A DNA stretch of 64,000 nt from Lysobacteraceae bacterium (GTDB lineage Bacteria; Pseudomonadota; Gammaproteobacteria; Xanthomonadales; Xanthomonadaceae), in contig JAEUPQ010000014.1 of the NCBI GenBank assembly GCA_016789405.1, positions 230,347 through 294,346 of the forward strand, read 5' to 3'. Made by a program: the position numbers and the translations under genes. The notes beneath the pieces were generated by a model that was not told the origin of the DNA, made no database searches, and saw nothing but the letters and a program-made list of their open reading frames with translations. Below, in pieces: positions 1-64,000 of this stretch (position 1 is its first letter; every line of letters starts with the position of its first letter).

Positions 1-47
1 AAGTCCCGGCCGGCGATGGGGCCTGCCGGGCGAAGAATTCAAGCGTT
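1..47. other. Left-edge noncoding stretch
   Basis: No gene is recognisable. A CCCGGC/GCCGGG inverted repeat (5-10 with 25-30) is visible but lacks a T-run, so it is not a clear terminator. It could be the tail of an upstream gene or RNA of the same locus, which is cut off by the window edge. Confidence 0.4.
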
Positions 48-113
48 GACGGCGATCGCGAATGCCATCGGGACTACACTCCAATGCGTCCCATACCCCT
101 TGTCGCGATCGTC
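48..113 (+). ncRNA. Y RNA-like copy 1, lacking the tRNA module
   Basis: This is the first of seven repeats of one RNA architecture. The basal helix pairs 53-60 with 104-111 over 8 perfect pairs. The internal loop has AATGC (61-65) on the left strand and TTGTC (100-104) on the right, as in every other copy. The upper helix pairs GGGAC (70-74) with GTCCC (88-92). Unlike copies 2-7 there is no T-arm, acceptor stem or D-arm, and the helix is closed by a 13-nt loop that still starts with TACAC. It could be a minimal Ro-binding Y RNA without tRNA mimicry, or a deletion derivative. The pairing is read directly from the sequence; the Y RNA assignment is inference from the architecture and from rtcBA downstream. 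Confidence 0.6.
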
Positions 114-122
114 ATGCTCCCC

Positions 123-304
123 ACCGTCGACGATGGAGAATGCAGGAAAAACTACACCTTATGACGGTCCAGGTCGTGGGTTCGAGTCCCACCTGCCGCG
201 CCAACATCATGGCTGCCGATCCACGATCGGCAGTCCTATGCGGCAGTAGCTCAGTCGGATAGAGCAGGCACGTTTTTCCGATCCTTGTCTCCGTTGTCGT
301 CGGT
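123..304 (+). ncRNA. Y RNA-like copy 2 with tRNA-like module
   Basis: The upper helix pairs 145-152 with 272-279 over 8 perfect pairs. The basal helix pairs GGAGA (135-139) with TCTCC (288-292) and GACGA (129-133) with TCGTC (297-301). Between them lie AATGC (139-143) and TTGTC (285-289). The tRNA-like part is circularly permuted. The T-arm (176-192, loop TTCGAGT) comes first. Next is an acceptor stem of CTGCCGC (193-199) paired perfectly with GCGGCAG (240-246), followed by a D-arm (249-265). The 40-nt acceptor loop begins GCCA, so a CCA triplet (201-203) follows the acceptor strand as in a real tRNA 3' end. The same loop contains a perfect 9-bp hairpin (213-221 with 225-233). This is the YrlA-type layout: tRNA mimic at one end, Ro-binding helix at the other. 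Confidence 0.75.
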
Positions 305-312
305 CTTTCATC

Positions 313-341
313 CGTCATCCCGAGCGCAGCAAGGGGTGACG
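313..341. repeat. REP-like palindrome between Y RNA copies 2 and 3
   Basis: CGTCATCCC (313-321) pairs with GGGGTGACG (333-341), with one G-T pair, around an 11-nt loop. The sequence has the look of the short extragenic palindromes common in high-GC proteobacteria. It lies in the spacer between two RNA units and not inside a unit's conserved helices. No function is visible. Confidence 0.45.
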
Positions 342-360
342 ACAACCAGGTTTCACCTCG

Positions 361-490
361 TCGGTCGCGAATGCCGACGGAACTACACACTCTTAATGTC
401 CGGGTCGCGGGTTCGAATCCCGCTCGTCGCAGGTGATCGCGACGGTAGCTCAGCGGTAGAGCAGGTGTTCCGTCATTCTTGTCGCGCTCG
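361..490 (+). ncRNA. Y RNA-like copy 3 with tRNA-like module
   Basis: The upper helix pairs GACGGAAC (376-383) with GTTCCGTC (467-474) over 8 perfect pairs. The basal helix has CGCG (366-369) with CGCG (483-486). The internal loop has AATGC (370-374) and TTGTC (479-483). The tRNA-like module is a T-arm (407-423, loop TTCGAAT), then acceptor strands TCGTCGC (424-430) and GCGACGG (439-445) closed by 8 nt, then a D-arm (448-462). The 3' strand also contains CTCTTAA followed by TGTCC (390-401), resembling the anticodon loop and stem of a tRNA-Lys(CUU). This hints that the module was derived from a genuine tRNA. No complementary 5' strand faces it in the permuted fold. Confidence 0.75.
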
Positions 491-519
491 ATGATGCTTC
501 GGTTCAATTGCTTCAACGT

Positions 520-657
520 CGTCTCCATCGAATGCAGGTGGAACTACAGGGGTGCAGAGATCGCAGGTTCGAATCCTGCCCGTTGCCGGCCTGGGGCGGT
601 AGCCGAGCGGTTCAAGGCGCTGCATGAAACGTTCCATCACCCTTTGTCGAAGAGACG
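520..657 (+). ncRNA. Y RNA-like copy 4 with class II tRNA-like D-arm
   Basis: The upper helix pairs GGTGGAAC (537-544) with GTTCCATC (631-638), 8 pairs with one G-T. The basal helix pairs CGTCTC (520-525) with GAGACG (652-657). The internal loop has AATGC (531-535) and TTGTC (644-648). The T-arm is 563-579. Acceptor strands CCGTTGC (580-586) and GGGGCGG (593-599) pair with one mismatch across a 6-nt loop. The D-arm (602-618) has the Ser/Leu-like GCC...GGC form. CTGCA (620-624) and TGCAG (553-557) give a perfect 5-bp helix where the anticodon stem would be. This supports the permuted reading over a linear tRNA-with-insert reading. Confidence 0.72.
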
Positions 658-681
658 ATTCCATTGCTTCACGTTCAACTA

Positions 682-811
682 CGTCGGCCGCGAATGCCGA
701 TGGCGCTCCTTTTTGTCACGGGTTCGAATCCCGTCCGGTGTCCGTCAGTACGCCGGTAGCTCAGCCTGGTAGAGCAGAAGCAATGCGCGCCATCCCGTCT
801 TGTCGCAGACG
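682..811 (+). ncRNA. Y RNA-like copy 5 with tRNA-like module
   Basis: The upper helix pairs GATGGCGC (699-706) with GCGCCATC (787-794) over 8 perfect pairs. The basal helix has GCG (690-692) with CGC (804-806) and CGTC (682-685) with GACG (808-811). The internal loop has AATGC (693-697) and TTGTC (800-804). The T-arm is 718-734 (loop TTCGAAT). Acceptor strands CCGGTGT (735-741) and ACGCCGG (750-756) pair fully, with one G-T, across an 8-nt loop, and the D-arm is 759-775. The upper helix differs in sequence from the other copies but is fully compensated. This is direct evidence that base pairing is conserved. The TACA element that follows the upper helix in the other six copies is absent here. 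Confidence 0.75.
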
Positions 812-828
812 ACGATCAACGGTTCCAG

Positions 829-950
829 CGGCGAATGCTGGCGGAAGTACACGGGTAAGCGCGGCTCGTCCGCGCGACCGGGTTCGAGCCCCGGGCACAA
901 GGTCATCCGGCCCTGTGGCGTCACAACACCTTCCGTTCCACTTGTCGCCG
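829..950 (+). ncRNA. Y RNA-like copy 6, degenerate D-arm
   Basis: The upper helix pairs GGCGGAAG (840-847) with CTTCCGTT (930-937), 8 pairs including two G-T. The basal helix pairs CGGCG (829-833) with CGCCG (946-950). The internal loop has AATGC (834-838) and TTGTC (942-946). The T-arm is 878-894. The acceptor-like strands CACAAGG (896-902) and CCCTGTG (911-917) form 6 of 7 pairs across 8 nt. A GC-rich hairpin (859-864 with 870-875) sits where a class II variable arm would be. No clear D-arm follows, so the tRNA mimicry is weaker than in copies 2-5. An ORF begins 10 nt after the basal helix. Confidence 0.65.
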
Positions 951-960
951 TTTCCTTTCA

Positions 961-1458
961 ATGACGGTCCCAAATCGCTTTACGAAATGCTTGGCCATGA
1001 AGACATCTCGCTGCGACAAAAGATTACGATGCCACGACTGGACTCAATCGGGAATTGTCGCGCTGTGGCATTACGAAGAGCCGAATCGGAATTACCTCGG
1101 CTGGCATCTCAATGCCGATGGGCGCGGATGCACGTCGCTTTGCGAACTCATCGATGCGATGGTCGCAGACGGTGCCGGCGCAACGCGCCGGATCACGATC
1201 ACTGCACCGTCGCGAGCCATGCTGGCTGTTCCGAATTGCCGGCAAGGCAAGCCGATTTCGCCGCAGACATTGCGTCTGTCTGTGCACAGGAGCAAGAACG
1301 AATGGCGCTTCTCGTCCGATGCGATCTCCGCAGAGATCAGGCTCGGCGAAACATGGCTGCATCGTCTGCGCCAAGGGATCGTTTCCATTCATCAAGGCAA
1401 TGGCGACTACTCGATCGGAGCCGGCAGCAAAGATCAACAATTGTGGTTCTGGTGGTAA
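961..1458 (+). CDS. Unknown 165-aa protein inside the Y RNA array
   Basis: I do not recognise this protein. It fills almost exactly the gap between RNA copies 6 and 7: it starts 10 nt after one basal helix and stops 24 nt before the next. The sequence looks protein-like, with a balanced composition, no strong GC-rich artefact signature, and a central region running IVALWHYEEPNRNYLGWHL to a tryptophan-rich end LWFWW. There is no signal peptide or membrane segment. The start is uncertain: ATG 961 has no obvious ribosome site and ATG 997 (MKTSRCDKR) is the alternative. Codon choice appears less GC-rich than the flanking rtc genes, which suggests a different origin. Position suggests a role with the Y RNAs or with RtcBA, but this is inference only. 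It could also be a decayed mobile insertion. Confidence 0.55.
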   Translation: MTVPNRFTKCLAMKTSRCDKRLRCHDWTQSGIVALWHYEEPNRNYLGWHLNADGRGCTSLCELIDAMVADGAGATRRITITAPSRAMLAVPNCRQGKPISPQTLRLSVHRSKNEWRFSSDAISAEIRLGETWLHRLRQGIVSIHQGNGDYSIGAGSKDQQLWFWW

Positions 1459-1482
1459 GGCTGCCGGAACCCCGAACTTTCA

Positions 1483-1597
1483 TGCGGCAAATGCCTGTGG
1501 AACTACATGGTTCCCCTCACGGGTTGGGTTCAAGTCCCACTGCACGAATGGCCGATGCCCTTCGGCGTAGAGAATTCCACACTTTTTTGTCGCCGCA
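1483..1597 (+). ncRNA. Y RNA-like copy 7, adjacent to rtcB
   Basis: The basal helix pairs TGCGGC (1483-1488) with GCCGCA (1592-1597). The upper helix pairs TGTGGAA (1496-1502) with TTCCACA (1575-1581). The internal loop has AATGC (1490-1494) and TTGTC (1587-1591). A T-arm (1525-1539, loop TTCAAGT, 4-bp stem) and a capped acceptor-like stem (1545-1551 with 1558-1564, 6 of 7 pairs) are present. A D-arm is not apparent. The unit ends 29 nt before the rtcB ATG, so it is either the last processed RNA of the transcript or part of the rtcB leader, where its folding could affect ligase translation. Confidence 0.68.
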
Positions 1598-1626
1598 CCT
1601 TCAACAGTAATGCGAGAATTCGAGCT

Positions 1627-2853
1627 ATGAACACCGAACACTACAACGTCATCCAGGACCCGGGCGCGGTGCCGATCAAGCTGTGGACGCGCGGCGTCCC
1701 GCTCGAGGACGAGGCCCGCGACCAGCTGCGCAACATCGCGAAGCTGCCCTTCATCCATCGCTGGATCGCGGTGATGCCCGACGTGCACCTGGGCAAGGGC
1801 GCGACCGTGGGTTCGGTGGTGCCGACCATCGGCGCGATCATCCCGGCGGCGGTCGGCGTGGATATCGGCTGCGGCATGATCGCGGCGCGCACCTCGCTGG
1901 TCGCGAGTGATCTGCCCGACAACCTCGCCGAACTGCGCAGTACGATCGAGTCCGCAGTGCCGCATGGTCGCAGCCCGCCGCGTGGCGGCCGCGACAAGGG
2001 TGCCTGGGAAAACGCGCCGCAGCTCTCGGTCGAGGGTTGGTCGCAGCTCGTGGCGGATTTCGAGAAGATCTGCGAGCGCCACCCGCGCCTGAAGAACACC
2101 AACAACCTCAAGCACCTCGGTACGCTCGGCACGGGCAACCACTTCATCGAGATCTGTCTGGATGAAGAGCAGCGCGTGTGGTTCATGCTGCACTCCGGTT
2201 CGCGCGGTGTCGGCAACGCCATCGGTACCTACTTCATCGAGCTGGCGAAGCAGGAAATGCGCCGCTGGATGATCAACCTGCCGGACCAGGACCTGGCTTA
2301 CCTGCCGGAAGGCAGCGAGCACTACGCCGATTACGTGTTCGCGGTGGACTGGGCGCAGCGATACGCGCGCATGAATCGCGAGATCATGATGCGCCACGTG
2401 GTCGAAGCGGTGCGCAAGGTGATCCCGAAGCCGTTCGAGGCCCAGGCCGAGGCGGTGAACTGCCACCACAACTACGTGCAGATGGAGCACCACTTCGGCA
2501 AGAACGTGCACGTGACGCGCAAGGGCGCGGTGAGCGCGCGCAAGGGCGAGCTGGGGATCATCCCGGGCAGCATGGGCGCGAAGAGCTTCATCGTGCGCGG
2601 CCTCGGCAACGAGGACAGCTTCTGCAGCTGCAGCCACGGCGCCGGCCGCGTGATGAGCCGCACTGCTGCGAAGAAACTGATCTCGCTCGATGACCACATC
2701 AAGGCCACCGCACACGTGGAATGCCGAAAGGACGCCGACGTGGTCGACGAATCGCCGGCGGCCTACAAGCCGATCGATGCGGTGATGGCGGCCCAGGAAG
2801 ACCTCGTCGAGATCGTGCATACCCTGCGGCAGGTGGTGTGCGTCAAGGGGTGA
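1627..2853 (+). CDS. rtcB: RNA-splicing ligase RtcB
   Basis: RtcB joins RNA ends with 2',3'-cyclic or 3'-phosphate to 5'-OH ends, using GTP and Mn(II), and so reseals cleaved tRNAs and other RNAs. At 408 aa it has the length of the E. coli enzyme. Metal and guanylate ligands are visible: VDIGCGM with Asp79 and Cys82, GNHF, the HSGSRGVGN loop, HHNY, and SHGAGR with His337 as the guanylylated histidine. The start at 1627 (MNTEHYNVIQ) was chosen because conserved sequence begins there; an in-frame upstream extension from 1507 would run through the last Y RNA unit. rtcA follows after 160 bp. No RtcR regulator gene and no convincing sigma-54 promoter are in the window; control is probably from upstream, to the left. 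Confidence 0.97.
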   Translation: MNTEHYNVIQDPGAVPIKLWTRGVPLEDEARDQLRNIAKLPFIHRWIAVMPDVHLGKGATVGSVVPTIGAIIPAAVGVDIGCGMIAARTSLVASDLPDNLAELRSTIESAVPHGRSPPRGGRDKGAWENAPQLSVEGWSQLVADFEKICERHPRLKNTNNLKHLGTLGTGNHFIEICLDEEQRVWFMLHSGSRGVGNAIGTYFIELAKQEMRRWMINLPDQDLAYLPEGSEHYADYVFAVDWAQRYARMNREIMMRHVVEAVRKVIPKPFEAQAEAVNCHHNYVQMEHHFGKNVHVTRKGAVSARKGELGIIPGSMGAKSFIVRGLGNEDSFCSCSHGAGRVMSRTAAKKLISLDDHIKATAHVECRKDADVVDESPAAYKPIDAVMAAQEDLVEIVHTLRQVVCVKG

Positions 2854-2895
2854 GGAGCAGCGCTTGCGCGACATTGCCGCGCGCTGCGACGAACG

Positions 2896-2915
2896 CCCGC
2901 ACATGGATGTGCGGG
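2896..2915. repeat. Hairpin between rtcB and rtcA
   Basis: CCCGCACAT (2896-2904) pairs perfectly with ATGTGCGGG (2907-2915). No T-run follows, so it is not a standard terminator. A second, weaker inverted repeat (GAAGCG 2973-2978 with CGCTTC 2992-2997) lies just before rtcA. Either could set the rtcB/rtcA ratio by mRNA stabilisation or attenuation; no function is proven. Confidence 0.5.
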
Positions 2916-3013
2916 TCGGACGGTCCGAAGCCAGTCACGTCTCGCCATGGATGGCGTAGCGATGAATCGATGAAGCGACTGCAGATCCAGCGCTTCTCAC
3001 GCAGAATGTACCA

Positions 3014-4036
3014 ATGACCGAGATGATCGAAATCGACGGCTCCGCCGGCGGCGGGCAGCTGCTCCGCACGGCCTTGAGCCTGAGCCTGTGCACCGGCACG
3101 GGCTTCACCATGACCCGCATCCGTGCCAAGCGTTCGAAGCCGGGCCTGATGCGCCAGCACCTGACCGCGGTGAATGCCGCGGCGAAGATCGGCAATGCCT
3201 TCGTCGAAGGCGCGGAGCTGGGCGCGACCACTTTGCGCTTCACGCCCGGCGTGGTCTCTGCGGGCGACTACCGCTTCGCGACCGGCAGCGCCGGCTCGGC
3301 GATGCTGGTGTTGCAGACCATCCTGCCGCCGCTCTCGCAATGCGATCGTCCGTCGACGCTGCGGCTCGAAGGCGGCACGCACAATCCCATGGCGCCGAGC
3401 GCGGACTTCCTGATCGACACCTTCCTGCCGGCGGCGGCGAAGATCGGCATCGAGGCGAGCCTGCGCATCGAGCGCCCGGGCTTCTTCCCGGCCGGCGGCG
3501 GCATCGCGCATGCGACCGTGCTGCCGGCGACGGGGCTGCGCCAGGTCGAACTCCTCGATCGCGGCTCGAAGTTGGGCATGTCGGCGACCGCCATGCTTTC
3601 CGCGCTTGCAACGAACATCGGCGAGCGCGAGCTGGATGTGCTGATGCGTCGCCTGCACCTGCCGCGAGACGCGATGCGCGTGCACGAGGTGCGCCCGCCG
3701 GTCGGCCCGGGCAACGTGCTGCTGCTGCGCGTCGAGCACGAATCACACGCCGAAGTGTTCACCGGCCACGGCGAGCGCGGCATCACCGCCGAGCGTGTCG
3801 CGGAACGGCTGAGCGAGGAGGCGGGTCACTACCTGCGCAGCAGCGCCTGCGTTGGCGAGCACCTGTCCGATCAGCTCCTGCTGCCGATGGCGTTGGCCGG
3901 GGGTGGTTCGTTCACCACGCACCTCGTCAGCGACCACCTGAGCAGCAACGCACGGCTGATCGAGAAGTTCCTGCCGGTCGAAATCGACTGGACCGAGGAA
4001 GCACCGCAGCGCTGGCGTGTACGGGTCGCCTCCTGA
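3014..4036 (+). CDS. rtcA: RNA 3'-terminal phosphate cyclase RtcA
   Basis: RtcA uses ATP to convert RNA 3'-phosphates (and 2'-phosphates) to 2',3'-cyclic phosphates, which are substrates for RtcB. The 340-aa protein opens with EIDGSAGGGQLLRTALSLSL, the family signature. The adenylated histidine is expected in SDHLSSN, at about residue 308, which matches His309 of E. coli RtcA. TGSAGSAMLVLQTILPPL and PGFFPAGGG are further conserved stretches. It lies 160 bp downstream of rtcB on the same strand and most likely shares its transcript, with two hairpins in the gap. Nothing suggests truncation. Confidence 0.96.
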   Translation: MTEMIEIDGSAGGGQLLRTALSLSLCTGTGFTMTRIRAKRSKPGLMRQHLTAVNAAAKIGNAFVEGAELGATTLRFTPGVVSAGDYRFATGSAGSAMLVLQTILPPLSQCDRPSTLRLEGGTHNPMAPSADFLIDTFLPAAAKIGIEASLRIERPGFFPAGGGIAHATVLPATGLRQVELLDRGSKLGMSATAMLSALATNIGERELDVLMRRLHLPRDAMRVHEVRPPVGPGNVLLLRVEHESHAEVFTGHGERGITAERVAERLSEEAGHYLRSSACVGEHLSDQLLLPMALAGGGSFTTHLVSDHLSSNARLIEKFLPVEIDWTEEAPQRWRVRVAS

Positions 4037-4063
4037 CGAGTCGACCGGAAGCGTCGTGGGCGT

Positions 4064-4408
4064 TCAGCGCGCGTCCACGGCGCGCGTCGCGCGGCACAGC
4101 GCCCACACCACCATCAGCAGGCCGGCGATGGTGATCAGATTGAGTGCGACATGCAGGGCCATGAACAGGTTGAGCATGCCGGCCACATCGCCCGTCGCGG
4201 CGCCCGATGCGAAGATCGAGTTCTGGTAGAAGGTCAGGCCCATCCGCGCCATGGTCGAGATCGCCATGATGATGACGCCAACCACCGCGTTCCTGCGTTC
4301 GCGTCCGGGCCGTGCCGAACCGAGCAGCATGATCAGGGCGATGCCCAGCCCGATCAGATCGGGCATGTAGGCGGTGAGCGTGAAGAGGATCGTGCTGAAG
4401 GAGTCCAT
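4064..4408 (-). CDS. Small multi-pass membrane protein
   Basis: This is a 114-aa protein of unknown function starting MDSFSTILFTLTAYMPDL. Three hydrophobic segments are visible: about residues 14-30 (IGLGIALIMLLG), 40-55 (VVGVIIMAISTMARMG) and 80-105 (ALNLITIAGLLMVVWALC). AAAGGA lies upstream of the ATG at a usable distance. It sits 17 nt downstream of aroE on the same strand, so it may be co-transcribed, and it converges on rtcA. No catalytic motif is seen. Confidence 0.7.
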   Translation of the reverse strand: MDSFSTILFTLTAYMPDLIGLGIALIMLLGSARPGRERRNAVVGVIIMAISTMARMGLTFYQNSIFASGAATGDVAGMLNLFMALHVALNLITIAGLLMVVWALCRATRAVDAR

Positions 4409-4425
4409 GTGTCGTGTCCTTTGCG

Positions 4426-5265
4426 TCAGTCCGCCGTGACCAGCGCGGCGTGCCGGGCATGCAGTTCGCCGTACACCGTGTCCGTGTCGGGTCGGACGCC
4501 GTGCCACAGCGTGAAGCTTTCCGCCGCCTGTTCGACCAGCATGCCGAGGCCGTCGATGGCGTGGTGCGCGCCCGCGGCGCGGGCCCAGGCAAGGAACGGG
4601 ATCGCCGCCTCGCCGTAGCTGAGGTCGACGCAGGCGGTGCGCGAGTCGACCAGTGACATGGGCAGGCTCGGCATTCCGCCACCGCGTGCCGCCGAAGTGG
4701 CATTGAGGATCAGTTCGAAATTGCCGAGGTTGCCGAGGTCCTCGAAGTAGCGTGGATGCACGCGACCCGGTTCGCCGAGCAGGTCGGCCAGCGCATCGGC
4801 TTTTTTCGCATCGCGGTTGACGATGGTGAGATCGCCGATGCCGGCATCGAGCAGCGATGGTGCGATGCCGCGCGCGGCGCCACCGGCACCGATCAGCAAG
4901 GTGCGACGTGCGCGCAGGTCCAGGCCATGCCGGCCGGTCAGGTCGCGGACCAGTCCGGCGCCATCGGTGTTGTCGCCGAACCAGTGGTCGCCGTGTCGCG
5001 CCAGGGTGTTCACTGCACCCGCACGGCGCGCGCGTTCGCTCAGTTCGCTGCACAGCGCCGCCGCCGCGTGCTTGTGCGGCAGGGTCACGTTGGCGCCTTG
5101 GCCGCCCTGCGCCGCGAAGTCCGCCACGGCTTGGGCGAACGCCTCGGGCGAGCACTCGATGGCGCTGTATTCAAGCGCGATGCCCGTCTGCCTGCCGAAT
5201 GCGGCATGGATGCGCGGCGACAGCGAGTGCGAAACGGGGTGTCCGAAGACGGCATAACGGTTCAT
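4426..5265 (-). CDS. aroE: Shikimate dehydrogenase
   Basis: AroE reduces 3-dehydroshikimate to shikimate with NADPH in aromatic amino acid and chorismate synthesis. The 279-aa protein starts [20 protein letters not shown], where the serines of SLSP bind shikimate. NVTLPHK supplies the catalytic lysine, NTDGAG a conserved substrate-site aspartate, and [11 protein letters not shown] the Rossmann glycine loop. NRDAKKAD follows as the NADP-binding segment and [13 protein letters not shown] closes the protein. Length is normal for the family. Its chorismate could also feed the XanB2-like chorismatase of the pigment cluster nearby, although no co-regulation is visible. Confidence 0.95.
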
Positions 5266-5293
5266 GCGGGTTCCCGAGCGTGGACGGAGAAAT

Positions 5294-6894
<1,601 letters not shown>

Positions 6895-6907
6895 CTACAA
6901 TCGCCCG

Positions 6908-7755
6908 ATGCGTCCCGCCCGCCCCCTGCCGCCAATGGCCCGCGCCTGCCTCCTGTTCCTCGGCGGACTGGCGCTGCTGTGCTGGCTCGGGCCGCTGTTC
7001 ATCGGTTTCGATCCGCATCGCCCGGACTGGGAGGCGCTCTCGGTCGCACCCGGCACGGCGGGGCACTGGTTCGGTACCGATGCCATCGGCCGCGACGTGC
7101 TGGCGCGCACGCTGGCCGGCGGCCGGCTGTCGATGACCATCGGCCTGCTCGCCAGCCTCGTGGCCCTGGGGCTCGGCCTGGGATTCGGCGCCAGCGCGGG
7201 CCTGGCCGGCGGCGGGGTCGAACGCGGCATGCTGCGCCTGCTCGACATGGCCAGCGCCCTGCCTTTCCTGTTGATCGTGATCCTGCTGCTGACCCTCTTC
7301 GAGCGCTCGCTGTGGCTGCTGCTCGTCGCGATCGGCGGCTATGTCTGGATCGACCTCGCTCGCGTGATGCGCGCCGAGGCCGCGCGCCTGCGCGAGACGC
7401 CGTTCATGCTCGCCGCCACCGCGATGGGCGCGACATTCGGCCAGCGCCTGCGCTGGCACGCCCTGCCGAACCTGATGCCGCTGGCGATGGTCTACCTGGG
7501 CCTGATCCTGCCGCAGGCGATCCTGGTCGAAAGCTTCCTCGGCTTCCTCGGACTGAGCGTGGACGAACCCTCGGCAAGCTGGGGCACGCTGCTGTCCGAA
7601 GGCGTGCAGGAACTCGACGGCGCGCCGTGGACGCTGCTGTTCCCGGCAGGTTTTCTGGTTGCCACGCTCGCGGCGTTCCAATTCCTCGGCGACAGCCTGC
7701 GCGACTGGCTGGACGTGCGCGGTGAAGCGCGCGCCGATGTCGAGAGCGCGGCGTC

Positions 7756-7759
<4 letters not shown>
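6908..7759 (+). CDS. Peptide/nickel-type ABC transporter permease (OppC/DppC family)
   Basis: This inner-membrane permease belongs to the dipeptide/oligopeptide ABC uptake family. HWFGTDAIGRDVLARTLAGGR is split here as HWFGTDAIGRDVL plus ARTLAGGR and is the OppC N-terminal signature. The EAA-loop region (AATAMGATFGQRLRWHALPN) is the ATPase contact. Five to six membrane segments are visible. Start 6908 (MRPARPLPP) gives a normal 283-aa length; an upstream ATG at 6833 is possible. It overlaps the fused ATPase gene by 4 nt. No OppB-type second permease and no OppA-type binding protein adjoin it, which is odd because these permeases normally act as heterodimers. Confidence 0.9.
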
Positions 7760-9342
<1,583 letters not shown>

Positions 9343-9348
9343 GCGGGC

Positions 9349-9474
9349 GCAGGGCGGGCTTTCAGCCCGCCATCTTCATATCACCGACGAAGATGGCAAC
9401 GATCGAAGCGGTCCCAATCATGGAGCGCTGCAAGATGGTGAAGCCTCACCGGCGGGTTGAAAGCCCGCCCTGCG
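9349..9474. repeat. Paired hairpin repeats downstream of the ABC genes
   Basis: GGCGGGCT (9353-9360) pairs with AGCCCGCC (9364-9371), and a second copy in inverted orientation spans 9451-9469 (GGCGGGTTGAAAGCCCGCC). With their CGCAGG/CCTGCG flanks the two copies are also inverted relative to each other across about 80 nt. They resemble dispersed palindromic units and may terminate the ABC transcript and that of the convergent small gene. Confidence 0.55.
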
Positions 9475-9480
9475 AGAGGC

Positions 9481-9726
9481 TCAAACAATCCCGCCACCCA
9501 TCGACAACCGGATCGCCGCGATCACGAGGATCGCGAGGTTGAGCACCAGCCCGGCCTTGGCGCGGCGACCCTTCTCGCCGCGCAGCATGATGCCGATCGC
9601 GGCGAGGATCGCGCCGATGGCGGCGAAGGGGATGACCAGCCAGTTGAGCCAGCCGAGCAGTGGGATCAGCGCGATGAGCATGAATAGCGTCGCCAGCACG
9701 CCCCAGACCAGACTGATGAAGCCCAT
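9481..9726 (-). CDS. Small hydrophobic membrane protein
   Basis: This is an 81-aa protein with three hydrophobic stretches (residues about 5-22, 27-48 and 60-78) and a short positively charged link (GEKGRRAK). It starts MGFISLVWGVLATLFMLIAL. It is probably an inner-membrane protein of unknown function. It stands alone between convergent ABC genes and the same-strand pigment genes upstream of it. No motif gives a function. Confidence 0.65.
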   Translation of the reverse strand: MGFISLVWGVLATLFMLIALIPLLGWLNWLVIPFAAIGAILAAIGIMLRGEKGRRAKAGLVLNLAILVIAAIRLSMGGGIV

Positions 9727-9809
9727 CGCCGTCTCTCCGCCGGCGGCCCAGGTGCCGCCCGTCCCCTGAAGATGGTCGCGATCCCCTGCGATTTCAAGCG
9801 TGCCGGACG

Positions 9810-10826
9810 TCAGGCGTGGACGCCATCGATCTCCACGGCCAGCTCGCGGCGGCAGATCACGGCATGCAGCAGGATCCGCGGAACGGTGGTGCCGAAGCGT
9901 TCGTCCAGAGCCCGGGCCACCAGCGGCAGGTCGTGTGCGTCGCGCACGTAGACCTTGAGGCGTGTGCCGCTGCCGAAGCCGGCGGGCAACGTCGGCGCGT
10001 GGCGGCGCGCTTCCGCGAGCAACGCATCGAAGTTCGCGAAGGTTTCGCCGACCTGGGCCAGCAGTTCGCCGATGTGCTGCGAAGCGTGGCCGACGACGCT
10101 TGCGGTGCCCGACAGCAGCAAGGGCATGTGGCTGTCGGGTGGCGGCAGCATCGCGCGTGCGAAGCTGGGCGATTGCGGGCCGTACTGTCGGGGGTAGCGA
10201 TAGGCGCTGACCTGTCGCGGATTTTCCACCGGCGTGCCGCGCTGCGCGGCCGACAGCCAGTAGACCTGCAGCGTGCGCCGGCCGTCGCAGCGGCCGATGG
10301 CCGTGGCCGCGGGCAGTTCGAGGTTGTCGAAGCGCCCCAGGCCGTGCGCGCGGCCCACGCAGAACTGCCGGTAGCGCTCGGCGTCGCCGTCACCCTCGGT
10401 GATCGCATCGAGGTAGTTCCAGATCCGCAGCAGGTGCGGCGTGCTGCTGCCGGAAACGAACGCCACCATCGCCGAGTAGGCGCGCTCCGCAGCGTCGCAG
10501 ATGTCGCTGTGGTCGGGGTGGTCGCCGGCGGGCTCGTCGACTTCGATCACGCCGAAGGTCAACTTGCCGTCGCTGGCCCAGCGGACCTGGCAGCCTTCCG
10601 GACCTTCGCGGCCGAATTCGACCGGACCGGCCGCGCGCCAATGCTCGAACGAATGGCTGCCCCACGGATCCAGCGGCACGCGCAGGTAGCGCGGGTCGTC
10701 GCAATGCGGTGCATCGTTGCCGAAGCCGAACACCGCAAGCGTGTCCTCGCCGAGCAGGGCTTCGGGCGCGTCGGCGTGCAGGTAGTCCACCGACAACGCG
10801 GCGGCAGGGTACAGCGAGGGGCTCAT
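9810..10826 (-). CDS. xanB2: XanB2-like chorismatase (3-/4-hydroxybenzoate synthase)
   Basis: XanB2-type chorismatases hydrolyse chorismate to 3-hydroxybenzoate and 4-hydroxybenzoate; 3-hydroxybenzoate primes xanthomonadin and 4-hydroxybenzoate can feed ubiquinone. The 338-aa protein shows the family's C-terminal layout: LLSGTASVVGHASQHIGELL followed by LKVYVRDAHDLP and a YjgF-like end (RILLHAVICRRELAVEIDG). HMPLLLSG and CVGRAHGLGRFD are further recognisable parts. The start overlaps the stop of the upstream halogenase-like gene by 1 nt, so the two are translationally coupled. This gene ties the cluster to aryl-polyene pigment and not to ordinary fatty acid synthesis. Confidence 0.88.
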   Translation of the reverse strand: MSPSLYPAAALSVDYLHADAPEALLGEDTLAVFGFGNDAPHCDDPRYLRVPLDPWGSHSFEHWRAAGPVEFGREGPEGCQVRWASDGKLTFGVIEVDEPAGDHPDHSDICDAAERAYSAMVAFVSGSSTPHLLRIWNYLDAITEGDGDAERYRQFCVGRAHGLGRFDNLELPAATAIGRCDGRRTLQVYWLSAAQRGTPVENPRQVSAYRYPRQYGPQSPSFARAMLPPPDSHMPLLLSGTASVVGHASQHIGELLAQVGETFANFDALLAEARRHAPTLPAGFGSGTRLKVYVRDAHDLPLVARALDERFGTTVPRILLHAVICRRELAVEIDGVHA

Positions 10827-12148
10827 CAGGACTCCGATTGCAGGGTATCGCCGCTGAAGCCTGCGCGGCGCGCGCTGCGGCGTTGCCACCATTCGCGCAG
10901 CGTGCGCGGCGCCATCGATGCGGCGGTGACCAGGTAGATCAGGCGGAATGCGCGCAGTCGGCGCACCACCGCAGGATTGTCGAACACGTCTCCGGCGAGC
11001 ATCGAGATGACCGCCTGCTCGATCTGGAACATGTTGCGGGGGTTGGCGAACAGGTGGCGCATCACGGGCGTCGTGAAGCGGTAGATGAACCAGGAGAATT
11101 CCTTCAGGCCGCGGTTGAACTCGCGTGCCATGGCCTTCTGCAGCGCGGATTCCCGCGCCGGCTCGCGCAGCGCGCCGTCGATCACCGTCGCCGCGCGCTC
11201 GGCGCTGTGCATGCCGAGGTAGACGCCGGAGGAGAAGATCGGATCGATGAAGACGTAGGCGTCGCCGACGGTGGTCCAGCCCGGGCCGCACATCCGCGTC
11301 GAGGTATAGGAGTAGTTGCCGGTGGCATGCACGGGCGCCACGCGCTCGGCGCCGTCCATGCGCGGCCACAGGGTCGGGATGCCCTGCAGCGTGCGCATCA
11401 GGAAGCCCTCGCCATCGCCCTTGCGTTGCTTGAGGTAGTCGGGCGAACACACCGCGCCGATGCTCATCACGTCGTCGCGCAGCGGGATCATCCACACCCA
11501 GCCATGCGCGAAGCGTTCGATGGTGATGTTGCCCGCGTCCTCGCCGGGGCGGCGCTCGACGCCGCGGAAGTGGCTGAACAGCGCGGCGGACTGGTGTTTC
11601 GGGTTCTTGCGCTTGAGCTTGAGCTTGTTGCCCAGGAAAGTGTCGCGGCCACTGGCGTCGACGAGGTAGCGCATCGAGATGCCGAACTCCACGCCATCCG
11701 CGCCGCGGGCACGTGCGCGCGTCGGGCGGCCGTCTGCACCGAACTCGATCGACGTCACCGCGACGCCGTCGCGGGCGTCGGCGCCGGCATCCCGGGCCGC
11801 GTCGAACAGCAGCTGGTCGAATTCGTCACGGCGTACCTGGAAAGCGTGCGTGCAGCCGTCGGTGAGTGCGCGGTCGAACCGGAAGACATGGGTCATGCCT
11901 TCGCCCGCCGCCGGACGCGGGAAATCCGCACCGATCTTGCGCACGCCGATGGCTTCGACCTTGTCGAGCACGCCCAGTCGTTCGAGGATCGGCAGGTTCA
12001 TCGGCAGCAGGGATTCGCCGATGTGGAAGCGCGGATGGCGGTCCTTTTCGAGGAGCAGGACGCGCCAGCCCAGGCGAGCCAGGGAGATGGCTGCCGTGCT
12101 GCCGGCGGGACCGCCGCCGATGACGAGAATGTCGCAGACCGTATCCAT
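10826..12148 (-). CDS. FAD-dependent halogenase-like oxidoreductase of the pigment cluster
   Basis: This 440-aa flavoprotein belongs to the tryptophan-halogenase/geranylgeranyl-reductase superfamily. The N-terminal dinucleotide fold is DILVIGGGPAGSTAAISLAR, followed by HIGESLLP. HGWVWMIPL supplies the WxWxIP motif regarded as diagnostic of flavin-dependent halogenases. VGDAYVFIDPIFSSGVYLGM is the second FAD motif. Xanthomonadins are brominated, so halogenation of the polyene or aryl group is the likely role. Start 12148 (MDTVCDILV) has AGGAG just upstream; ATG 12172 and 12205 are alternatives. The gene is divergent from the ACP operon, with about 250 bp of shared promoter region. Confidence 0.85.
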   Translation of the reverse strand: MDTVCDILVIGGGPAGSTAAISLARLGWRVLLLEKDRHPRFHIGESLLPMNLPILERLGVLDKVEAIGVRKIGADFPRPAAGEGMTHVFRFDRALTDGCTHAFQVRRDEFDQLLFDAARDAGADARDGVAVTSIEFGADGRPTRARARGADGVEFGISMRYLVDASGRDTFLGNKLKLKRKNPKHQSAALFSHFRGVERRPGEDAGNITIERFAHGWVWMIPLRDDVMSIGAVCSPDYLKQRKGDGEGFLMRTLQGIPTLWPRMDGAERVAPVHATGNYSYTSTRMCGPGWTTVGDAYVFIDPIFSSGVYLGMHSAERAATVIDGALREPARESALQKAMAREFNRGLKEFSWFIYRFTTPVMRHLFANPRNMFQIEQAVISMLAGDVFDNPAVVRRLRAFRLIYLVTAASMAPRTLREWWQRRSARRAGFSGDTLQSES

Positions 12149-12400
12149 GGACTCCTGGGGCGGGTAATCCATACCCTTTGCGTCCAAGTCGAATGGTGCC
12201 GTCATGCTCTTCTGGTTGCAGTCCGAGGCTGGCATCATACCGCGTGGCGCGTCGCCGCTGCCGGCCATGGGGATGGCCGCCACCGTCGACCGTTCGTCGT
12301 CCGCCTGCGCGGGCAACATGATGTGTCACCTACCGCCGGGGAGGTCTCCCCTTCGGCCGGAGTCCCATCCGTACCCGACCGTGAACCGGAAATCCGAAAC

Positions 12401-12670
12401 ATGTCCGAAATGACTGCCGCCGAGCGCGAGCTGGCGGAACTGCTGGTCCAGAGCCTGAACCTCGACGGCGTATCGCCTGAAGGGATCGATCCCGAAGCGC
12501 CCCTCTTCGGTGCCGGGCTTGGCCTCGATTCGATCGACGCGCTGGAGCTGTCGCTGGCGATCAGCAAGAAATACGGCTTCCAGCTGCGCTCCGACAACGA
12601 CGACAACCGCCGCATCTTCGGCTCGCTGCGCGCCCTGTCGGCCCACATCGAACAGCACAAGACGGTGTGA
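12401..12670 (+). CDS. Acyl carrier protein of the aryl-polyene pathway
   Basis: This 89-aa ACP carries the growing polyene on a phosphopantetheine arm attached to the serine of GLGLDSIDALEL (about residue 48). An acidic N-terminus (MSEMTAAERELAELLV) and helix LSLAISKKYGFQL complete the four-helix fold. It is the first gene of a plus-strand operon of lipid-type enzymes that runs to 20070, with ATGA/GTGA overlaps between several members. It differs from the housekeeping AcpP, whose site is usually DSLD. It is most likely dedicated to the pigment. Confidence 0.92.
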   Translation: MSEMTAAERELAELLVQSLNLDGVSPEGIDPEAPLFGAGLGLDSIDALELSLAISKKYGFQLRSDNDDNRRIFGSLRALSAHIEQHKTV

Positions 12671-13377
12671 TCGCGGCGCTGCGGGTGTTGCTGCTGGTCG
12701 GGTACATCCCGCTGGCCCATCTGGCCGATGCCCGCGCGTCGGGCACGATCGCTGCGATGGCGCTGGGTGCCCTCGTGCTGACGGTGCTGATCGAGGGCCT
12801 GGCGCAACGACGCGCCGCGCATTGGTGTGCCCTCGTGGTCGCGTCGGCAGCCCTGTTCTGGCTGTCGCGCACGCCGTACGCATTGATGCCGTTGCTGCTG
12901 GTCCCGCCGCTGTTCACCGGTCTGATCGCCTGGTGGTTCGCGCGCAGCCTGCGTCGCGGCCGCGTGCCGCTGGTGCGCAAGGTGGTGGCGGCGCTGTACG
13001 GCATTCCGGCGGACGAGCTCTCGCCCCGTCATCGCACCTACACCCGTGGCCTGACGGCCGCCTGGTCCTGCCTGCTGGTCCTGCTCACCCTGCTGAACAT
13101 CGGCCTTGCCCTGGTCGCCGTGCCCAATGGCCTGCTGGCGCACGCGGGTATCGCCTCACCGGTCACGGTCACGGGCGAGCAGTGGTCGTTCATCGCCAAT
13201 GTCGCGGTCTATGGCGTGCTCGGCGGTTTCGCGACCCTGGAGTATTTCGTGCGCAAGCTGGTGTTCCCGGTGAGGCCGTACGCCAACCTGATCGATTTCG
13301 CACGCAAGATGGCCGCGCTGGGCCCGGCGTTCTGGCGTGATTTCTTCCGTTCCGACGACGTCGGCGCGGCGCGCTGA
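12667..13377 (+). CDS. Membrane protein of the pigment cluster
   Basis: This 236-aa protein has about six membrane segments and matches in character the small integral-membrane proteins found between ACP and acyltransferase genes in aryl-polyene clusters (COG4648-like). No catalytic residues are apparent. Hydrophobic runs include VLLLVGYIPLAHLA, MALGALVLTVLIEGL and LTAAWSCLLVLLTLLNIGLAL. The GTG start overlaps the ACP stop by 4 nt. It may anchor the biosynthetic complex or take part in translocation. Confidence 0.75.
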   Translation: MIAALRVLLLVGYIPLAHLADARASGTIAAMALGALVLTVLIEGLAQRRAAHWCALVVASAALFWLSRTPYALMPLLLVPPLFTGLIAWWFARSLRRGRVPLVRKVVAALYGIPADELSPRHRTYTRGLTAAWSCLLVLLTLLNIGLALVAVPNGLLAHAGIASPVTVTGEQWSFIANVAVYGVLGGFATLEYFVRKLVFPVRPYANLIDFARKMAALGPAFWRDFFRSDDVGAAR

Positions 13378-13415
13378 GGCCGCTCGCCCGAGTTCCCTGG
13401 AGAGCCCGTTCCACG

Positions 13416-14192
13416 ATGTCCACGGTCCATGCCCCGCTTCCGACCCACGACGACCGCCGCGAATCGATCGCGGCGCGTGCGTTCTGGGCCGTGTGGAATG
13501 CGCTGCAACTGCTGTTCACCCTGACCTTCACCAGCGTCGGCATCGTCGTCGCGCTGCTGATCCTCGCCATTACGCGCAGCCCGCGCATTCCGCTGCGGAT
13601 GGCGTCGCGGATGTGGTCGCCGACGCTGCTCGCGGGCGCCGGCGCGATGTATTCGGTCGAGGGCGCGGACGCCATCGACTGGTCGAAGCCGCGGATGATC
13701 GTCGCCAACCACCAGTCGATGATCGACATCTGCGCGCTGTTCCGTGCCGTGCCGGTGCCGCTGCGCTTCGTGATGAAGTCCGAGATGGGCCGGGTCCCGT
13801 TCCTCGGCAGCTACGCGCGGGCGATGGGCATGGTCTTCATCGAGCGCGACAGCCGTCGTGCCGGCTCGAAGATGCTGCGCGAGGTCGTCGACCTGCTGCG
13901 CGGCGGCGCGACCCTGTGCGTGTTCCCGGAAGGGACCCGCAGCCGCGACGGGCGCATGGCGCCGTTCAAGGGCGGCGCCTTCCAGGCGGCGATCGATGCC
14001 GGCGTGGACGTGCTGCCCGTGGCCATCGAGGGTGCGGGCGCCGTGCTGGCCCCCGAAGGCCTGTTCCGCGTGCGGCCGGGCCGGATCGTGGTTCGCATCG
14101 GCCAGCCGCTGCCGACGGCCGGCGTGGATCGCCAGGCGCTGGCACAACAGGCGCAAGCCGCCGTCCACTCGATGCTGGAGCGCAAGCCATGA
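13416..14192 (+). CDS. PlsC-like acyltransferase
   Basis: This 258-aa protein belongs to the 1-acylglycerol-3-phosphate acyltransferase family. The catalytic motif is NHQSMID, a NHxxxxD form (about residues 95-101), and FPEGTRSRDG is the substrate-binding motif. An N-terminal membrane segment (LLFTLTFTSVGIVVALLILAI) anchors it. In pigment clusters such enzymes are thought to move the aryl-polyene acyl chain onto a glycerolipid or similar acceptor. It overlaps the next gene by an ATGA junction. Confidence 0.88.
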   Translation: MSTVHAPLPTHDDRRESIAARAFWAVWNALQLLFTLTFTSVGIVVALLILAITRSPRIPLRMASRMWSPTLLAGAGAMYSVEGADAIDWSKPRMIVANHQSMIDICALFRAVPVPLRFVMKSEMGRVPFLGSYARAMGMVFIERDSRRAGSKMLREVVDLLRGGATLCVFPEGTRSRDGRMAPFKGGAFQAAIDAGVDVLPVAIEGAGAVLAPEGLFRVRPGRIVVRIGQPLPTAGVDRQALAQQAQAAVHSMLERKP

Positions 14193-14494
14193 CATTCGTG
14201 ATCGATGCCGACCATCCGGCGTTGCCGGGGCATTTCCCGGGGCATCCGGTGGTGCCCGGGGTCGTGGTGCTGGATCGCGTGCTCGCTGCCATCGAAGCCG
14301 TGCACGGGCCGCTGGGTCCGTTGCGCCTGCCGCAGGTGAAGTTCGTGCAGCCGCTGCTGCCGGGTGAAGAGGTGCGGATCGAGATCGATCCGGTCGCCGT
14401 GGACGGCGTGCCGCCGCGCTGGCGGTTCCGCGTGCTGCGTGGCGAGGTGCCGATCGCCTCGGGCGACGTGCAGTCGGCGGGTGCGCCCGCATGA
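14189..14494 (+). CDS. Hotdog-fold 3-hydroxyacyl-ACP dehydratase-like protein
   Basis: This 101-aa protein carries the FabA/FabZ-type active region HPALPGHFPGHPVVPGVVVL, with the catalytic histidine in GHFPGHP. It is shorter than FabZ (about 150 aa), as is usual for aryl-polyene dehydratases. It probably removes water in each elongation round so that the chain stays conjugated. It overlaps both neighbours by 4 nt. A second dehydratase is encoded at 18432-18860, so the two may act together or on different chain lengths. Confidence 0.85.
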   Translation: MTFVIDADHPALPGHFPGHPVVPGVVVLDRVLAAIEAVHGPLGPLRLPQVKFVQPLLPGEEVRIEIDPVAVDGVPPRWRFRVLRGEVPIASGDVQSAGAPA

Positions 14495-15402
14495 GTACCG
14501 AGTGGAAGCAGCGCCCCGAGGGCGGCGGCCTGTTCGCGATCAGGCTGATCCGCAACATCAGCCGCTATGGCGGACGGCGCATCGGACGCCTGCTGCTGTA
14601 TCCGATCACCCTGTATTTCCTGATCCGGCGCGGGCCGGAGCGCGTCGCGTCGCGGCAGTGGCTCGGTCGCGCGCTGGGTCGCCCTGCGACGCTGTGGGAC
14701 GCGGCCAGGCACGTGCACACCTTCGCGTCGACGATCCTCGACCGCGTGTTCCTGCTCGGCGATGGCCGCATCGACGTGACCAAACGCTTCGACGTGACCG
14801 TGCGTGGCCTGGACGAGCTGCATGGCCACCTCGACCAGGGCCGCGGCATGCTGCTGTTCGGTTCGCACCTGGGCAGCTTCGAAGTGCTGCGCGTGCTCGC
14901 GCGCCAGCGGCCGGAGTACACGATCCGCGTGGTGCTCGACAAGGCGCACAACCCGGCCCTGACCCAGTTGCTCGACGCGCTGAACCCGGAGGTCGCGGCG
15001 ACCGTGATCGACGGTGGCCAGGACGGCCCGGGCCTGATGCTGGCCATCCAGCAGGCCATTGCCGAGGGCGCGCTGGTCGCGCTGCTGATCGACCGCGCGC
15101 ATCCGGGCGGACAGACCGAACTCGCGCCGTTCTTCGGCGAGGACGCGCAATTCCCCACCGCGCCCTGGTTGATCGCTGCGGCGCTGAAGGCGCCGGTCAC
15201 CCTGGGCTTCGGCCTGTACAAGGGCGGCAACCGCTACGAGCTGGTCTTCGAGAACTTCAGCGACGACATCGTGATTCCGCGCAGCGAACGCGCGACCGCG
15301 ATCCCGGCGTTGATCCGCCGTTACGCCTCGCGGCTGGAAGCTGTGGCCCGCACTGCCCCGTACAACTGGTTCAACTTCTACGATTTCTGGAGCCGCGACT
15401 GA
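14491..15402 (+). CDS. LpxL/HtrB-like lipid acyltransferase
   Basis: This 303-aa protein resembles lauroyl/myristoyl acyltransferases of lipid A synthesis. FGSHLGSFEVLR has the HxxxxE catalytic pair, and ALLIDRAHPGG and FFGEDAQFPTAPWLIA are family blocks. A hydrophobic segment sits near residues 35-52. Such proteins are standard in aryl-polyene and xanthomonadin clusters, where they are proposed to acylate the pigment lipid. It overlaps the upstream dehydratase by 4 nt, and its stop overlaps the next start. Confidence 0.87.
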   Translation: MSTEWKQRPEGGGLFAIRLIRNISRYGGRRIGRLLLYPITLYFLIRRGPERVASRQWLGRALGRPATLWDAARHVHTFASTILDRVFLLGDGRIDVTKRFDVTVRGLDELHGHLDQGRGMLLFGSHLGSFEVLRVLARQRPEYTIRVVLDKAHNPALTQLLDALNPEVAATVIDGGQDGPGLMLAIQQAIAEGALVALLIDRAHPGGQTELAPFFGEDAQFPTAPWLIAAALKAPVTLGFGLYKGGNRYELVFENFSDDIVIPRSERATAIPALIRRYASRLEAVARTAPYNWFNFYDFWSRD

Positions 15403-16052
15403 TGCGCGCGATTCGAACCGTCCTGCTGGCCGCCGCGTTCGCGCCCAGCCTGGCCGCCACGGCGGCTCCCGCATCGGCGCAGACCGCCGATGCCGACTGG
15501 ATCCTCAAGGCCTTGGCGCGCCCGGCACCGATGCGCACCGATTTCGTCGAGGTCCGCGTGTCGCCGCTGCTCAAGGACCCGCTGCGCCTGGTCGGCGAAT
15601 ATCGCCGGCCGGTGTCCGACACCCTCGTCCGCGAGGTGCGTGCGCCCTACGCCGAAACCACCACGCTGCGCGCCGGCGAAGCCACCATCGCCCGCGCCGG
15701 CAAGACGCCGCGCCGCTTCTCGCTGTCGCGCGCGCCGGAGCTGGCCAGCCTGCAGAGCAGCTTCGGCGCCCTGCTGGCCGGCGACCGCCCGCAGATCGAG
15801 CGGGTCTACACGCTCAAGGCACAGGGGCCGCGCGAGCGCTGGACGCTCACGCTGGCGCCGAAGGACAAGGCCCTCGCTGCCCGCGTGCGCGACATCACCC
15901 TGTACGGTCAGGGCGCGGAACTGCGCTGCATCGAGACGCGCCCGGTGAAGGGCGACCTGCAGCGGACCCTGCTCGCCAGCGCCGCGCTCGCGGTGAAGCC
16001 CGCCACCGATGCCAGGGCCATGGAAGGGCTGTGCCGGTCGGGCGTGAAGTGA
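15402..16052 (+). CDS. LolA-like periplasmic carrier
   Basis: This 216-aa protein has a signal peptide (MRAIRTVLLAAAFAPSLAATAAPASAQ) followed by a LolA-fold type sequence (RTDFVEVRVSPLLKDPLRLVGEYRR, then a string of short beta strands). LolA-like proteins in pigment clusters are thought to ferry the hydrophobic pigment lipid through the periplasm. It precedes the RND/MMPL exporter by 28 nt, and the pair probably forms the export route. It lacks cysteine near the cleavage site, so it is soluble and not a lipoprotein. Confidence 0.8.
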   Translation: MRAIRTVLLAAAFAPSLAATAAPASAQTADADWILKALARPAPMRTDFVEVRVSPLLKDPLRLVGEYRRPVSDTLVREVRAPYAETTTLRAGEATIARAGKTPRRFSLSRAPELASLQSSFGALLAGDRPQIERVYTLKAQGPRERWTLTLAPKDKALAARVRDITLYGQGAELRCIETRPVKGDLQRTLLASAALAVKPATDARAMEGLCRSGVK

Positions 16053-16080
16053 TCCCCGCCTGCCGCCCGGTCCGCACCGC

Positions 16081-18435
16081 ATGAGCACCTTCCGTCGTGT
16101 CGCCTTCGCCCTGGTCTGGCTGGTTGTGCTGGTGGGCGCCGGCATCGCCATCTCGCAACGCCTGCAGGTCAGCGGCGACCTGCGCAAGTTCATGCCGTCC
16201 GCCGAGACGCCGGCGCAGAAGCTGCTGATCGACGAGCTGGGCGAAGGCCCGGGCTCGCGCCTGCTGCTGATGGCGATCGGTGGCGACGATCCGGAAACCC
16301 TCGCGGCGCAGTCCCAGGCCGTCGCCGAAACGCTGGCCGCCGACGAACGTTTCGTGCTGGTCGCCAACGGCGCCGATGCCGGTCTCGATGCCATCCCCGA
16401 GCGCCTGCGCCCGTACCGCTACCTGCTGTCTTCCACGCTCGACACCCAGCCCTACGACGCCGACTACCTGCGTGGCGAGCTCGACTCGCGCGTGCAGGAC
16501 CTCGGTTCGCCGGCGGCGACGTTGATCGAACCGATCCTCCCTTCGGATCCCACCCTCGAAATCCTGCGCATCGCCGAAGCCCTTCAGCCGGCGACCGCGC
16601 CGCAGCGCCTGCACGGGGTCTGGTTCGACCGTGCGGGCAAGCGCGCCCTGCTCGCGATCGAGACCCGGGCCGCCGGCTTCGACCCCACCGGCCAGCAGCT
16701 GGCGGTGGCGGCGGTGCAACAGGCGTTCGACCGGTCGCGCGGCGACAGCACGGCGACGATGAGCCTGACCGGTCCCGGCGCGTTTTCGGTGGAGATCGGT
16801 GGCCGTACCCAGCGCGAAGCCAGCTGGATCGGCACCGTGGACACGGTCGGCCTGATCCTGCTGCTGCTGATCGCCTACCGCAGCTGGCGCACGCCGCTGT
16901 TCGGCGTGCTGCCACTGGCCAGCGCCGGTCTGGCTGGCTTGGGCGCGGTGGCCCTGCTGTTCGAAGGCGTCCACGGCATCACCGTCGCGTTCGGCTTCAC
17001 CCTGATCGGCGTGGTCCAGGACTACCCGATCCACCTGTTCAGCCACCAGCGCGCGGGTGTGTCGCCGTGGGCGAACGCGCGGGCGATCTGGCCGACCCTG
17101 GCCACCGGCGTGGCCTCGACCTGCATCGCCTACCTGACCTTCCTGTTCTCCGGCGTCGACGGCCTGCAGCAGCTCGCGGTATTCACCATCGCCGCGTTCG
17201 GCATGGCCGCGCTGACCACCCGCTTCCTGCTGCCGGCGCTGATCGATCCCGAGCCGCGCGACCCGGCCGCGTCCGCGCGCATGGCTGCGCTGTGGCGCCT
17301 CGCCGAGAAGGTGCCGCGCCCGCCGATGTGGCTGCTGGCGGTGCTCGCGGTCGCCGCGCTCGCGACCCTGCGTTTCGCGCCGGGTCCGTTCTGGCAGAAC
17401 GACCTGTCCAAGCTCACGCCGGTGCAGCCCGAGGCGATGGCCGAGGACGCGCGCCTGCGCACCGAGCTGGGCGCGCCCGACGTGCGCTACCTGCTGGCCG
17501 TGCGCGGCAAGGATGCCGAGGACGTGCTGCGCCGGCTCGAAGCCCTGCACCCGCGTCTCGATGCGCTGGTCGCCGATGGCACGCTCGCCGGTTACGACAG
17601 CGCGGCGAAGGTGCTGCCCAGCGTCGACGTGCAGCGCGCGCGCCAGGCGAAGCTGCCCTCGGCGGACGCGCTGCGCGCCTCGCTTGATGCCGCCGTCGCC
17701 GCCACGCCGTTCCGCGCCGATGCGTTCGAGGATTTCCTCGCCGATGTCGAGACCGCGCGCACCGCGAAGCCGTTGGCACCCGCGGATCTGGCCGGTACGC
17801 CGCTGGCGACGCGGATCGGTGCGCTGCTGCTCGAACAGCCCGACCACGCCACGGCGCTGGTGTCGATGACCGGCCTGGCAGACCCGGCGAAGGTCTCCGC
17901 GAAGCTCGCGGCACCCGGCGTCGAACTGATGGACCTGAAGACCGCGTCCGAGTCGCTGGTCGTCGCCTACCGCGAGCGCGTGCTGTTCGCGCTGGGCATC
18001 GCCGCGCTGCTGCTCGCGGCCACGGTCTGGTTCGCCCTGCGCACGCCGCGCCGCGTGCTGCGCGTGCTGCTGCCGATGGCGCTGACCACGCTGCTGATCC
18101 TCGCGGTGCTGCGCGCGCTCGGCGTCGAGCTGACCCTGTTCCACCTGGTCGCGCTGATCCTCGCCGCCGGACTCGGCCTCGACTATGCGCTGTTCTTCGA
18201 GCATGCCGGCGACGACTACGCCGACCAGCTGCGCACCCTGCATGCGCTGATCGTCTGCAGCCTGATGACCTTCCTCGTGTTCTTCCTGCTGGGCCTGTCC
18301 AGCATCCCGGTGCTGCGCGCGATCGGCGTGACGGTCACCCTGGGTGTCGTCGGCAACTTCGTGCTGGCGATGTTGATCGCCCGTCACGCAGTGGGCACAA
18401 CGGCATCCGCATCGAATGACGGAGCTGCTGCATGA
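16081..18435 (+). CDS. RND/MMPL-type exporter of the pigment cluster
   Basis: This 784-aa inner-membrane protein has one N-terminal membrane helix, a large periplasmic domain, five to six helices, a second periplasmic domain, and five to six helices. This is the duplicated layout of MMPL/HAE3 lipid exporters. LIGVVQDYPIHLFSHQR in the first half and AAGLGLDYALFFEHAGDDY in the second supply the conserved intramembrane aspartate regions. Homologues in aryl-polyene clusters are proposed to extract the pigment from the inner membrane and pass it to the LolA-like carrier. Overlap with the next gene is 4 nt. Confidence 0.9.
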   Translation: MSTFRRVAFALVWLVVLVGAGIAISQRLQVSGDLRKFMPSAETPAQKLLIDELGEGPGSRLLLMAIGGDDPETLAAQSQAVAETLAADERFVLVANGADAGLDAIPERLRPYRYLLSSTLDTQPYDADYLRGELDSRVQDLGSPAATLIEPILPSDPTLEILRIAEALQPATAPQRLHGVWFDRAGKRALLAIETRAAGFDPTGQQLAVAAVQQAFDRSRGDSTATMSLTGPGAFSVEIGGRTQREASWIGTVDTVGLILLLLIAYRSWRTPLFGVLPLASAGLAGLGAVALLFEGVHGITVAFGFTLIGVVQDYPIHLFSHQRAGVSPWANARAIWPTLATGVASTCIAYLTFLFSGVDGLQQLAVFTIAAFGMAALTTRFLLPALIDPEPRDPAASARMAALWRLAEKVPRPPMWLLAVLAVAALATLRFAPGPFWQNDLSKLTPVQPEAMAEDARLRTELGAPDVRYLLAVRGKDAEDVLRRLEALHPRLDALVADGTLAGYDSAAKVLPSVDVQRARQAKLPSADALRASLDAAVAATPFRADAFEDFLADVETARTAKPLAPADLAGTPLATRIGALLLEQPDHATALVSMTGLADPAKVSAKLAAPGVELMDLKTASESLVVAYRERVLFALGIAALLLAATVWFALRTPRRVLRVLLPMALTTLLILAVLRALGVELTLFHLVALILAAGLGLDYALFFEHAGDDYADQLRTLHALIVCSLMTFLVFFLLGLSSIPVLRAIGVTVTLGVVGNFVLAMLIARHAVGTTASASNDGAAA

Positions 18436-18860
18436 TCGGCCGTGACCAGATCGAAGCGATGATCCCGCACAAGGGCGGCATGTGCCTGTGGGACACGGTG
18501 ACCGGCTGGGACGATCGCAGCGTGCGCCTGCGCACCGCCACGCATCGCGACCCCGCCAATCCGCTGCGCAGCGACGATCGCCTGCGCGCGATCCACCTGT
18601 GCGAATTCGGTGCGCAGGCGATGGCCGTGCACGGTGGCCTGCGCGGTGCCGCAGCCGGCGGCGAACCCAAGGTCGGTTTCCTCGTTGCGCTGCGCGACGT
18701 GCAGCTGCATCTCGCGCGCATCGACGACCTGCCCGGCGATCTCGAATGCGAAGCCGAACTGCTCGCCGAAAGCCCTGCCAGCCAGCAGTACGTCTTCCGC
18801 GTGCTGCATGCCGGCGTGGTGCTGGCCGAGGGGCGGGCGGCGGTGATGCTGCAGCCGTGA
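18432..18860 (+). CDS. Second hotdog dehydratase (ApeP/FabZ-like)
   Basis: This is a 142-aa protein starting MIGRDQIEAMIPHKGGMCLWD, where IPHKGGM is the aryl-polyene dehydratase version of the FabZ active-site entry. HLCEFGAQAMAVHGGL carries the conserved acidic residue and helix. It overlaps the MMPL exporter by 4 nt and the following unknown gene by 4 nt (GTGA). It is expected to act on 3-hydroxyacyl-ACP intermediates made by the ketoreductase at 19336-20070. Confidence 0.87.
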   Translation: MIGRDQIEAMIPHKGGMCLWDTVTGWDDRSVRLRTATHRDPANPLRSDDRLRAIHLCEFGAQAMAVHGGLRGAAAGGEPKVGFLVALRDVQLHLARIDDLPGDLECEAELLAESPASQQYVFRVLHAGVVLAEGRAAVMLQP

Positions 18861-19291
18861 GCCACGACTTCGGATTCGAGCGGGTGTACGTCGAACTGGA
18901 GATTTACGACGGACCTCGCGTCGGAATCGCGGATGTTCATGGCGTGCCTCATCGATTCAGCTCGAAGTACGATGAGAACGACGCGGGCGGACTCGGCACG
19001 TTTTCCATTGTCCCCATCGATCCGTCAGTGCTGGAGCTGGAGCAGGCGCAGTGGAGTATCTATGTGGCATGGAACCGTCGCTGCGAAGCCGGTGCATCGG
19101 CTTCGGATCTTCATCCAGGGGAGGGTGGCGTGGACTCGCGATGGGATGAGCTCCAAGTACTCCTTGCCGAAAGCCGTGGTGCTTTTTCCGCCTGTGCACG
19201 TCAGGCCAAGGCCGAGAAGCAGTGGATCGAACGGGATGAGAGATATGCGGAGGATGGACCTGATTACCGCATGCGCTGGACGCTGCTGTGA
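18857..19291 (+). CDS. Unknown 144-aa protein within the pigment operon
   Basis: I do not recognise this protein. It reads from a GTG overlapping the dehydratase stop and is acidic and soluble, without signal peptide (start VSHDFGFERVYVELEIYDGPR). The sequence is rich in charged and aromatic residues (QWSIYVAWNRR, KQWIERDERYAEDGPDYRMRW). Its first part (VELEIYDGPRVGIADVHGVPHRF) reads like a beta-rich domain. It does not resemble any pathway enzyme. Its composition is less GC-biased than its neighbours, which suggests later insertion. The dehydratase-ketoreductase junction it interrupts is otherwise a tight operon. Confidence 0.65.
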   Translation: MSHDFGFERVYVELEIYDGPRVGIADVHGVPHRFSSKYDENDAGGLGTFSIVPIDPSVLELEQAQWSIYVAWNRRCEAGASASDLHPGEGGVDSRWDELQVLLAESRGAFSACARQAKAEKQWIERDERYAEDGPDYRMRWTLL

Positions 19292-19335
19292 GCCACCCAT
19301 CACCATCCGCATCAACGTTGCTACGAGGACATGAC

Positions 19336-20070
19336 ATGTCGAATACCCCAACCCGCCGCGCCCTCGTCACCGGCGGCAGCGGCGACCTCGGCGGCGCGAT
19401 CTGCCGCGCGCTGGCCGCGAACGGTGCGCACGTGATCGTGCATGCGAACGGCAACCTCGCCCGTGCCGAAGCCGTGCGCGACGAGATCGTGGCGGCCGGC
19501 GGTTCCGCCGAGGCGGTGGCCTTCGACGTGGCCGATGGCGAGGCCACGCGTGCCGCGCTTGCGGTGCTGCTCGAAGCCGGGCCGATCCAGATCGTGGTCA
19601 ACAACGCCGGTATCCACGACGACGCGCCGATGGCGGGCATGCGCGACGAACAATGGAAGCGCGTGGTGGACGTGTCGCTGCACGGCTTCTTCCACGTCAC
19701 GCAACCGCTCCTGCTGCCGATGGCGCGCACGCGCTGGGGCCGCGTGGTCAGCATTTCGTCGGTGGCAGGCGTGCTCGGCAACCGTGGCCAGACCAACTAC
19801 GCCGCAGCGAAGGCCGCGCTGCACGGTGCGACCAAGTCGCTGGCGCGCGAGATGGCCAGCCGCGGCATCACCGCGAATGTCGTCGCCCCGGGCGTGATCG
19901 CCGGCAGCATGACCGAAAGCGTGTTCCCGGCCGAGCAGATCAAGCAGATGGTCCCCGCCGGCCGCGCCGGCAAGCCGGAAGAGGTGGCCGCACTCGTGGC
20001 CTTCCTCTGCGGCGACGGCGCGGCTTACGTGAATGGGCAGGTGATCGGCGTGGATGGCGGCATGAGCTGA
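19336..20070 (+). CDS. FabG-like 3-ketoacyl-ACP reductase
   Basis: This 244-aa short-chain dehydrogenase reduces 3-ketoacyl-ACP to 3-hydroxyacyl-ACP with NADPH. TGGSGDLGGAI is the cofactor loop, NNAG the conserved helix start, and SSVAG plus YAAAK supply the catalytic Ser, Tyr and Lys. PGVIAGSMTE and VNGQVIGVDGGMS close the fold. ACGAGGAC upstream of ATG 19336 fits a ribosome site. It is the last clear enzyme of the plus-strand pigment operon and is complementary to the ketosynthase pair at 24703-26767. Confidence 0.93.
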   Translation: MSNTPTRRALVTGGSGDLGGAICRALAANGAHVIVHANGNLARAEAVRDEIVAAGGSAEAVAFDVADGEATRAALAVLLEAGPIQIVVNNAGIHDDAPMAGMRDEQWKRVVDVSLHGFFHVTQPLLLPMARTRWGRVVSISSVAGVLGNRGQTNYAAAKAALHGATKSLAREMASRGITANVVAPGVIAGSMTESVFPAEQIKQMVPAGRAGKPEEVAALVAFLCGDGAAYVNGQVIGVDGGMS

Positions 20071-20140
20071 GTCGTACCTGGCCTGGTTCCGGCGTGCCGC
20101 CCGGGCGATTACCATGGCTTGCAGAGACAGGGGGAAAACG

Positions 20141-20779
20141 ATGTTCCACAGATGCCTTGCAGCCGTCCTGGTCGCAGTGCTCATGACGGCGTCGGCCGCG
20201 CAGACCGCAGCGGCGGCGATCCGCAACCCGATCATGCGGGCGGCGGCCGAACAGGATCCGAAGCCTGCCGACGGCAAGGCGATGGTCGTCTTCCTGCGGC
20301 CCAGCGGCTACGGCAACATCGTGGCGGCCAGCCTGTTCGTCGCATCGGACGACGCGCTGGTGCCGCTGGCGGTCATCTATCACCACGAAAAGATCGCCGT
20401 GCAGATGGATCCCGGGACCCATCGCTTCATGGTCAACGGATCGAAGGTGATGTTCCTGGATGCCGAGCTGGAGGCCGGCAAGACCTACTACGTGCAGCTG
20501 CGTTCCGAGATCGGCCCGGGCAAGGCCAAGTTCGCCCTGATCCCGATGCAGGCCGCACCCGGGTCCATGGACAGCATCCATGCGCAGAAATTCAGCGAAG
20601 CCTTCGGGAAAGCCGAATGGATCGAGCATGCGCCGACGCTGGACGCGTGGTTCGCGCAGCACAAGGTCGAACTGGAGCAGCGCAGGGTCGACGGATTGCG
20701 GCTGTGGCTGGATCCGGAGTGGAAGGAAGCGCCTCGCCGCAAGCTGGGCGCGGCGCATGCGGTCTCGCTGGCGCCGTGA
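20141..20779 (+). CDS. Secreted DUF2846-like protein
   Basis: This 212-aa protein has a signal peptide (MFHRCLAAVLVAVLMTASAAQTAAAA). The mature part, KAMVVFLRPSGYGN then VQMDPGTHRFMVNGSKVMFLDAELEAGKTYYVQL, has the beta-sandwich pattern seen in DUF2846-type periplasmic proteins. AGGGGGA lies 6 nt before the ATG. It is the first of three secreted proteins encoded between the two arms of the pigment cluster. Its role is unknown. Confidence 0.75.
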   Translation: MFHRCLAAVLVAVLMTASAAQTAAAAIRNPIMRAAAEQDPKPADGKAMVVFLRPSGYGNIVAASLFVASDDALVPLAVIYHHEKIAVQMDPGTHRFMVNGSKVMFLDAELEAGKTYYVQLRSEIGPGKAKFALIPMQAAPGSMDSIHAQKFSEAFGKAEWIEHAPTLDAWFAQHKVELEQRRVDGLRLWLDPEWKEAPRRKLGAAHAVSLAP

Positions 20780-20902
20780 CGCGCGCGGTCGGGGTCGCCA
20801 CATCGTGTGACAGGGTTTCAGCAGTCGGGCCGAAGCGGTCGAGGTCGCTACCGACTGGCGCGGGGATTGCAGTTCCAACCAACTGACCAGGGGAGCGTGA
20901 AG

Positions 20903-21412
20903 ATGAAGAACACCATTCGTATGACCATGGCGCTGTGCGGCCTGCTGTTTGCCGGGCACGCGTTTTCGCAATCGATCCAGATGCAGCGTCCTGTGCCCTA
21001 TTCCGACGACGGCGACGTCGCCGACAACGTCAAGAACGAGTGCACGATCAACGAACAGCTCGCGGACTTCGTCCAGGAATACGCGAAGACCAATGGCGTG
21101 GACGTGCAGTTCGTGACCGGTCCGGTCGACACCGCAGCGTCCGGCCGCGTGCTGGACATCAAGATCGTGTTCGCCATGAGCATGGGCAATGCGTGGACCG
21201 GACACAGCAAGAGCACCACCGTCAACGGGACCTTGTACGAGAACGGCCAGAAGGTCGCGTCGTTCAAGGCGCGCCGCCAGTCGCGTGGCGGATTGTTCGG
21301 CCAGTACAAGGGTTCGTGCTCGGTGCTCGGCCGTACCGTGCGCGTGATCGGCGAAGACATCGGCGGCTGGCTCAAGGCCCCGGTGGATGGCGTCATCCTC
21401 GGCGACAACTGA
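20903..21412 (+). CDS. Secreted protein of unknown function
   Basis: This 169-aa protein begins MKNTIRMTMALCGLLFAGHAFS, a signal peptide. Downstream features are NECTINEQLADFVQEYAKTNGV and a later GSCSVLGRTVRVIGEDIGGWL, so the mature form has two cysteines that could pair. A strong GGGAG ribosome site precedes ATG 20903. The pattern of a beta-rich small periplasmic protein resembles lipoprotein-like DUF4410-type domains, but I cannot assign it. It lies 123 nt after the DUF2846-like gene and 25 nt before the next secreted protein. Confidence 0.72.
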   Translation: MKNTIRMTMALCGLLFAGHAFSQSIQMQRPVPYSDDGDVADNVKNECTINEQLADFVQEYAKTNGVDVQFVTGPVDTAASGRVLDIKIVFAMSMGNAWTGHSKSTTVNGTLYENGQKVASFKARRQSRGGLFGQYKGSCSVLGRTVRVIGEDIGGWLKAPVDGVILGDN

Positions 21413-21437
21413 TCGTCATCCTTCAGCGGAGATATCG

Positions 21438-22094
21438 ATGAAATTCGCACATGTCCTGCTCCTGTCGCTGTCGCTGGCATCGCCGATGGCCCTCGCGGCG
21501 AAGTACGAACCGCCCGCGGAGGACGCAAGGAATCCGCAGCCGACGGAAGCCCTGAAGAACTTCCAGCGATTCGAGCATCGGCCCGTGGCGGTCGTGCCCG
21601 CCCTGGCAAAGAAGGGCGATGCCGATACGGCGAGGATCCATCTGCAGGCGAACATGGCCATCCGCTCCATCGAGCGCACCAAGGTCTGGAACGAGGCGCC
21701 GGCAGGCGAGAGCCCGCGGACCCTGGTCATCGAACCGATCATCGAGCAGGTCCGCTTCGTCACGCCAGGGAAACGCGTGTTCATCGGCGTGCTGTGGGGT
21801 AGCTCGTACGTCGATCTCAAGCTGCGTCTGACCGATGCCGCGACCGGCCAGGTCATCGGCGAGCCGCACTTCTACCAGCGCGCAGGCGCGGGTGCCGCGG
21901 GCTGGGGGATGGGCGTGGTCGACCGCGCGATGCTGGTGCGCGTGACCAACATGGTGGATGCCTATCTGCGCGACAACTACGCGCAGCCGATCGAGACCAA
22001 CGTCGCGATCATGCCGTCGGACACGCCGGAGCAGACGCTCGAAAAGCAGGAGCTGGAACGTCGGGCCAACAATACGGTGAATGCCGGAGGCTGA
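21438..22094 (+). CDS. Secreted DUF3313/4410-like protein
   Basis: This 218-aa protein has a signal peptide (MKFAHVLLLSLSLASPMALAA). The mature region (TLVIEPIIEQVRFVTPGKRVFIGVLWGSSYVDLKLRLTD and GQVIGEPHFYQRA) fits the DUF3313/DUF4410 class of periplasmic or lipid-anchored proteins, but no lipobox cysteine is present. GGAGAT precedes ATG 21438. It ends 62 nt before a strong bidirectional terminator that separates it from the minus-strand pigment genes. Confidence 0.72.
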   Translation: MKFAHVLLLSLSLASPMALAAKYEPPAEDARNPQPTEALKNFQRFEHRPVAVVPALAKKGDADTARIHLQANMAIRSIERTKVWNEAPAGESPRTLVIEPIIEQVRFVTPGKRVFIGVLWGSSYVDLKLRLTDAATGQVIGEPHFYQRAGAGAAGWGMGVVDRAMLVRVTNMVDAYLRDNYAQPIETNVAIMPSDTPEQTLEKQELERRANNTVNAGG

Positions 22095-22155
22095 CGCAAC
22101 CACGGCAGGACGCGCATGGCGCGAGTGGATGCGCGCGACACGCAGGATCGAAACA

Positions 22156-22183
22156 GACGAGGGCCGCTGATGCGGCCCTCGTC
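22156..22183. terminator. Bidirectional terminator hairpin
   Basis: GACGAGGGCCGC (22156-22167) pairs perfectly with GCGGCCCTCGTC (22172-22183) around TGAT. It stands between the convergent ends of the plus-strand secreted protein gene and the minus-strand halogenase-like gene. A T-run is weak, but a 12-bp GC-rich stem at this place is typical. Confidence 0.75.
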
Positions 22184-22216
22184 GTTCACCCCGCATGGAT
22201 CTTGCGAATGCGCCGT

Positions 22217-23884
22217 CTACGCAGCGGCGTACCACACCGGCGCGAGCGAGACCTGTTCGGCAGGTGCCGACAGCAGGGACGCGAGGCCCTGGTCGTCGAG
22301 ATCCGGATACGCATCGCGTGCGCGCTGCAGGATTTCCGACGCCAGCCATTCCATCCGCGCCACGTTGTCGCGGATGCGTTCGGCGAAGGTGGCGTTGTCG
22401 AGCAGGTCGTGCAGCGCGCGGTTCATCTCGTGGAACCAGTCGATGTTGAACTGGTCGAGCAGTCGACCGTCCAGGCTGGCGTCGCCGACGCGGCCGGTGG
22501 CCGTGTTGCGTTCGCCCCAGGCGCGCAGCAGCGCCTGCATCGCGAGGTTGAGGTCGCGACCGCGCTCGAACTGCGGACGCAGGCGGCCGAGCAGCTGGAT
22601 CTCGGTGAGCTTCTCGCCGCAGACCAGCGGCGCCAGCAGCGACCAGTAGTAGGTGTAGTCCCAGATCACCTTGACCGGCATCACCTGGGCATCGCCGAAC
22701 AGCGCGTACTGGCCCTGGTAGAGGGTCAGCGTGTTCTCGTAGAAGCCGAAGTAGAGCTGCTGGTAGATGTCGGCGTAGGGCGCGAACGCCTTGCCCGCTC
22801 GATCCCGCATGATCAGGTCACACACCAGCGTGTTGGAGATCGCGATGAAGTCGCTGCCCGGGGAATAGAACGGGTCGAGGAACACGCCGGCTTCGCCGGT
22901 CAGCGCCCAGCGGTGGCCGCTGAACACCTGCTTGCAGCCGTAGGAGAAGCGGCGCAGGAACAGGAAGTCCTGCAGCGCGTGCTCGGGCTTGTCGAGCGCT
23001 TCCGCGACGCGCGGCTGGTGCGTGCGCAGCCAGTCCATCGCCTTCGCATGGGTGTTCATGGTTTCCAGCGGGTGCATCGCGGCATCGCAGACGATGCCCA
23101 GCGAGTGCGCGCCGGACGACAGCGGGATCAGCCAGAACCAGTAGCCGGGTCCGCACATGTGGTTGGTCGATCGCCAGCGGTCCGGCGGCGTGCAGCGTGC
23201 CTGCCAGTCGGCGTCGTCGGACCACAGTTTCGGATCGATGATGCCGTCGACGCGCCACCACACCGAATTCACGTCGTGGTCGTTGCCTTCGGCGAGGTCG
23301 AGCTTGCGCTTGAGCAGGCCGGCGCGGCCGCTGGCATCGACGACCCAGGGCGCGGACGCGGTGCATGTCGCGCCGTCATGTTCGAAGGTCACGACATGCG
23401 GCGCATCGTCGTCTCGCAGGTCGACGCCGCGCACCACGGCGCCGTCATGGAAGCGCACGCCGAGTTCGCGCGCGCGCGTACCGAGGAAATTCTCGAAGCG
23501 GCCGCGATCGATCTGCCACGACGGCGTCGGCAGGATCCGGCTCACGCCCAGCTCGGTGCAGCGGTCGATGTCGCGGCGACCCTCGCTGAAGAAGAAGCGG
23601 AAGCCGAACTTGCGGATCTGCTCGGCATCCAGGTGTTCGCGCAGGCCCAGCACGTTGGCGAAGTAATGCGCGCCGATCTCCACCGTCGACTCGCCGACCT
23701 TGTGCGCGGCTTCGCGCACCGGATGCGCGCGGCGCTCGACCACGGCCACGTCGATGGCCGGGTCTTGGCGCTTGAGCTGGATCGCGATGCTGAGACCGGC
23801 GAGGCCGCCGCCGAGGACGATGACGTCGTGATGGGTCTGTTGCATGGCCGTGTTGCCCGGATCGTTCATGGGAGGACTGCTCAT
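22217..23884 (-). CDS. Second flavin-dependent halogenase-like protein
   Basis: This 555-aa FAD protein has N-terminal VIVLGGGLAGLSIAIQL, then HKVGESTVEIGAHYFANVLGL, WVVDASGRAGLL and ALTGEAGVFLDPFYSPGSDFIA. GYWFWLIPL provides a WxWxIP motif like the one in 10826-12148. It is over 100 residues longer than that enzyme because of a C-terminal helical extension (ADIYQQLYFGFYENTLTLYQGQY is the start of it). Start 23884 lies 5 nt after the stop of the glycosyltransferase gene; ATG 23869 and 23845 are alternatives. It may halogenate or otherwise oxidise the aryl-polyene chain. Confidence 0.83.
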   Translation of the reverse strand: MSSPPMNDPGNTAMQQTHHDVIVLGGGLAGLSIAIQLKRQDPAIDVAVVERRAHPVREAAHKVGESTVEIGAHYFANVLGLREHLDAEQIRKFGFRFFFSEGRRDIDRCTELGVSRILPTPSWQIDRGRFENFLGTRARELGVRFHDGAVVRGVDLRDDDAPHVVTFEHDGATCTASAPWVVDASGRAGLLKRKLDLAEGNDHDVNSVWWRVDGIIDPKLWSDDADWQARCTPPDRWRSTNHMCGPGYWFWLIPLSSGAHSLGIVCDAAMHPLETMNTHAKAMDWLRTHQPRVAEALDKPEHALQDFLFLRRFSYGCKQVFSGHRWALTGEAGVFLDPFYSPGSDFIAISNTLVCDLIMRDRAGKAFAPYADIYQQLYFGFYENTLTLYQGQYALFGDAQVMPVKVIWDYTYYWSLLAPLVCGEKLTEIQLLGRLRPQFERGRDLNLAMQALLRAWGERNTATGRVGDASLDGRLLDQFNIDWFHEMNRALHDLLDNATFAERIRDNVARMEWLASEILQRARDAYPDLDDQGLASLLSAPAEQVSLAPVWYAAA

Positions 23885-23888
23885 GGGA

Positions 23889-24710
23889 TCACCCGCGTCG
23901 CGCGGTCGAGAACTCGCCCGTCGGGTCGTCGATCACCGCCGGCGTGTTGCGGGTACGGCGATATTCGCGGATCACGTGGCCGTAGTTCCAGACCTGCACC
24001 ACCACGTGGGAGGTGATGCGGTACAGGTCGTGCAGCGGGCGGAAGTGGCTCTTGCGGAATTTCTCCACCGCACCGGCGCCGGCGTAGCGCGATTCGATCG
24101 GGACCGAGACCACGCCCATGCCAAGGCGACGGGCGGCGCTGATCAGGATCTGCGCCTCGTACACGAAGTCCTCGCCGGGCACGTCGGTCAGCGCCGCGAC
24201 CGCCGCCGGATACAGGCGCTGGCCGCTTTGGGTGTCGGCGATGCGGTAGCCGCAACCCCAGGCGATGCCCCAGTCGCCGAACTCGTTGGCGAGGCGGCGG
24301 TAGGTCGGCTGCTGCGACCGCTTGCGCAGGCGCGCGCCGATCACGATGCAGTTCGGATGCCGGTTCGCGGCGGCGACCAGGCGCGGGATGTCCGAGGCCA
24401 TGTGCTGGCCGTCGCCATCCATCGTCAGCACCGCGTTGGCGCCCTGGCGCAGCGCTTCGCGGAAGCCGTCGCGCAGGCTGGCGCCCTTGCCCATGCGGGT
24501 GTCGTGGCGCAGCAGCGTGACCGGCAGGTCGGCGATGCGCTCGGACGTGCCGTCGTCGGAACCGTCGTCGATCACGATCACGCGGTCGCATTCGGCCAGC
24601 GCGCCTTCGACCACGTCGCGGATGCGCAGCGATTCGTTCAGCGCCGGGATCACCACGGCGATGCTGTGGCGGTCGTAGACGACGGGCGCGGCAGCGTCGC
24701 GATCAGTCAT
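23889..24710 (-). CDS. Family 2 glycosyltransferase
   Basis: This 273-aa GT-A fold transferase opens with SIAVVIPALNESLRIRDVV and VIVIDDGSDDGT, the nucleotide-sugar binding start. MDGDGQH is the metal-binding DxD-type motif and EDFVYEAQILISAARRLGM the acceptor-side block. It resembles dolichyl-phosphate mannosyltransferase-like enzymes in aryl-polyene clusters, which are believed to decorate the polyene lipid head. It overlaps the upstream ketosynthase-like gene by 8 nt. No C-terminal membrane helices are present. Confidence 0.88.
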   Translation of the reverse strand: MTDRDAAAPVVYDRHSIAVVIPALNESLRIRDVVEGALAECDRVIVIDDGSDDGTSERIADLPVTLLRHDTRMGKGASLRDGFREALRQGANAVLTMDGDGQHMASDIPRLVAAANRHPNCIVIGARLRKRSQQPTYRRLANEFGDWGIAWGCGYRIADTQSGQRLYPAAVAALTDVPGEDFVYEAQILISAARRLGMGVVSVPIESRYAGAGAVEKFRKSHFRPLHDLYRITSHVVVQVWNYGHVIREYRRTRNTPAVIDDPTGEFSTARRG

Positions 24711-25509
24711 GGCTGCCCTCTGCATGAGAGATGTCCACGGCGAGCACGCGGCCCGGCGGGCCTGCGCGCAATACGACGTGGCCAGTGCCCGTCGCGAGTG
24801 CGTCGAACAGCGGCAGCATCGGCGCGATCGCATTGCCGCCGGCATGGCGACCCAGTGGACCGTCGCCGCCGGGCAGTGCGCCGGCGTCGCCGTCGGCATA
24901 GGTCACCGAGAGGCGCGGGCCCGTGCCCTCGCGGGTCAGGAGCAGCGCGCCGCCGAGCAGGCCGGTGCAGTCGTGCACCGAGCGCAGCGGCCCGGTGGCG
25001 CCGGTGTCGTAGCCGACCAGCAGCACCGCCTCGGCGCCCGCGGCCAGCTGCGCCAGCGCTTCGACCAGACCCTCGGCGAAGCTGCCGTCGTAGGCGCTGA
25101 TCGCGGTGGCGGCTTCGTAACACCCGGCGCCGATGGTCCAGTAGCCCGCGGCGGCGTTGTGCACGGAGTTGTGGAACTTGGTCGGCGACATCGCCAGCGG
25201 TTCGGCCGCCAGGGTGGTGCAGACGTAGTCGGTGATCGACAGGTCGCCGTGGGTCGAGGTGAACACCGACGGCAGCGACGCGGGATCGCGCCCGGCGGCC
25301 TGGCAGGCCGACAGCGCGACGTCGAGCGCGACCGCGACGGACTCCGGCGCGCGGCGGCGCTCGTTTGGCGGCAGCAGTTGCGGCGATGGCTTGGCGGGCG
25401 CGGCCTCGGGCAGCGTGCCGGTGGCGACGAACGCGCGCGCGGCGTCCCACGAGGGCAGGCCGTTGGTCCAGAAGCCGATGCTTTCGATGTATGCGGTCAG
25501 CGTCGTCAT
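24703..25509 (-). CDS. Ketosynthase-like chain-length factor
   Basis: This 268-aa protein has a shortened beta-ketoacyl synthase fold. It retains SVFTSTHGDLSITDYVCTTLA and SPTKFHNSVHNAAAGYWTIG, but the position of the catalytic cysteine is occupied by HNAAAGYW, so it is not expected to condense on its own. Such inactive partners pair with an active ketosynthase and set chain length in aryl-polyene and type II polyketide systems. It ends 1 nt before the ketosynthase gene stop region and overlaps the glycosyltransferase by 8 nt. Confidence 0.85.
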   Translation of the reverse strand: MTTLTAYIESIGFWTNGLPSWDAARAFVATGTLPEAAPAKPSPQLLPPNERRRAPESVAVALDVALSACQAAGRDPASLPSVFTSTHGDLSITDYVCTTLAAEPLAMSPTKFHNSVHNAAAGYWTIGAGCYEAATAISAYDGSFAEGLVEALAQLAAGAEAVLLVGYDTGATGPLRSVHDCTGLLGGALLLTREGTGPRLSVTYADGDAGALPGGDGPLGRHAGGNAIAPMLPLFDALATGTGHVVLRAGPPGRVLAVDISHAEGSHD

Positions 25510-25510
25510 G

Positions 25511-26767
25511 TCATGCCTTCCCGAACACGAGCGAGGCGTTGTTGCCGCCGAAGCCGAAGGAGTTGTTCATCGCGTAGCGGATCTCGCGCTCGGCGTTCGC
25601 GAAGCGGATCTGCGGGCCGCAGGCCGGGTCGGGCTGCGGCTCGCCTTCGCCGAGGATGCCCGGGAGCGTGCCGTGTTCCAGCGCGAGCAGTGCGAACACC
25701 GATTCGACGATGCCGGCGGCGCCGAGGGTGTGGCCGGTCCAGCCCTTGGTCGAGCTGGCGTGCAGGCCGTCGCCCTGCGTCGCATCGCCGAACAGGCCGG
25801 CGACGGCGATCGCCTCGACGCTGTCGTTGGCCGGCGTGGCGGTGCCGTGCAGGTTCAGGTAGCCGACGTCCGCGGGCGCGATGCCGGCGCGGGCGATCGC
25901 GCCCTGCATGGCCAGGCGCGCGCCCAGGCCCTCGGGATGCGGGGTCGACATGTGGTGCGCGTCGCTGCTCTCGCCGTAGCCGCACAGGCGCAGGCCCGGC
26001 TCGCCGTCGACGGCGCGCTCGAGGATGGCGTAGCCGCCCGCCTCGCCCAGCGACAGGCCATCGCGGCGCACGTCGAAGGGCTGGCAGCGCTGCGTGGACA
26101 CCAGGCCCAGCGAATTGAAGCCGAACAGCACGCTGCCGCAGAGGGTGTCGATGCCGCCGACCAGGGCCGCGTCGACCACCCCGGCGTGGATCAGGCGCGC
26201 GGCCTGGGCGAAGACCTTGGCGCTGGACGAGCAGGCCGTTGCGACGGTGACGCAGGGGCCGCGGATGCCGGTCATGCGGCGGACGAAATCGCCGATCGAA
26301 TGCGGGGTGTGCAGCAGCTGGGTGCGCAGGTCGGCCGGGAAGGCACCGTCTTCGAGACGCGTGTAGGCCTCCTCGCTGGCACCGATGCTGGAGGTCGATG
26401 TGCCGATGATGGCGGCGACGCGCTCGGCACCGTGGCGGGCGACGAGGTCATCGACCTTCGAGACGAAGCCGTCCTGCTGCAGCGCGAGCCACGCCAGCCG
26501 GTTGTTGCGGCAGTCGTAGGGCAGGAGTTCGGCCGGGAGGACCACGTCCTCCACGCCGTCGACCCGGCCGATCCAGGTCTCGAGCCGGACGTCCGCGGTG
26601 GCACCCTCGCCGAAATCGTTCCTGCGCAGTCCGCTCCGTCGGGTGCGCAGCGCCTCGGCCTGGGCAGTCAGGCCATGACCGAGGGCAGTGGTGGAGGTGT
26701 AGGCGCGGATCGCAAGCGGCGCCATCGGGGTCGGAGTTTGGCTGGCGGAGGGCACCGCATGGCTCAT
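25511..26767 (-). CDS. Beta-ketoacyl-ACP synthase (aryl-polyene ketosynthase)
   Basis: This 418-aa FabF-type condensing enzyme has the full catalytic set: cysteine in TVATACSSSAK, histidine in NLHGTATPANDS, and histidine in GWTGHTLGAAGIVE. NNSFGFGGNNASLVF closes the active site. Start 26767 (MSHAVPSASQ) was chosen because a longer frame from 26848 adds only low-complexity residues. It opens a minus-strand operon: ketosynthase, chain-length factor, glycosyltransferase, halogenase-like protein. It shares a 130-bp divergent promoter region with the secreted protein at 26898. Confidence 0.93.
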   Translation of the reverse strand: MSHAVPSASQTPTPMAPLAIRAYTSTTALGHGLTAQAEALRTRRSGLRRNDFGEGATADVRLETWIGRVDGVEDVVLPAELLPYDCRNNRLAWLALQQDGFVSKVDDLVARHGAERVAAIIGTSTSSIGASEEAYTRLEDGAFPADLRTQLLHTPHSIGDFVRRMTGIRGPCVTVATACSSSAKVFAQAARLIHAGVVDAALVGGIDTLCGSVLFGFNSLGLVSTQRCQPFDVRRDGLSLGEAGGYAILERAVDGEPGLRLCGYGESSDAHHMSTPHPEGLGARLAMQGAIARAGIAPADVGYLNLHGTATPANDSVEAIAVAGLFGDATQGDGLHASSTKGWTGHTLGAAGIVESVFALLALEHGTLPGILGEGEPQPDPACGPQIRFANAEREIRYAMNNSFGFGGNNASLVFGKA

Positions 26768-26897
26768 GTCAGTAAACGACCCGGGATTATACGGGCGGGG
26801 CTCGGGATGACGGCGACCGGTGGTCGATTCGCGCGGAGCGAGACGCACCCATGCCAGCGTCTTATCCTTGTCGGGCTTTCGGTGAGGAGGTCAATCG

Positions 26898-27323
26898 ATG
26901 CGTTGGTGGGTTCCCTTGTTCCTGTCGATCATCCTGGGATGGTCCGGCCTGGCATCCGCGCGAGCACCCGTTCAGCTGCATGACCCGCCGCCGCTGCCGA
27001 TCCCGGAGAAGGTCAGCCAGCGCGACGTGGCGAAATTCGTGGTCCAGACCCTGTCCAGCAGGGCCTGGGGCATCACGAAGGAAGAAGCCGGCCACGTCGT
27101 GGCCACGATGCGCCGCGACCAGTTCATGGTCCGGATCCGGGTGACGTGGGACGAGCAGACGATCCGCATCGCGTACGAGGACAGCGACAACCTCGATTAC
27201 GCGATCCGCGACGGGCAGCCGTACATCCATCGAAGCTATCCGCGCTGGATCGACGATCTGCTGTTCGGCTTCCGCACGAAGATGCGCGTCCGCTCGATCG
27301 AGAACGGCGGCAGCGGGTCATGA
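26898..27323 (+). CDS. Secreted protein of unknown function
   Basis: This 141-aa protein starts MRWWVPLFLSIILGWSGLASA, a signal peptide. The mature part includes QRDVAKFVVQTLSSRAWGITKEEAGHVVATM and RIAYEDSDNLDYAIRDGQPYIHRSYPRWIDDL. The pattern is of a small periplasmic alpha/beta domain seen as a hypothetical in related genomes. GAGGAGG precedes the ATG. It is divergent from the ketosynthase operon. No catalytic residues are evident. Confidence 0.75.
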   Translation: MRWWVPLFLSIILGWSGLASARAPVQLHDPPPLPIPEKVSQRDVAKFVVQTLSSRAWGITKEEAGHVVATMRRDQFMVRIRVTWDEQTIRIAYEDSDNLDYAIRDGQPYIHRSYPRWIDDLLFGFRTKMRVRSIENGGSGS

Positions 27324-27389
27324 TGCCGGCGAAGTCCCGCAACGAGGCGTCGAACGCCGTCGGCATTCGTTCTGCCGGGTAGTCGCCGG

Positions 27390-28079
27390 ATGCGTGCAGG
27401 TCGTCTGTCCCATCGCCTGAGGTTGGCGGCGGATCCCGATGTGATCCATTCCGGCATGGTCGCGCTGCTCGCCTGTCTGTTCAGCGCCGGCGTCGTCTAC
27501 CTCGTCTATCTCGTTCGCGTGGCGCGTACCGCCGCGCGCGCGCCGACCGTCGCCGCCACCGGCGACTGCGTGCTGCTGTTCGGAAAGCACTCGCCCGGCG
27601 GCAGGATGGATGCCGATTTCGCTGCGCGCGTGGCGCGCGTCGCCGCCCTCTGGCGAGACCACCGGCCACGGCGCGTCGTCCTGCTCGGCGGTGCCGCGCC
27701 CGGGCATCCCAGCGAGGCGCGCACCGCCCATGCGGCCCTGCTGGCGGCCGGCCTGCCTGCCGATGCGCCGGTCCTGTTCGAGGAATCCTCGCGCGACACC
27801 CTGCAGAACCTGCGCCACGCCCGCGAACTGCTCACGGCCGAAGGCCATCGCGGCCGCGTCACCCTGGTCAGCAGTCGCTATCACCTCGCCCGCTGCGCGC
27901 AGTTCGCGCAGCAGCTCGGCTTCGACCATGAACCCTGCGCCGCCGAACCCGCGCTGTCGCTGCAGCCGGGCATGCTGCTGCGTCTGCTCGGCGAAGCCGG
28001 CTACGTGTGCTGGGTGGATCTCGGCACCCGCTGGGCGCGGCTGATCGGCCATCGGCGGATGCTCGCGAAGGTGACCTGA
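27390..28079 (+). CDS. DUF218 (ElyC/YdcF-like) envelope protein
   Basis: This 229-aa protein has an N-terminal membrane segment (MVALLACLFSAGVVYLVYLVRVA) and a DUF218 domain. DCVLLFGKHSPGG, RVVLLGGAAPGHPSEA, ESSRDTLQNLRHARELL and VTLVSSRYHLARC are the conserved blocks. Family members ElyC and YdcF act at the envelope or bind nucleotides such as SAM, without a firmly shared reaction. The N-terminus is uncertain because ATG 27390 and ATG 27456 are both in frame. Confidence 0.85.
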   Translation: MRAGRLSHRLRLAADPDVIHSGMVALLACLFSAGVVYLVYLVRVARTAARAPTVAATGDCVLLFGKHSPGGRMDADFAARVARVAALWRDHRPRRVVLLGGAAPGHPSEARTAHAALLAAGLPADAPVLFEESSRDTLQNLRHARELLTAEGHRGRVTLVSSRYHLARCAQFAQQLGFDHEPCAAEPALSLQPGMLLRLLGEAGYVCWVDLGTRWARLIGHRRMLAKVT

Positions 28080-28170
28080 GCGCTTGAACCAGCGCTGAGG
28101 CGCGGGACCCCGATCGATGGCAAGGTCCGTTGGCCTGCTGCACGATGCGCCGACGACGAAGGGGAACACG

Positions 28171-31100
28171 ATGCAACGAGGCATTTGGCGAGCGGCGATG
28201 CTGGCCGCACTGTGGCTGCCGGCGATGGCGCTTGCGGCGAAGGGACTGGCCGAGGACCCGACGCGCGGCATCGAGGTCGACATCGAGGAGGACGGCTTCT
28301 CCCTCGAGTTCCCCGAGGCGATGCGGGTGCTCGACAACCAGCCGGTGACCGGCCTTCGCGTCGAGCCGACCCTCCCGCTTGAATGCCACTGGTCCGACGA
28401 CACCGAAATCGGCTGCAAGGTCGTTGGCGACAAGCCGCTGCCGCCGGCCACCCGGTTGAAGATCCGCATCGCGTCCGGCCTGTACACCGCCTCGGGCAAA
28501 CCCCTCGGCGCGGTCGCGCTGACCGCCGAGACCGAGCGTCCAGAGCTGGGCGCGAGCGTGGCCGACTGGACGGCCGGCGTGCCCACGCTGGTGCTCGAAG
28601 GCAACCTGCCGATGACCGCCGATGCCGTGGCGCGGGTCGTCTCGCTGGGTGATGGCGAGCGCATCTGGCGCGGCCTCCGTCTGTCGCCGCTGCCCGCGCG
28701 TCGTCACTGGAACGGCCGCGAGCGGCCGCGTTTCGCGGTTGCGCTTCCGCCGGACCTGCCGACCGATGCCGTCATCGACGTAGTGGCCGATGCGGGACTG
28801 GTGTCCAGCCAGGGGCCCCTGTCTTCGCGCGACCCTGATCTCCTGCTGCGATTCATCCATCGCGAGTCCTTCCACGTGCGAGGGGCGACCTGCGCTTCCC
28901 GCGAGCGCGAGGTACGTGACCTCCAACCTGCGGACGGCCTGTCGCTGGACTGCGTTCCGGGCGAACCGATCGCGATCCATTTCTCGGCGACGCTGCAGGC
29001 CGACGCGCGCGCTGCCTTTGCGGAAGCGCTACCGGCGGGCGTTGCCCTGTCGCGCTGGGCCACGGCCACTGCGCCGGTCGAGTCCAGCGTCCGCGTGTCG
29101 CAGGGCAGTGGCGATGTCGCCTACCTGGTGATCGACGCGGCCGATGCCCGCGTCGCGTTCGACATCGGCAATGGACTGCGCGATGTCGATGGGCGCGGGC
29201 TGTGGGCGCCAACGCGGGTCGAGATCCGCACCGGTGCGCCGCGTCCGGCCCTGCGTGCGCCCGCGATGCGTTGGCTGCTGGGCGATGCCGGCCGTGCCGG
29301 CATCGATGCGGTGAATGCACCCGCGTTGACCATGGACATCGATGGCCTGGGCGCCGGTCCACTCCGCGAACGCCTGGGTATCGCCTCGACGCGCGGCACG
29401 GCCGCGACCGCCGTCTCCGCGTCCGCGCAGCGCATCCTGGGCGAAGGTGGCGCACTGCGCTGGCAGGTCGGCAGCAATCGCTGGCAGGCGCTGCAGATGG
29501 CTGCGCCGCAGTTCGACCTCGGCGCGCATGTCGCCGCGAACGAAGTGGTGGCCTGGGCGCTGGGCTGGGACGACAGCCGATCGCTGGCCGGCGTCGAGGT
29601 CGAACTGGTACGGCTCGCGCCCGCCGCCAAGGGCGAGGCGGCCACGGCGCCGACGGAGACGGTGGTCGGCACCGCGCGCACCGGCCGCGACGGCGTCGCC
29701 CGCCTGGTCCTGCCGGACGGATTCGCGCGCGCACCGAAGACGCGCGGCACGCCGCTGGCCTCGTGGTTCCTGCGCGCGACCCACGGCCCGCGACGCGCGG
29801 TCCTGCATCTGGGCGAGGATGGCGATGGCGGCCTGGTCCGCGCTTCCAATGCGGCGCCTCGCCTGTTCATCGCCACCGACCGGCCGCTGTACCGGGCCGG
29901 CGACACCATCCGTTTCCACGGCTGGGCGCGCGTCGCGCGCGGCGGGCGCCTGCTGCGGCCGGAAGACAAGGCGGTCGAGCTGTCGCTGGTGTCGGACGCA
30001 GCGCGCACCGAACTGCTGAGCTGGCGCGGCACGCTTGATGCCGGCGGTGCGTTCTCGGGCGAATTCGCCCTGCCCTCGCAGACGGTGGACGGCGACTACT
30101 GCTTCCGGCTCGATGGCAACCAGGATGCCGCCTGCGTGTTCGTCGGCACGTTCCGTGCCCAGGACCTGTGGGTGAAGGCAGCCTCGTCGACATCACTGGT
30201 TCGCGATGGCGACGTTATCGCGCTCGATATCGAATCCGGCTACTGGTCGGGCGGCGTCGCCAGCGGCGCCCGGTTGCATGCCGTGCGCATCTCGGCGCAG
30301 GCCGAATCACCCGCCGATGCCTACCCGGCTTTTGCCGACTACGACTTCCTCGATGCGCTGGCCGAAGACGACCGGGCCGCTCTCGACCCACCGTCGGCGA
30401 TCGAACGAGTGCTGGATGGCGAAGGCCGCGCCCGCGTGACGATTCCCGTGGTGTTCGCTGCCGATGAAGACCGTGACGAAGACAGCAAGGTCGCGCCGCC
30501 GGACTTCGCGCGCCTGGAGGCCACCGCCGAAGTCGCGCTGGACGGTCGCGAGCCGGTCGCGAGCAACGTGGTGACCCTGCGCTACGCGCGGCACGCGCGC
30601 TACATCGGACTGCGCGTGCTGCCGACGTGGTTCGATGCGGCCACGCCGCTGCGACTCGACGCGGTCCTGGTCGATGCCGACGGCACGGCGCGACCAGGCG
30701 AAACGATCACCGTGACCGTGACCCGCCGTGCCGAAGCGGTCGACGGCACGACGAAGGACGAACCGGTGGCGACGTGCACGCTTGTCTCCGGCACGCCATC
30801 GCCCTGCGACGTGCCGCGCACGCGCAGCGGACGCTATGTGTTCACCGCGCGCAGTGGCGATGCCGCGCCTGCAGCACTGACGCGCTATGTGTGGAACGCC
30901 GGCGATGCGCGCGGCGATGCGCCGACGGTCGAGCCCGCGCTGGAGGTGATCGAAACGCCGACCGATGCCACGGCACCGGTGCGCCTGCTGCTGCGCCAGC
31001 CGTATGCCTTGGCCGATGCATTGCTCGTGGTGTCCGCCGGGGGCGAGGTGCTGGCGACGCGCACGCTGGCCATCGACCGCGCCGAGACCGAGCTGACCCT

Positions 31101-34014
31101 GCCGACCCATGCCGACGGCCGCAATCGCGTCGACCTGACTCTGCGCGTGCGCGAACGCGCGCCGGCGCCGGTCGATGCCGATGGCCTGCGCAAGGCGCCG
31201 CGCAGTGCGGCGCTCACCGTCGCGGTGGACGTGCCGCGACCCGAGGTGAAGCCTGCGATCGCGCTGGCGCTGGATCGCGCGCGCGCCGAGCCGGGACAGC
31301 CGGTCCTCGTCCGCGTACGCAACACCGCCGCCACGCCGCGGACCGTTGCGCTCGCCGTCTTCGACGATGCCCTGCGCTCGCTCGCCGGGGAACGCTGGGA
31401 CGCCTTCGACCCGCATGGAGATGCTTGGCTGGGTGGTCGCGGCGACGACTGGCGCGGTCGGCTGCGTGTGGTCGATTTCGCTGGCTGGAACGACACGCGC
31501 TGGACGCACTGGCTGCCGTGGGATGACGCCAAGGTCGATGCCCCTCTGCGAGGTCCGGTGTCGGCCATGGCGCTGATGCAACTGCGCGAAGTGGGTGTCG
31601 TAAGGCGAGCGGAAACTGTTCCGGGCGTTGCAGCGCCGAACCAACGCGCACTCGCGCGATTCACGGAAGGCTCTGCCGACCAATTCTCGGGATACTCGGG
31701 AACTGTCGAAGGCGAGGGACTGGATTCGATCACCGTCACCGGCTCGCGGATCCTTCGGGCCGATCATGAAGTCCCGGCGCCCGTGTTCGTGATCAAGCCG
31801 GATACGCTCGCAGCCCGGGACAAGGACATCGGACCCATTGCCGACCTGCTCCGGATCGTCCCCGACCCCGGTGCGATCCGCCGCGAGCGCGCATCGCCGC
31901 CGGATCCCGCAATGCTCGCGCTGCGCCTGCGCGGCGCTTTCGCCGATACCGCACTGTGGCAATCGGGCCTGCGCCTGGCGCCGGGCGAGGAGCGCGTGTT
32001 CACCGTGACCGCACCGGACAACCTGACGCGCTGGCGCGTGGTGGCCTGGAGCGCCGATGACGGCGAAGGCTTCGATCGCGTCGAAGAGACGTTCGATGTC
32101 GGCCTGCCGCTGGAAGCGCGCCTGGATGCACCGGTGCGGCTGTATCCGGGTGATCGCGCCGAACTGAGCGCCAACGTGCGCCAGACCGGCGATGCGCCGC
32201 TGCGCGTCGAAGCGCGACTGGCGGTCGAGGCGTTGGGTGCGCAGGCGACGCGCACGCTCGAACTCGAACCGCGCGCGCAGTCGTCGTTTTCGCTGGACAT
32301 CGCACCGGCAGCGGATGCCGCACCCGGCGTGTTGCTGGCGACCGCGCATGCGCATGCCGGCGGACATGGCGGTGCGCGTGGCGACGCGGTGTCGCAGGCG
32401 ATCGAACTGGCGTCGCCGCGCATCGACGCGCAGCGCGTGCAGGCGGGTTGGCTCGGCGACACGCCTCTGGCCTTGCCGATGCCCACGCTGCCGGCAGGCG
32501 CGCGCGACGTGCGTCTGGCGGTGACACTGCTGCCCGGCGCGGATGCGCTGGTGCATGGCTGGATCGACGACCTGCATCGCTATCCGCATCGCTGCTGGGA
32601 ACAGATGCTCAGTCGTGCGGTCGCCGCGGCCATCGCACTGGAACGTGGAGACGAAGCGCGTTTCCCGGACGCCCGCGCGACCGTGCAGGACGCCTTGGCG
32701 AACGTCCCGGTGTTCCAGTCTTCCGAGGGCGGTTTCCGCTATTTCGCCGATGCGTCCGATGGGGAGGACGGCGATGTGCTGCTGACCGCCTGGACCGCGC
32801 GTGCGCTGCGGGCTCTCGAGCAACTGGGATACGAGGTGCCGCTCGCGGCCCTGTCGAAGGCGGATGGCTATCTGCAGCGCAAGGTGCATCCGCCGAGGAG
32901 CGATGCCGCGACGCGCGTGCGCGTTGCATTCGCCGCCGCCGCACAGGCGAAGCCCGGGCTGTCCGTGACCGATGGCCTGTGGCGCGAATTCGCCACGTTG
33001 CCGTTGCCGGCGCAGGTCGCCGCCGCGCGCGCGATGGTCGCAGGTGGACATCCGCAGGCCCGCGACGCCGTGCAGCGCCTGCTTGCCGAGACCAGGCCAC
33101 GGGGCGAGGCCCGCGTGCTGCGTTCGCCGGTGCGCCAGGATCGCTGGATGGGGTCCGACCTGCGCGAGCAGTGCGAACTGATCGATCTGCTGCGTCGCCA
33201 TCCGACGTTCGCCGACACTGCGATGCGACGCGCGCTCGTCGCCGGGCTGGGCGATCTCTACGCCGGTGGCGTCCCCGAGGTCGACACGCAGAGCGGTGCC
33301 ACGTGCCTGCTCGCCCTGCGCGGACTCGATCGGCAGGGCGCGCGCGGGACGGCGACGCTGGGTGTCGCGATCGGTGGGCACGAGACGACGCTGCAGCTCG
33401 CGCCGGGCGGCGAACCGCCGCGCTGGGAGATCCCGATCGACGCGCGCGATGCGGCCGGGACGCTCCGGCTCGCGCCGCGGATCGAAGGCGATGCGCCCGC
33501 AAGCTACCGCATCGAGTATCGCTACGGCGAAGACGCACGCACCGCCAGCGCGTCGGCGATCGGTTTCGCCTTGGCGCGCGAGTACAGCGTGCTGCGCGAC
33601 GGGCGCTGGACCGCGCTTGCGGGCCAGACGTTGCGCGATGGCGACTGGGTCCGCGTGACCCTGCGCCTGGACACCAGTGCCGAGCGCCATTTCGTCGCGA
33701 TCACCGACGCGGTGCCGGGCGGGCTGCGCCCGACCGACCTGGCGCTCGGCGGCGTGGCCGGCGTCGACGTGCAGGCGGTGTCCGACGAGGGCTCCGGCTG
33801 GTTCCGGACCCGTCGCCTGGATCCGCGTGCGCCGAAGTTCTATGCCGAATCCCTGCCGCCGGGCCGGCACGAGGTGCATTACTTCGCCCGTGTCGCCCAT
33901 GCCGGCGACTACCTGGCGGCGCCGGCGCAGGCCGAGCTGATGTACGGCGCGGCGACCCGGGCACGTACGGCTGCAGCGCGGGTGGTGATCGAAGGGGACG
34001 CGCCGGCGCGCTGA
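28171..34014 (+). CDS. Bacterial alpha-2-macroglobulin (YfhM-like)
   Basis: This 1947-aa secreted protease-trapping protein has a signal peptide (MQRGIWRAAMLAALWLPAMALAA). MG-domain text such as FIATDRPLYRAGDTIRFHGWAR lies near residue 570, and a thioester site RCWEQML has Cys1475 and Gln1478. Attack on a bait region exposes the thioester, which captures the protease. AAGGGGA precedes ATG 28171. Usually it pairs with pbpC; none is adjacent. Near residue 1184, SITVTGSRILRAD resembles the start of TonB-dependent receptors and is unusual for this family. No lipobox is present, so the protein is periplasmic or released. Confidence 0.92.
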   Translation: MQRGIWRAAMLAALWLPAMALAAKGLAEDPTRGIEVDIEEDGFSLEFPEAMRVLDNQPVTGLRVEPTLPLECHWSDDTEIGCKVVGDKPLPPATRLKIRIASGLYTASGKPLGAVALTAETERPELGASVADWTAGVPTLVLEGNLPMTADAVARVVSLGDGERIWRGLRLSPLPARRHWNGRERPRFAVALPPDLPTDAVIDVVADAGLVSSQGPLSSRDPDLLLRFIHRESFHVRGATCASREREVRDLQPADGLSLDCVPGEPIAIHFSATLQADARAAFAEALPAGVALSRWATATAPVESSVRVSQGSGDVAYLVIDAADARVAFDIGNGLRDVDGRGLWAPTRVEIRTGAPRPALRAPAMRWLLGDAGRAGIDAVNAPALTMDIDGLGAGPLRERLGIASTRGTAATAVSASAQRILGEGGALRWQVGSNRWQALQMAAPQFDLGAHVAANEVVAWALGWDDSRSLAGVEVELVRLAPAAKGEAATAPTETVVGTARTGRDGVARLVLPDGFARAPKTRGTPLASWFLRATHGPRRAVLHLGEDGDGGLVRASNAAPRLFIATDRPLYRAGDTIRFHGWARVARGGRLLRPEDKAVELSLVSDAARTELLSWRGTLDAGGAFSGEFALPSQTVDGDYCFRLDGNQDAACVFVGTFRAQDLWVKAASSTSLVRDGDVIALDIESGYWSGGVASGARLHAVRISAQAESPADAYPAFADYDFLDALAEDDRAALDPPSAIERVLDGEGRARVTIPVVFAADEDRDEDSKVAPPDFARLEATAEVALDGREPVASNVVTLRYARHARYIGLRVLPTWFDAATPLRLDAVLVDADGTARPGETITVTVTRRAEAVDGTTKDEPVATCTLVSGTPSPCDVPRTRSGRYVFTARSGDAAPAALTRYVWNAGDARGDAPTVEPALEVIETPTDATAPVRLLLRQPYALADALLVVSAGGEVLATRTLAIDRAETELTLPTHADGRNRVDLTLRVRERAPAPVDADGLRKAPRSAALTVAVDVPRPEVKPAIALALDRARAEPGQPVLVRVRNTAATPRTVALAVFDDALRSLAGERWDAFDPHGDAWLGGRGDDWRGRLRVVDFAGWNDTRWTHWLPWDDAKVDAPLRGPVSAMALMQLREVGVVRRAETVPGVAAPNQRALARFTEGSADQFSGYSGTVEGEGLDSITVTGSRILRADHEVPAPVFVIKPDTLAARDKDIGPIADLLRIVPDPGAIRRERASPPDPAMLALRLRGAFADTALWQSGLRLAPGEERVFTVTAPDNLTRWRVVAWSADDGEGFDRVEETFDVGLPLEARLDAPVRLYPGDRAELSANVRQTGDAPLRVEARLAVEALGAQATRTLELEPRAQSSFSLDIAPAADAAPGVLLATAHAHAGGHGGARGDAVSQAIELASPRIDAQRVQAGWLGDTPLALPMPTLPAGARDVRLAVTLLPGADALVHGWIDDLHRYPHRCWEQMLSRAVAAAIALERGDEARFPDARATVQDALANVPVFQSSEGGFRYFADASDGEDGDVLLTAWTARALRALEQLGYEVPLAALSKADGYLQRKVHPPRSDAATRVRVAFAAAAQAKPGLSVTDGLWREFATLPLPAQVAAARAMVAGGHPQARDAVQRLLAETRPRGEARVLRSPVRQDRWMGSDLREQCELIDLLRRHPTFADTAMRRALVAGLGDLYAGGVPEVDTQSGATCLLALRGLDRQGARGTATLGVAIGGHETTLQLAPGGEPPRWEIPIDARDAAGTLRLAPRIEGDAPASYRIEYRYGEDARTASASAIGFALAREYSVLRDGRWTALAGQTLRDGDWVRVTLRLDTSAERHFVAITDAVPGGLRPTDLALGGVAGVDVQAVSDEGSGWFRTRRLDPRAPKFYAESLPPGRHEVHYFARVAHAGDYLAAPAQAELMYGAATRARTAAARVVIEGDAPAR

Positions 34015-34030
34015 GGCCGGCCGGGGCCAC

Positions 34031-34057
34031 GGGCGACACGGGGCAGTCGTGTCGCCC
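34031..34057. terminator. Hairpin after the alpha-2-macroglobulin gene
   Basis: GGGCGACAC (34031-34039) pairs perfectly with GTGTCGCCC (34049-34057) around a 9-nt loop. There is no T-run on either strand. It probably ends the long upstream message or protects its 3' end. Confidence 0.5.
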
Positions 34058-34100
34058 ATGGCAGAATGGCGCGGACTTCAATTCCCCGGACGCATGCCCC

Positions 34101-35036
<936 letters not shown>

Positions 35037-35065
35037 GTCGTCCGCGCCTTCACGGGAGCTTCGCC

Positions 35066-36550
35066 ATGCAGATGTCCTGCACCTTGTCGTTCGGTCGGAT
35101 CCGCAACGTCTTCATCGCGGGCCTGCTCGCGGCGCTGCCGATCGCGGCATCGGCCCAGTCGGTATCGGCCGAAGCCTTCGCGAAGGCGCGCGAGACGGGT
35201 GAGGCGCAGGTCGTGGTGATGCTCAAGCCCACGCCTGCGGCGCAGGCTGCGGCAGCGAAGGGCATCCGCCTGCATCCGCTGGTCAAGCCAGACGTCGATG
35301 CCGTGCTGCGCGCGCTGCCCGCTGCGGGACGCGCGCGCGTGACCCATCGCTACGAACGCGTGCCGGCCTTCGCGATGCGTGCCGACGCGGCCACGCTGGC
35401 GCGCCTGCAGCGCGATCCGCGCGTGGCGAAGGTCGACCTGGACGTCGGCGGCAGTGGCGGCGGCGAACCGGACTACGCCACCGTGCTCAACCACGACCAC
35501 CAGCTGCGCGAGCTGGGCGTCGGTGGCAATGGCATGAAGGTCGGCGTGATCGACACCGGCATCGATACCAACCACACCGATTTCCTCGGCCGCATCGTCG
35601 GCGAACGCTGCTTCTGCACGGTCGGCACCGGTTGCTGCCCGAACGGCAGCACCAGCCAGACCGGTGCAGGCTCTGCGGAAGACGACCAGGGCCACGGCAC
35701 GAACGTCGCCGGCATCATCGGCGGCGACGGCACCGTCGCGCCGCGTGGCGCCTTGCCGCAGGTCAAGCTGGTCGCGGTGAAGGTGATCGATCGCAACAAC
35801 CGCTTCCAGTCGACCGCCGACGTCGTCGCCGCGCTGGACTGGCTGGCCGGGACCCATCCGGGCATCGACGCGGTGAACCTCAGCCTCGGCACCGATGCGT
35901 TGTTCGAAGGCAACTGCAACGACAGCACGGCATGGACGCAGTCGCTGGCGGTGGCGGTGAACAACCTGCGCGCGCAGGGTGCGGTGGTGGTGGTGTCCTC
36001 GGGCAACCAGGGCAGCAGCACGTCGATGAGCGCGCCGGCCTGCATCTCGACCGTGCTGTCCACCGGCGCGACCTGGGATTTCACCGGTCCTTCGCGGACC
36101 TTCCTCGCCTGCACCGAAACCTCGACCGAACCGCTGAAACCGACGTGTTTCACGAACCGCAGCACGACGACCGATCTCTACGCGGCGGGTGCCTTCGTCA
36201 CCGCGCCGGGCTTCAATGGCGCCACGTCGACCTTCGCCGGCACCTCGCAGGCCGCCCCCATGGCTGCGGCCTGTGCCGTGGCGCTCAAGCAGGCCGCGCC
36301 CGCATCGACGGTCGCCCAGCGCATGGAGGCCATGCGCCTGTCGCCGACGCGCATCACCGACACGGTCAGTGGGCGCACCTACCCCTTCCTCAATTGCCGC
36401 GATGCGCTGCGCATCCTCAATCCGGTGATGTTCGAGCCGATCCAGGTCAACGGATCGCGACCGCTGCGCGTGCCGCGCCCGCAGGCGACGAAGCCCGCGC
36501 CACTCGCACGTCCGCAGGCCGGCAACGGCCCCGGCCGCGCGCCGCGCTGA
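35066..36550 (+). CDS. Secreted subtilisin-like (S8) serine protease
   Basis: This 494-aa protein has a signal peptide (to about ASAQS), an I9-type propeptide (residues about 35-130, with VVVMLKPTPAAQ and HRYERVPAFAMRADAATLARL) and an S8 domain. The catalytic triad is Asp163 in VIDTGID, His210 in GHGTNVAG and Ser394 in FAGTSQAAP. Six cysteines, two in a CFCTVGTGCC cluster, suggest disulfides in the mature enzyme. The C-terminal tail is proline- and alanine-rich. CGGGAG lies ahead of the ATG. It probably degrades extracellular or prey protein, as is common in predatory relatives such as Lysobacter. Confidence 0.95.
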   Translation: MQMSCTLSFGRIRNVFIAGLLAALPIAASAQSVSAEAFAKARETGEAQVVVMLKPTPAAQAAAAKGIRLHPLVKPDVDAVLRALPAAGRARVTHRYERVPAFAMRADAATLARLQRDPRVAKVDLDVGGSGGGEPDYATVLNHDHQLRELGVGGNGMKVGVIDTGIDTNHTDFLGRIVGERCFCTVGTGCCPNGSTSQTGAGSAEDDQGHGTNVAGIIGGDGTVAPRGALPQVKLVAVKVIDRNNRFQSTADVVAALDWLAGTHPGIDAVNLSLGTDALFEGNCNDSTAWTQSLAVAVNNLRAQGAVVVVSSGNQGSSTSMSAPACISTVLSTGATWDFTGPSRTFLACTETSTEPLKPTCFTNRSTTTDLYAAGAFVTAPGFNGATSTFAGTSQAAPMAAACAVALKQAAPASTVAQRMEAMRLSPTRITDTVSGRTYPFLNCRDALRILNPVMFEPIQVNGSRPLRVPRPQATKPAPLARPQAGNGPGRAPR

Positions 36551-36607
36551 CGGTGCGGACCAGATCGCCAATCGACCACGTCGAACACCACGCCAGCAGG
36601 GACGCCC

Positions 36608-37813
36608 ATGGATCATCGTTCAGACGCTGCACCTGCCGTTCCCGCGGCGTCCTCGCCCGGCCTGCTGCGCGATGCGTCGCTGTCGGCGATCGCCGCCGGT
36701 TTCGTCACCGTGCTGGTCGGCTTCACCAGTTCCGTCGTCATCGTGTTCCAGGCGGCGCAGTCGCTCGGCGCCACGCCGGCGCAGACCAGTTCCTGGATGT
36801 GGGCGCTCGGCCTGGGCATGGGCCTGACCTGCATCGGCCTGTCGCTGCGCTACCGCGTCCCGGTGGTCACGGCATGGTCCACGCCCGGTGCCGCGATGCT
36901 GATCGGCAGCGCCGCAGGGCTGCCGATGTCCGATGCTGTCGGTGCGTTCCTGCTCTCGGCGCTGCTGATCGCCATTGCAGGCTTTTCCGGCTTCTTCGAA
37001 CGCATGATCAGCCGCATCCCGATGGCGCTCGCGTCGGGCATGCTCGGTGGCGTGCTGCTGCGCTTCGGGCTGGAAGCCTTCGCGATCATGAAGAGCAGCC
37101 TGGGACTGGGCCTGACCATGTTCGCCGTGTACGTGGCCGCGCGACGCTGGTCGCCGCGCTATGCGGTGATCCTCACGCTGCTGTCGGGCATCGTGTTCGC
37201 GTCCGTGGCAGGTCTGCTGCACTTCGACGGCCTCGTGCTGTCGCCCGCGAAGCCGGTGTTCATCATGCCGTCCCTGTCCTTCGCCGCCGTCGCGGGCATC
37301 GCGCTGCCGCTGTTCATCGTGACCATGGCGTCGCAGAACGTACCGGGCGTCGCCGCGATGCGTGCGTCCGGCTACGCGCCGCCGGTGTCGCCGATCATCG
37401 GCTGGACCGGCGTGGTCAACGCGGTGCTCGCGCCCTTCGGTGCCTTTGCGCTGAACCTCGCGGCGATCACCGCTGCGATCTGCATGGGACGCGAGGCGCA
37501 CGAAGATCCTTCGCGACGCTACGTGGCTTCCGTCGCCGCCGGCGTGTTCTACATCCTGGTCGGGCTGTTCGGTGCGACGGTCGCGGCGCTGTTCGCCGCG
37601 TTTCCGAAGGCGCTGATCGTCGCGATCGCCGGGCTGGCCCTGCTCGGCACCATCGGCAGCAGCCTTGCGGCTGCGATGCGCGAGGAACGCGATCGCGAAG
37701 CAGCGCTGGTGACGTTCCTGGTGACCGCGTCGGGATTGACGATGGCGGGCATCGGCTCGGCGTTCTGGGGCCTGGTCGCGGGCGTGGTCACGCTGCTGGC
37801 GTGGCGGCGCTGA
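36608..37813 (+). CDS. benE: BenE-family aromatic acid/proton symporter
   Basis: This 401-aa protein has about eleven to twelve membrane segments. It carries BenE-type text: GFTSSVVIVFQAAQSLGA, VVTAWSTPGAAML, ASGMLGGVLLRFGLEAF, FIVTMASQNVPGVAAMRASGY and FGAFALNLAAITAAICMGREAHEDP. Members take up benzoate by proton symport. No benzoate degradation genes are in the window, so the true substrate may be another aromatic acid. Its transcript meets the DUF885 gene at a strong hairpin (37837-37875). Confidence 0.9.
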   Translation: MDHRSDAAPAVPAASSPGLLRDASLSAIAAGFVTVLVGFTSSVVIVFQAAQSLGATPAQTSSWMWALGLGMGLTCIGLSLRYRVPVVTAWSTPGAAMLIGSAAGLPMSDAVGAFLLSALLIAIAGFSGFFERMISRIPMALASGMLGGVLLRFGLEAFAIMKSSLGLGLTMFAVYVAARRWSPRYAVILTLLSGIVFASVAGLLHFDGLVLSPAKPVFIMPSLSFAAVAGIALPLFIVTMASQNVPGVAAMRASGYAPPVSPIIGWTGVVNAVLAPFGAFALNLAAITAAICMGREAHEDPSRRYVASVAAGVFYILVGLFGATVAALFAAFPKALIVAIAGLALLGTIGSSLAAAMREERDREAALVTFLVTASGLTMAGIGSAFWGLVAGVVTLLAWRR

Positions 37814-37836
37814 TCCTCGCCTTGCTCCTGCCCCTT

Positions 37837-37875
37837 GCTCCCTGCCATCGGCGCAGCGCGCGAATGGCAGGGAGC
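37837..37875. terminator. Terminator hairpin between benE and the DUF885 gene
   Basis: GCTCCCTGCCAT (37837-37848) pairs perfectly with ATGGCAGGGAGC (37864-37875) around a 15-nt loop. It lies between two convergent genes and can end both transcripts. The T-tract is poor. Confidence 0.65.
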
Positions 37876-37883
37876 GTCGCGAC

Positions 37884-39683
37884 TCAACGCGACGTCTGCT
37901 GCTCCGGCACGAAGCGTTCGCGAACGGCCTGCGCCAGCAGGTCCGGGGGCAGCATGCCCTGGTCGAGCAGGAAGTTGTTGAAGGCGAGGCGGTCGAACTT
38001 GTCGCCCAGGGCCAGCTCGGTCTCCGCGCGCAGTTCGAGGATGCGCGCGTAGCCGTAGAAGTAGCTGCCGGCCTGGCCGGGTGCATTGAAGGTGTAGCGA
38101 TCCAGTTCCTGCTTCACCATCGCCGGCGACAGGCCGACGTCTTCGCTCAAGACCTTGCCGGCGCGCTCGCGATCGATCATGCCCAGGTTGAGCATCGGGT
38201 CGAGCATCGCGCGCGCGGCGCGCAGCAGGCGGAACTGCAGCGCCATCAGCTGCGCGTCCAGCGGCTCGTACGGGACCATCTCTGCCTCGGCGTAGAGCGC
38301 CCAGCCTTCCACGTTCACCGAGTTGAACGCGAACAGGGTGCGCGCCAGCGACACGCCGCGCTCGAGCATGGCGGTGAACTGCAGCTCGTGGCCGGGCCGG
38401 CCCTCGTGCGCCGACAGCGTCCAGGCCACGGCCGGGAAGTTGAAATCGTCGAAACGCTCGTGGGGGCCGAGGTTGGGATTGCCCAGCGGCAGCACGAACT
38501 GGCCCTGCTGGCCGGTGTTGCCCACCAGCGGCGCCGGCAGGAAATGCGGCGCGGGCTGCGCCGCGCTTTCCGCTTCGGTGCCCAGGCGCATCACCATGGG
38601 GCGCTGCGGCACGTCGACGATGCCTTCGCGGCGGATGATCGGATCGATCGCGTCGATCACCTTGCGATAGCGCGCTTCCAGCTGGTCGTTGGGAATGGTG
38701 TCGCGCTTGAGCGCGCGGATCACGCCGCGGTAGTCGGTTTCGGCGAAGCCCTTGTCCTTCGCCACCAGGGGCGCAAGCCGCTGCATTGCCGCGCGCGTCT
38801 CCATGAACGACAGGCGCGCGCGCTGGATGAGCAGCTGCGGCGGAATGTCGATGCCCACCTGCTTGAGCTGCAGCGCATAGAGTTCGGGCGGCAGGCGGGT
38901 GTCGGTGCGTGCCTGCGGCAGCACGTCCTTGCGCACCCAGGCGACGTAATCCTTCACCTGCGTGTCCAGTGCGTCGAGCGCCGGTTCCGCGCCCTTCACC
39001 TTGTACTGCGCGAACAGCTTGCGGATACCGGCGACGTAGGTTTCCGCGTTGCCCAATGCCTGCTCCACTTCGAGTTTCGTCGGGCGCAGCAGTTCGCTGT
39101 TGCCGGCGCGATCTTCGTAGCGTTGCCGCGCGAGCACGGTGATGGGCGTGGTGCCCTTGGCCAGGCCGGCATAGGCATTGAGCCGCGCCAGCGCCTTGGC
39201 GCGGCGTTCCGGCGGCGTCTGTTCCGACAGCAGCCCGTTGATGCCCCGGAAGACCAGTTGTGGCGCGTCGGCGAAGGACAGCAGCAGGCGTTCGTTGACC
39301 TCGCTGGCCTCGATGGTGTCGTTGGCTGCCTGGATCATGATCTCCAGGTCCTGGCGGACGTTCGGGTCGCGCTCGAGCTGCAGCGCCGTGCGCAGTGTCT
39401 CGCGCGCCTCGGCGGTGGCCTGGCGCGCGCGCGCGGCGTTGTCGGGACGCAGGTCGGCGACCTGTTCGTCATAGCCGGGAATGCCGAAGAACGAGGCCAG
39501 TTCGGGCTGGAACCGCAGGGTGGCGCCCAGCAGCACCTGGGCATGCCGGTTGCTGGCGGCCACCCAGGACGGCGGGGCCTTCGTGGCGGCGGTGGCGGGG
39601 GCGGCGGCATGGGCCGAGCCATGGGGGGCTGACGCCGAGGCGGCGAGCAGGGTCAATGCGATGGCGAGGGCAAGCGGTTTCAT
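37884..39683 (-). CDS. Secreted DUF885 family protein (peptidase-like)
   Basis: This 599-aa protein has a signal peptide (MKPLALAIALTLLAASASA) and a DUF885 domain throughout. HEGRPGHELQF in the second half is the HExxH-like motif expected to bind zinc, with NVEGWALYAEAEM further on supplying the downstream acidic ligand. FNAPGQAGSYFYGYARILELR is a conserved C-terminal block. Family members are often annotated as putative dipeptidyl or M3/M32-like peptidases, but the substrate is uncertain. GGAGAT precedes the ATG. Multiple DUF885 genes are typical of Xanthomonadaceae. Confidence 0.88.
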   Translation of the reverse strand: MKPLALAIALTLLAASASAPHGSAHAAAPATAATKAPPSWVAASNRHAQVLLGATLRFQPELASFFGIPGYDEQVADLRPDNAARARQATAEARETLRTALQLERDPNVRQDLEIMIQAANDTIEASEVNERLLLSFADAPQLVFRGINGLLSEQTPPERRAKALARLNAYAGLAKGTTPITVLARQRYEDRAGNSELLRPTKLEVEQALGNAETYVAGIRKLFAQYKVKGAEPALDALDTQVKDYVAWVRKDVLPQARTDTRLPPELYALQLKQVGIDIPPQLLIQRARLSFMETRAAMQRLAPLVAKDKGFAETDYRGVIRALKRDTIPNDQLEARYRKVIDAIDPIIRREGIVDVPQRPMVMRLGTEAESAAQPAPHFLPAPLVGNTGQQGQFVLPLGNPNLGPHERFDDFNFPAVAWTLSAHEGRPGHELQFTAMLERGVSLARTLFAFNSVNVEGWALYAEAEMVPYEPLDAQLMALQFRLLRAARAMLDPMLNLGMIDRERAGKVLSEDVGLSPAMVKQELDRYTFNAPGQAGSYFYGYARILELRAETELALGDKFDRLAFNNFLLDQGMLPPDLLAQAVRERFVPEQQTSR

Positions 39684-39875
39684 GGGGATCTCCGGAGGTC
39701 GTTCCACGCTACCCCCGGCTGCGCGGCGGGCACAGCGCCGAAGGTCACGGAACCCAGCATCGCGGATCGGCGGCGCACTTCCCGAGACACGCGGGATGAA
39801 CCCCGTTGCGCCGACGCACGCGTTAGATCTCGTGCCGCGCAAGCCGCCGCGGCACCTACGCAGACAGGAACGACC

Positions 39876-40382
39876 ATGAGCGCCCATCCCGCGATCGACG
39901 ACCCTTGCCCCCTCGATGCCGGCGCCCAGCGCGCCATCGACGGCCACTGTGGCCACTGCAACAAGCATGTGCACCGCCTCGACGGCATGAGCGCATGCGA
40001 GCGCCGCGCGCTCTTCGCCAATGCGACCGGACCGATCTGCGTGTCCTATCGCATGCCCGCGCCGCGCCGCATGGGGCGCTTCGGTGCGGTGATCGCGGCC
40101 ACGCTGATCACCACGGCTGCGCACGCCGGCGATCCCGCGCCGCCATTCTCGCCGCCGACGGTGGCCGAAGCCTTGCAGGCGGTGAAGGCCGATCCGCACG
40201 CATCCGACGACGATCTGGACGTGCTGATCATGGGCGGTATCCGCGCGCCGCACGAAGTGCTGGAGGAAGAAGATGCCGCACTGCCCGAGCTGCCGGTGCG
40301 CAGCGCCGGAAACGACCCGGTCGTCGAAGGCGAGACGCGGACGCTCGAGGACACAACCCCTTCGTCGCAGCCGCGACGTTGA
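39876..40382 (+). CDS. Cys/His-rich N-domain protein with GAI-type repeat
   Basis: This 168-aa protein has a zinc-ribbon-like head (CPLDAGAQRAIDGHCGHC, NKHVHRLDGMSACERRAL, CVSY) of a type seen at the start of some envelope proteins in related bacteria. A single membrane helix follows (about residues 70-85, FGAVIAATLITTAAHAG). The remainder is exported and acidic. DLDVLIMGGIRAPHEV with ALPELPV is a diverged copy of a repeat present twice in the next gene. The head would be cytoplasmic, the tail periplasmic. I recognise no function. Confidence 0.68.
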   Translation: MSAHPAIDDPCPLDAGAQRAIDGHCGHCNKHVHRLDGMSACERRALFANATGPICVSYRMPAPRRMGRFGAVIAATLITTAAHAGDPAPPFSPPTVAEALQAVKADPHASDDDLDVLIMGGIRAPHEVLEEEDAALPELPVRSAGNDPVVEGETRTLEDTTPSSQPRR

Positions 40383-40496
40383 GCACCAGGCGAGATTGCC
40401 GACACGATCGCCGAGCGCGGTCGCGCAGGACATCCAGCACGCAGCACGCAATCCTGACCATTCCCAGGCACATCGCCAATGACCGGAGACACCGCC

Positions 40497-40958
40497 ATGC
40501 ACCTGTCACGCACCACCGCGCTCGCCATCGCCCTGTTCGCCAGCACCGCTTCGCTTCCCGCATTCGCCAGCGACACGCCGGCAGAGCGCAAGCCGCCACG
40601 CAGCGAGCGCCCGGAACCGACCACCGGCTCGCGCATCGTCGAGCGCGGCCCGAACGACCTCGACGAAGTCCTGGTCATCGGCGCCATCAACGATCCCGCG
40701 GATGCCGGGAAGCCGGAAGACGCATCGGTGCCGCCGCTGCCGTCGCAGGAGGCCGACGCACGCAAGGCCGACGCCGCCAAGGCCAGGCGTCGTGGCCGCA
40801 CCACGACCGGTTCGCGCATTGCCGACGACACGATGGCCGACATGGACGAAGTGCACGTCATCGGTGCAGTGAACGATCCGGCCGATGCCGGCATCGCGGA
40901 CGACGACAGCCTGCCGGACCTGCCGGTGGTGGTGGCATCGACGCCGCGCGGTCGCTGA
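40497..40958 (+). CDS. Secreted protein with two internal repeats
   Basis: This 153-aa protein has a signal peptide (MHLSRTTALAIALFASTASLPAFA). Two copies of a roughly 45-residue repeat follow. Each begins TTGSRI and continues DLDEVLVIGAINDPADAG in the first and DMDEVHVIGAVNDPADAG in the second, ending in PPLP or PDLPV. A basic linker (KADAAKARRRGR) separates the copies. The TGSRI element recalls the N-terminal plug region of TonB-dependent receptors, yet no barrel follows. GGAG lies upstream of the chosen start; ATG 40479 is possible. The neighbouring 168-aa protein carries a third copy of the repeat core. Confidence 0.7.
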   Translation: MHLSRTTALAIALFASTASLPAFASDTPAERKPPRSERPEPTTGSRIVERGPNDLDEVLVIGAINDPADAGKPEDASVPPLPSQEADARKADAAKARRRGRTTTGSRIADDTMADMDEVHVIGAVNDPADAGIADDDSLPDLPVVVASTPRGR

Positions 40959-40980
40959 TCCACCTTCGTACGAAAGCGAT

Positions 40981-41005
40981 GGCCGGGCCGCACGGCGACC
41001 CGGCC
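40981..41005. terminator. Hairpin between convergent genes
   Basis: GGCCGGG (40981-40987) pairs with CCCGGCC (40999-41005) around 11 nt, between the repeat protein gene and the convergent transglutaminase gene. It is GC-rich without a clear T-run. It probably acts as a terminator for either strand. Confidence 0.5.
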
Positions 41006-41045
41006 CTCGTCGCGTCCGGATTTCGTGTGAAGCCGTTTCGCGAGA

Positions 41046-41873
41046 TCAGTTCGATGCCGTCTCGCGACTGCGCTGGATCTGCGCGGCGTCGACGATCCGC
41101 AGCTGGCGCGTGGCGCGGTTGAGACCACGCAGCGACGCCGGATCGCCGTCGCCGATGGCGAGCACGATGTGCCCGGCCCCGAACTGGCCGAAGCCTGCGT
41201 CGTAGCTGGTCCAGCGCGCGCCGTCCCAGGCTTGGACCCAGGCGTGCGGGCTGAAGACGTGGGTGCGGTCGACCAGGCGACCGGAGTAGGCGATGCCGTG
41301 CACGATCCGCGTCGGGATGCCGCGCGCACGGGCGACGGCGGCCAGCAGCACCGCGAATTCGGTGCAGTCCCCGCTGCGTTTCTCCAGTGCGGTCACCGCA
41401 TCGTCGTAGTGGCGGTAGTCGATCGGACCATTCATGTGCTTGCGCACGGCTTCGGTCAGGCCGGTCATGCGCGCATGCACGGAGCGGCCGCGACCATGCA
41501 GGCGCGCGAAGCTGCGGATGCGCGGGTCGTCGCTGCGCACCCAGGCGTTGGCGGCAAGATGGTGCGTCAGGGTGTCGGCAGAGGGGGGGGCTTCGTTGCC
41601 GCAATCGGCACAGATCGACAGCTGCATGCCGTCACCGTCGACCACGATCGACTGCTCGCCGGTCTGCGGCGGTTGCCAGGGCTGCGGCGCGCTGCTGGTG
41701 AGGCGGTAGCGGATCTCGCCCGACAGGGCATTGGCGTTCAAGCGGTAGGGCGAGGCGACCAACAGGCTGCGCAGGAAGGCACGTGCTTCGTCATGGCTCG
41801 GCGGCTCGGCAGCCTGGACGGGCGAGAACGCTGCCGCGAGCATCGCGGACAACAGCAGCAGGCGTGGGCGCAT
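41046..41873 (-). CDS. Secreted transglutaminase-like cysteine protease
   Basis: This 275-aa protein has a signal peptide (MRPRLLLLSAMLAAAFSPVQA). A transglutaminase core lies in its second half: Cys in KRSGDCTEFAVLLAAVARARG, His in VFSPHAWVQAWDG and Asp in WTSYDAGFGQ. The N-terminal part carries IRYRL and ICADCGNEAP and looks beta-rich. The bacterial family includes proteases and amidases of the envelope, so hydrolysis is as likely as crosslinking. It lies 81 nt downstream of the Coa1-like gene on the same strand and may be its operon partner. Confidence 0.87.
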   Translation of the reverse strand: MRPRLLLLSAMLAAAFSPVQAAEPPSHDEARAFLRSLLVASPYRLNANALSGEIRYRLTSSAPQPWQPPQTGEQSIVVDGDGMQLSICADCGNEAPPSADTLTHHLAANAWVRSDDPRIRSFARLHGRGRSVHARMTGLTEAVRKHMNGPIDYRHYDDAVTALEKRSGDCTEFAVLLAAVARARGIPTRIVHGIAYSGRLVDRTHVFSPHAWVQAWDGARWTSYDAGFGQFGAGHIVLAIGDGDPASLRGLNRATRQLRIVDAAQIQRSRETASN

Positions 41874-41954
41874 CGGTCGGTTCCGGTCGAAGGTGTCGAC
41901 GGAAACGCGCCGATGCGCGGCGCGGGGTTCGACCCGCGCATCGGTGCCACGGAC

Positions 41955-45589
<3,635 letters not shown>

Positions 45590-45614
45590 TCATGCCGCCA
45601 TGCCCGGAAAACCC

Positions 45615-46253
45615 ATGTCCCTCCAGAACAACGCCCGCCTCGGCCCCCTGCCGGCCCTGATCTTCAGTTCGCGCTGGCTGCAGCTGCCGCTGTACCTGGG
45701 GCTGATCGTCGCCCAGGGCGTGTACGTGTTCCTGTTCATCAAGGAACTGTGGCACCTGATCCACGGCGCGGCTTCGCTCAGCGAGCAGGACATCATGCTG
45801 ATCGTGCTGGGCCTGATCGACGTGGTGATGATCTCCAACCTGCTGATGATGGTGATCGTCGGCGGTTACGAGACCTTCGTCTCGCGCATGCGCCTGGAAG
45901 GGCATCCCGACCAGCCGGAATGGCTCAGCCACGTCAACGCCAGCGTGCTCAAGGTCAAGCTGGCGATGGCGATCATCGGCATCTCCTCGATCCATCTGCT
46001 CAAGAGTTTCATCGAGGTCGGCATGGTCGGCGGACTGCCGATCTGCGGCACGCCCGAAGGCCTCGAAGCGGTGAAGGCGCTGCAGCCGCTGATCGATGCC
46101 GGCGCGACCAAGCTCAAGGCCTGCACCTCGGTCACCTCCGAAGGCGTGATGTGGCAGGCGGTGATCCACGGCCTGTTCATTCTTTCGGCGATCGGCATCG
46201 CCTGGACCGACCGGATCATGATGGCCGGCGCGTCGAAGCACGCCCACCACTGA
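45615..46253 (+). CDS. UPF0114 (YqhA-like) membrane protein
   Basis: This 212-aa protein matches UPF0114: SSRWLQLPLYLGLIVAQGVYVFLFIKEL, then LIDVVMISNLLMMVIVGGYETFVSR, KLAMAIIGISSIHLLKSF, and VIHGLFILSAIGIAWTDR. Four membrane segments are visible. A longer than usual loop (residues about 140-175, CGTPEGLEAVKALQ) has two cysteines, one at each end. Start 45615 has GGAAAA upstream; ATG 45600 is possible. Function of the family is unknown. Confidence 0.88.
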   Translation: MSLQNNARLGPLPALIFSSRWLQLPLYLGLIVAQGVYVFLFIKELWHLIHGAASLSEQDIMLIVLGLIDVVMISNLLMMVIVGGYETFVSRMRLEGHPDQPEWLSHVNASVLKVKLAMAIIGISSIHLLKSFIEVGMVGGLPICGTPEGLEAVKALQPLIDAGATKLKACTSVTSEGVMWQAVIHGLFILSAIGIAWTDRIMMAGASKHAHH

Positions 46254-46344
46254 CGGCGCGGTATTTCCGGCCTTCGCGGCGTCACGGCGGCGCTGCGGGG
46301 GTGACGCGAGGCGAGCGGCCGACCCCATCGCGTAGAATGTCGCG

Positions 46345-48525
46345 ATGGATGTTTCCCACCTGCTCGACGGCCTGAACGCCGCGCAACGCGAGGCGATCAC
46401 GGCCGAACCCGGCCACATGCTCGTGCTCGCCGGCGCCGGTTCCGGCAAGACCCGCGTCCTCACCCATCGCATCGCCTGGCTGCACGAAGTGCACGGCGTG
46501 CCGATGCACGGCATCTTCGCGGTGACCTTCACCAACAAGGCGGCCGGCGAGATGCGACACCGTGCCGACGCCCTGCTGCCGCACGGCACGCGCGGCATGT
46601 GGATCGGTACCTTCCACGGCCTTGCCCATCGGCTGCTGCGCCTGCACTGGCAGGACGCGAAGCTGCCGGAAGGCTTCCAGATCCTCGACAGCGACGACCA
46701 GAACCGACTCGTCAAGCGCGTGGTGCAGGCGCTTGAGCTGGACGAAGCACGCTTCCCGCCCCGGCAGATCGCCTGGTGGATCAACGCGCAGAAAGACGAA
46801 GGCCGCCGCCCGCAGCACATCCAGCCGGACAAGGATGAGTGGGCCAGCGTCATGCTGCGCGCCTACACGATGTACCAGGAGCGCTGCGAACAGGCCGGCC
46901 TCGTGGATTTCGCCGAGATCCTGCTGCGCGCGCATGAAGTGCTGCGCGATCATCCGCCGCTGCTCCAGCACTATCGGCATCGTTTCCAGCAGCTGCTGAT
47001 CGACGAGTTCCAGGACACCAACAGCCTGCAGTACGCCTTCATCCGCCTGCTTGCCGGCGACACAGGCCAGGTGTTCGTGGTCGGCGACGACGACCAGGCC
47101 ATCTACGGCTGGCGCGGCGCCAAGGTCGAGAACGTCAACCGCTTCCTGCGTGATTTCCCGGGCGCGAAGACCATCCGCCTCGAACAGAACTACCGCTCCA
47201 GCGCCAACATCCTCAGCGCCGCCAATGCCGTCATCGCGCACAACCCGTCGCGCCTGGGCAAGCAGCTGTGGACCGACAGCGGCGAAGGCGAGCCGATCGA
47301 CCTGTACTCGGCGTTCAACGAGATCGACGAAGCGCGCTTCGTGATCGAGCGCATCCGCCAGTGGGTGCGCGATGGCGGCAGCCACGGCGAATGCGCGATC
47401 CTCTACCGCAGCAACGCCCAGTCCCGCGCTTTCGAAGAAACCCTGCTCGGCGAGCAGATCCCGTTCCGCGTCTACGGCGGCATGCGCTTCTTCGAGCGTG
47501 CGGAAATCAAGGACACGCTCGCCTACCTGCGCCTGATGGCCAACCGCGACGACGACGCGGCCTTCGAGCGCGCGGTGAACACGCCACCGCGCGGCATCGG
47601 CGAGCGCACGCTCGATGAAGTGCGGCGTCGCGCCCGCGATCGCTCGATCTCGCTGTGGAAGGCCGCCGCCGAGGTCGCCACCGGCGACGCGCTGCCGGCG
47701 CGCGCACGCAATGCGATCGCCGCGTTCGCGCAGTTGATCGAAGCGATGACCGACGAAGCCGGCGAGTTGCCGCTGAAGGACAAGATCGACCATGCGCTGG
47801 CCCGCACCGGCCTGCGCACGCACTACGAACTGCAGTCGAAGGGATCGCTGGATTCGCGCACCGACAACCTCGACGAACTGGTGTCGGTGGCCTCGCGCTT
47901 CGTGAAGGGCGACGACGAGGAATCCGTTGCGCTCACCGAACTCGTCGCCTTCCTCGCCTACGCCGCGCTGGAAGCCGGCGAAGGCCAGACCGAGGCCGGC
48001 GAGGACGGCGTGCAGCTGATGACCCTGCACAGCGCCAAGGGCCTGGAATTCCCGCTGGTGTTCCTGGTCGGGCTGGAGGAAGGGCTGTTCCCGAACAACA
48101 AGTCGATCGAGGAATCCGGGCGGCTGGAAGAAGAGCGCCGCCTGGCCTACGTCGGCATCACCCGCGCGCGTCAGAAGCTGGTGATCACCTACGCCGAAGC
48201 CCGGCGCCTGCACGGCCAGGAGATGTACGGCCTGCCCTCGCGCTTCCTGCGGGAGATTCCGTCGACGCTGATCCACGAAGTGCGGCCGAAGGTGCAGGTC
48301 TCGCGACCGATGTACCAGGCGCAGCCGCGCCGCAACTTCGGCCACGCCACGCTCCAGGAGACACCCGGCGTGCGCCTGGGGCAGAACGTGGTCCACGCGA
48401 AGTTCGGCACCGGCATCGTCACCGACATCGAAGGCAGCGGCGCCCACGCCCGCGTGCAGGTCAATTTCGACGATGCCGGCAGCAAGTGGCTGGTGCTGGC
48501 GTATGCGAATCTGCAGCCGGCGTAG
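46345..48525 (+). CDS. uvrD: DNA helicase II
   Basis: UvrD unwinds DNA 3' to 5' in nucleotide excision and mismatch repair. The 726-aa superfamily 1 helicase has motif I GAGSGKT, motif Ia FTNKAAGEMRHR, motif II LIDEFQDTN, motif III VGDDDQAIYGWRGA, motif IV FRVYGGMRF, motif V TLHSAKGLEFPLVF and motif VI YVGITRAR. The C-terminal region with NVVHAKFGTGIVTDIEGSG is the Tudor-like end typical of UvrD. It is separated by 3 nt from the epimerase gene. Length and motifs are complete. Confidence 0.96.
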   Translation: MDVSHLLDGLNAAQREAITAEPGHMLVLAGAGSGKTRVLTHRIAWLHEVHGVPMHGIFAVTFTNKAAGEMRHRADALLPHGTRGMWIGTFHGLAHRLLRLHWQDAKLPEGFQILDSDDQNRLVKRVVQALELDEARFPPRQIAWWINAQKDEGRRPQHIQPDKDEWASVMLRAYTMYQERCEQAGLVDFAEILLRAHEVLRDHPPLLQHYRHRFQQLLIDEFQDTNSLQYAFIRLLAGDTGQVFVVGDDDQAIYGWRGAKVENVNRFLRDFPGAKTIRLEQNYRSSANILSAANAVIAHNPSRLGKQLWTDSGEGEPIDLYSAFNEIDEARFVIERIRQWVRDGGSHGECAILYRSNAQSRAFEETLLGEQIPFRVYGGMRFFERAEIKDTLAYLRLMANRDDDAAFERAVNTPPRGIGERTLDEVRRRARDRSISLWKAAAEVATGDALPARARNAIAAFAQLIEAMTDEAGELPLKDKIDHALARTGLRTHYELQSKGSLDSRTDNLDELVSVASRFVKGDDEESVALTELVAFLAYAALEAGEGQTEAGEDGVQLMTLHSAKGLEFPLVFLVGLEEGLFPNNKSIEESGRLEEERRLAYVGITRARQKLVITYAEARRLHGQEMYGLPSRFLREIPSTLIHEVRPKVQVSRPMYQAQPRRNFGHATLQETPGVRLGQNVVHAKFGTGIVTDIEGSGAHARVQVNFDDAGSKWLVLAYANLQPA

Positions 48526-48528
48526 CGC

Positions 48529-49446
48529 ATGCATCGCCGCTCGATCCTGGTGACCGGCGCTTCGGGTCGCATTGGGCGTGCGATCTGGAGGCGATTGCAG
48601 GCGCGCGGCGACGATCCGAGCGGACTCGACCGCAACATGGGACCTGCTGTCCGGTGGCTGGCCGACATCGGCGACGAAACGATGCTCGCCCGCGCCTGCC
48701 GAGGTGTGGACGCCTTGGTGCACACGGCTGCACTGCATGCGCCGCACGTCGGTCATGTGCCTGATGACGAATTCCGGCGCATCAATGTCGATGCGACGCG
48801 ACGGCTGCTGGAGATCGCGACGCGGGCTGGTGTCCCGCGCATTGTCTTCACGAGCACGACGGCGCTCTATGGCGATGCATCGATCATGCCGGGGCGGGCG
48901 ACCTGGGTTGACGAAGCACTCACGCCGGCGCCACGCACCATCTATCACCGCACCAAGTTCGAAGCCGAAGCGTTGCTGCGTGAGGCGGCTGAACAGGGTG
49001 GACCTTCCGTCAGGATCCTGCGCATGTCGCGCTGCTTCCCCGAGCCCGTCAATGCGATGGCGGTTCTCCGCCTGCATCGCGGTATCGACGCGCGCGATGT
49101 CGCGGATGCCCATGCTAAGGCCGTCGTCCATGCAGGTGCCGGACATGCGACATTCGTGGTTTCCGCCCGGACACCATTCGCGCCGACCGACCTCGAAGCG
49201 CTGGTGGACGATGTCCCCGGCGTGATTTCGCACCGATGTCCCGCGCTTGCCGCTGCCTTCTCCGCGCGCGGCTGGTCCTTGCCCGCGACAATCGATCGGG
49301 TGTACTGCGCGGATGCCGCCATGGCCGCGCTTGGATGGCGACCGAACTTTGCGTGGGACGACGTGCTGTCGCAATACGATGCGGGGTCTGACGAGGCCCT
49401 GCCGCCAGCGGAACGGTACCTTGTCGACGGCGATCTCCGTGATTGA
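48529..49446 (+). CDS. NAD-dependent epimerase/dehydratase family protein
   Basis: This 305-aa extended short-chain dehydrogenase binds NAD(P) by ILVTGASGRIGRAI. The catalytic residues are Ser/Thr in FTSTTALYG and Tyr/Lys in IYHRTKFEAE, so YxxxK reads YHRTK. DVADAHAKAVVHA is the conserved helix after the active site. The substrate, probably a nucleotide sugar or similar, cannot be told. It lies immediately downstream of uvrD, and codon use is slightly less GC-rich than in uvrD. Confidence 0.87.
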   Translation: MHRRSILVTGASGRIGRAIWRRLQARGDDPSGLDRNMGPAVRWLADIGDETMLARACRGVDALVHTAALHAPHVGHVPDDEFRRINVDATRRLLEIATRAGVPRIVFTSTTALYGDASIMPGRATWVDEALTPAPRTIYHRTKFEAEALLREAAEQGGPSVRILRMSRCFPEPVNAMAVLRLHRGIDARDVADAHAKAVVHAGAGHATFVVSARTPFAPTDLEALVDDVPGVISHRCPALAAAFSARGWSLPATIDRVYCADAAMAALGWRPNFAWDDVLSQYDAGSDEALPPAERYLVDGDLRD

Positions 49447-49487
49447 TACCTGCTGCTTAGAATGAGACTTCCCACGGTTTTGATGCC

Positions 49488-50411
49488 ATGACCCAGACTT
49501 CTCCCGATTTCCTCCGCGTCCGCGACTACCTCACCGGCCTGCAGGACCGCATCTGCGCCGCGATCGAGGGCGCGGACGGTGCCGCGACGTTCAAGGAAGA
49601 CCTCTGGCAGCGCGCCGAGGGCGGCGGCGGACGCACGCGGATCCTCCGCGACGGAGCAGTGTTCGAGCAGGCCGGGATCGGCTTCTCCGACGTCTCCGGC
49701 ACGAAGCTGCCGCCGTCGGCGACGGCAGCGCGGCCCGAACTGGCCGGTGCCTCGTGGCGCGCGGTCGGCGTCTCGCTGGTGTTCCATCCGCGCAATCCGT
49801 ACATCCCGACCACCCATGCCAACGTCCGCCACTTCCGCGCCATGCGCGACGGCCAGACCGTGGCCTGGTGGTTCGGCGGCGGTTTCGATCTCACCCCGTT
49901 CTATCCGGTCGACGAGGATGTGCGCCACTGGCATCAGGTCGCGCGCGACCTGTGCGAACCCTTCGGCGGACAGGCGCGCTACGACGCGCACAAGCGCTGG
50001 TGCGACGAGTACTTCTTCCTCAAGCACCGCAACGAGACACGCGGTGTCGGCGGTCTGTTCTTCGACGACCTGCACGAGGACTTCGAGCGCGACTTTGCCT
50101 ACCAGCGCGCGGTCGGCGACGGTTTCCTCGACGCTTACCTGCCGATCGTCGAATGCCGGCGCGACATGCCGCATGGCGAGCGCGAGCGCCAGTTCCAGTT
50201 GTATCGCCGCGGGCGCTACGTCGAGTTCAACCTGGTCTTCGACCGCGGCACCCTGTTCGGCCTGCAGTCGGGTGGACGCACCGAATCGATCCTGATGAGC
50301 CTGCCGCCGCTGGTGCGCTGGGAATACGGCTACACGCCGGACGCCGACAGCGACGAGGCGCGGCTCGCCGCCTACCTGGTGCCGCGCGACTGGCTGGCCG
50401 AGCTGGCCTGA
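49488..50411 (+). CDS. hemF: Oxygen-dependent coproporphyrinogen III oxidase
   Basis: HemF converts coproporphyrinogen III to protoporphyrinogen IX with O2. The 307-aa enzyme contains [20 protein letters not shown] (a metal/substrate histidine region), [39 protein letters not shown] and [20 protein letters not shown]. Length is normal. A 21-bp inverted repeat downstream probably ends the transcript. It implies aerobic haem synthesis and complements hemB at 5815-6807. Confidence 0.96.
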
Positions 50412-50422
50412 ACACGCCGGTC

Positions 50423-50504
50423 TAGAGCGGCGCTTGCTCCGCTGATTTGGATGGAAAGCATGAGCGGAGCAAGCTCCGCTCTACGGGCGACGGGCGACGG
50501 GCGA
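50423..50504. repeat. Long inverted repeat plus heptamer tandem repeat
   Basis: The 21-nt stretch at 50423-50443 is the inverted complement of 50463-50483 with one mismatch, around a 19-nt loop. Directly after it, CGGGCGA occurs three times in tandem (50484-50504). The inverted repeat lies between convergent hemF and the DUF421 gene and can serve as a terminator; the heptamers are a likely slippage site. Confidence 0.6.
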
Positions 50505-50514
50505 CGCAGGCGAC

Positions 50515-50994
50515 TCAGTCCCCGTCGTTCAGCAGGATGCTGATCCGGCCATTGGTTTCCAGCATCGCCAGCCGCACCCGTTCGACCTCGCTGCATCCGG
50601 CTTCGCGCATCGCTTCGTGGAAGTCCGCGTTGCTCACCAGTTCGCGACGCAGCACGTCGCGGAACACCTGGCCGTCCTGCGCGAGCACCACCGGCTGGCC
50701 TTCGACCACGGCCCGCGCGCGTGAATTGCGGGCCACGACGAACGCGACCGCGTAGTTCAGGCCGATCAGGCAGGTCGCCAACATCGCCGCCCCGGTGAGC
50801 GAGTTGTCGCCGCCATTGAGGCCGTTCTGGACCGCGTTGCCGATCAGGATCAGCAGCACCAGGTCGAACGGCGTGAACTGCCCGACCGCACGCTTGCCCG
50901 ACATGCGCACGAGCACCATCACCAGGACGTAGATGACGACGGCGCGCAGCAGGAAATGCCACCAAGGCGCGGACAGCTGCAGCAGGTCTGACAT
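50515..50994 (-). CDS. DUF421 (YetF-like) membrane protein
   Basis: This 159-aa protein has two to three N-terminal membrane helices (HFLLRAVVIYVLVMVLVRM, then FDLVLLILIGNAVQNGL and MLATCLIGLNYAVAFVVA) and a soluble C-terminal DUF421 domain. GKRAVGQFTPFDLVLLILIGN and RDVLRRELVSNADFHEAMRE are typical blocks. It ends ILLNDGD, somewhat short for the family. Start 50994 (MSDLLQLS) was preferred because the upstream frame runs through the sX13-like RNA. Role unknown. Confidence 0.88.
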   Translation of the reverse strand: MSDLLQLSAPWWHFLLRAVVIYVLVMVLVRMSGKRAVGQFTPFDLVLLILIGNAVQNGLNGGDNSLTGAAMLATCLIGLNYAVAFVVARNSRARAVVEGQPVVLAQDGQVFRDVLRRELVSNADFHEAMREAGCSEVERVRLAMLETNGRISILLNDGD

Positions 50995-51043
50995 GTCGGC
51001 GTACCGGTCGGAAGACTGCGTACAGTCTCCCGGCCGGCCGCAC

Positions 51044-51082
51044 AAATAAAAAGCCCCGCAGGTGGGGGAACCGGCGGGGCTT
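51044..51082 (-). terminator. Intrinsic terminator of the sX13-like RNA
   Basis: GCGGGGCTT (51074-51082) pairs with AAGCCCCGC (51051-51059). On the minus strand the stem is followed by a U-rich tail (complement of AAATAAAAA at 51044-51052). It is a textbook rho-independent terminator and defines the RNA's 3' end. Confidence 0.85.
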
Positions 51083-51160
51083 GGAACGTGACTTGGGGAG
51101 AGTCGTTCGTTCCGGGGATCGCCCCAGGGGAGTGGGCGACCTGCGACAGACGTTGCATCT
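51047..51160 (-). ncRNA. sX13-like small RNA downstream of polA
   Basis: On the minus strand three hairpins stand in a row: 51134-51141 with 51117-51124, 51108-51113 with 51083-51088 (with an inner GACT/AGTC helix), and the terminator 51074-51082 with 51051-51059 followed by a U-run. Each loop exposes a C-run (ACTCCCCTG, CTCCCCA and a CCCCC loop). Xanthomonas sX13 is an approximately 115-nt RNA in the gap downstream of polA with C-rich loops. It acts on mRNAs with G-rich ribosome sites. Position, size and loop design all agree. A further hairpin (51145-51150 with 51158-51163) overlaps the presumed 5' end. Confidence 0.75.
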
Positions 51161-51283
51161 GTCACGAACAAGTTGACCACGTTTCGGCCGCGAAGTTCGT
51201 AAAGAATTCGCTCAAACGACAGAAGAATTCAGGATGGATTTATTCCGCATGCAGCCGACATTCAGTTTCGCGGAAAAGCCGTG

Positions 51284-51333
51284 AAAAAACCTGTCTGAAA
51301 CAACAGGTTGGATCCTGTCGAAAGTCACAGGAT
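51284..51333 (-). terminator. polA terminator, two stacked hairpins
   Basis: Reading the minus strand, ATCCTGT pairs with ACAGGAT (51312-51318 with 51327-51333). Next, AACCTGT pairs with ACAGGTT (51288-51294 with 51303-51309) and is followed by a run of U (complement of AAAAAA at 51284-51289). They lie about 75 nt after the polA stop. They separate polA from the promoter region of the small RNA, which is unusually AT-rich for this genome (about 51180-51280). Confidence 0.75.
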
Positions 51334-51408
51334 GTGCAGTTTCGCTAACTTTTTCGTGCCATCGCGACTTCGGGATGCAGTGTTCCGTTCCGGCATGCAT
51401 GCGAGGCC

Positions 51409-54183
51409 TCAATGCGCCTCGTCCCAGTTTGCACCTACGCCCGAGTCGATCACCAGTGGCACCCGCAGGTCGGCGGCTGCCGACATGCGGGACGTCACTT
51501 CCCGGACAAGCGTGTCGACGAAACCGGCGTCGCATTCGAACACCAGTTCGTCGTGCACCTGCAGCAGCATCTTCGCCTGGTCGGCGTGGCCGGCGATCCA
51601 GCCGTCGATCGCGATCATGGCGCGCTTGATGATGTCGGCGGCGGTGCCCTGCATCGGTGCGTTGATCGCGGCGCGCTCGGCGCCCGCGCGCAGGCCCTGG
51701 TTGCGGGCGTTGATGTTGTCCAGGTACAGGCGGCGGCCGAACACGGTCTCGACGTAGCCGCGTTCGTGCGCCTCCTTGCGGGTGCGCTCCATGAAGTCGC
51801 GCACGCCCGGATAGCGGTTGAAGTACAGCGCGATGTAGTCCTGCGCCTCGCCGCGGCCGATGTCGAGCTGTTTCGCCAGGCCGAAGGCGCTCATGCCGTA
51901 CATCAGGCCGAAGTTGATCGCCTTGGCGGCGCGACGCTCGTTGCCGCTGACCTCGTCCAGCGGCTTGCCGAACACTTCGGCGGCGGTGGCGCGGTGGATG
52001 TCGGCGCCAGCGGCGAAGGCGCGCAGCAGGCCGGCGTCCTCGGACAGGTGGGCCATGATCCGCAGTTCGATCTGCGAGTAGTCGCAGGCCACCAGCTTGC
52101 GGCCCGGCGGTGCGACGAAGGCCTTGCGGATGCGCCGGCCATCCTCGGTGCGGATCGGGATGTTCTGCAGGTTGGGATCGTTCGACGACAGGCGCCCGGT
52201 CGCGGCGCCGGCTTGGTGGTAGCTGGTGTGCACGCGACCCGTGTCGGGGTTGACCATTTCCGAGAGCTTGTCGGTGTAGGTGCTGCGCAGTTTCGCCAGT
52301 CCGCGATATTCGAGAATGATGCGCGGCAGTTCGTGCTGGTCGGCGATGGCTTCCAGCGCTTCCTCGTTCGTCGACGGCTGGCCGGTCGGTGTCTTCACCA
52401 GCGCCGGCAGCTTCAGTTCGTCGAACAGCAGCGCCTGCAGCTGCTTGGGCGAATCCAGATTGAAGGTGCGCCCGGCAAGTTCGGTGGCTTTCTGCTGCGC
52501 GGCGAGCATGCGCCGGGACAGGTCCGCGCTTTGGCGGCGCAGTTCGTCGGCATCGATCAGGATGCCGTTGGCCTCCATCCGCGCCAGCACCGGGACCAGT
52601 GGCACTTCGATGTCGCGGTAGACCGCTTCCAGCGACGGTTCGGTCGCCAGCTTCGCGGACAGCACGCGATGCAGGCGCAGGGTGACGTCTGCGTCCTCGG
52701 CGGCATAGCGCGCGGCATCGTCGATGGCGACTTCGGCGAAGGAAATCTGCTTGGCGCCCTTGCCGGCCACGTCCTCGAACTTGATCGTGTCGTAGCCGAG
52801 GTAGCGCTTGGCCAGCGAATCCATGTCGTGGCGGGTGGCGCTGGAATTCCAGATGAAGCTTTCCAGCATGGTGTCGTCGGCATAGCCGGCCACGGCAACA
52901 CCGTGGCGGCGCAGCACGTGCAGGTCGTACTTGCCGTGCTGGCCGAGCTTGCGGTGCTTCGTGCTTTCGAGCAGCGGGCGCAATGCGTCCAGCACCTCGG
53001 CCATCGGCAACTGCGCCGGCGCGCCCGGGTAGGTGTGGCCAACCGGGATGTAGCAGCCGTTGCCCGGCTCGGTCGAGAAGCTCAGGCCGACCAGGTTGGC
53101 CTGCATGGCATCGAGCGCGTCGGTTTCGGTGTCGAAGGCGAACTCGGCGGCGGCATCGAGCTTCGCGACCCAGGCGTCGAGCTGCTCGCGCGTGGTCACG
53201 GTGTCGTATTCGCCCTTGGCCGACAGCGCAGGATCCAGGGTTTCGTCCTGTGCCGGTGTCGCCGCGCGCGCGTAGCCGGCGGCGGTGCTGCGCAGGCCGG
53301 CGCGGTCTGCGGCGGCTTCGGCCGCCGGGTCGGCAGGCGCGCCGCCGAGGTCCTTCAAGGCCTGGTTCATGCCGTAGCGCGTGTACAGCTGGCGCAGATC
53401 GTCGACGTGGCGTTCACGCAACGCGAGGTCGGTCGGGCCGACATCCAGTGCGACATCGGTCTTGATCGTCGCCAGCTGCTTGTTCAACGGCAGCCGGTGC
53501 AGCGCCGCGCGCAGGTTCTCGCCGAGCTTGCCCTTGAAGCCGTCGGCATTGGCGATGACGCTGTCGAGGTTGCCGTATTCGTTGAGCCACTTGGCCGCGG
53601 TCTTCGGGCCGCACTTGTCCACGCCGGGGATGTTGTCGACGCTGTCGCCCATCAGCGACAGCAGGTCGACGATCTGGTCGGCGCGCACGCCGAACTTCGC
53701 CATCACCGCCTCGTCGTCTGCCATGCGGCTGCCGGTCATGGTGTTGACCAGTGCGACGCCCGGGCGCACCAGCTGCGCGAAGTCCTTGTCGCCGGTGGAG
53801 ATGGTGACCGTCATCCCGGCTTCGGCACCGCGCAGCGCGAGTGTGCCGATCACGTCGTCGGCCTCCACGCCGGGCACGCGCAGGATCGGGAAGCCCTGCG
53901 CCTCCACGATCTGCATCATCGGTTCGACCTGCGCGCGCAACTCGTCGGGCATCGGCGGACGGTTGGCCTTGTATTGCGGGTCGAGTTCGTCGCGGAACGT
54001 CGGGCCGGAGGCGTCGACGACGAAGGCCAGGTAGTCCGGCTGCTCCTTCAGGTGGCCGCGCAGCATGTTCACCACGCCGAACAATGCGCCGGTGGGCTCG
54101 CCCTGGGCGTTGCTCAGCGGCGGCAGCGCGTGGAAGGCGCGGAAGAGATAGGAAGAACCGTCGATCAGGAGAAGTCGTTTCAT
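51409..54183 (-). CDS. polA: DNA polymerase I
   Basis: PolA fills gaps and removes primers in replication and repair. The 924-aa protein has an N-terminal 5'-nuclease (LLIDGSSYLFRAFHALPPL, VVDASGPTFRDEL and DADDVIG-type acidic blocks seen here as VEADDVIGTL), a 3'-5' exonuclease (FAFDTETDAL) and a family A polymerase. The polymerase motifs are VACDYSQIELRIMAHLSED, RRAAKAINFGLMYGM and LLQVHDELVFECD. All catalytic acidic residues appear present. It is followed by its terminator and the sX13-like RNA, the arrangement known from relatives. Confidence 0.97.
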   Translation of the reverse strand: MKRLLLIDGSSYLFRAFHALPPLSNAQGEPTGALFGVVNMLRGHLKEQPDYLAFVVDASGPTFRDELDPQYKANRPPMPDELRAQVEPMMQIVEAQGFPILRVPGVEADDVIGTLALRGAEAGMTVTISTGDKDFAQLVRPGVALVNTMTGSRMADDEAVMAKFGVRADQIVDLLSLMGDSVDNIPGVDKCGPKTAAKWLNEYGNLDSVIANADGFKGKLGENLRAALHRLPLNKQLATIKTDVALDVGPTDLALRERHVDDLRQLYTRYGMNQALKDLGGAPADPAAEAAADRAGLRSTAAGYARAATPAQDETLDPALSAKGEYDTVTTREQLDAWVAKLDAAAEFAFDTETDALDAMQANLVGLSFSTEPGNGCYIPVGHTYPGAPAQLPMAEVLDALRPLLESTKHRKLGQHGKYDLHVLRRHGVAVAGYADDTMLESFIWNSSATRHDMDSLAKRYLGYDTIKFEDVAGKGAKQISFAEVAIDDAARYAAEDADVTLRLHRVLSAKLATEPSLEAVYRDIEVPLVPVLARMEANGILIDADELRRQSADLSRRMLAAQQKATELAGRTFNLDSPKQLQALLFDELKLPALVKTPTGQPSTNEEALEAIADQHELPRIILEYRGLAKLRSTYTDKLSEMVNPDTGRVHTSYHQAGAATGRLSSNDPNLQNIPIRTEDGRRIRKAFVAPPGRKLVACDYSQIELRIMAHLSEDAGLLRAFAAGADIHRATAAEVFGKPLDEVSGNERRAAKAINFGLMYGMSAFGLAKQLDIGRGEAQDYIALYFNRYPGVRDFMERTRKEAHERGYVETVFGRRLYLDNINARNQGLRAGAERAAINAPMQGTAADIIKRAMIAIDGWIAGHADQAKMLLQVHDELVFECDAGFVDTLVREVTSRMSAAADLRVPLVIDSGVGANWDEAH

Positions 54184-54295
54184 GCCGGGATTCTACCCCC
54201 GCGCTTCCGGGGCCGGCGTGAAGCGAGACGGGGGCACGGCGGGTTCACGCCGGGGGACGTATGATCGAGCCACTTCCCCCATGCGGAGCACTGAC

Positions 54296-54604
54296 ATGCG
54301 CACGACACCGATCCTGTCGACCCTGCTGCTTCCGCTGTGCCTGTCGCTCGCCGGCTGCGCCACCATGGGCGACACCGGCCCTGCCGATGCCGACGTGCAG
54401 ATCCCTGCCGATGCGGTGGCGACCACCCGCAACCAGCCCAACGGCGACGTCATCACCGAATACCGCGTCGCCGGCCAATTGCGCATCGTGCGCATCCAGC
54501 CCGCGCGCGGCCCGGCCTACTTCCTGCAGGACCGCAACGGCGATGGCCGCCTCGACGACGAGAAGGGCACGTCGCAGGTGTACTTCAAGCTGTTCGGGTG
54601 GTGA
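54296..54604 (+). CDS. DUF2782 lipoprotein
   Basis: This 102-aa protein has a lipoprotein signal (LSLAGC, lipobox cysteine near residue 20). The DUF2782 domain follows, with RNQPNGDVITEYRVAGQLRIVRIQPARGPAYF and a DRNGDGRLDDE stretch resembling a calcium-binding loop. It is divergent from polA with about 110 bp between starts, an arrangement common in gammaproteobacteria. Function unknown; envelope location is expected. Confidence 0.88.
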   Translation: MRTTPILSTLLLPLCLSLAGCATMGDTGPADADVQIPADAVATTRNQPNGDVITEYRVAGQLRIVRIQPARGPAYFLQDRNGDGRLDDEKGTSQVYFKLFGW

Positions 54605-54779
54605 GTCGCGTCGCCATCCGGTATGGGTGGAGGCAAGCGGGACCAGTTCCTGTCGACTGAATGCCTACGTGCGGGAACTGCGCTCGGACATTCGAGGTCG
54701 GAATGCACTTGTTGACGGTCTGGCCGGAGCGAATGACCGTCTCGTGTTCCATGGTTTTTCTCTTCGTCCGGGAGGCGGG

Positions 54780-55595
54780 ATGCGGGTAGGGAGATGGTTG
54801 GTCGTTGTCGCGGCCCTGTGGTCGCCGTTGGGGATGGCGTGCATCAACGAACCCGGTACCGACCGGACGGGACGACGATTCATGGCCGACGATGTCGTCG
54901 GCAATGACCTTGTCAGGCGGCTCACCAATCCGCGCGTCGAAAACCGCTATTGGGTCAAGGAAGCGAGACGCATTGCAGCGGATGCGAGGAAGAACCCGAG
55001 TTTCGAGTCGCTGAGTCGCCTGGGCATCGTGCTGGTGCATTTCGGCAAACATCAGCAGGCCGCCCGACTGTTCATGACCATCGAGGCGCGTTACCCGGGC
55101 CATCACGAAACCGCGGCCAACCTCGGGACATCACTGGAGTTGATGGGGCTGGATGCGGTGGCGCTGAGATGGATCCGCATCGGGATCAAGCGTAATGTCA
55201 GGGAGCATGAAGGGACCGAGTGGCTGCATGCCCGGATACTCGAGGCGAAGCTCGGACTCCAGCGCGATCCACAGCATCTCGATAGTCGCTCCGTGGCAGG
55301 GGTGAATTTCATGGCGTCGGCATCCCCGCCCCTCCCGGTGTCCTACCCGAGTGGGAACGATGGCCGGCCGGTCACGCCCTACGAATTGAACCGGGCATTC
55401 CACTATCAATTGCAGGAACGTCTGCAGTTCGTGAAACCGAAGGACGCGGTGGTCGCCAACCTGCTGGAGGACTGGGCAACGCTCAATCTTGCAGGCGGGC
55501 CGATCGAGAACGCGTTGGCGCTCTATCCACTGGCGAGGCGCTATGGGGCACCGGAGACCGCGCTGGGTCTTGCGCGGAGGCGCGCAGCATCCTGA
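54780..55595 (+). CDS. Secreted TPR-like protein
   Basis: This 271-aa protein starts MRVGRWLVVVAALWSPLGMACI, a signal peptide that could also be a lipoprotein signal. Helical repeats follow: ESLSRLGIVLVHFGKHQQAARLFMTIE and HHETAANLGTSLELMGLDAVALRWIRIG have TPR character. The C-terminal half (NRAFHYQLQERLQFVKPKDAVVANLLEDWATLNLAGG) recalls the same fold. GGAGGCGGG precedes the ATG. The gene has lower GC than polA and has no close partner. It may be an envelope adaptor; function unknown. Confidence 0.75.
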   Translation: MRVGRWLVVVAALWSPLGMACINEPGTDRTGRRFMADDVVGNDLVRRLTNPRVENRYWVKEARRIAADARKNPSFESLSRLGIVLVHFGKHQQAARLFMTIEARYPGHHETAANLGTSLELMGLDAVALRWIRIGIKRNVREHEGTEWLHARILEAKLGLQRDPQHLDSRSVAGVNFMASASPPLPVSYPSGNDGRPVTPYELNRAFHYQLQERLQFVKPKDAVVANLLEDWATLNLAGGPIENALALYPLARRYGAPETALGLARRRAAS

Positions 55596-55758
55596 CCGAG
55601 AGTGGAGATGGACCGTCCGGGGAGGGCGACTGCCCGATCTGCTGGCCCGAGGAGGCGCCGCCACCGCCTCCGCAGGGTTGATTCACGGGTGCAATGGCTG
55701 CCCCCTGCCCCCTGCCACCCGCGCCACCCTTTGAGCCGTACCGGCAATTGGCGCGATT

Positions 55759-56484
55759 TCACGCCACCCGCGCGCACACCCACGCATCCACCCGGGTCAC
55801 GCCCGCGCGCAGCAGCGTCTCGGCGGCGGCATGCAGGGTCGCGCCGGTGGTCATCACGTCGTCGACCAGGGTCACGTGGGCCGGCAGTGCCGGTCCCGGA
55901 CGCACTGCGAAGGCCCGTCGGAGGTTGCGCCTGCGGGCCGGGGCGTCCAGACGGGACTGCGGCGCGGTGTCGCGGCTGCGCACCAGCATGCCCTTGATCA
56001 ATGGCAGGTCCAATGCCCGGGCGAGCGGCCGGGCCAGTTCCAGGGCCTGGTCGAAGCCGCGCTGGCGCAGCCGGGTCCGATGCAGGGGCAGGGGTACGAG
56101 GGCGTCCGGCCGTGGCGCATCGGCCAGCGCCTCGGCCATGCGCAGGGCGCAGCTCCGCCCGGCGGCGAGGTCCTGGTGGAACTTGAGTCGTGGCAGCAGG
56201 CGGTCCATCGGCGCCGCGTAGCGGAACACCGCCCGGGTCTCGGTGAGGGGCGGGGGTCGCCGCTGGCAGTGCCCGCAGGCGGGTGCGGGCAGCGGGAGGG
56301 GCAGTCCGCAGCGCGGACAGGCGCAGCGGTTCCACGGGAGATCGCGCACGCAGGCCGGGCAGAGGTCGTCGATGCCGGCGCGTTCGCTGCAGACCATGCA
56401 TTGCGCGGGCCAGAGGCGATCGAATGCCGCGCGCAGGCCGGCCCATGGCCGCAGGGTGTTTCCAAGGTTGACAGGGCTGGACAT
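55759..56484 (-). CDS. comF: ComF-family phosphoribosyltransferase-like protein
   Basis: This 241-aa protein has an N-terminal zinc ribbon (CMVCSERAGIDDLCPAC and CACPRCGLPLP with CGHCQ) and a PRPP-binding domain (VTLVDDVMTTGATLHAAAETL). PLPLHRTRLRQRGFDQALELARPLA is the ComF/GntX signature. Members assist DNA uptake in natural competence, although the enzyme activity is not settled. It is divergent from bioB, with 49 bp between the starts, so their promoters overlap. Confidence 0.92.
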   Translation of the reverse strand: MSSPVNLGNTLRPWAGLRAAFDRLWPAQCMVCSERAGIDDLCPACVRDLPWNRCACPRCGLPLPLPAPACGHCQRRPPPLTETRAVFRYAAPMDRLLPRLKFHQDLAAGRSCALRMAEALADAPRPDALVPLPLHRTRLRQRGFDQALELARPLARALDLPLIKGMLVRSRDTAPQSRLDAPARRRNLRRAFAVRPGPALPAHVTLVDDVMTTGATLHAAAETLLRAGVTRVDAWVCARVA

Positions 56485-56533
56485 GCTTTCCAGACTGCCC
56501 GTCCCACTTTGATGTGTCTGTCAGGAAACCCCG

Positions 56534-57628
56534 ATGTCCGTTGTCAGTGCTTCCGGCCCCCTGCGATACGACTGGAGCCGCACCGAAGTGGAGGCGCTGT
56601 TCGCGCTGCCCTTCCCGGTGCTGCTGCATCAGGCCGGTGAAGTCCATCGGGCGAATTTCGACCCCGCCGAGGTCCAGGTCAGCACCCTGCTGTCGGTGAA
56701 GACCGGCGGCTGCCCCGAGGATTGCGCCTACTGCCCGCAGGCCCAGCGCTACCACACGGGGGTCGAGGCCACGAAGCTGATGGACACCGACGCCGTGGTC
56801 GAGCGCGCGAAAGCCGCCAAGGCCGCCGGCGCCTCGCGCTTCTGCATGGGCGCCGCCTGGCGCTCGCCGAAGGACCGCGACATCCCGAAGGTCGCCGAGA
56901 TGATCCGCGAGGTGAAGTCGCTGGGCCTGGAGACCTGCGCCACCCTCGGCATGCTCAGCGGCGACCAGGCCACTGCGCTGAAGGCCGCCGGCCTGGACTA
57001 CTACAACCACAATCTGGACACCTCGCCGGAGTTCTACGGCGACATCATCAAGACCCGCGAGTACCAGGATCGCTTGGACACCCTGTCCTATGTCCGCGAC
57101 GCCGGCATGAAGACCTGCTGCGGCGGCATCGTCGGCATGGGCGAGACCCGCCGCCAGCGCGCCGCCTTCCTGCAGACCCTGGCCAACCTGCCGGCGCACC
57201 CGGATTCGGTGCCGATCAACCGCCTGGTGCAGGTCGAAGGCACGCCGCTGCACGGCACCACCGAGCTGGACCCGTTCGAGTTCGTGCGCACGATCGCGGT
57301 GGCCCGCATCCTGATGCCGAAATCGATGGTCCGCCTGTCCGCTGGGCGCGAGAGCATGAGCGACGAACTGCAGGCCCTGTGCTTCATGGCCGGCGCCAAC
57401 TCGATCTTCTACGGCGAGAAGCTGCTGACGACCGGCAACCCGGACACCGAGCGCGACCTCGCGCTGTTCGATCGCCTGGGCCTGCGGCCGATGCAGGTGG
57501 TGGAGACCGGCAACACGGTGCATGCCGACATCCTGGCTTCCGACAGCCGCGCGTCCGACACCCGCGCTTCCGATACTCTCGACACCCTGCCGGCCGGCGA
57601 CGCGCCGGCCTGCACCCGCGCCGCCTGA
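56534..57628 (+). CDS. bioB: Biotin synthase
   Basis: BioB inserts sulfur into dethiobiotin by radical SAM chemistry. The 364-aa protein has the CxxxCxxC cluster site [12 protein letters not shown] (Cys60, Cys64, Cys67), [25 protein letters not shown] and [15 protein letters not shown] for the second iron-sulfur cluster. The tail beyond about residue 340 is low-complexity and Ser/Asp/Thr-rich ([14 protein letters not shown]), an extension relative to E. coli BioB. It opens a biotin operon with bioF 26 nt downstream. Confidence 0.96.
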
Positions 57629-57654
57629 CCGCGACGCACGACCGAGCAGAGCCC

Positions 57655-58872
57655 ATGACCCGCCCGCGCCTGACCGACCGCATCCGAGACGCCCGTGAGC
57701 TGCGCCAGACGCAGGGCCGCGAGCGACAGCGGCGCACGGTCACCCGCCGCGACGGGGTGCGCTACGAAGTCGACGGCCGCTGGCTGACCAACTTCAGCGG
57801 CAACGACTACCTCGGCCTGGCCCAGCATTTCGCCGTGGTCGATGCCCTGCAGTCGGCCGCCGGCCGCGATGGCGCCGGCAGCGGCGCCTCGCACCTGGTC
57901 AGCGGCCACCATGCCGCCCACGAGGCGCTGGAGAAGGAAATCGCCGACTGGCTGGGCGCACCGCGCGCGCTGCTGTTCGGCAGCGGCTATCTCGCCAATC
58001 TCGCGGTCATGCAGGCGCTGCTCGGGGAAGAGGATGTCTGCGTCCAGGACCGGCTCAACCACGCCAGCCTGATCGACGCCGCCCGCCTGTCCGGCTGCAA
58101 GCTGCGCCGCTATCCGCACAACGATGCCGAAGGCGCCCTGCGCCAGCTGCGCACCGTGCCGGAAGGCGCGGCCATCGTCGCGACCGACGGCGTGTTCAGC
58201 ATGGATGGCGACGTTGCGCCGCTGCGCGAGCTGTCGCTGGTCGCCAAGGTCCAGCACGCCATGCTCTACGTCGACGACGCGCACGGCATCGGTGTGGTCG
58301 GCGCCGACGGACGCGGCTGCGTCGCCGATGCCGGCCTCGCCGCCGCCGAGACCCTGCAGCTCGCCACGCTGGGCAAGGCGCTCGGCGGTTACGGGGCCTG
58401 TGTGGTCGGCAGCGAAGACATCATCGGCCACCTGGCCGAAACGGCGCGTCCCTACATCTTCACCACCGCGCTGCCGCCGGCGCAGGCAGCGGCCACGCTG
58501 GCCGCGGTGAAGCTGGCGCGTCGCGACCACTGGCGCCGCGAGAAGCTGCAGAACCTGATCGGCCATTTCCGCCAGAACGCGCAGTTCCGCGGCCTGCAGC
58601 TGCTGACGTCGACCACGCCGATCCAGCCGCTGATGTGCGGCGACGACAAGCGCGCGCTCGCACTGGCCACCGCGCTCGAAGCGCAGGGCTACTGGGCGCC
58701 GGCGATCCGCCCGCCGACCGTGCCCGACGGCAAGGCGCGGCTGCGCATCACCCTGTCCTCGCTGCACACGCAGGCCGAGGTCGACGGCCTGATCGATGCC
58801 CTGAGCTGGGCGCGCGACGCGGTCGACATGGGTTATGGCAACGCCGGCGATGCCGGCGCCGCGGTGGCATGA
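57655..58872 (+). CDS. bioF: 8-amino-7-oxononanoate synthase
   Basis: BioF condenses pimeloyl-ACP or -CoA with alanine using PLP. The 405-aa enzyme carries [43 protein letters not shown] and [13 protein letters not shown], in which the lysine binds [25 protein letters not shown] is the C-terminal block. It overlaps the next gene by 4 nt (ATGA). All key residues are in place. bioA and bioD are not in the window and must lie elsewhere. Confidence 0.96.
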
Positions 58873-59252
58873 GCCCGGCGCAAGCCGCGATCGACGATCT
58901 CGACACGCGCATTCCGGTCTGGGCCGCGCTGTCGGAGCTGTACCTCGATACCGATGTCAGCCTCTGGTACGAGAGCGTTGCGCGAACCCTCGCGTCCTCG
59001 CCGTATTCACTGGAGACGCTCGAACGCATCCTCGTCGATGAAGTGCATCCCGCGCTGCACGCCAACCTGCTGCAGGTCGCCGGCGAATGGGCGGGTTTCG
59101 ACGATGCGTGGCTGGTCGAGCACGTGCAGGCCGTGCGCAGGCGTCCGCTGTGGCGTCGCCGGCTCGCGCGCCTGTCGTTCGGCATGGTCCGTGACGACTG
59201 GCAGGCGGTGGTCCCCTTGATTCGCAACGCACGGGCAACGGCCGCTGCATGA
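58869..59252 (+). CDS. DUF7079-like small protein within the biotin operon
   Basis: This 127-aa protein has text of the DUF7079 type ([50 protein letters not shown], in part). It is soluble, helical and without a signal peptide. It is locked between bioF and bioH by 4-nt overlaps on both sides, so it is translated with the pathway enzymes. Its role in biotin synthesis is not established; carriage by a shared operon may be incidental. Confidence 0.8.
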
Positions 59253-60046
59253 ACACGTCCCTGCACATGTCCGTCAGTGGCGACGGACCGCCGCTGGTGC
59301 TGATCCATGGCTGGGCGATGCACGGCGGCGTCTTCCACGCACTGGTCGACCGCCTGCGCGATCGCCACACGCTGTACCTCGTCGATCTGCCTGGCCACGG
59401 CCTGAGCCGCGATGACGCCACGCCACTGGAATTCGATGCCGTCTGCGACGCGATCCAGGCCCAGGTACCGGTGGCGCCGTGGATCGGATGGTCGCTCGGC
59501 GGCATGTTCGCGCTGCATGCCGCCGTGCGCGATCCGGCCCGCGTTCCCGCGCTGGTCGCGCTGTGCAGCAGTCCCTGCTTCGTGCGCGGCGCCGACTGGC
59601 GCTTCGGCGTCTCGCCCGAAATCTTCCGCGACTTCGCTCAGGGCCTGTCGGACGACTACCGCGCCACGCTCGATCGCTTCGTCGCGCTGGAGGCCTTCGG
59701 CTCGGACCACGCCAAGGACGAACTGCGCGAACTGCGCGCCGAACTCTTCGCCCGCGGCGAACCTGCCGCACGCGTGTTGGTCGACGGCCTGCGCATCCTC
59801 GAAACCAGCGACCAGCGTCCGCTGCTGTCGCAACTGCGCGTACCCAGCCTCTGGATCGCCGGCCGCCGCGATCGCCTCGTGGATCCGCGCGCCATGCGCG
59901 ATGCCGCTGCGCTGATCGAACAGGCCGGCCACGCCAGCGCGACCTTCGCCCAGATCGAACACGCCGGCCATGCGCCGTTCCTGACGCATGTGGATGAAGT
60001 GGTGGCGCATCTCGATGCATTCGTCGCCAGTCTCAAGTCGCGATGA
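59249..60046 (+). CDS. bioH: Pimeloyl-ACP methyl ester esterase
   Basis: BioH removes the methyl group from pimeloyl-ACP methyl ester, ending the BioC-BioH pathway. The 265-aa alpha/beta hydrolase has the serine nucleophile in IGWSLGGMFALHAA, an aspartate near SLWIAGRRDRLVDPRAM and a histidine in IEHAGHAPFLTHVDE. PPLVLIHGWAMHGGVF is the oxyanion hole region. It overlaps both neighbours by 4 nt. Context with bioC makes the assignment firm. Confidence 0.94.
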   Translation: MNTSLHMSVSGDGPPLVLIHGWAMHGGVFHALVDRLRDRHTLYLVDLPGHGLSRDDATPLEFDAVCDAIQAQVPVAPWIGWSLGGMFALHAAVRDPARVPALVALCSSPCFVRGADWRFGVSPEIFRDFAQGLSDDYRATLDRFVALEAFGSDHAKDELRELRAELFARGEPAARVLVDGLRILETSDQRPLLSQLRVPSLWIAGRRDRLVDPRAMRDAAALIEQAGHASATFAQIEHAGHAPFLTHVDEVVAHLDAFVASLKSR

Positions 60047-60969
60047 ACCCGCTCTTCGACCCCCGCCAGGTCCGTCGCGCCTTCTCGCGCGCGTCCACCA
60101 GCTATGCCGATGCGGCGAAGCTGCAGCATGAAGTCGAAGCGCGCCTGCTCGAATCGCTCGACTTCTACGAGGAAGGACGCGCCGTCGACGCAAAAGCACC
60201 TGCAGTCGTCGTCGACCTCGGCTGCGGCCCCGGCAGTGCCGCACGCGCCATGCAGCAGCGCTGGCCGAAAGCGCGCGTGCTTGCGCTCGATCTCGCGCTG
60301 CCGATGTTGCTGCGGCAGCCGGCCGAAGGCGGTTTCGCAGCGCGCACGCTCGCACGTGTCGGCCTGGGCCAGCGCTCGCCGGAACGTGTCTGCGCGGATG
60401 CGCGTGCGCTGCCCTTGGCCGACCACAGCGTCGACCTGCTGTTCTCCAACCTCTGCCTGCAGTGGGTCGAAGACCTGCCGTCGGTATTCGCCGGCTTCCG
60501 CCGCGTGCTCAAGCCCAACGGCATGCTGGTGATGTCCACCTTCGGCCCAGACACGCTGTTCGAGCTGCGCAGCGCATTCGCCGAAGCGGATGCCGTGCCG
60601 CACGTCAGCCCCTTCGCCTCGATCGCGCAGGTCGGCGACGCATTGATCACCAGCGGCTTCCGCAACCCCGTGCTCGACCGCGACGAACTCGTCACCCGCT
60701 ATCCCGATCTGCCAGCGCTGATGCGGGAACAGCGCGCGATCGGCGCGACGAATGCATTGCACGCGCGCCGCCACACCCTGACCGGCAAGACCCGATTCGC
60801 CGCCGCCGCCCGTGCGTACGAACACTTCCGTCATGACGGCCGTCTTCCCGCGACCTGGGAAATCGTCACCGCCGTGGCCTGGTCACCCGAACATGGTGTT
60901 CCCATTCGCGAGGGCGGCGAGGACGTGGCACGCTTCCCCGCCAGCGGGATCCCGGTGCGGCGGCGCTGA
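60043..60969 (+). CDS. bioC: Malonyl-ACP O-methyltransferase
   Basis: BioC methylates the free carboxyl of malonyl-ACP with SAM so that fatty acid enzymes can build pimeloyl-ACP. The 308-aa protein has motif I VVDLGCGPGSAARAM, motif II-like RVLALDLALPML, and SVDLLFSNLCLQWVEDLPSVFAGFRRVLKPNGML. FDPRQVRRAFSRASTSYADAAKLQHEV is the N-terminal BioC signature. It ends the operon. Completeness appears normal. Confidence 0.95.
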   Translation: MNPLFDPRQVRRAFSRASTSYADAAKLQHEVEARLLESLDFYEEGRAVDAKAPAVVVDLGCGPGSAARAMQQRWPKARVLALDLALPMLLRQPAEGGFAARTLARVGLGQRSPERVCADARALPLADHSVDLLFSNLCLQWVEDLPSVFAGFRRVLKPNGMLVMSTFGPDTLFELRSAFAEADAVPHVSPFASIAQVGDALITSGFRNPVLDRDELVTRYPDLPALMREQRAIGATNALHARRHTLTGKTRFAAAARAYEHFRHDGRLPATWEIVTAVAWSPEHGVPIREGGEDVARFPASGIPVRRR

Positions 60970-60992
60970 TCAGCACCCCGGGCGGATACGGC

Positions 60993-61442
60993 ATGCGGCG
61001 ATCCGCATTGGAATACGGCCTGTATGCGTGGTGGATTCCCGCAAGCCGCCCGCACGGCCTGGTGCCCGACTCTTTCGATGGACTGGTTCACCCGGATGAC
61101 CTTCTTACGGCTATCGCGGTGCATCCCTTGCACAAGCTGCTGGTCAAGGTCGGCTGCGAGAACGACTACCTCATCCTCCGCTATGGCCGATATGTGTTCC
61201 GGGCCAGACCATCCGATCTCTGGACGCGCAAGCTCGGCGAAGGATGCCTCGTCGGCGACGACGTGGAGGTGCTGCCGCGCGAGGGCAGGAACACGCCGAA
61301 GCGCGGAATCGTTCATGCGATGGCATGGCACTACAGGCAGGATCGACCGATCTATCGAATCGCCGTCGATGGCAAGCCGCTGAAGAAGGACTACACGGGC
61401 GAAGACCTCGTGATCGTCCGACCGCTGGGTGGCTTCGATTGA
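60993..61442 (+). CDS. Unknown protein between the biotin operon and the integron
   Basis: This 149-aa protein starts MRRSALEYGLYAWWIPASRPHGLVPD. It is soluble and contains YLILRYGRYVFRARPSDLWTR and IVHAMAWHYRQDRPIYRIAVDGKPLKKDY, which resemble DUF6960-type proteins, though I am not certain. It lies 24 nt after bioC, with lower GC than the operon, and faces the convergent integrase gene. It might be a relic cassette at the integron edge or a resident gene. Confidence 0.68.
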   Translation: MRRSALEYGLYAWWIPASRPHGLVPDSFDGLVHPDDLLTAIAVHPLHKLLVKVGCENDYLILRYGRYVFRARPSDLWTRKLGEGCLVGDDVEVLPREGRNTPKRGIVHAMAWHYRQDRPIYRIAVDGKPLKKDYTGEDLVIVRPLGGFD

Positions 61443-61517
61443 GCATCCGGAGCGCACACGAGGCGGCCGAGCTGGCGGCCGATGGGTCGGCATGTGCTGA
61501 GCCACCGTATCCCGGAT

Positions 61518-62546
61518 TCAGCGATCCAGCGGGCTAAGCACCGCGCCCGCGCCGCGATTCAGCACATGCGTATAGACCTGTGTTGTCACCACATCCTTGT
61601 GACCCAGCAGTTCCTGCACCGTGCGGATATCCGACCCAGACTCCAGCAGATGCGTCGCGAAGCAGTGTCTCAATGTGTGCGGGCTGACCGGCTTGTCGAT
61701 GCCAGCCGCGCGCGCAGCGGAAGCGATCGCGCGCTGCAGGATCTTCTCGTCGATGTGATGTCGCCGAACGCGCGCATCGCGTGGGTCGACCGAGCGTCGC
61801 GATGCCGGAAACACGTACTGCCATGCGGCCAACCTCGCCGCGTTGGGGTACTTCCGCGCCAGTGCATGCGGCAACCACACCTCGCCAAAGCCATCCGCCA
61901 GATCGCGCGCGTGCATGAGCCTCGCTGTCTCGATCTGCAGGCGCAGCGCCTCGCGAAGGCTTGTCGGAAGAACCGTCTTGCGATCCTTCCCGCCCTTGCC
62001 CTCGCGCACGGTGATCTCGTTGCGAGCGAAGTCCACATCCTTGATCCGCAGGCGAACGCATTCCATCAGGCGCAGGCCGCTGCCGTACAGCAGGCCCGCC
62101 ATCACCGCCTCGCGGCCAGACAGATGGCGCAGCACTGTCGCTGTTTCCCCCTTTGAAAGCACGACCGGAAGCCGTCTCTGGCGTTTGGCACGCACCACGT
62201 TCTCCATCCACGGCAAGCGGACGCCCAGAACCTCGCGATACAGGAAGAGCAATGCGGAAAGCGCCTGATTCTGTGTGCTGGGTGCGACATCGTGCTCGGT
62301 CGCCAGCCGGGAGAGAAAGCGCTCCACGGCCACCCCGTCAAGTTCCCGCGGATGCCTGCGCCCGCTGGCATGGATATACCGGCGAATCCAGTACAGGTAC
62401 GCCTTCTCCGTTTGCAGGCTGTCGTGCTTCAGACGCAAACGGTTGCGAACTTCGTGCAACAAGCGTGGTTTGGCCTGCGTCTCCTTTGCAGCGACCGAAC
62501 CATCGCACTGCATTGATATCGGGGTCTTCTCGCCGCGATAAGACAT
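61518..62546 (-). CDS. intI: Integron integrase IntI
   Basis: This 342-aa tyrosine recombinase moves cassettes between attI and attC. The tetrad is visible: Arg in [19 protein letters not shown], His and Arg in [17 protein letters not shown], His in [12 protein letters not shown] and Tyr in QVYTHVL. The extra segment that separates IntI from XerC/D is present ([20 protein letters not shown] followed by [17 protein letters not shown]). Start 62546 (MSYRGEKTP) was chosen; 62585 and 62513 are possible. It is transcribed away from the cassettes, as in other integrons. All catalytic residues appear intact. Confidence 0.93.
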
Positions 62547-62704
62547 ATCGGGGTATCCCTGCCGTGTATTTCGGCAAGATGCCACTGCCGGCAGCCTGGC
62601 GATGTCGGGCTATCCCGTTGATCCATGTGGGATTTACCTGATTGACGGCCTCGGAATCCCTGTGGCAGGCTCTGCGCTACACCTCATTTTGGGGTCTACT
62701 TGTA

Positions 62705-62711
62705 GTTAGGC
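62705..62711. other. Probable attI core and start of the cassette array
   Basis: GTTAGGC at 62705-62711 matches the core where IntI exchanges strands between G and TT. It lies about 160 nt from the integrase start on the cassette side. The next GTTAGGC belongs to the end of attC1, so this one is the best candidate for the attI junction. A Pc-type promoter could lie in 62547-62704, but I see no sure match. Confidence 0.6.
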
Positions 62712-62728
62712 CGCACCAGACCATCCTT

Positions 62729-62822
62729 GCCGACGTGACGGAATTGGTAAACGTATCGCTACAGCGATCCCATGAGATCCTCGATTTCATGGGTGCAGGT
62801 TCAACCCCTGCCGTCGGCTTCC
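62729..62822 (+). ncRNA. tRNA-Leu-like RNA in the first cassette, no usable anticodon loop
   Basis: Acceptor strands GCCGACG (62729-62735) and CGTCGGC (62812-62818) pair perfectly. A Leu-type D-arm (ACG, then GAATTGGTAA, CGT; 62738-62754) and a T-arm (62795-62811, loop TTCAACC) are clear. The variable arm is an 11-bp hairpin with a CTC triloop (62769-62793). In place of the anticodon arm is ATCGC-TACA-GCGAT (62755-62768), a 5-bp stem with a 4-nt loop, so no normal anticodon can be displayed. TTCC follows; CCA is not encoded. It is the only recognisable content of cassette 1. It may be a tRNA mimic, decoy or decayed tRNA gene. Confidence 0.7.
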
Positions 62823-62984
62823 AATCTAAGTATCAATCTGCCCAAAGCGGCCTTCGTTGAAGCCTTCCGCAGCTACGGTGCAGCACAAAGCAGCCGCACC
62901 TCCGCCTCGGCGTCCATCGCCCTGTTCACCAAGAACCGCAATCGGCACTAGACTTGGGCTACGGGCCAAAGCCTCCCGGCAGCG

Positions 62985-63093
62985 GCCTAACAATTCATTC
63001 AAGCCGAGCCCGCTTCGCGGCCTCGGCAGAGCGCCGTAAGATTGTCACTCAGTCGTGGCCGCGCAGCGGGCCGGCTTAACTCAGGTGTTAGGC
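62985..63093 (+). repeat. attC1 recombination site (long form)
   Basis: GCCTAAC (62985-62991) and GTTAGGC (63087-63093) are the inverse core sites. CAATTCATTCAAGCCG after the first and CCGGCTTAACTCAGGTG before the last are the typical arms. At 109 bp it is longer than attC2 and attC3 (about 60 bp) because of a longer central loop with GC-rich palindromes. Confidence 0.85.
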
Positions 63094-63095
63094 CC

Positions 63096-63377
63096 GTGAG
63101 GATAGACACGCAGTTCAAGCAGACCCTGATCGCCACGGGTAGCGTCGGTGCCATTCTGGGAGCCATTTCGGCGGCGTTCTTCGTGTTGTTCTGTTTCGTA
63201 GGCGAAGGCGGCGATAACGGACCGGCGTTCTTCCTGCAATTTGATCCGGTTTTCCTTGGCTACGCTTTGGCTGTATTCCTGGGGGCAATTGCCACTAGCG
63301 TTCTGCTGTTCGGGCTTTTGCCCTGTGGCATGCACCAAGCGGTTCGTATTCTTCTGGCTCGCCGGCGGCGGGCCTAA
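63096..63377 (+). CDS. Cassette 2: small two-helix membrane protein
   Basis: This 93-aa protein reads from GTG 63096, 3 nt after attC1 (VRIDTQFKQTLIATGSVG). Two hydrophobic segments are visible: GAILGAISAAFFVLFCFVG and FLGYALAVFLGAIATSVLLFG. The tail is basic (ARRRRA), and the stop TAA lies in the attC2 core. This is the usual layout of a cassette gene. I recognise no function. An ATG far upstream in frame would run through attC1 and was rejected. Confidence 0.65.
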   Translation: MRIDTQFKQTLIATGSVGAILGAISAAFFVLFCFVGEGGDNGPAFFLQFDPVFLGYALAVFLGAIATSVLLFGLLPCGMHQAVRILLARRRRA

Positions 63378-63433
63378 CAATTCATTCAAGCCGACCACCA
63401 CTTCGTGGTGGCGGCTTAACTCAGGCGTTATGC
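63372..63433 (+). repeat. attC2 recombination site
   Basis: GCCTAAC (63372-63378) and GTTATGC (63427-63433) are the cores. A short hairpin CCACCACTTCGTGGTGG occupies the centre. The two cores differ (GCCTAAC versus GTTATGC) because the right one belongs to the next cassette, as expected after insertion. Confidence 0.87.
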
Positions 63434-63846
63434 CCCATCCCTCAGACCGCTTCAAGCTGCTGATTCAATCAAACGCCGAAGAGGTCACGCGGTTGCATGC
63501 GCGCGTGCACGCGACATTTGCGCAGCGGGATCGAAGCCCTGACAAACGCCACGAATGGGAGCGCGCCTGCGAGATCTTCCACTCTAGATACAACGAACTG
63601 GCATTTCCCGGCGGCTTTGAGGGGGCGCTGGACCGCATCGTGGCTGGTGACCCCGAGTCTATGGAGGCTGCCATCTGCTTCCTTGAGCTTCGCCCTTATT
63701 TCTTCCGGTCTGGCTACATGTTTGACTCCATACTCCGCAGGGCCAAGCGTGCGCCACTCTCCCAGGAGCAGGTCGCTAGGCTGCAGCACGTCATTCAAGC
63801 CTTGGCTGCATGGCGCTCAAAAAGGACCGCCGCAAATGGGGCATAA
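63430..63846 (+). CDS. Cassette 3: unknown 138-aa helical protein
   Basis: This protein starts at ATG 63430 inside the attC2 right core (MPHPSDRFKLLIQSNAEEV) and stops in the attC3 left core. It is soluble and mostly helical (LHARVHATFAQRDRSPDKRHEW, ALDRIVAGDPESMEAAICFLE, LSQEQVARLQHVIQALAAW). No family is recognised. The overlap of start and stop with attC cores is diagnostic of a cassette gene. Confidence 0.7.
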   Translation: MPHPSDRFKLLIQSNAEEVTRLHARVHATFAQRDRSPDKRHEWERACEIFHSRYNELAFPGGFEGALDRIVAGDPESMEAAICFLELRPYFFRSGYMFDSILRRAKRAPLSQEQVARLQHVIQALAAWRSKRTAANGA

Positions 63847-63900
63847 CAATTCATTCAATCCGACGCCGCTTCGCGGCGCGGCTTAATTCAGGCGTTAGGC
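63841..63900 (+). repeat. attC3 recombination site
   Basis: GCATAAC (63841-63847) and GTTAGGC (63894-63900) are the cores. GACGCCGCTTCGCGGCGCGG forms the central hairpin. The left core is the complement of the GTTATGC at the head of the same cassette, so cassette 3 retains a self-consistent excision pair. Confidence 0.88.
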
Positions 63901-63906
63901 ACCAAA

Positions 63907-64000
63907 ATGAAGCGTGTCGCAACGATCAATACTTCTAACGGCGTTCCTCCACGCAACTGCTACTGTGATCTGTGGGAGAAAAGCCCTGAAACGCTAGAGG
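63907..64000 (+). CDS. Cassette 4: truncated by window end
   Basis: An ORF starts at ATG 63907, 6 nt after attC3 (MKRVATINTSNGVPPRNCYC, then DLWEKSPETLE), and runs open to the last base. Cys-rich CYCDLW is notable, but nothing more can be said. Lower GC than the host genes fits cassette origin. Confidence 0.55.
   Translation, partial: MKRVATINTSNGVPPRNCYCDLWEKSPETLE

What the first reader, a model, noticed from the sequence alone, without database searches (positions are those of the whole stretch)
48..1597. Tandem array of seven Y RNA-like tRNA mimics upstream of rtcBA
Seven units share a helix with an internal loop of invariant AATGC and TTGTC. Upper helices of 7-8 bp (copies 2-7) differ in sequence but stay fully paired, so pairing is conserved. 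In six units a circularly permuted tRNA module (T-arm, capped acceptor stem, D-arm) replaces the terminal loop. Acceptor strands pair within a unit across 6-9 nt (40 nt in copy 2). Known Y RNA loci next to rtcBA (for example YrlA of Salmonella) carry one or two such RNAs; I know of no description of a seven-copy array.
Basis: partly seen in the sequence, partly recalled or inferred. Interest (0 to 1): 0.95.

Follow-up and report, generated by a model that had tools for sequence, protein, structure and literature searches.

The report
Y RNAs carrying complete permuted tRNAs
Beside its RNA-repair genes this bacterium carries seven predicted Y RNA genes in a row, and two of them spell out an entire rearranged tRNA, anticodon loop included, which likely serves as a tRNA look-alike for enzymes that cut or repair tRNAs.

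Summary
The seven units are real and lie between rsr (Ro60 homologue, just left of the window) and rtcBA, behind divergent rtcR and a sigma54-type promoter sequence. Both Y helices pair within units better than between units, and covary in relatives. Arrays are not rare: 52 of 74 named rsr loci carry three or more units by a covariance model built here; seven is the top of a continuum. Only units 2-5, not six, carry T-arm, acceptor and D-arm.

The surprise is an anticodon arm. In units 2 and 3, and in 68 of 110 full modules from 72 loci, the segment before the T-arm forms 3 bp plus a 7-nt loop exactly 7 nt upstream of the T-stem; positions 27-28 pair with 42-43 in all 68. With canonical numbering this is a complete tRNA, permuted so that the Y helix enters the anticodon stem between 28 and 29 and the acceptor end is closed. 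Most loops keep U33 and a purine at 37, while 34-36 vary; unit 3 has the host tRNA-Lys(CUU) loop. A quarter of modules with a 7-bp acceptor keep N73-CCA. The feature recurred in genomes not used to find it. The mechanism (look-alike or bait for tRNA-attacking enzymes) is inferred. Key primary papers were not held.

The parts
53..111 (+). Y unit 1: short Y RNA without tRNA module (lower helix, AATGC/TTGTC loop, 5-bp upper helix)
   Evidence: not matched by Rfam or by R1
131..296 (+). Y unit 2: complete permuted tRNA module with anticodon arm, acceptor with encoded G73-CCA and a further 36-nt linker
   Evidence: Rfam YrlA 66.6 bits; model R1 119.1 bits (unit 2 is among the sequences R1 was built from)
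156..168 (+). anticodon arm of unit 2: ACC-UUAUGAC-GGU (loop 159-165), positions 29-41; pairs 27-28:42-43 are 267-268 with 169-170
   Evidence: positions counted
200..203 (+). G73-CCA directly after the 7-bp acceptor 3' strand of unit 2
362..490 (+). Y unit 3: complete permuted tRNA module with anticodon arm
   Evidence: Rfam YrlA 58.7 bits; R1 128.4 bits (in the R1 set)
387..399 (+). anticodon arm of unit 3: ACA-CUCUUAA-UGU (loop 390-396, equal to the host tRNA-Lys(CUU) anticodon loop)
   Evidence: positions counted
523..655 (+). Y unit 4: T-arm, imperfect acceptor, D-arm; no 3-7-3 anticodon hairpin
   Evidence: Rfam 40.7 bits; R1 82.7 bits (in the R1 set)
685..811 (+). Y unit 5: T-arm, 7-bp acceptor, D-arm; no anticodon hairpin
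   Evidence: Rfam YrlA 72.2 bits, over gathering score
826..953 (+). Y unit 6: T-arm and extra hairpin, no canonical D-arm
   Evidence: R1 34.8 bits (not in the R1 set)
1482..1598 (+). Y unit 7: T-arm and GC hairpin, no canonical D-arm
   Evidence: Rfam 28.8 bits; R1 32.1 bits (not in the R1 set)
961..1458 (+). 165-aa ORF between units 6 and 7; no Pfam or PADLOC match, 5 protein homologues at 47-93% identity
1627..2853 (+). rtcB, RNA ligase
   Evidence: Pfam RtcB E 4e-131
3014..4036 (+). rtcA, RNA 3'-phosphate cyclase
   Evidence: Pfam RTC E 6.4e-73

Best explanation
The window holds seven Y RNA-like units between rsr and rtcB, and units 2 and 3 spell out a complete circularly permuted tRNA, anticodon arm included, whose anticodon stem is interrupted between positions 28 and 29 by the helix predicted to bind Rsr; such RNAs likely act as Rsr-bound tRNA look-alikes that would draw anticodon nucleases and other tRNA-acting enzymes away from real tRNAs. 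Shown by sequence: operon order, unit anatomy, covariation of the helices, the anticodon-loop signature, N73-CCA in part of the family. Inferred from published work on the Salmonella operon: transcription by sigma54 and RtcR when cleaved tRNAs appear, Rsr binding of the lower helix, PNPase tethering. Inferred here: units differ in module type (none, T-arm only, three arms, four arms with a varied anticodon loop) because they serve different client enzymes. A cut in the anticodon loop would leave both ends held by the Y helix, so RtcB, made from the same operon, could reseal it.
For: Operon rtcR / rsr - array - rtcB - rtcA; the same order in 9 of 11 fetched relatives, L067 ending before rtcA and L073 without an rtcR match. 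Covariation: 22 units, 92.7% of cells paired against 80.9% shuffled, 21 of 31 pairs with two-sided changes; 61 anticodon-bearing units, 97.9% against 81.7%, covariation 0.453 against 0.150, slid versions at most 0.095; the anticodon stem alone 92.7% paired with two-sided changes in 2 of 3 pairs. Those 61 were chosen for having the hairpin, so the fair test is: hairpin at one fixed place in 60 of 98 distinct sequences, 1-10 of 98 at other offsets, shuffled mean 9.6, maximum 19 in 5000. 27-28:42-43 paired in all 68 hairpin modules kept (68 of 70 called); 35 of 40 modules without the hairpin pair there too, so this supports the tRNA numbering, not the hairpin itself. Loop, 47 distinct 13-mers: U33 41, purine 37 43, both 37; high entropy at 34 and 36. 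12 of 49 equal a host anticodon loop, letter-shuffled mean 0.27, maximum 3 in 2000. N73-CCA 17 of 66 at offset 1, 0/1/0/0 at offsets 0, 2, 3, 4. New genomes: 5 of 10 new modules have the hairpin, all 5 with 27-28:42-43. In 7 unit-2 orthologues the loop differs at 0.43 per site while anticodon stem and 42-48 do not differ. Operon activation by cleaved tRNAs, and the competitive-inhibitor idea for YrlA, are in PMC7790460 (passages and section 17).
Against: No transcript, binding or cleavage data. Hughes et al. (PMC7790460, passages) saw no YrlA fragments in Salmonella, though the Salmonella-type YrlA examined here has no perfect arm at that place. The 3-bp stems are weak alone (0 and -0.4 kcal/mol) and the minimum-energy fold of unit 3 misplaces its D-arm and anticodon arm; 30 of 200 shuffles fold as well, z -1.18. 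Units 4-7 and 42 of 110 full modules lack the arm. C33 occurs in loops of L069, L070, L097, L144, L148 and L161, and A34, rare in bacterial tRNAs (recalled), in 8 of 47 13-mers. D-arm, T-arm and acceptor of the units do not point to one host tRNA.
Confidence: 0.42

Rival explanations
1. Conventional model: Y RNAs only gate and tether Rsr (to PNPase); the tRNA module is a general elbow mimic and the anticodon arm an inherited relic of the ancestral tRNA. The array raises dose.
For: Published role of YrlA/Rsr/PNPase (PMC8394870 passages). 42 of 110 modules have no anticodon hairpin; stems are weak.
Against: A relic should decay: the 3-bp stem changes on both sides in 2 of 3 pairs, 37 of 47 distinct arms keep both U33 and a purine at 37 while 34 and 36 are near-random, and stem and variable loop do not change at all in 7 unit-2 orthologues.
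Confidence: 0.38
2. Retained substrate for modification enzymes or synthetases of the anticodon loop: the RNAs titrate or store TruA, MiaA, Tgt, LysRS and the like.
For: Anticodon-type loops with A37; N73-CCA in 17 of 66 modules. YrlA is reported to be modified by DusA and TruB (PMC8394870 passage).
Against: Closed acceptor ends prevent charging unless cut; anticodons are diverse, so no single enzyme fits.
Confidence: 0.12
3. Cryptic permuted tRNA genes: the Y helix is removed and RtcB joins 28 to 29, and RNase P and 3' processing open the acceptor to give a working tRNA.
For: Order 29-76, linker, 1-28 is that of permuted tRNA genes (PMC3978253 passages); RtcB lies next door; N73-CCA at the right place in 17 of 66 modules.
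Against: No bulge-helix-bulge at the junction by inspection; 8-nt caps in many modules and acceptors shortened to 5 bp with tight loops in others; acceptors match no host tRNA.
Confidence: 0.03
4. The hairpin is a chance or alignment effect.
For: Three base pairs are few and minimum-energy folding does not favour them.
Against: Fixed position, covariation and replication in new genomes.
Confidence: 0.03

Closest known systems
YrlA Y RNAs (Rfam RF02553; Salmonella YrlA)
   Same: Location between rsr and rtcB, Y helix with AAUGC and UUGUC loop, T-arm, closed acceptor, D-arm
   Different: Rfam's consensus has no anticodon arm: the 13 nt are printed as an insertion. The Salmonella-type YrlA (L248) has 2 of 3 pairs, not a perfect 3-7-3 hairpin, at that place.
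YrlB (Rfam RF02565)
   Same: Short Y RNA without tRNA module, like unit 1
   Different: Unit 1 was not matched by any Rfam family at E up to 1
Circularly permuted tRNA genes of red and green algae and archaea
   Same: 3' half before 5' half, linker between acceptor strands, CCA encoded in some (PMC3978253 passages)
   Different: Ends lie at 28/29 and carry a Y helix instead of a bulge-helix-bulge; part of an RNA-repair operon of bacteria; no splicing known
tmRNA and phage-encoded tRNAs or tRNA repair systems
   Same: tRNA-like RNA, or response to anticodon cleavage
   Different: Different fold plan; tmRNA lacks the lower half of the cloverleaf with the anticodon (PMC3929946, start of abstract in the listing); no Rsr in tmRNA (recalled)

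Membership tests
YrlA (RF02553) | Score over Rfam gathering threshold | tested here: inconclusive
   1 of 7 units (unit 5, 72.2 bits); units 2, 3, 4, 7 below threshold, units 1 and 6 unmatched at E up to 1
YrlA (RF02553) | Y helix with conserved internal loop | tested here: met
   All seven units
YrlA (RF02553) | tRNA-like D-arm, T-arm and acceptor | tested here: met
   Units 2, 3, 5 by strict test, unit 4 with mismatches; not met in units 1, 6, 7
YrlA (RF02553) | Gene next to rsr | tested here: met
   rsr ends at L003:7988, 64 nt before unit 1
YrlA (RF02553) | Binding to Rsr; tRNA-type modifications | not testable with these tools
   Needs RNA and protein
Canonical tRNA cloverleaf (permuted) | 7-bp acceptor, 4-bp D-stem, 5-bp anticodon stem with 7-nt loop, 5-nt variable loop, 5-bp T-stem with 7-nt loop | tested here: met
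   Units 2 and 3; 61-unit alignment. Met as pairing potential and covariation; free-energy folding does not find it. Anticodon stem interrupted by the Y helix
Functional permuted tRNA gene | Bulge-helix-bulge at the junction and splicing to a tRNA | tested here: not met
   No such motif on reading units 2 and 3: the junction is a 7-8 bp helix with an AAUGC/UUG loop; splicing itself not testable
RtcR-controlled RNA repair operon | Divergent rtcR, sigma54 promoter, rsr-Y RNA-rtcBA order | tested here: met
   promoter TGGCACggggaTTGC at L003:6370-6384 matched by eye to the recalled consensus

The most novel reading that the evidence does not exclude
Bacterial Y RNAs are re-sealable anticodon baits that also report damage: each array displays a varied set of anticodon loops on permuted tRNAs held by Rsr; an anticodon nuclease cuts the bait, the Y helix keeps the ends together, RtcA and RtcB reseal it, and bait fragments with cyclic phosphate ends feed RtcR in a positive loop. 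Loop variation in 34-36 would be an arms race with nucleases of toxins, defence systems and phages.
Probability: 0.17. Interest if true: 0.93.

Novelty: new variant of a known kind. Interest (0 to 1): 0.76.

Why it matters
What bacterial Ro60 and its tRNA-like Y RNAs do beside the RNA ligase RtcB is open. An anticodon loop inside the Y RNA, in an operon reported to be switched on by anticodon-cleaved tRNAs, gives a direct handle: test whether the loop is cut, protected, modified or sealed. It would also correct the picture of these RNAs as tRNA mimics without an anticodon arm, and suggests a route of origin: the junction of two tandem tRNA genes (positions 29-76, spacer, 1-28) captured on a Ro-binding stem.

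Tried and rejected
Ordinary tRNA pieces: the D-arm, T-arm and acceptor of units 2-5 do not point to one host tRNA; best acceptor identity is 12 of 14 for unit 2 (tRNA-Gly(UCC)) and 9 of 14 for units 3, 4 and 5. tRNAs shared between neighbouring units: Rfam tRNA joins the D-arm of unit 3 to the T-arm of unit 4 (40.3 bits) and that acceptor pairing is 7/7 against 6/7 within unit 4; since 10.8% of cross pairings among 16 non-redundant acceptors are perfect, it was not pursued. Choice of anticodons: U35 in 17 of 29 distinct loops with U33 and purine 37, against 10 of 40 host anticodons (Fisher p 0.006), but 10 of 20 distinct triplets (p 0.08): suggestive only. Column-shuffled loops still give 5.3 host matches on average, 4 of 2000 reaching 12. 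Single-sequence folding does not recover the cloverleaf. Many R1 matches in the phylum search cover about model positions 25-112 and look like tandem tRNA genes, so its 47 of 398 genomes is not a count of Y RNA carriers. In one search, 3 of 10 same-genus genomes gave no YrlA match. One search was an ill-chosen alignment and not used.

Counts and rows dropped: the 11 relatives fetched are those with the best YrlA matches. Of the 80 loci, six (L088-L092, L115) were left out as the same contigs as relatives already held; the 80 are the rsr loci nearest to the query, not a random sample. The tally uses 265 of the 267 matches; two partial ones in L154 (positions 46-105) were dropped. One search found 126 modules, of which 110 with both Y boxes were used. 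Two mis-called rows (L122 and a second L144 row) are in the counts out of 70 and 49 (and may be in those out of 98) and were dropped for 68 and 47; they are also the two modules that fail 27-28:42-43. From 64 reference units 61 were aligned; L100, L131 and L134 were left out for awkward length or linkers. Of the 30 loci, ten (L251-L260) were examined.
Full report
Setting. The stop codon of rsr ends 12 nt before the window. In the same genome, upstream (L003), lie rsr (ATG at 6438 by eye, stop at 7988; Pfam vWA_Ro60 and TROVE), a sequence TGGCACggggaTTGC about 53 nt before that ATG that fits the recalled sigma54 consensus, and divergent rtcR (Pfam RtcR E 1.1e-77). Downstream of the array are rtcB and rtcA. 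The 11 genomes with the best YrlA matches among 59 searched were fetched: 9 show rtcR, rsr, rtcB and rtcA around a similar spacer; L067 ends before rtcA, and no rtcR match was found in L073. Three of 10 genomes of the same genus had no YrlA match. Closest named relatives are Lysobacteraceae and Lysobacter MAGs.

The array. Seven units carry AATGC and TTGTC. The 5' strand of each helix fits its own 3' strand better than those of the other units (lower 6.14 against 4.83, upper 6.71 against 5.26 of 7 pairs; 29 and 8 of 20000 permutations). For the window's four acceptors alone the test is not significant (1602 of 20000); for 32 non-redundant units of 12 loci (16 for the acceptor) no permutation of 20000 reaches the observed value for any of the three helices. 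Twenty-two full units aligned (A3) give 92.7% paired cells against 80.9% in shuffles and two-sided changes at 21 of 31 pairs. Rfam YrlA recognises five units, one over threshold.

Arrays are common. Model R1, built from A3, was run on 86 loci. Among 74 named rsr loci (of the 80; six were the same contigs as relatives already held) there are 0, 1, 2, 3, 4, 5, 6 units in 2, 5, 15, 26, 18, 7, 1 cases; the two zeros are contigs that end 96 and 237 nt after the rsr match. The window has six by R1, seven by motif. A contig with the Salmonella-type operon shows YrlB, YrlA and a third unit. So seven is the largest seen here but not a new arrangement.

The anticodon arm. In Rfam's alignment units 2 and 3 have a 13-nt insertion between CUAC and the T-arm. 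It reads ACC-UUAUGAC-GGU and ACA-CUCUUAA-UGU. I then took every module in 84 loci with T-arm, acceptor and D-arm (126) that also has both Y boxes: 110 modules in 72 loci. A perfect 3-bp stem with a 7-nt loop ending exactly 7 nt before the T-stem is called in 70, 68 after dropping two mis-calls, in 59 of the 72 loci. Among 98 distinct sequences it is 60 at that place and 1-10 at places shifted by up to 4 nt; other loop lengths give 0-9; dealing the 3' strands out anew gives 9.6 on average and 19 at most in 5000. Eleven different stem pairs occur. The two nucleotides after position 26 pair with the first two of the 7-nt linker in all 68, as GG:CC (48) or CG:CG (20); over the 70 called, shuffled maximum 52, slid 1-13. 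This pairing is also present in 35 of 40 modules without the hairpin, so it fixes the numbering rather than proving the arm. The other five linker nucleotides are mostly AGGUC-like, as in a 5-nt variable loop. Counted from the acceptor, the parts take canonical tRNA numbers, and the Y helix sits between 28 and 29. In 61 such units, chosen for the hairpin, 97.9% of cells pair against 81.7% shuffled, with covariation 0.453 against 0.150 and at most 0.095 when slid.

Is the loop an anticodon loop? Of 47 distinct 13-mers, 41 have U33, 43 a purine at 37, 37 both; with the two mis-called rows included, entropy is 1.98, 1.37 and 1.87 bits at 34-36 against 0.73 at 33 and 0.87 at 37. Twelve of 49 (7 of 41 distinct loops) equal one of 40 anticodon loops read from this genome (Lys, Asp, Arg, Glu, Met, Tyr); shuffling letters gives 0.27 on average and 3 at most in 2000, shuffling columns 5.3 on average with 4 of 2000 reaching 12. 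Unit 3 has the Lys(CUU) loop; unit 2 matches none. In 7 units judged orthologous to unit 2 the loop differs at 0.43 per site, the anticodon stem and 42-48 at 0, D-arm 0.05, Y upper helix 0.07, acceptor 0.08, T-arm 0.10, Y lower helix 0.27. Bearers are mostly Proteobacteria; a Phycisphaerales genome (L143) has one, and of the Verrucomicrobia or Akkermansiaceae loci only L121 (Luteolibacter) has the stem, with C37, while L133, L138, L149 and L163 have none. Of 14 modules called in viral contigs, 5 show a perfect stem: L185 and L192 with loops CUUCGAA and CUUGUAA, L175 and L201 with A33, and L214, which lacks the usual box and is probably chance.

The acceptor end. Of 66 modules with at least 6/7 acceptor pairs and a cap of 4 nt or more, 17 have CCA one nucleotide after the acceptor strand, i.e. 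N73-CCA, against 0, 1, 0, 0 at offsets 0, 2, 3, 4. Unit 2 is one of them. Several of the 17 are close relatives (three unit-2 orthologues, five Rhizobium-type loci). Many other modules have 8-nt caps, or 5-bp acceptors with tight loops.

Replication. A search of 398 genomes of the phylum with R1, which models no base pair in the anticodon arm, gave 30 loci; in the ten with the best matches other than the window's own (L251-L260), 10 modules not seen before were read: 5 have the hairpin at the fixed place, all 5 with 27-28:42-43, two with the loop CUUUUAA of tRNA-Lys(UUU); 5 of 10 have N73-CCA.

Against. Folding alone does not support it: stems of 0 and -0.4 kcal/mol, and unit 3 folds otherwise. 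Forty-two of 110 full modules lack the arm, as do units 4-7. Rhizobium-type loops and two unit-2 orthologues have C33. There are no RNA data.

Mechanism. From PMC7790460 (passages, section 17): the operon is switched on by tRNA fragments with cyclic phosphate, and the authors suggested that the tRNA-like domain might inhibit the nuclease; they saw no YrlA fragments. The Salmonella-type YrlA examined here has no perfect 3-7-3 arm, so that result does not test arms such as those of units 2 and 3. I infer that four-arm units present an anticodon loop to enzymes that attack or handle tRNAs, held by Rsr, while three-arm and armless units serve other partners. That RtcB could reseal a cut loop is inference.

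Literature. Seen: passages of PMC7790460 (and its section 17), PMC8394870, PMC9879122, PMC4726728, PMC8058203, PMC7824862, PMC9569102, PMC3978253. Searches: YrlA with anticodon (3 papers, passages of all three seen), Ro60 with Y RNA and anticodon (17 listed, passages of three seen), noncoding Y RNA with tRNA mimic or anticodon arm (10 of 22 listed, passages of two seen). Nothing in those listings or passages describes an anticodon arm in Y RNAs; PMC8394870 names only D, T and acceptor arms. The primary papers (Chen 2014, Wang 2018, Sim and Wolin 2018, Sim 2020) are not held, so novelty is provisional. That Chen 2014 reports at least one tRNA-like Y RNA per species is recalled.

Noticed in passing
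window 961-1458: A 165-aa protein of unknown family lies between Y units 6 and 7; five homologues at 47-93% identity. Five relatives (L064-L068) appear to have a different small ORF inside their arrays, read by eye and not translated by a tool.
   Followed up: partly
L064-L067, L069-L071, L094-L096, L099, L101, L110, just after rsr: A strong GC hairpin with the loop AATGGG sits between rsr and the first Y unit in 13 of 84 loci, with compensatory stem changes; the window has a variant (GATGGGG) at about 5-31, seen by eye.
   Followed up: partly
L248:922-1036: A third Y-like unit after YrlB and YrlA in the Salmonella-type operon, below Rfam's threshold (31.7 bits at 924-1037).
   Followed up: partly
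window 62729-62819: A tRNA-like gene of 91 nt for which ARAGORN names no amino acid ('tRNA-???'; Rfam tRNA 42 bits).
   Followed up: no
L064, L065, L067, L068 between rsr and rtcB: Decayed-looking units that kept T-arm or D-arm but lost the AATGC strand, a sign of fast turnover within the arrays (read by eye).
   Followed up: no
L073 between rsr and rtcB: Several near-identical repeats of roughly 130-140 nt, most with one AATGC strand, before the Y units (read by eye).
   Followed up: no
OR845705.1 and OR851267.1: Two short unannotated records filed as phage clones carry rsr-like sequence at about 50% identity; OR851267.1 also holds Y RNAs and the start of rtcB; likely host DNA in phage assemblies.
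   Followed up: partly
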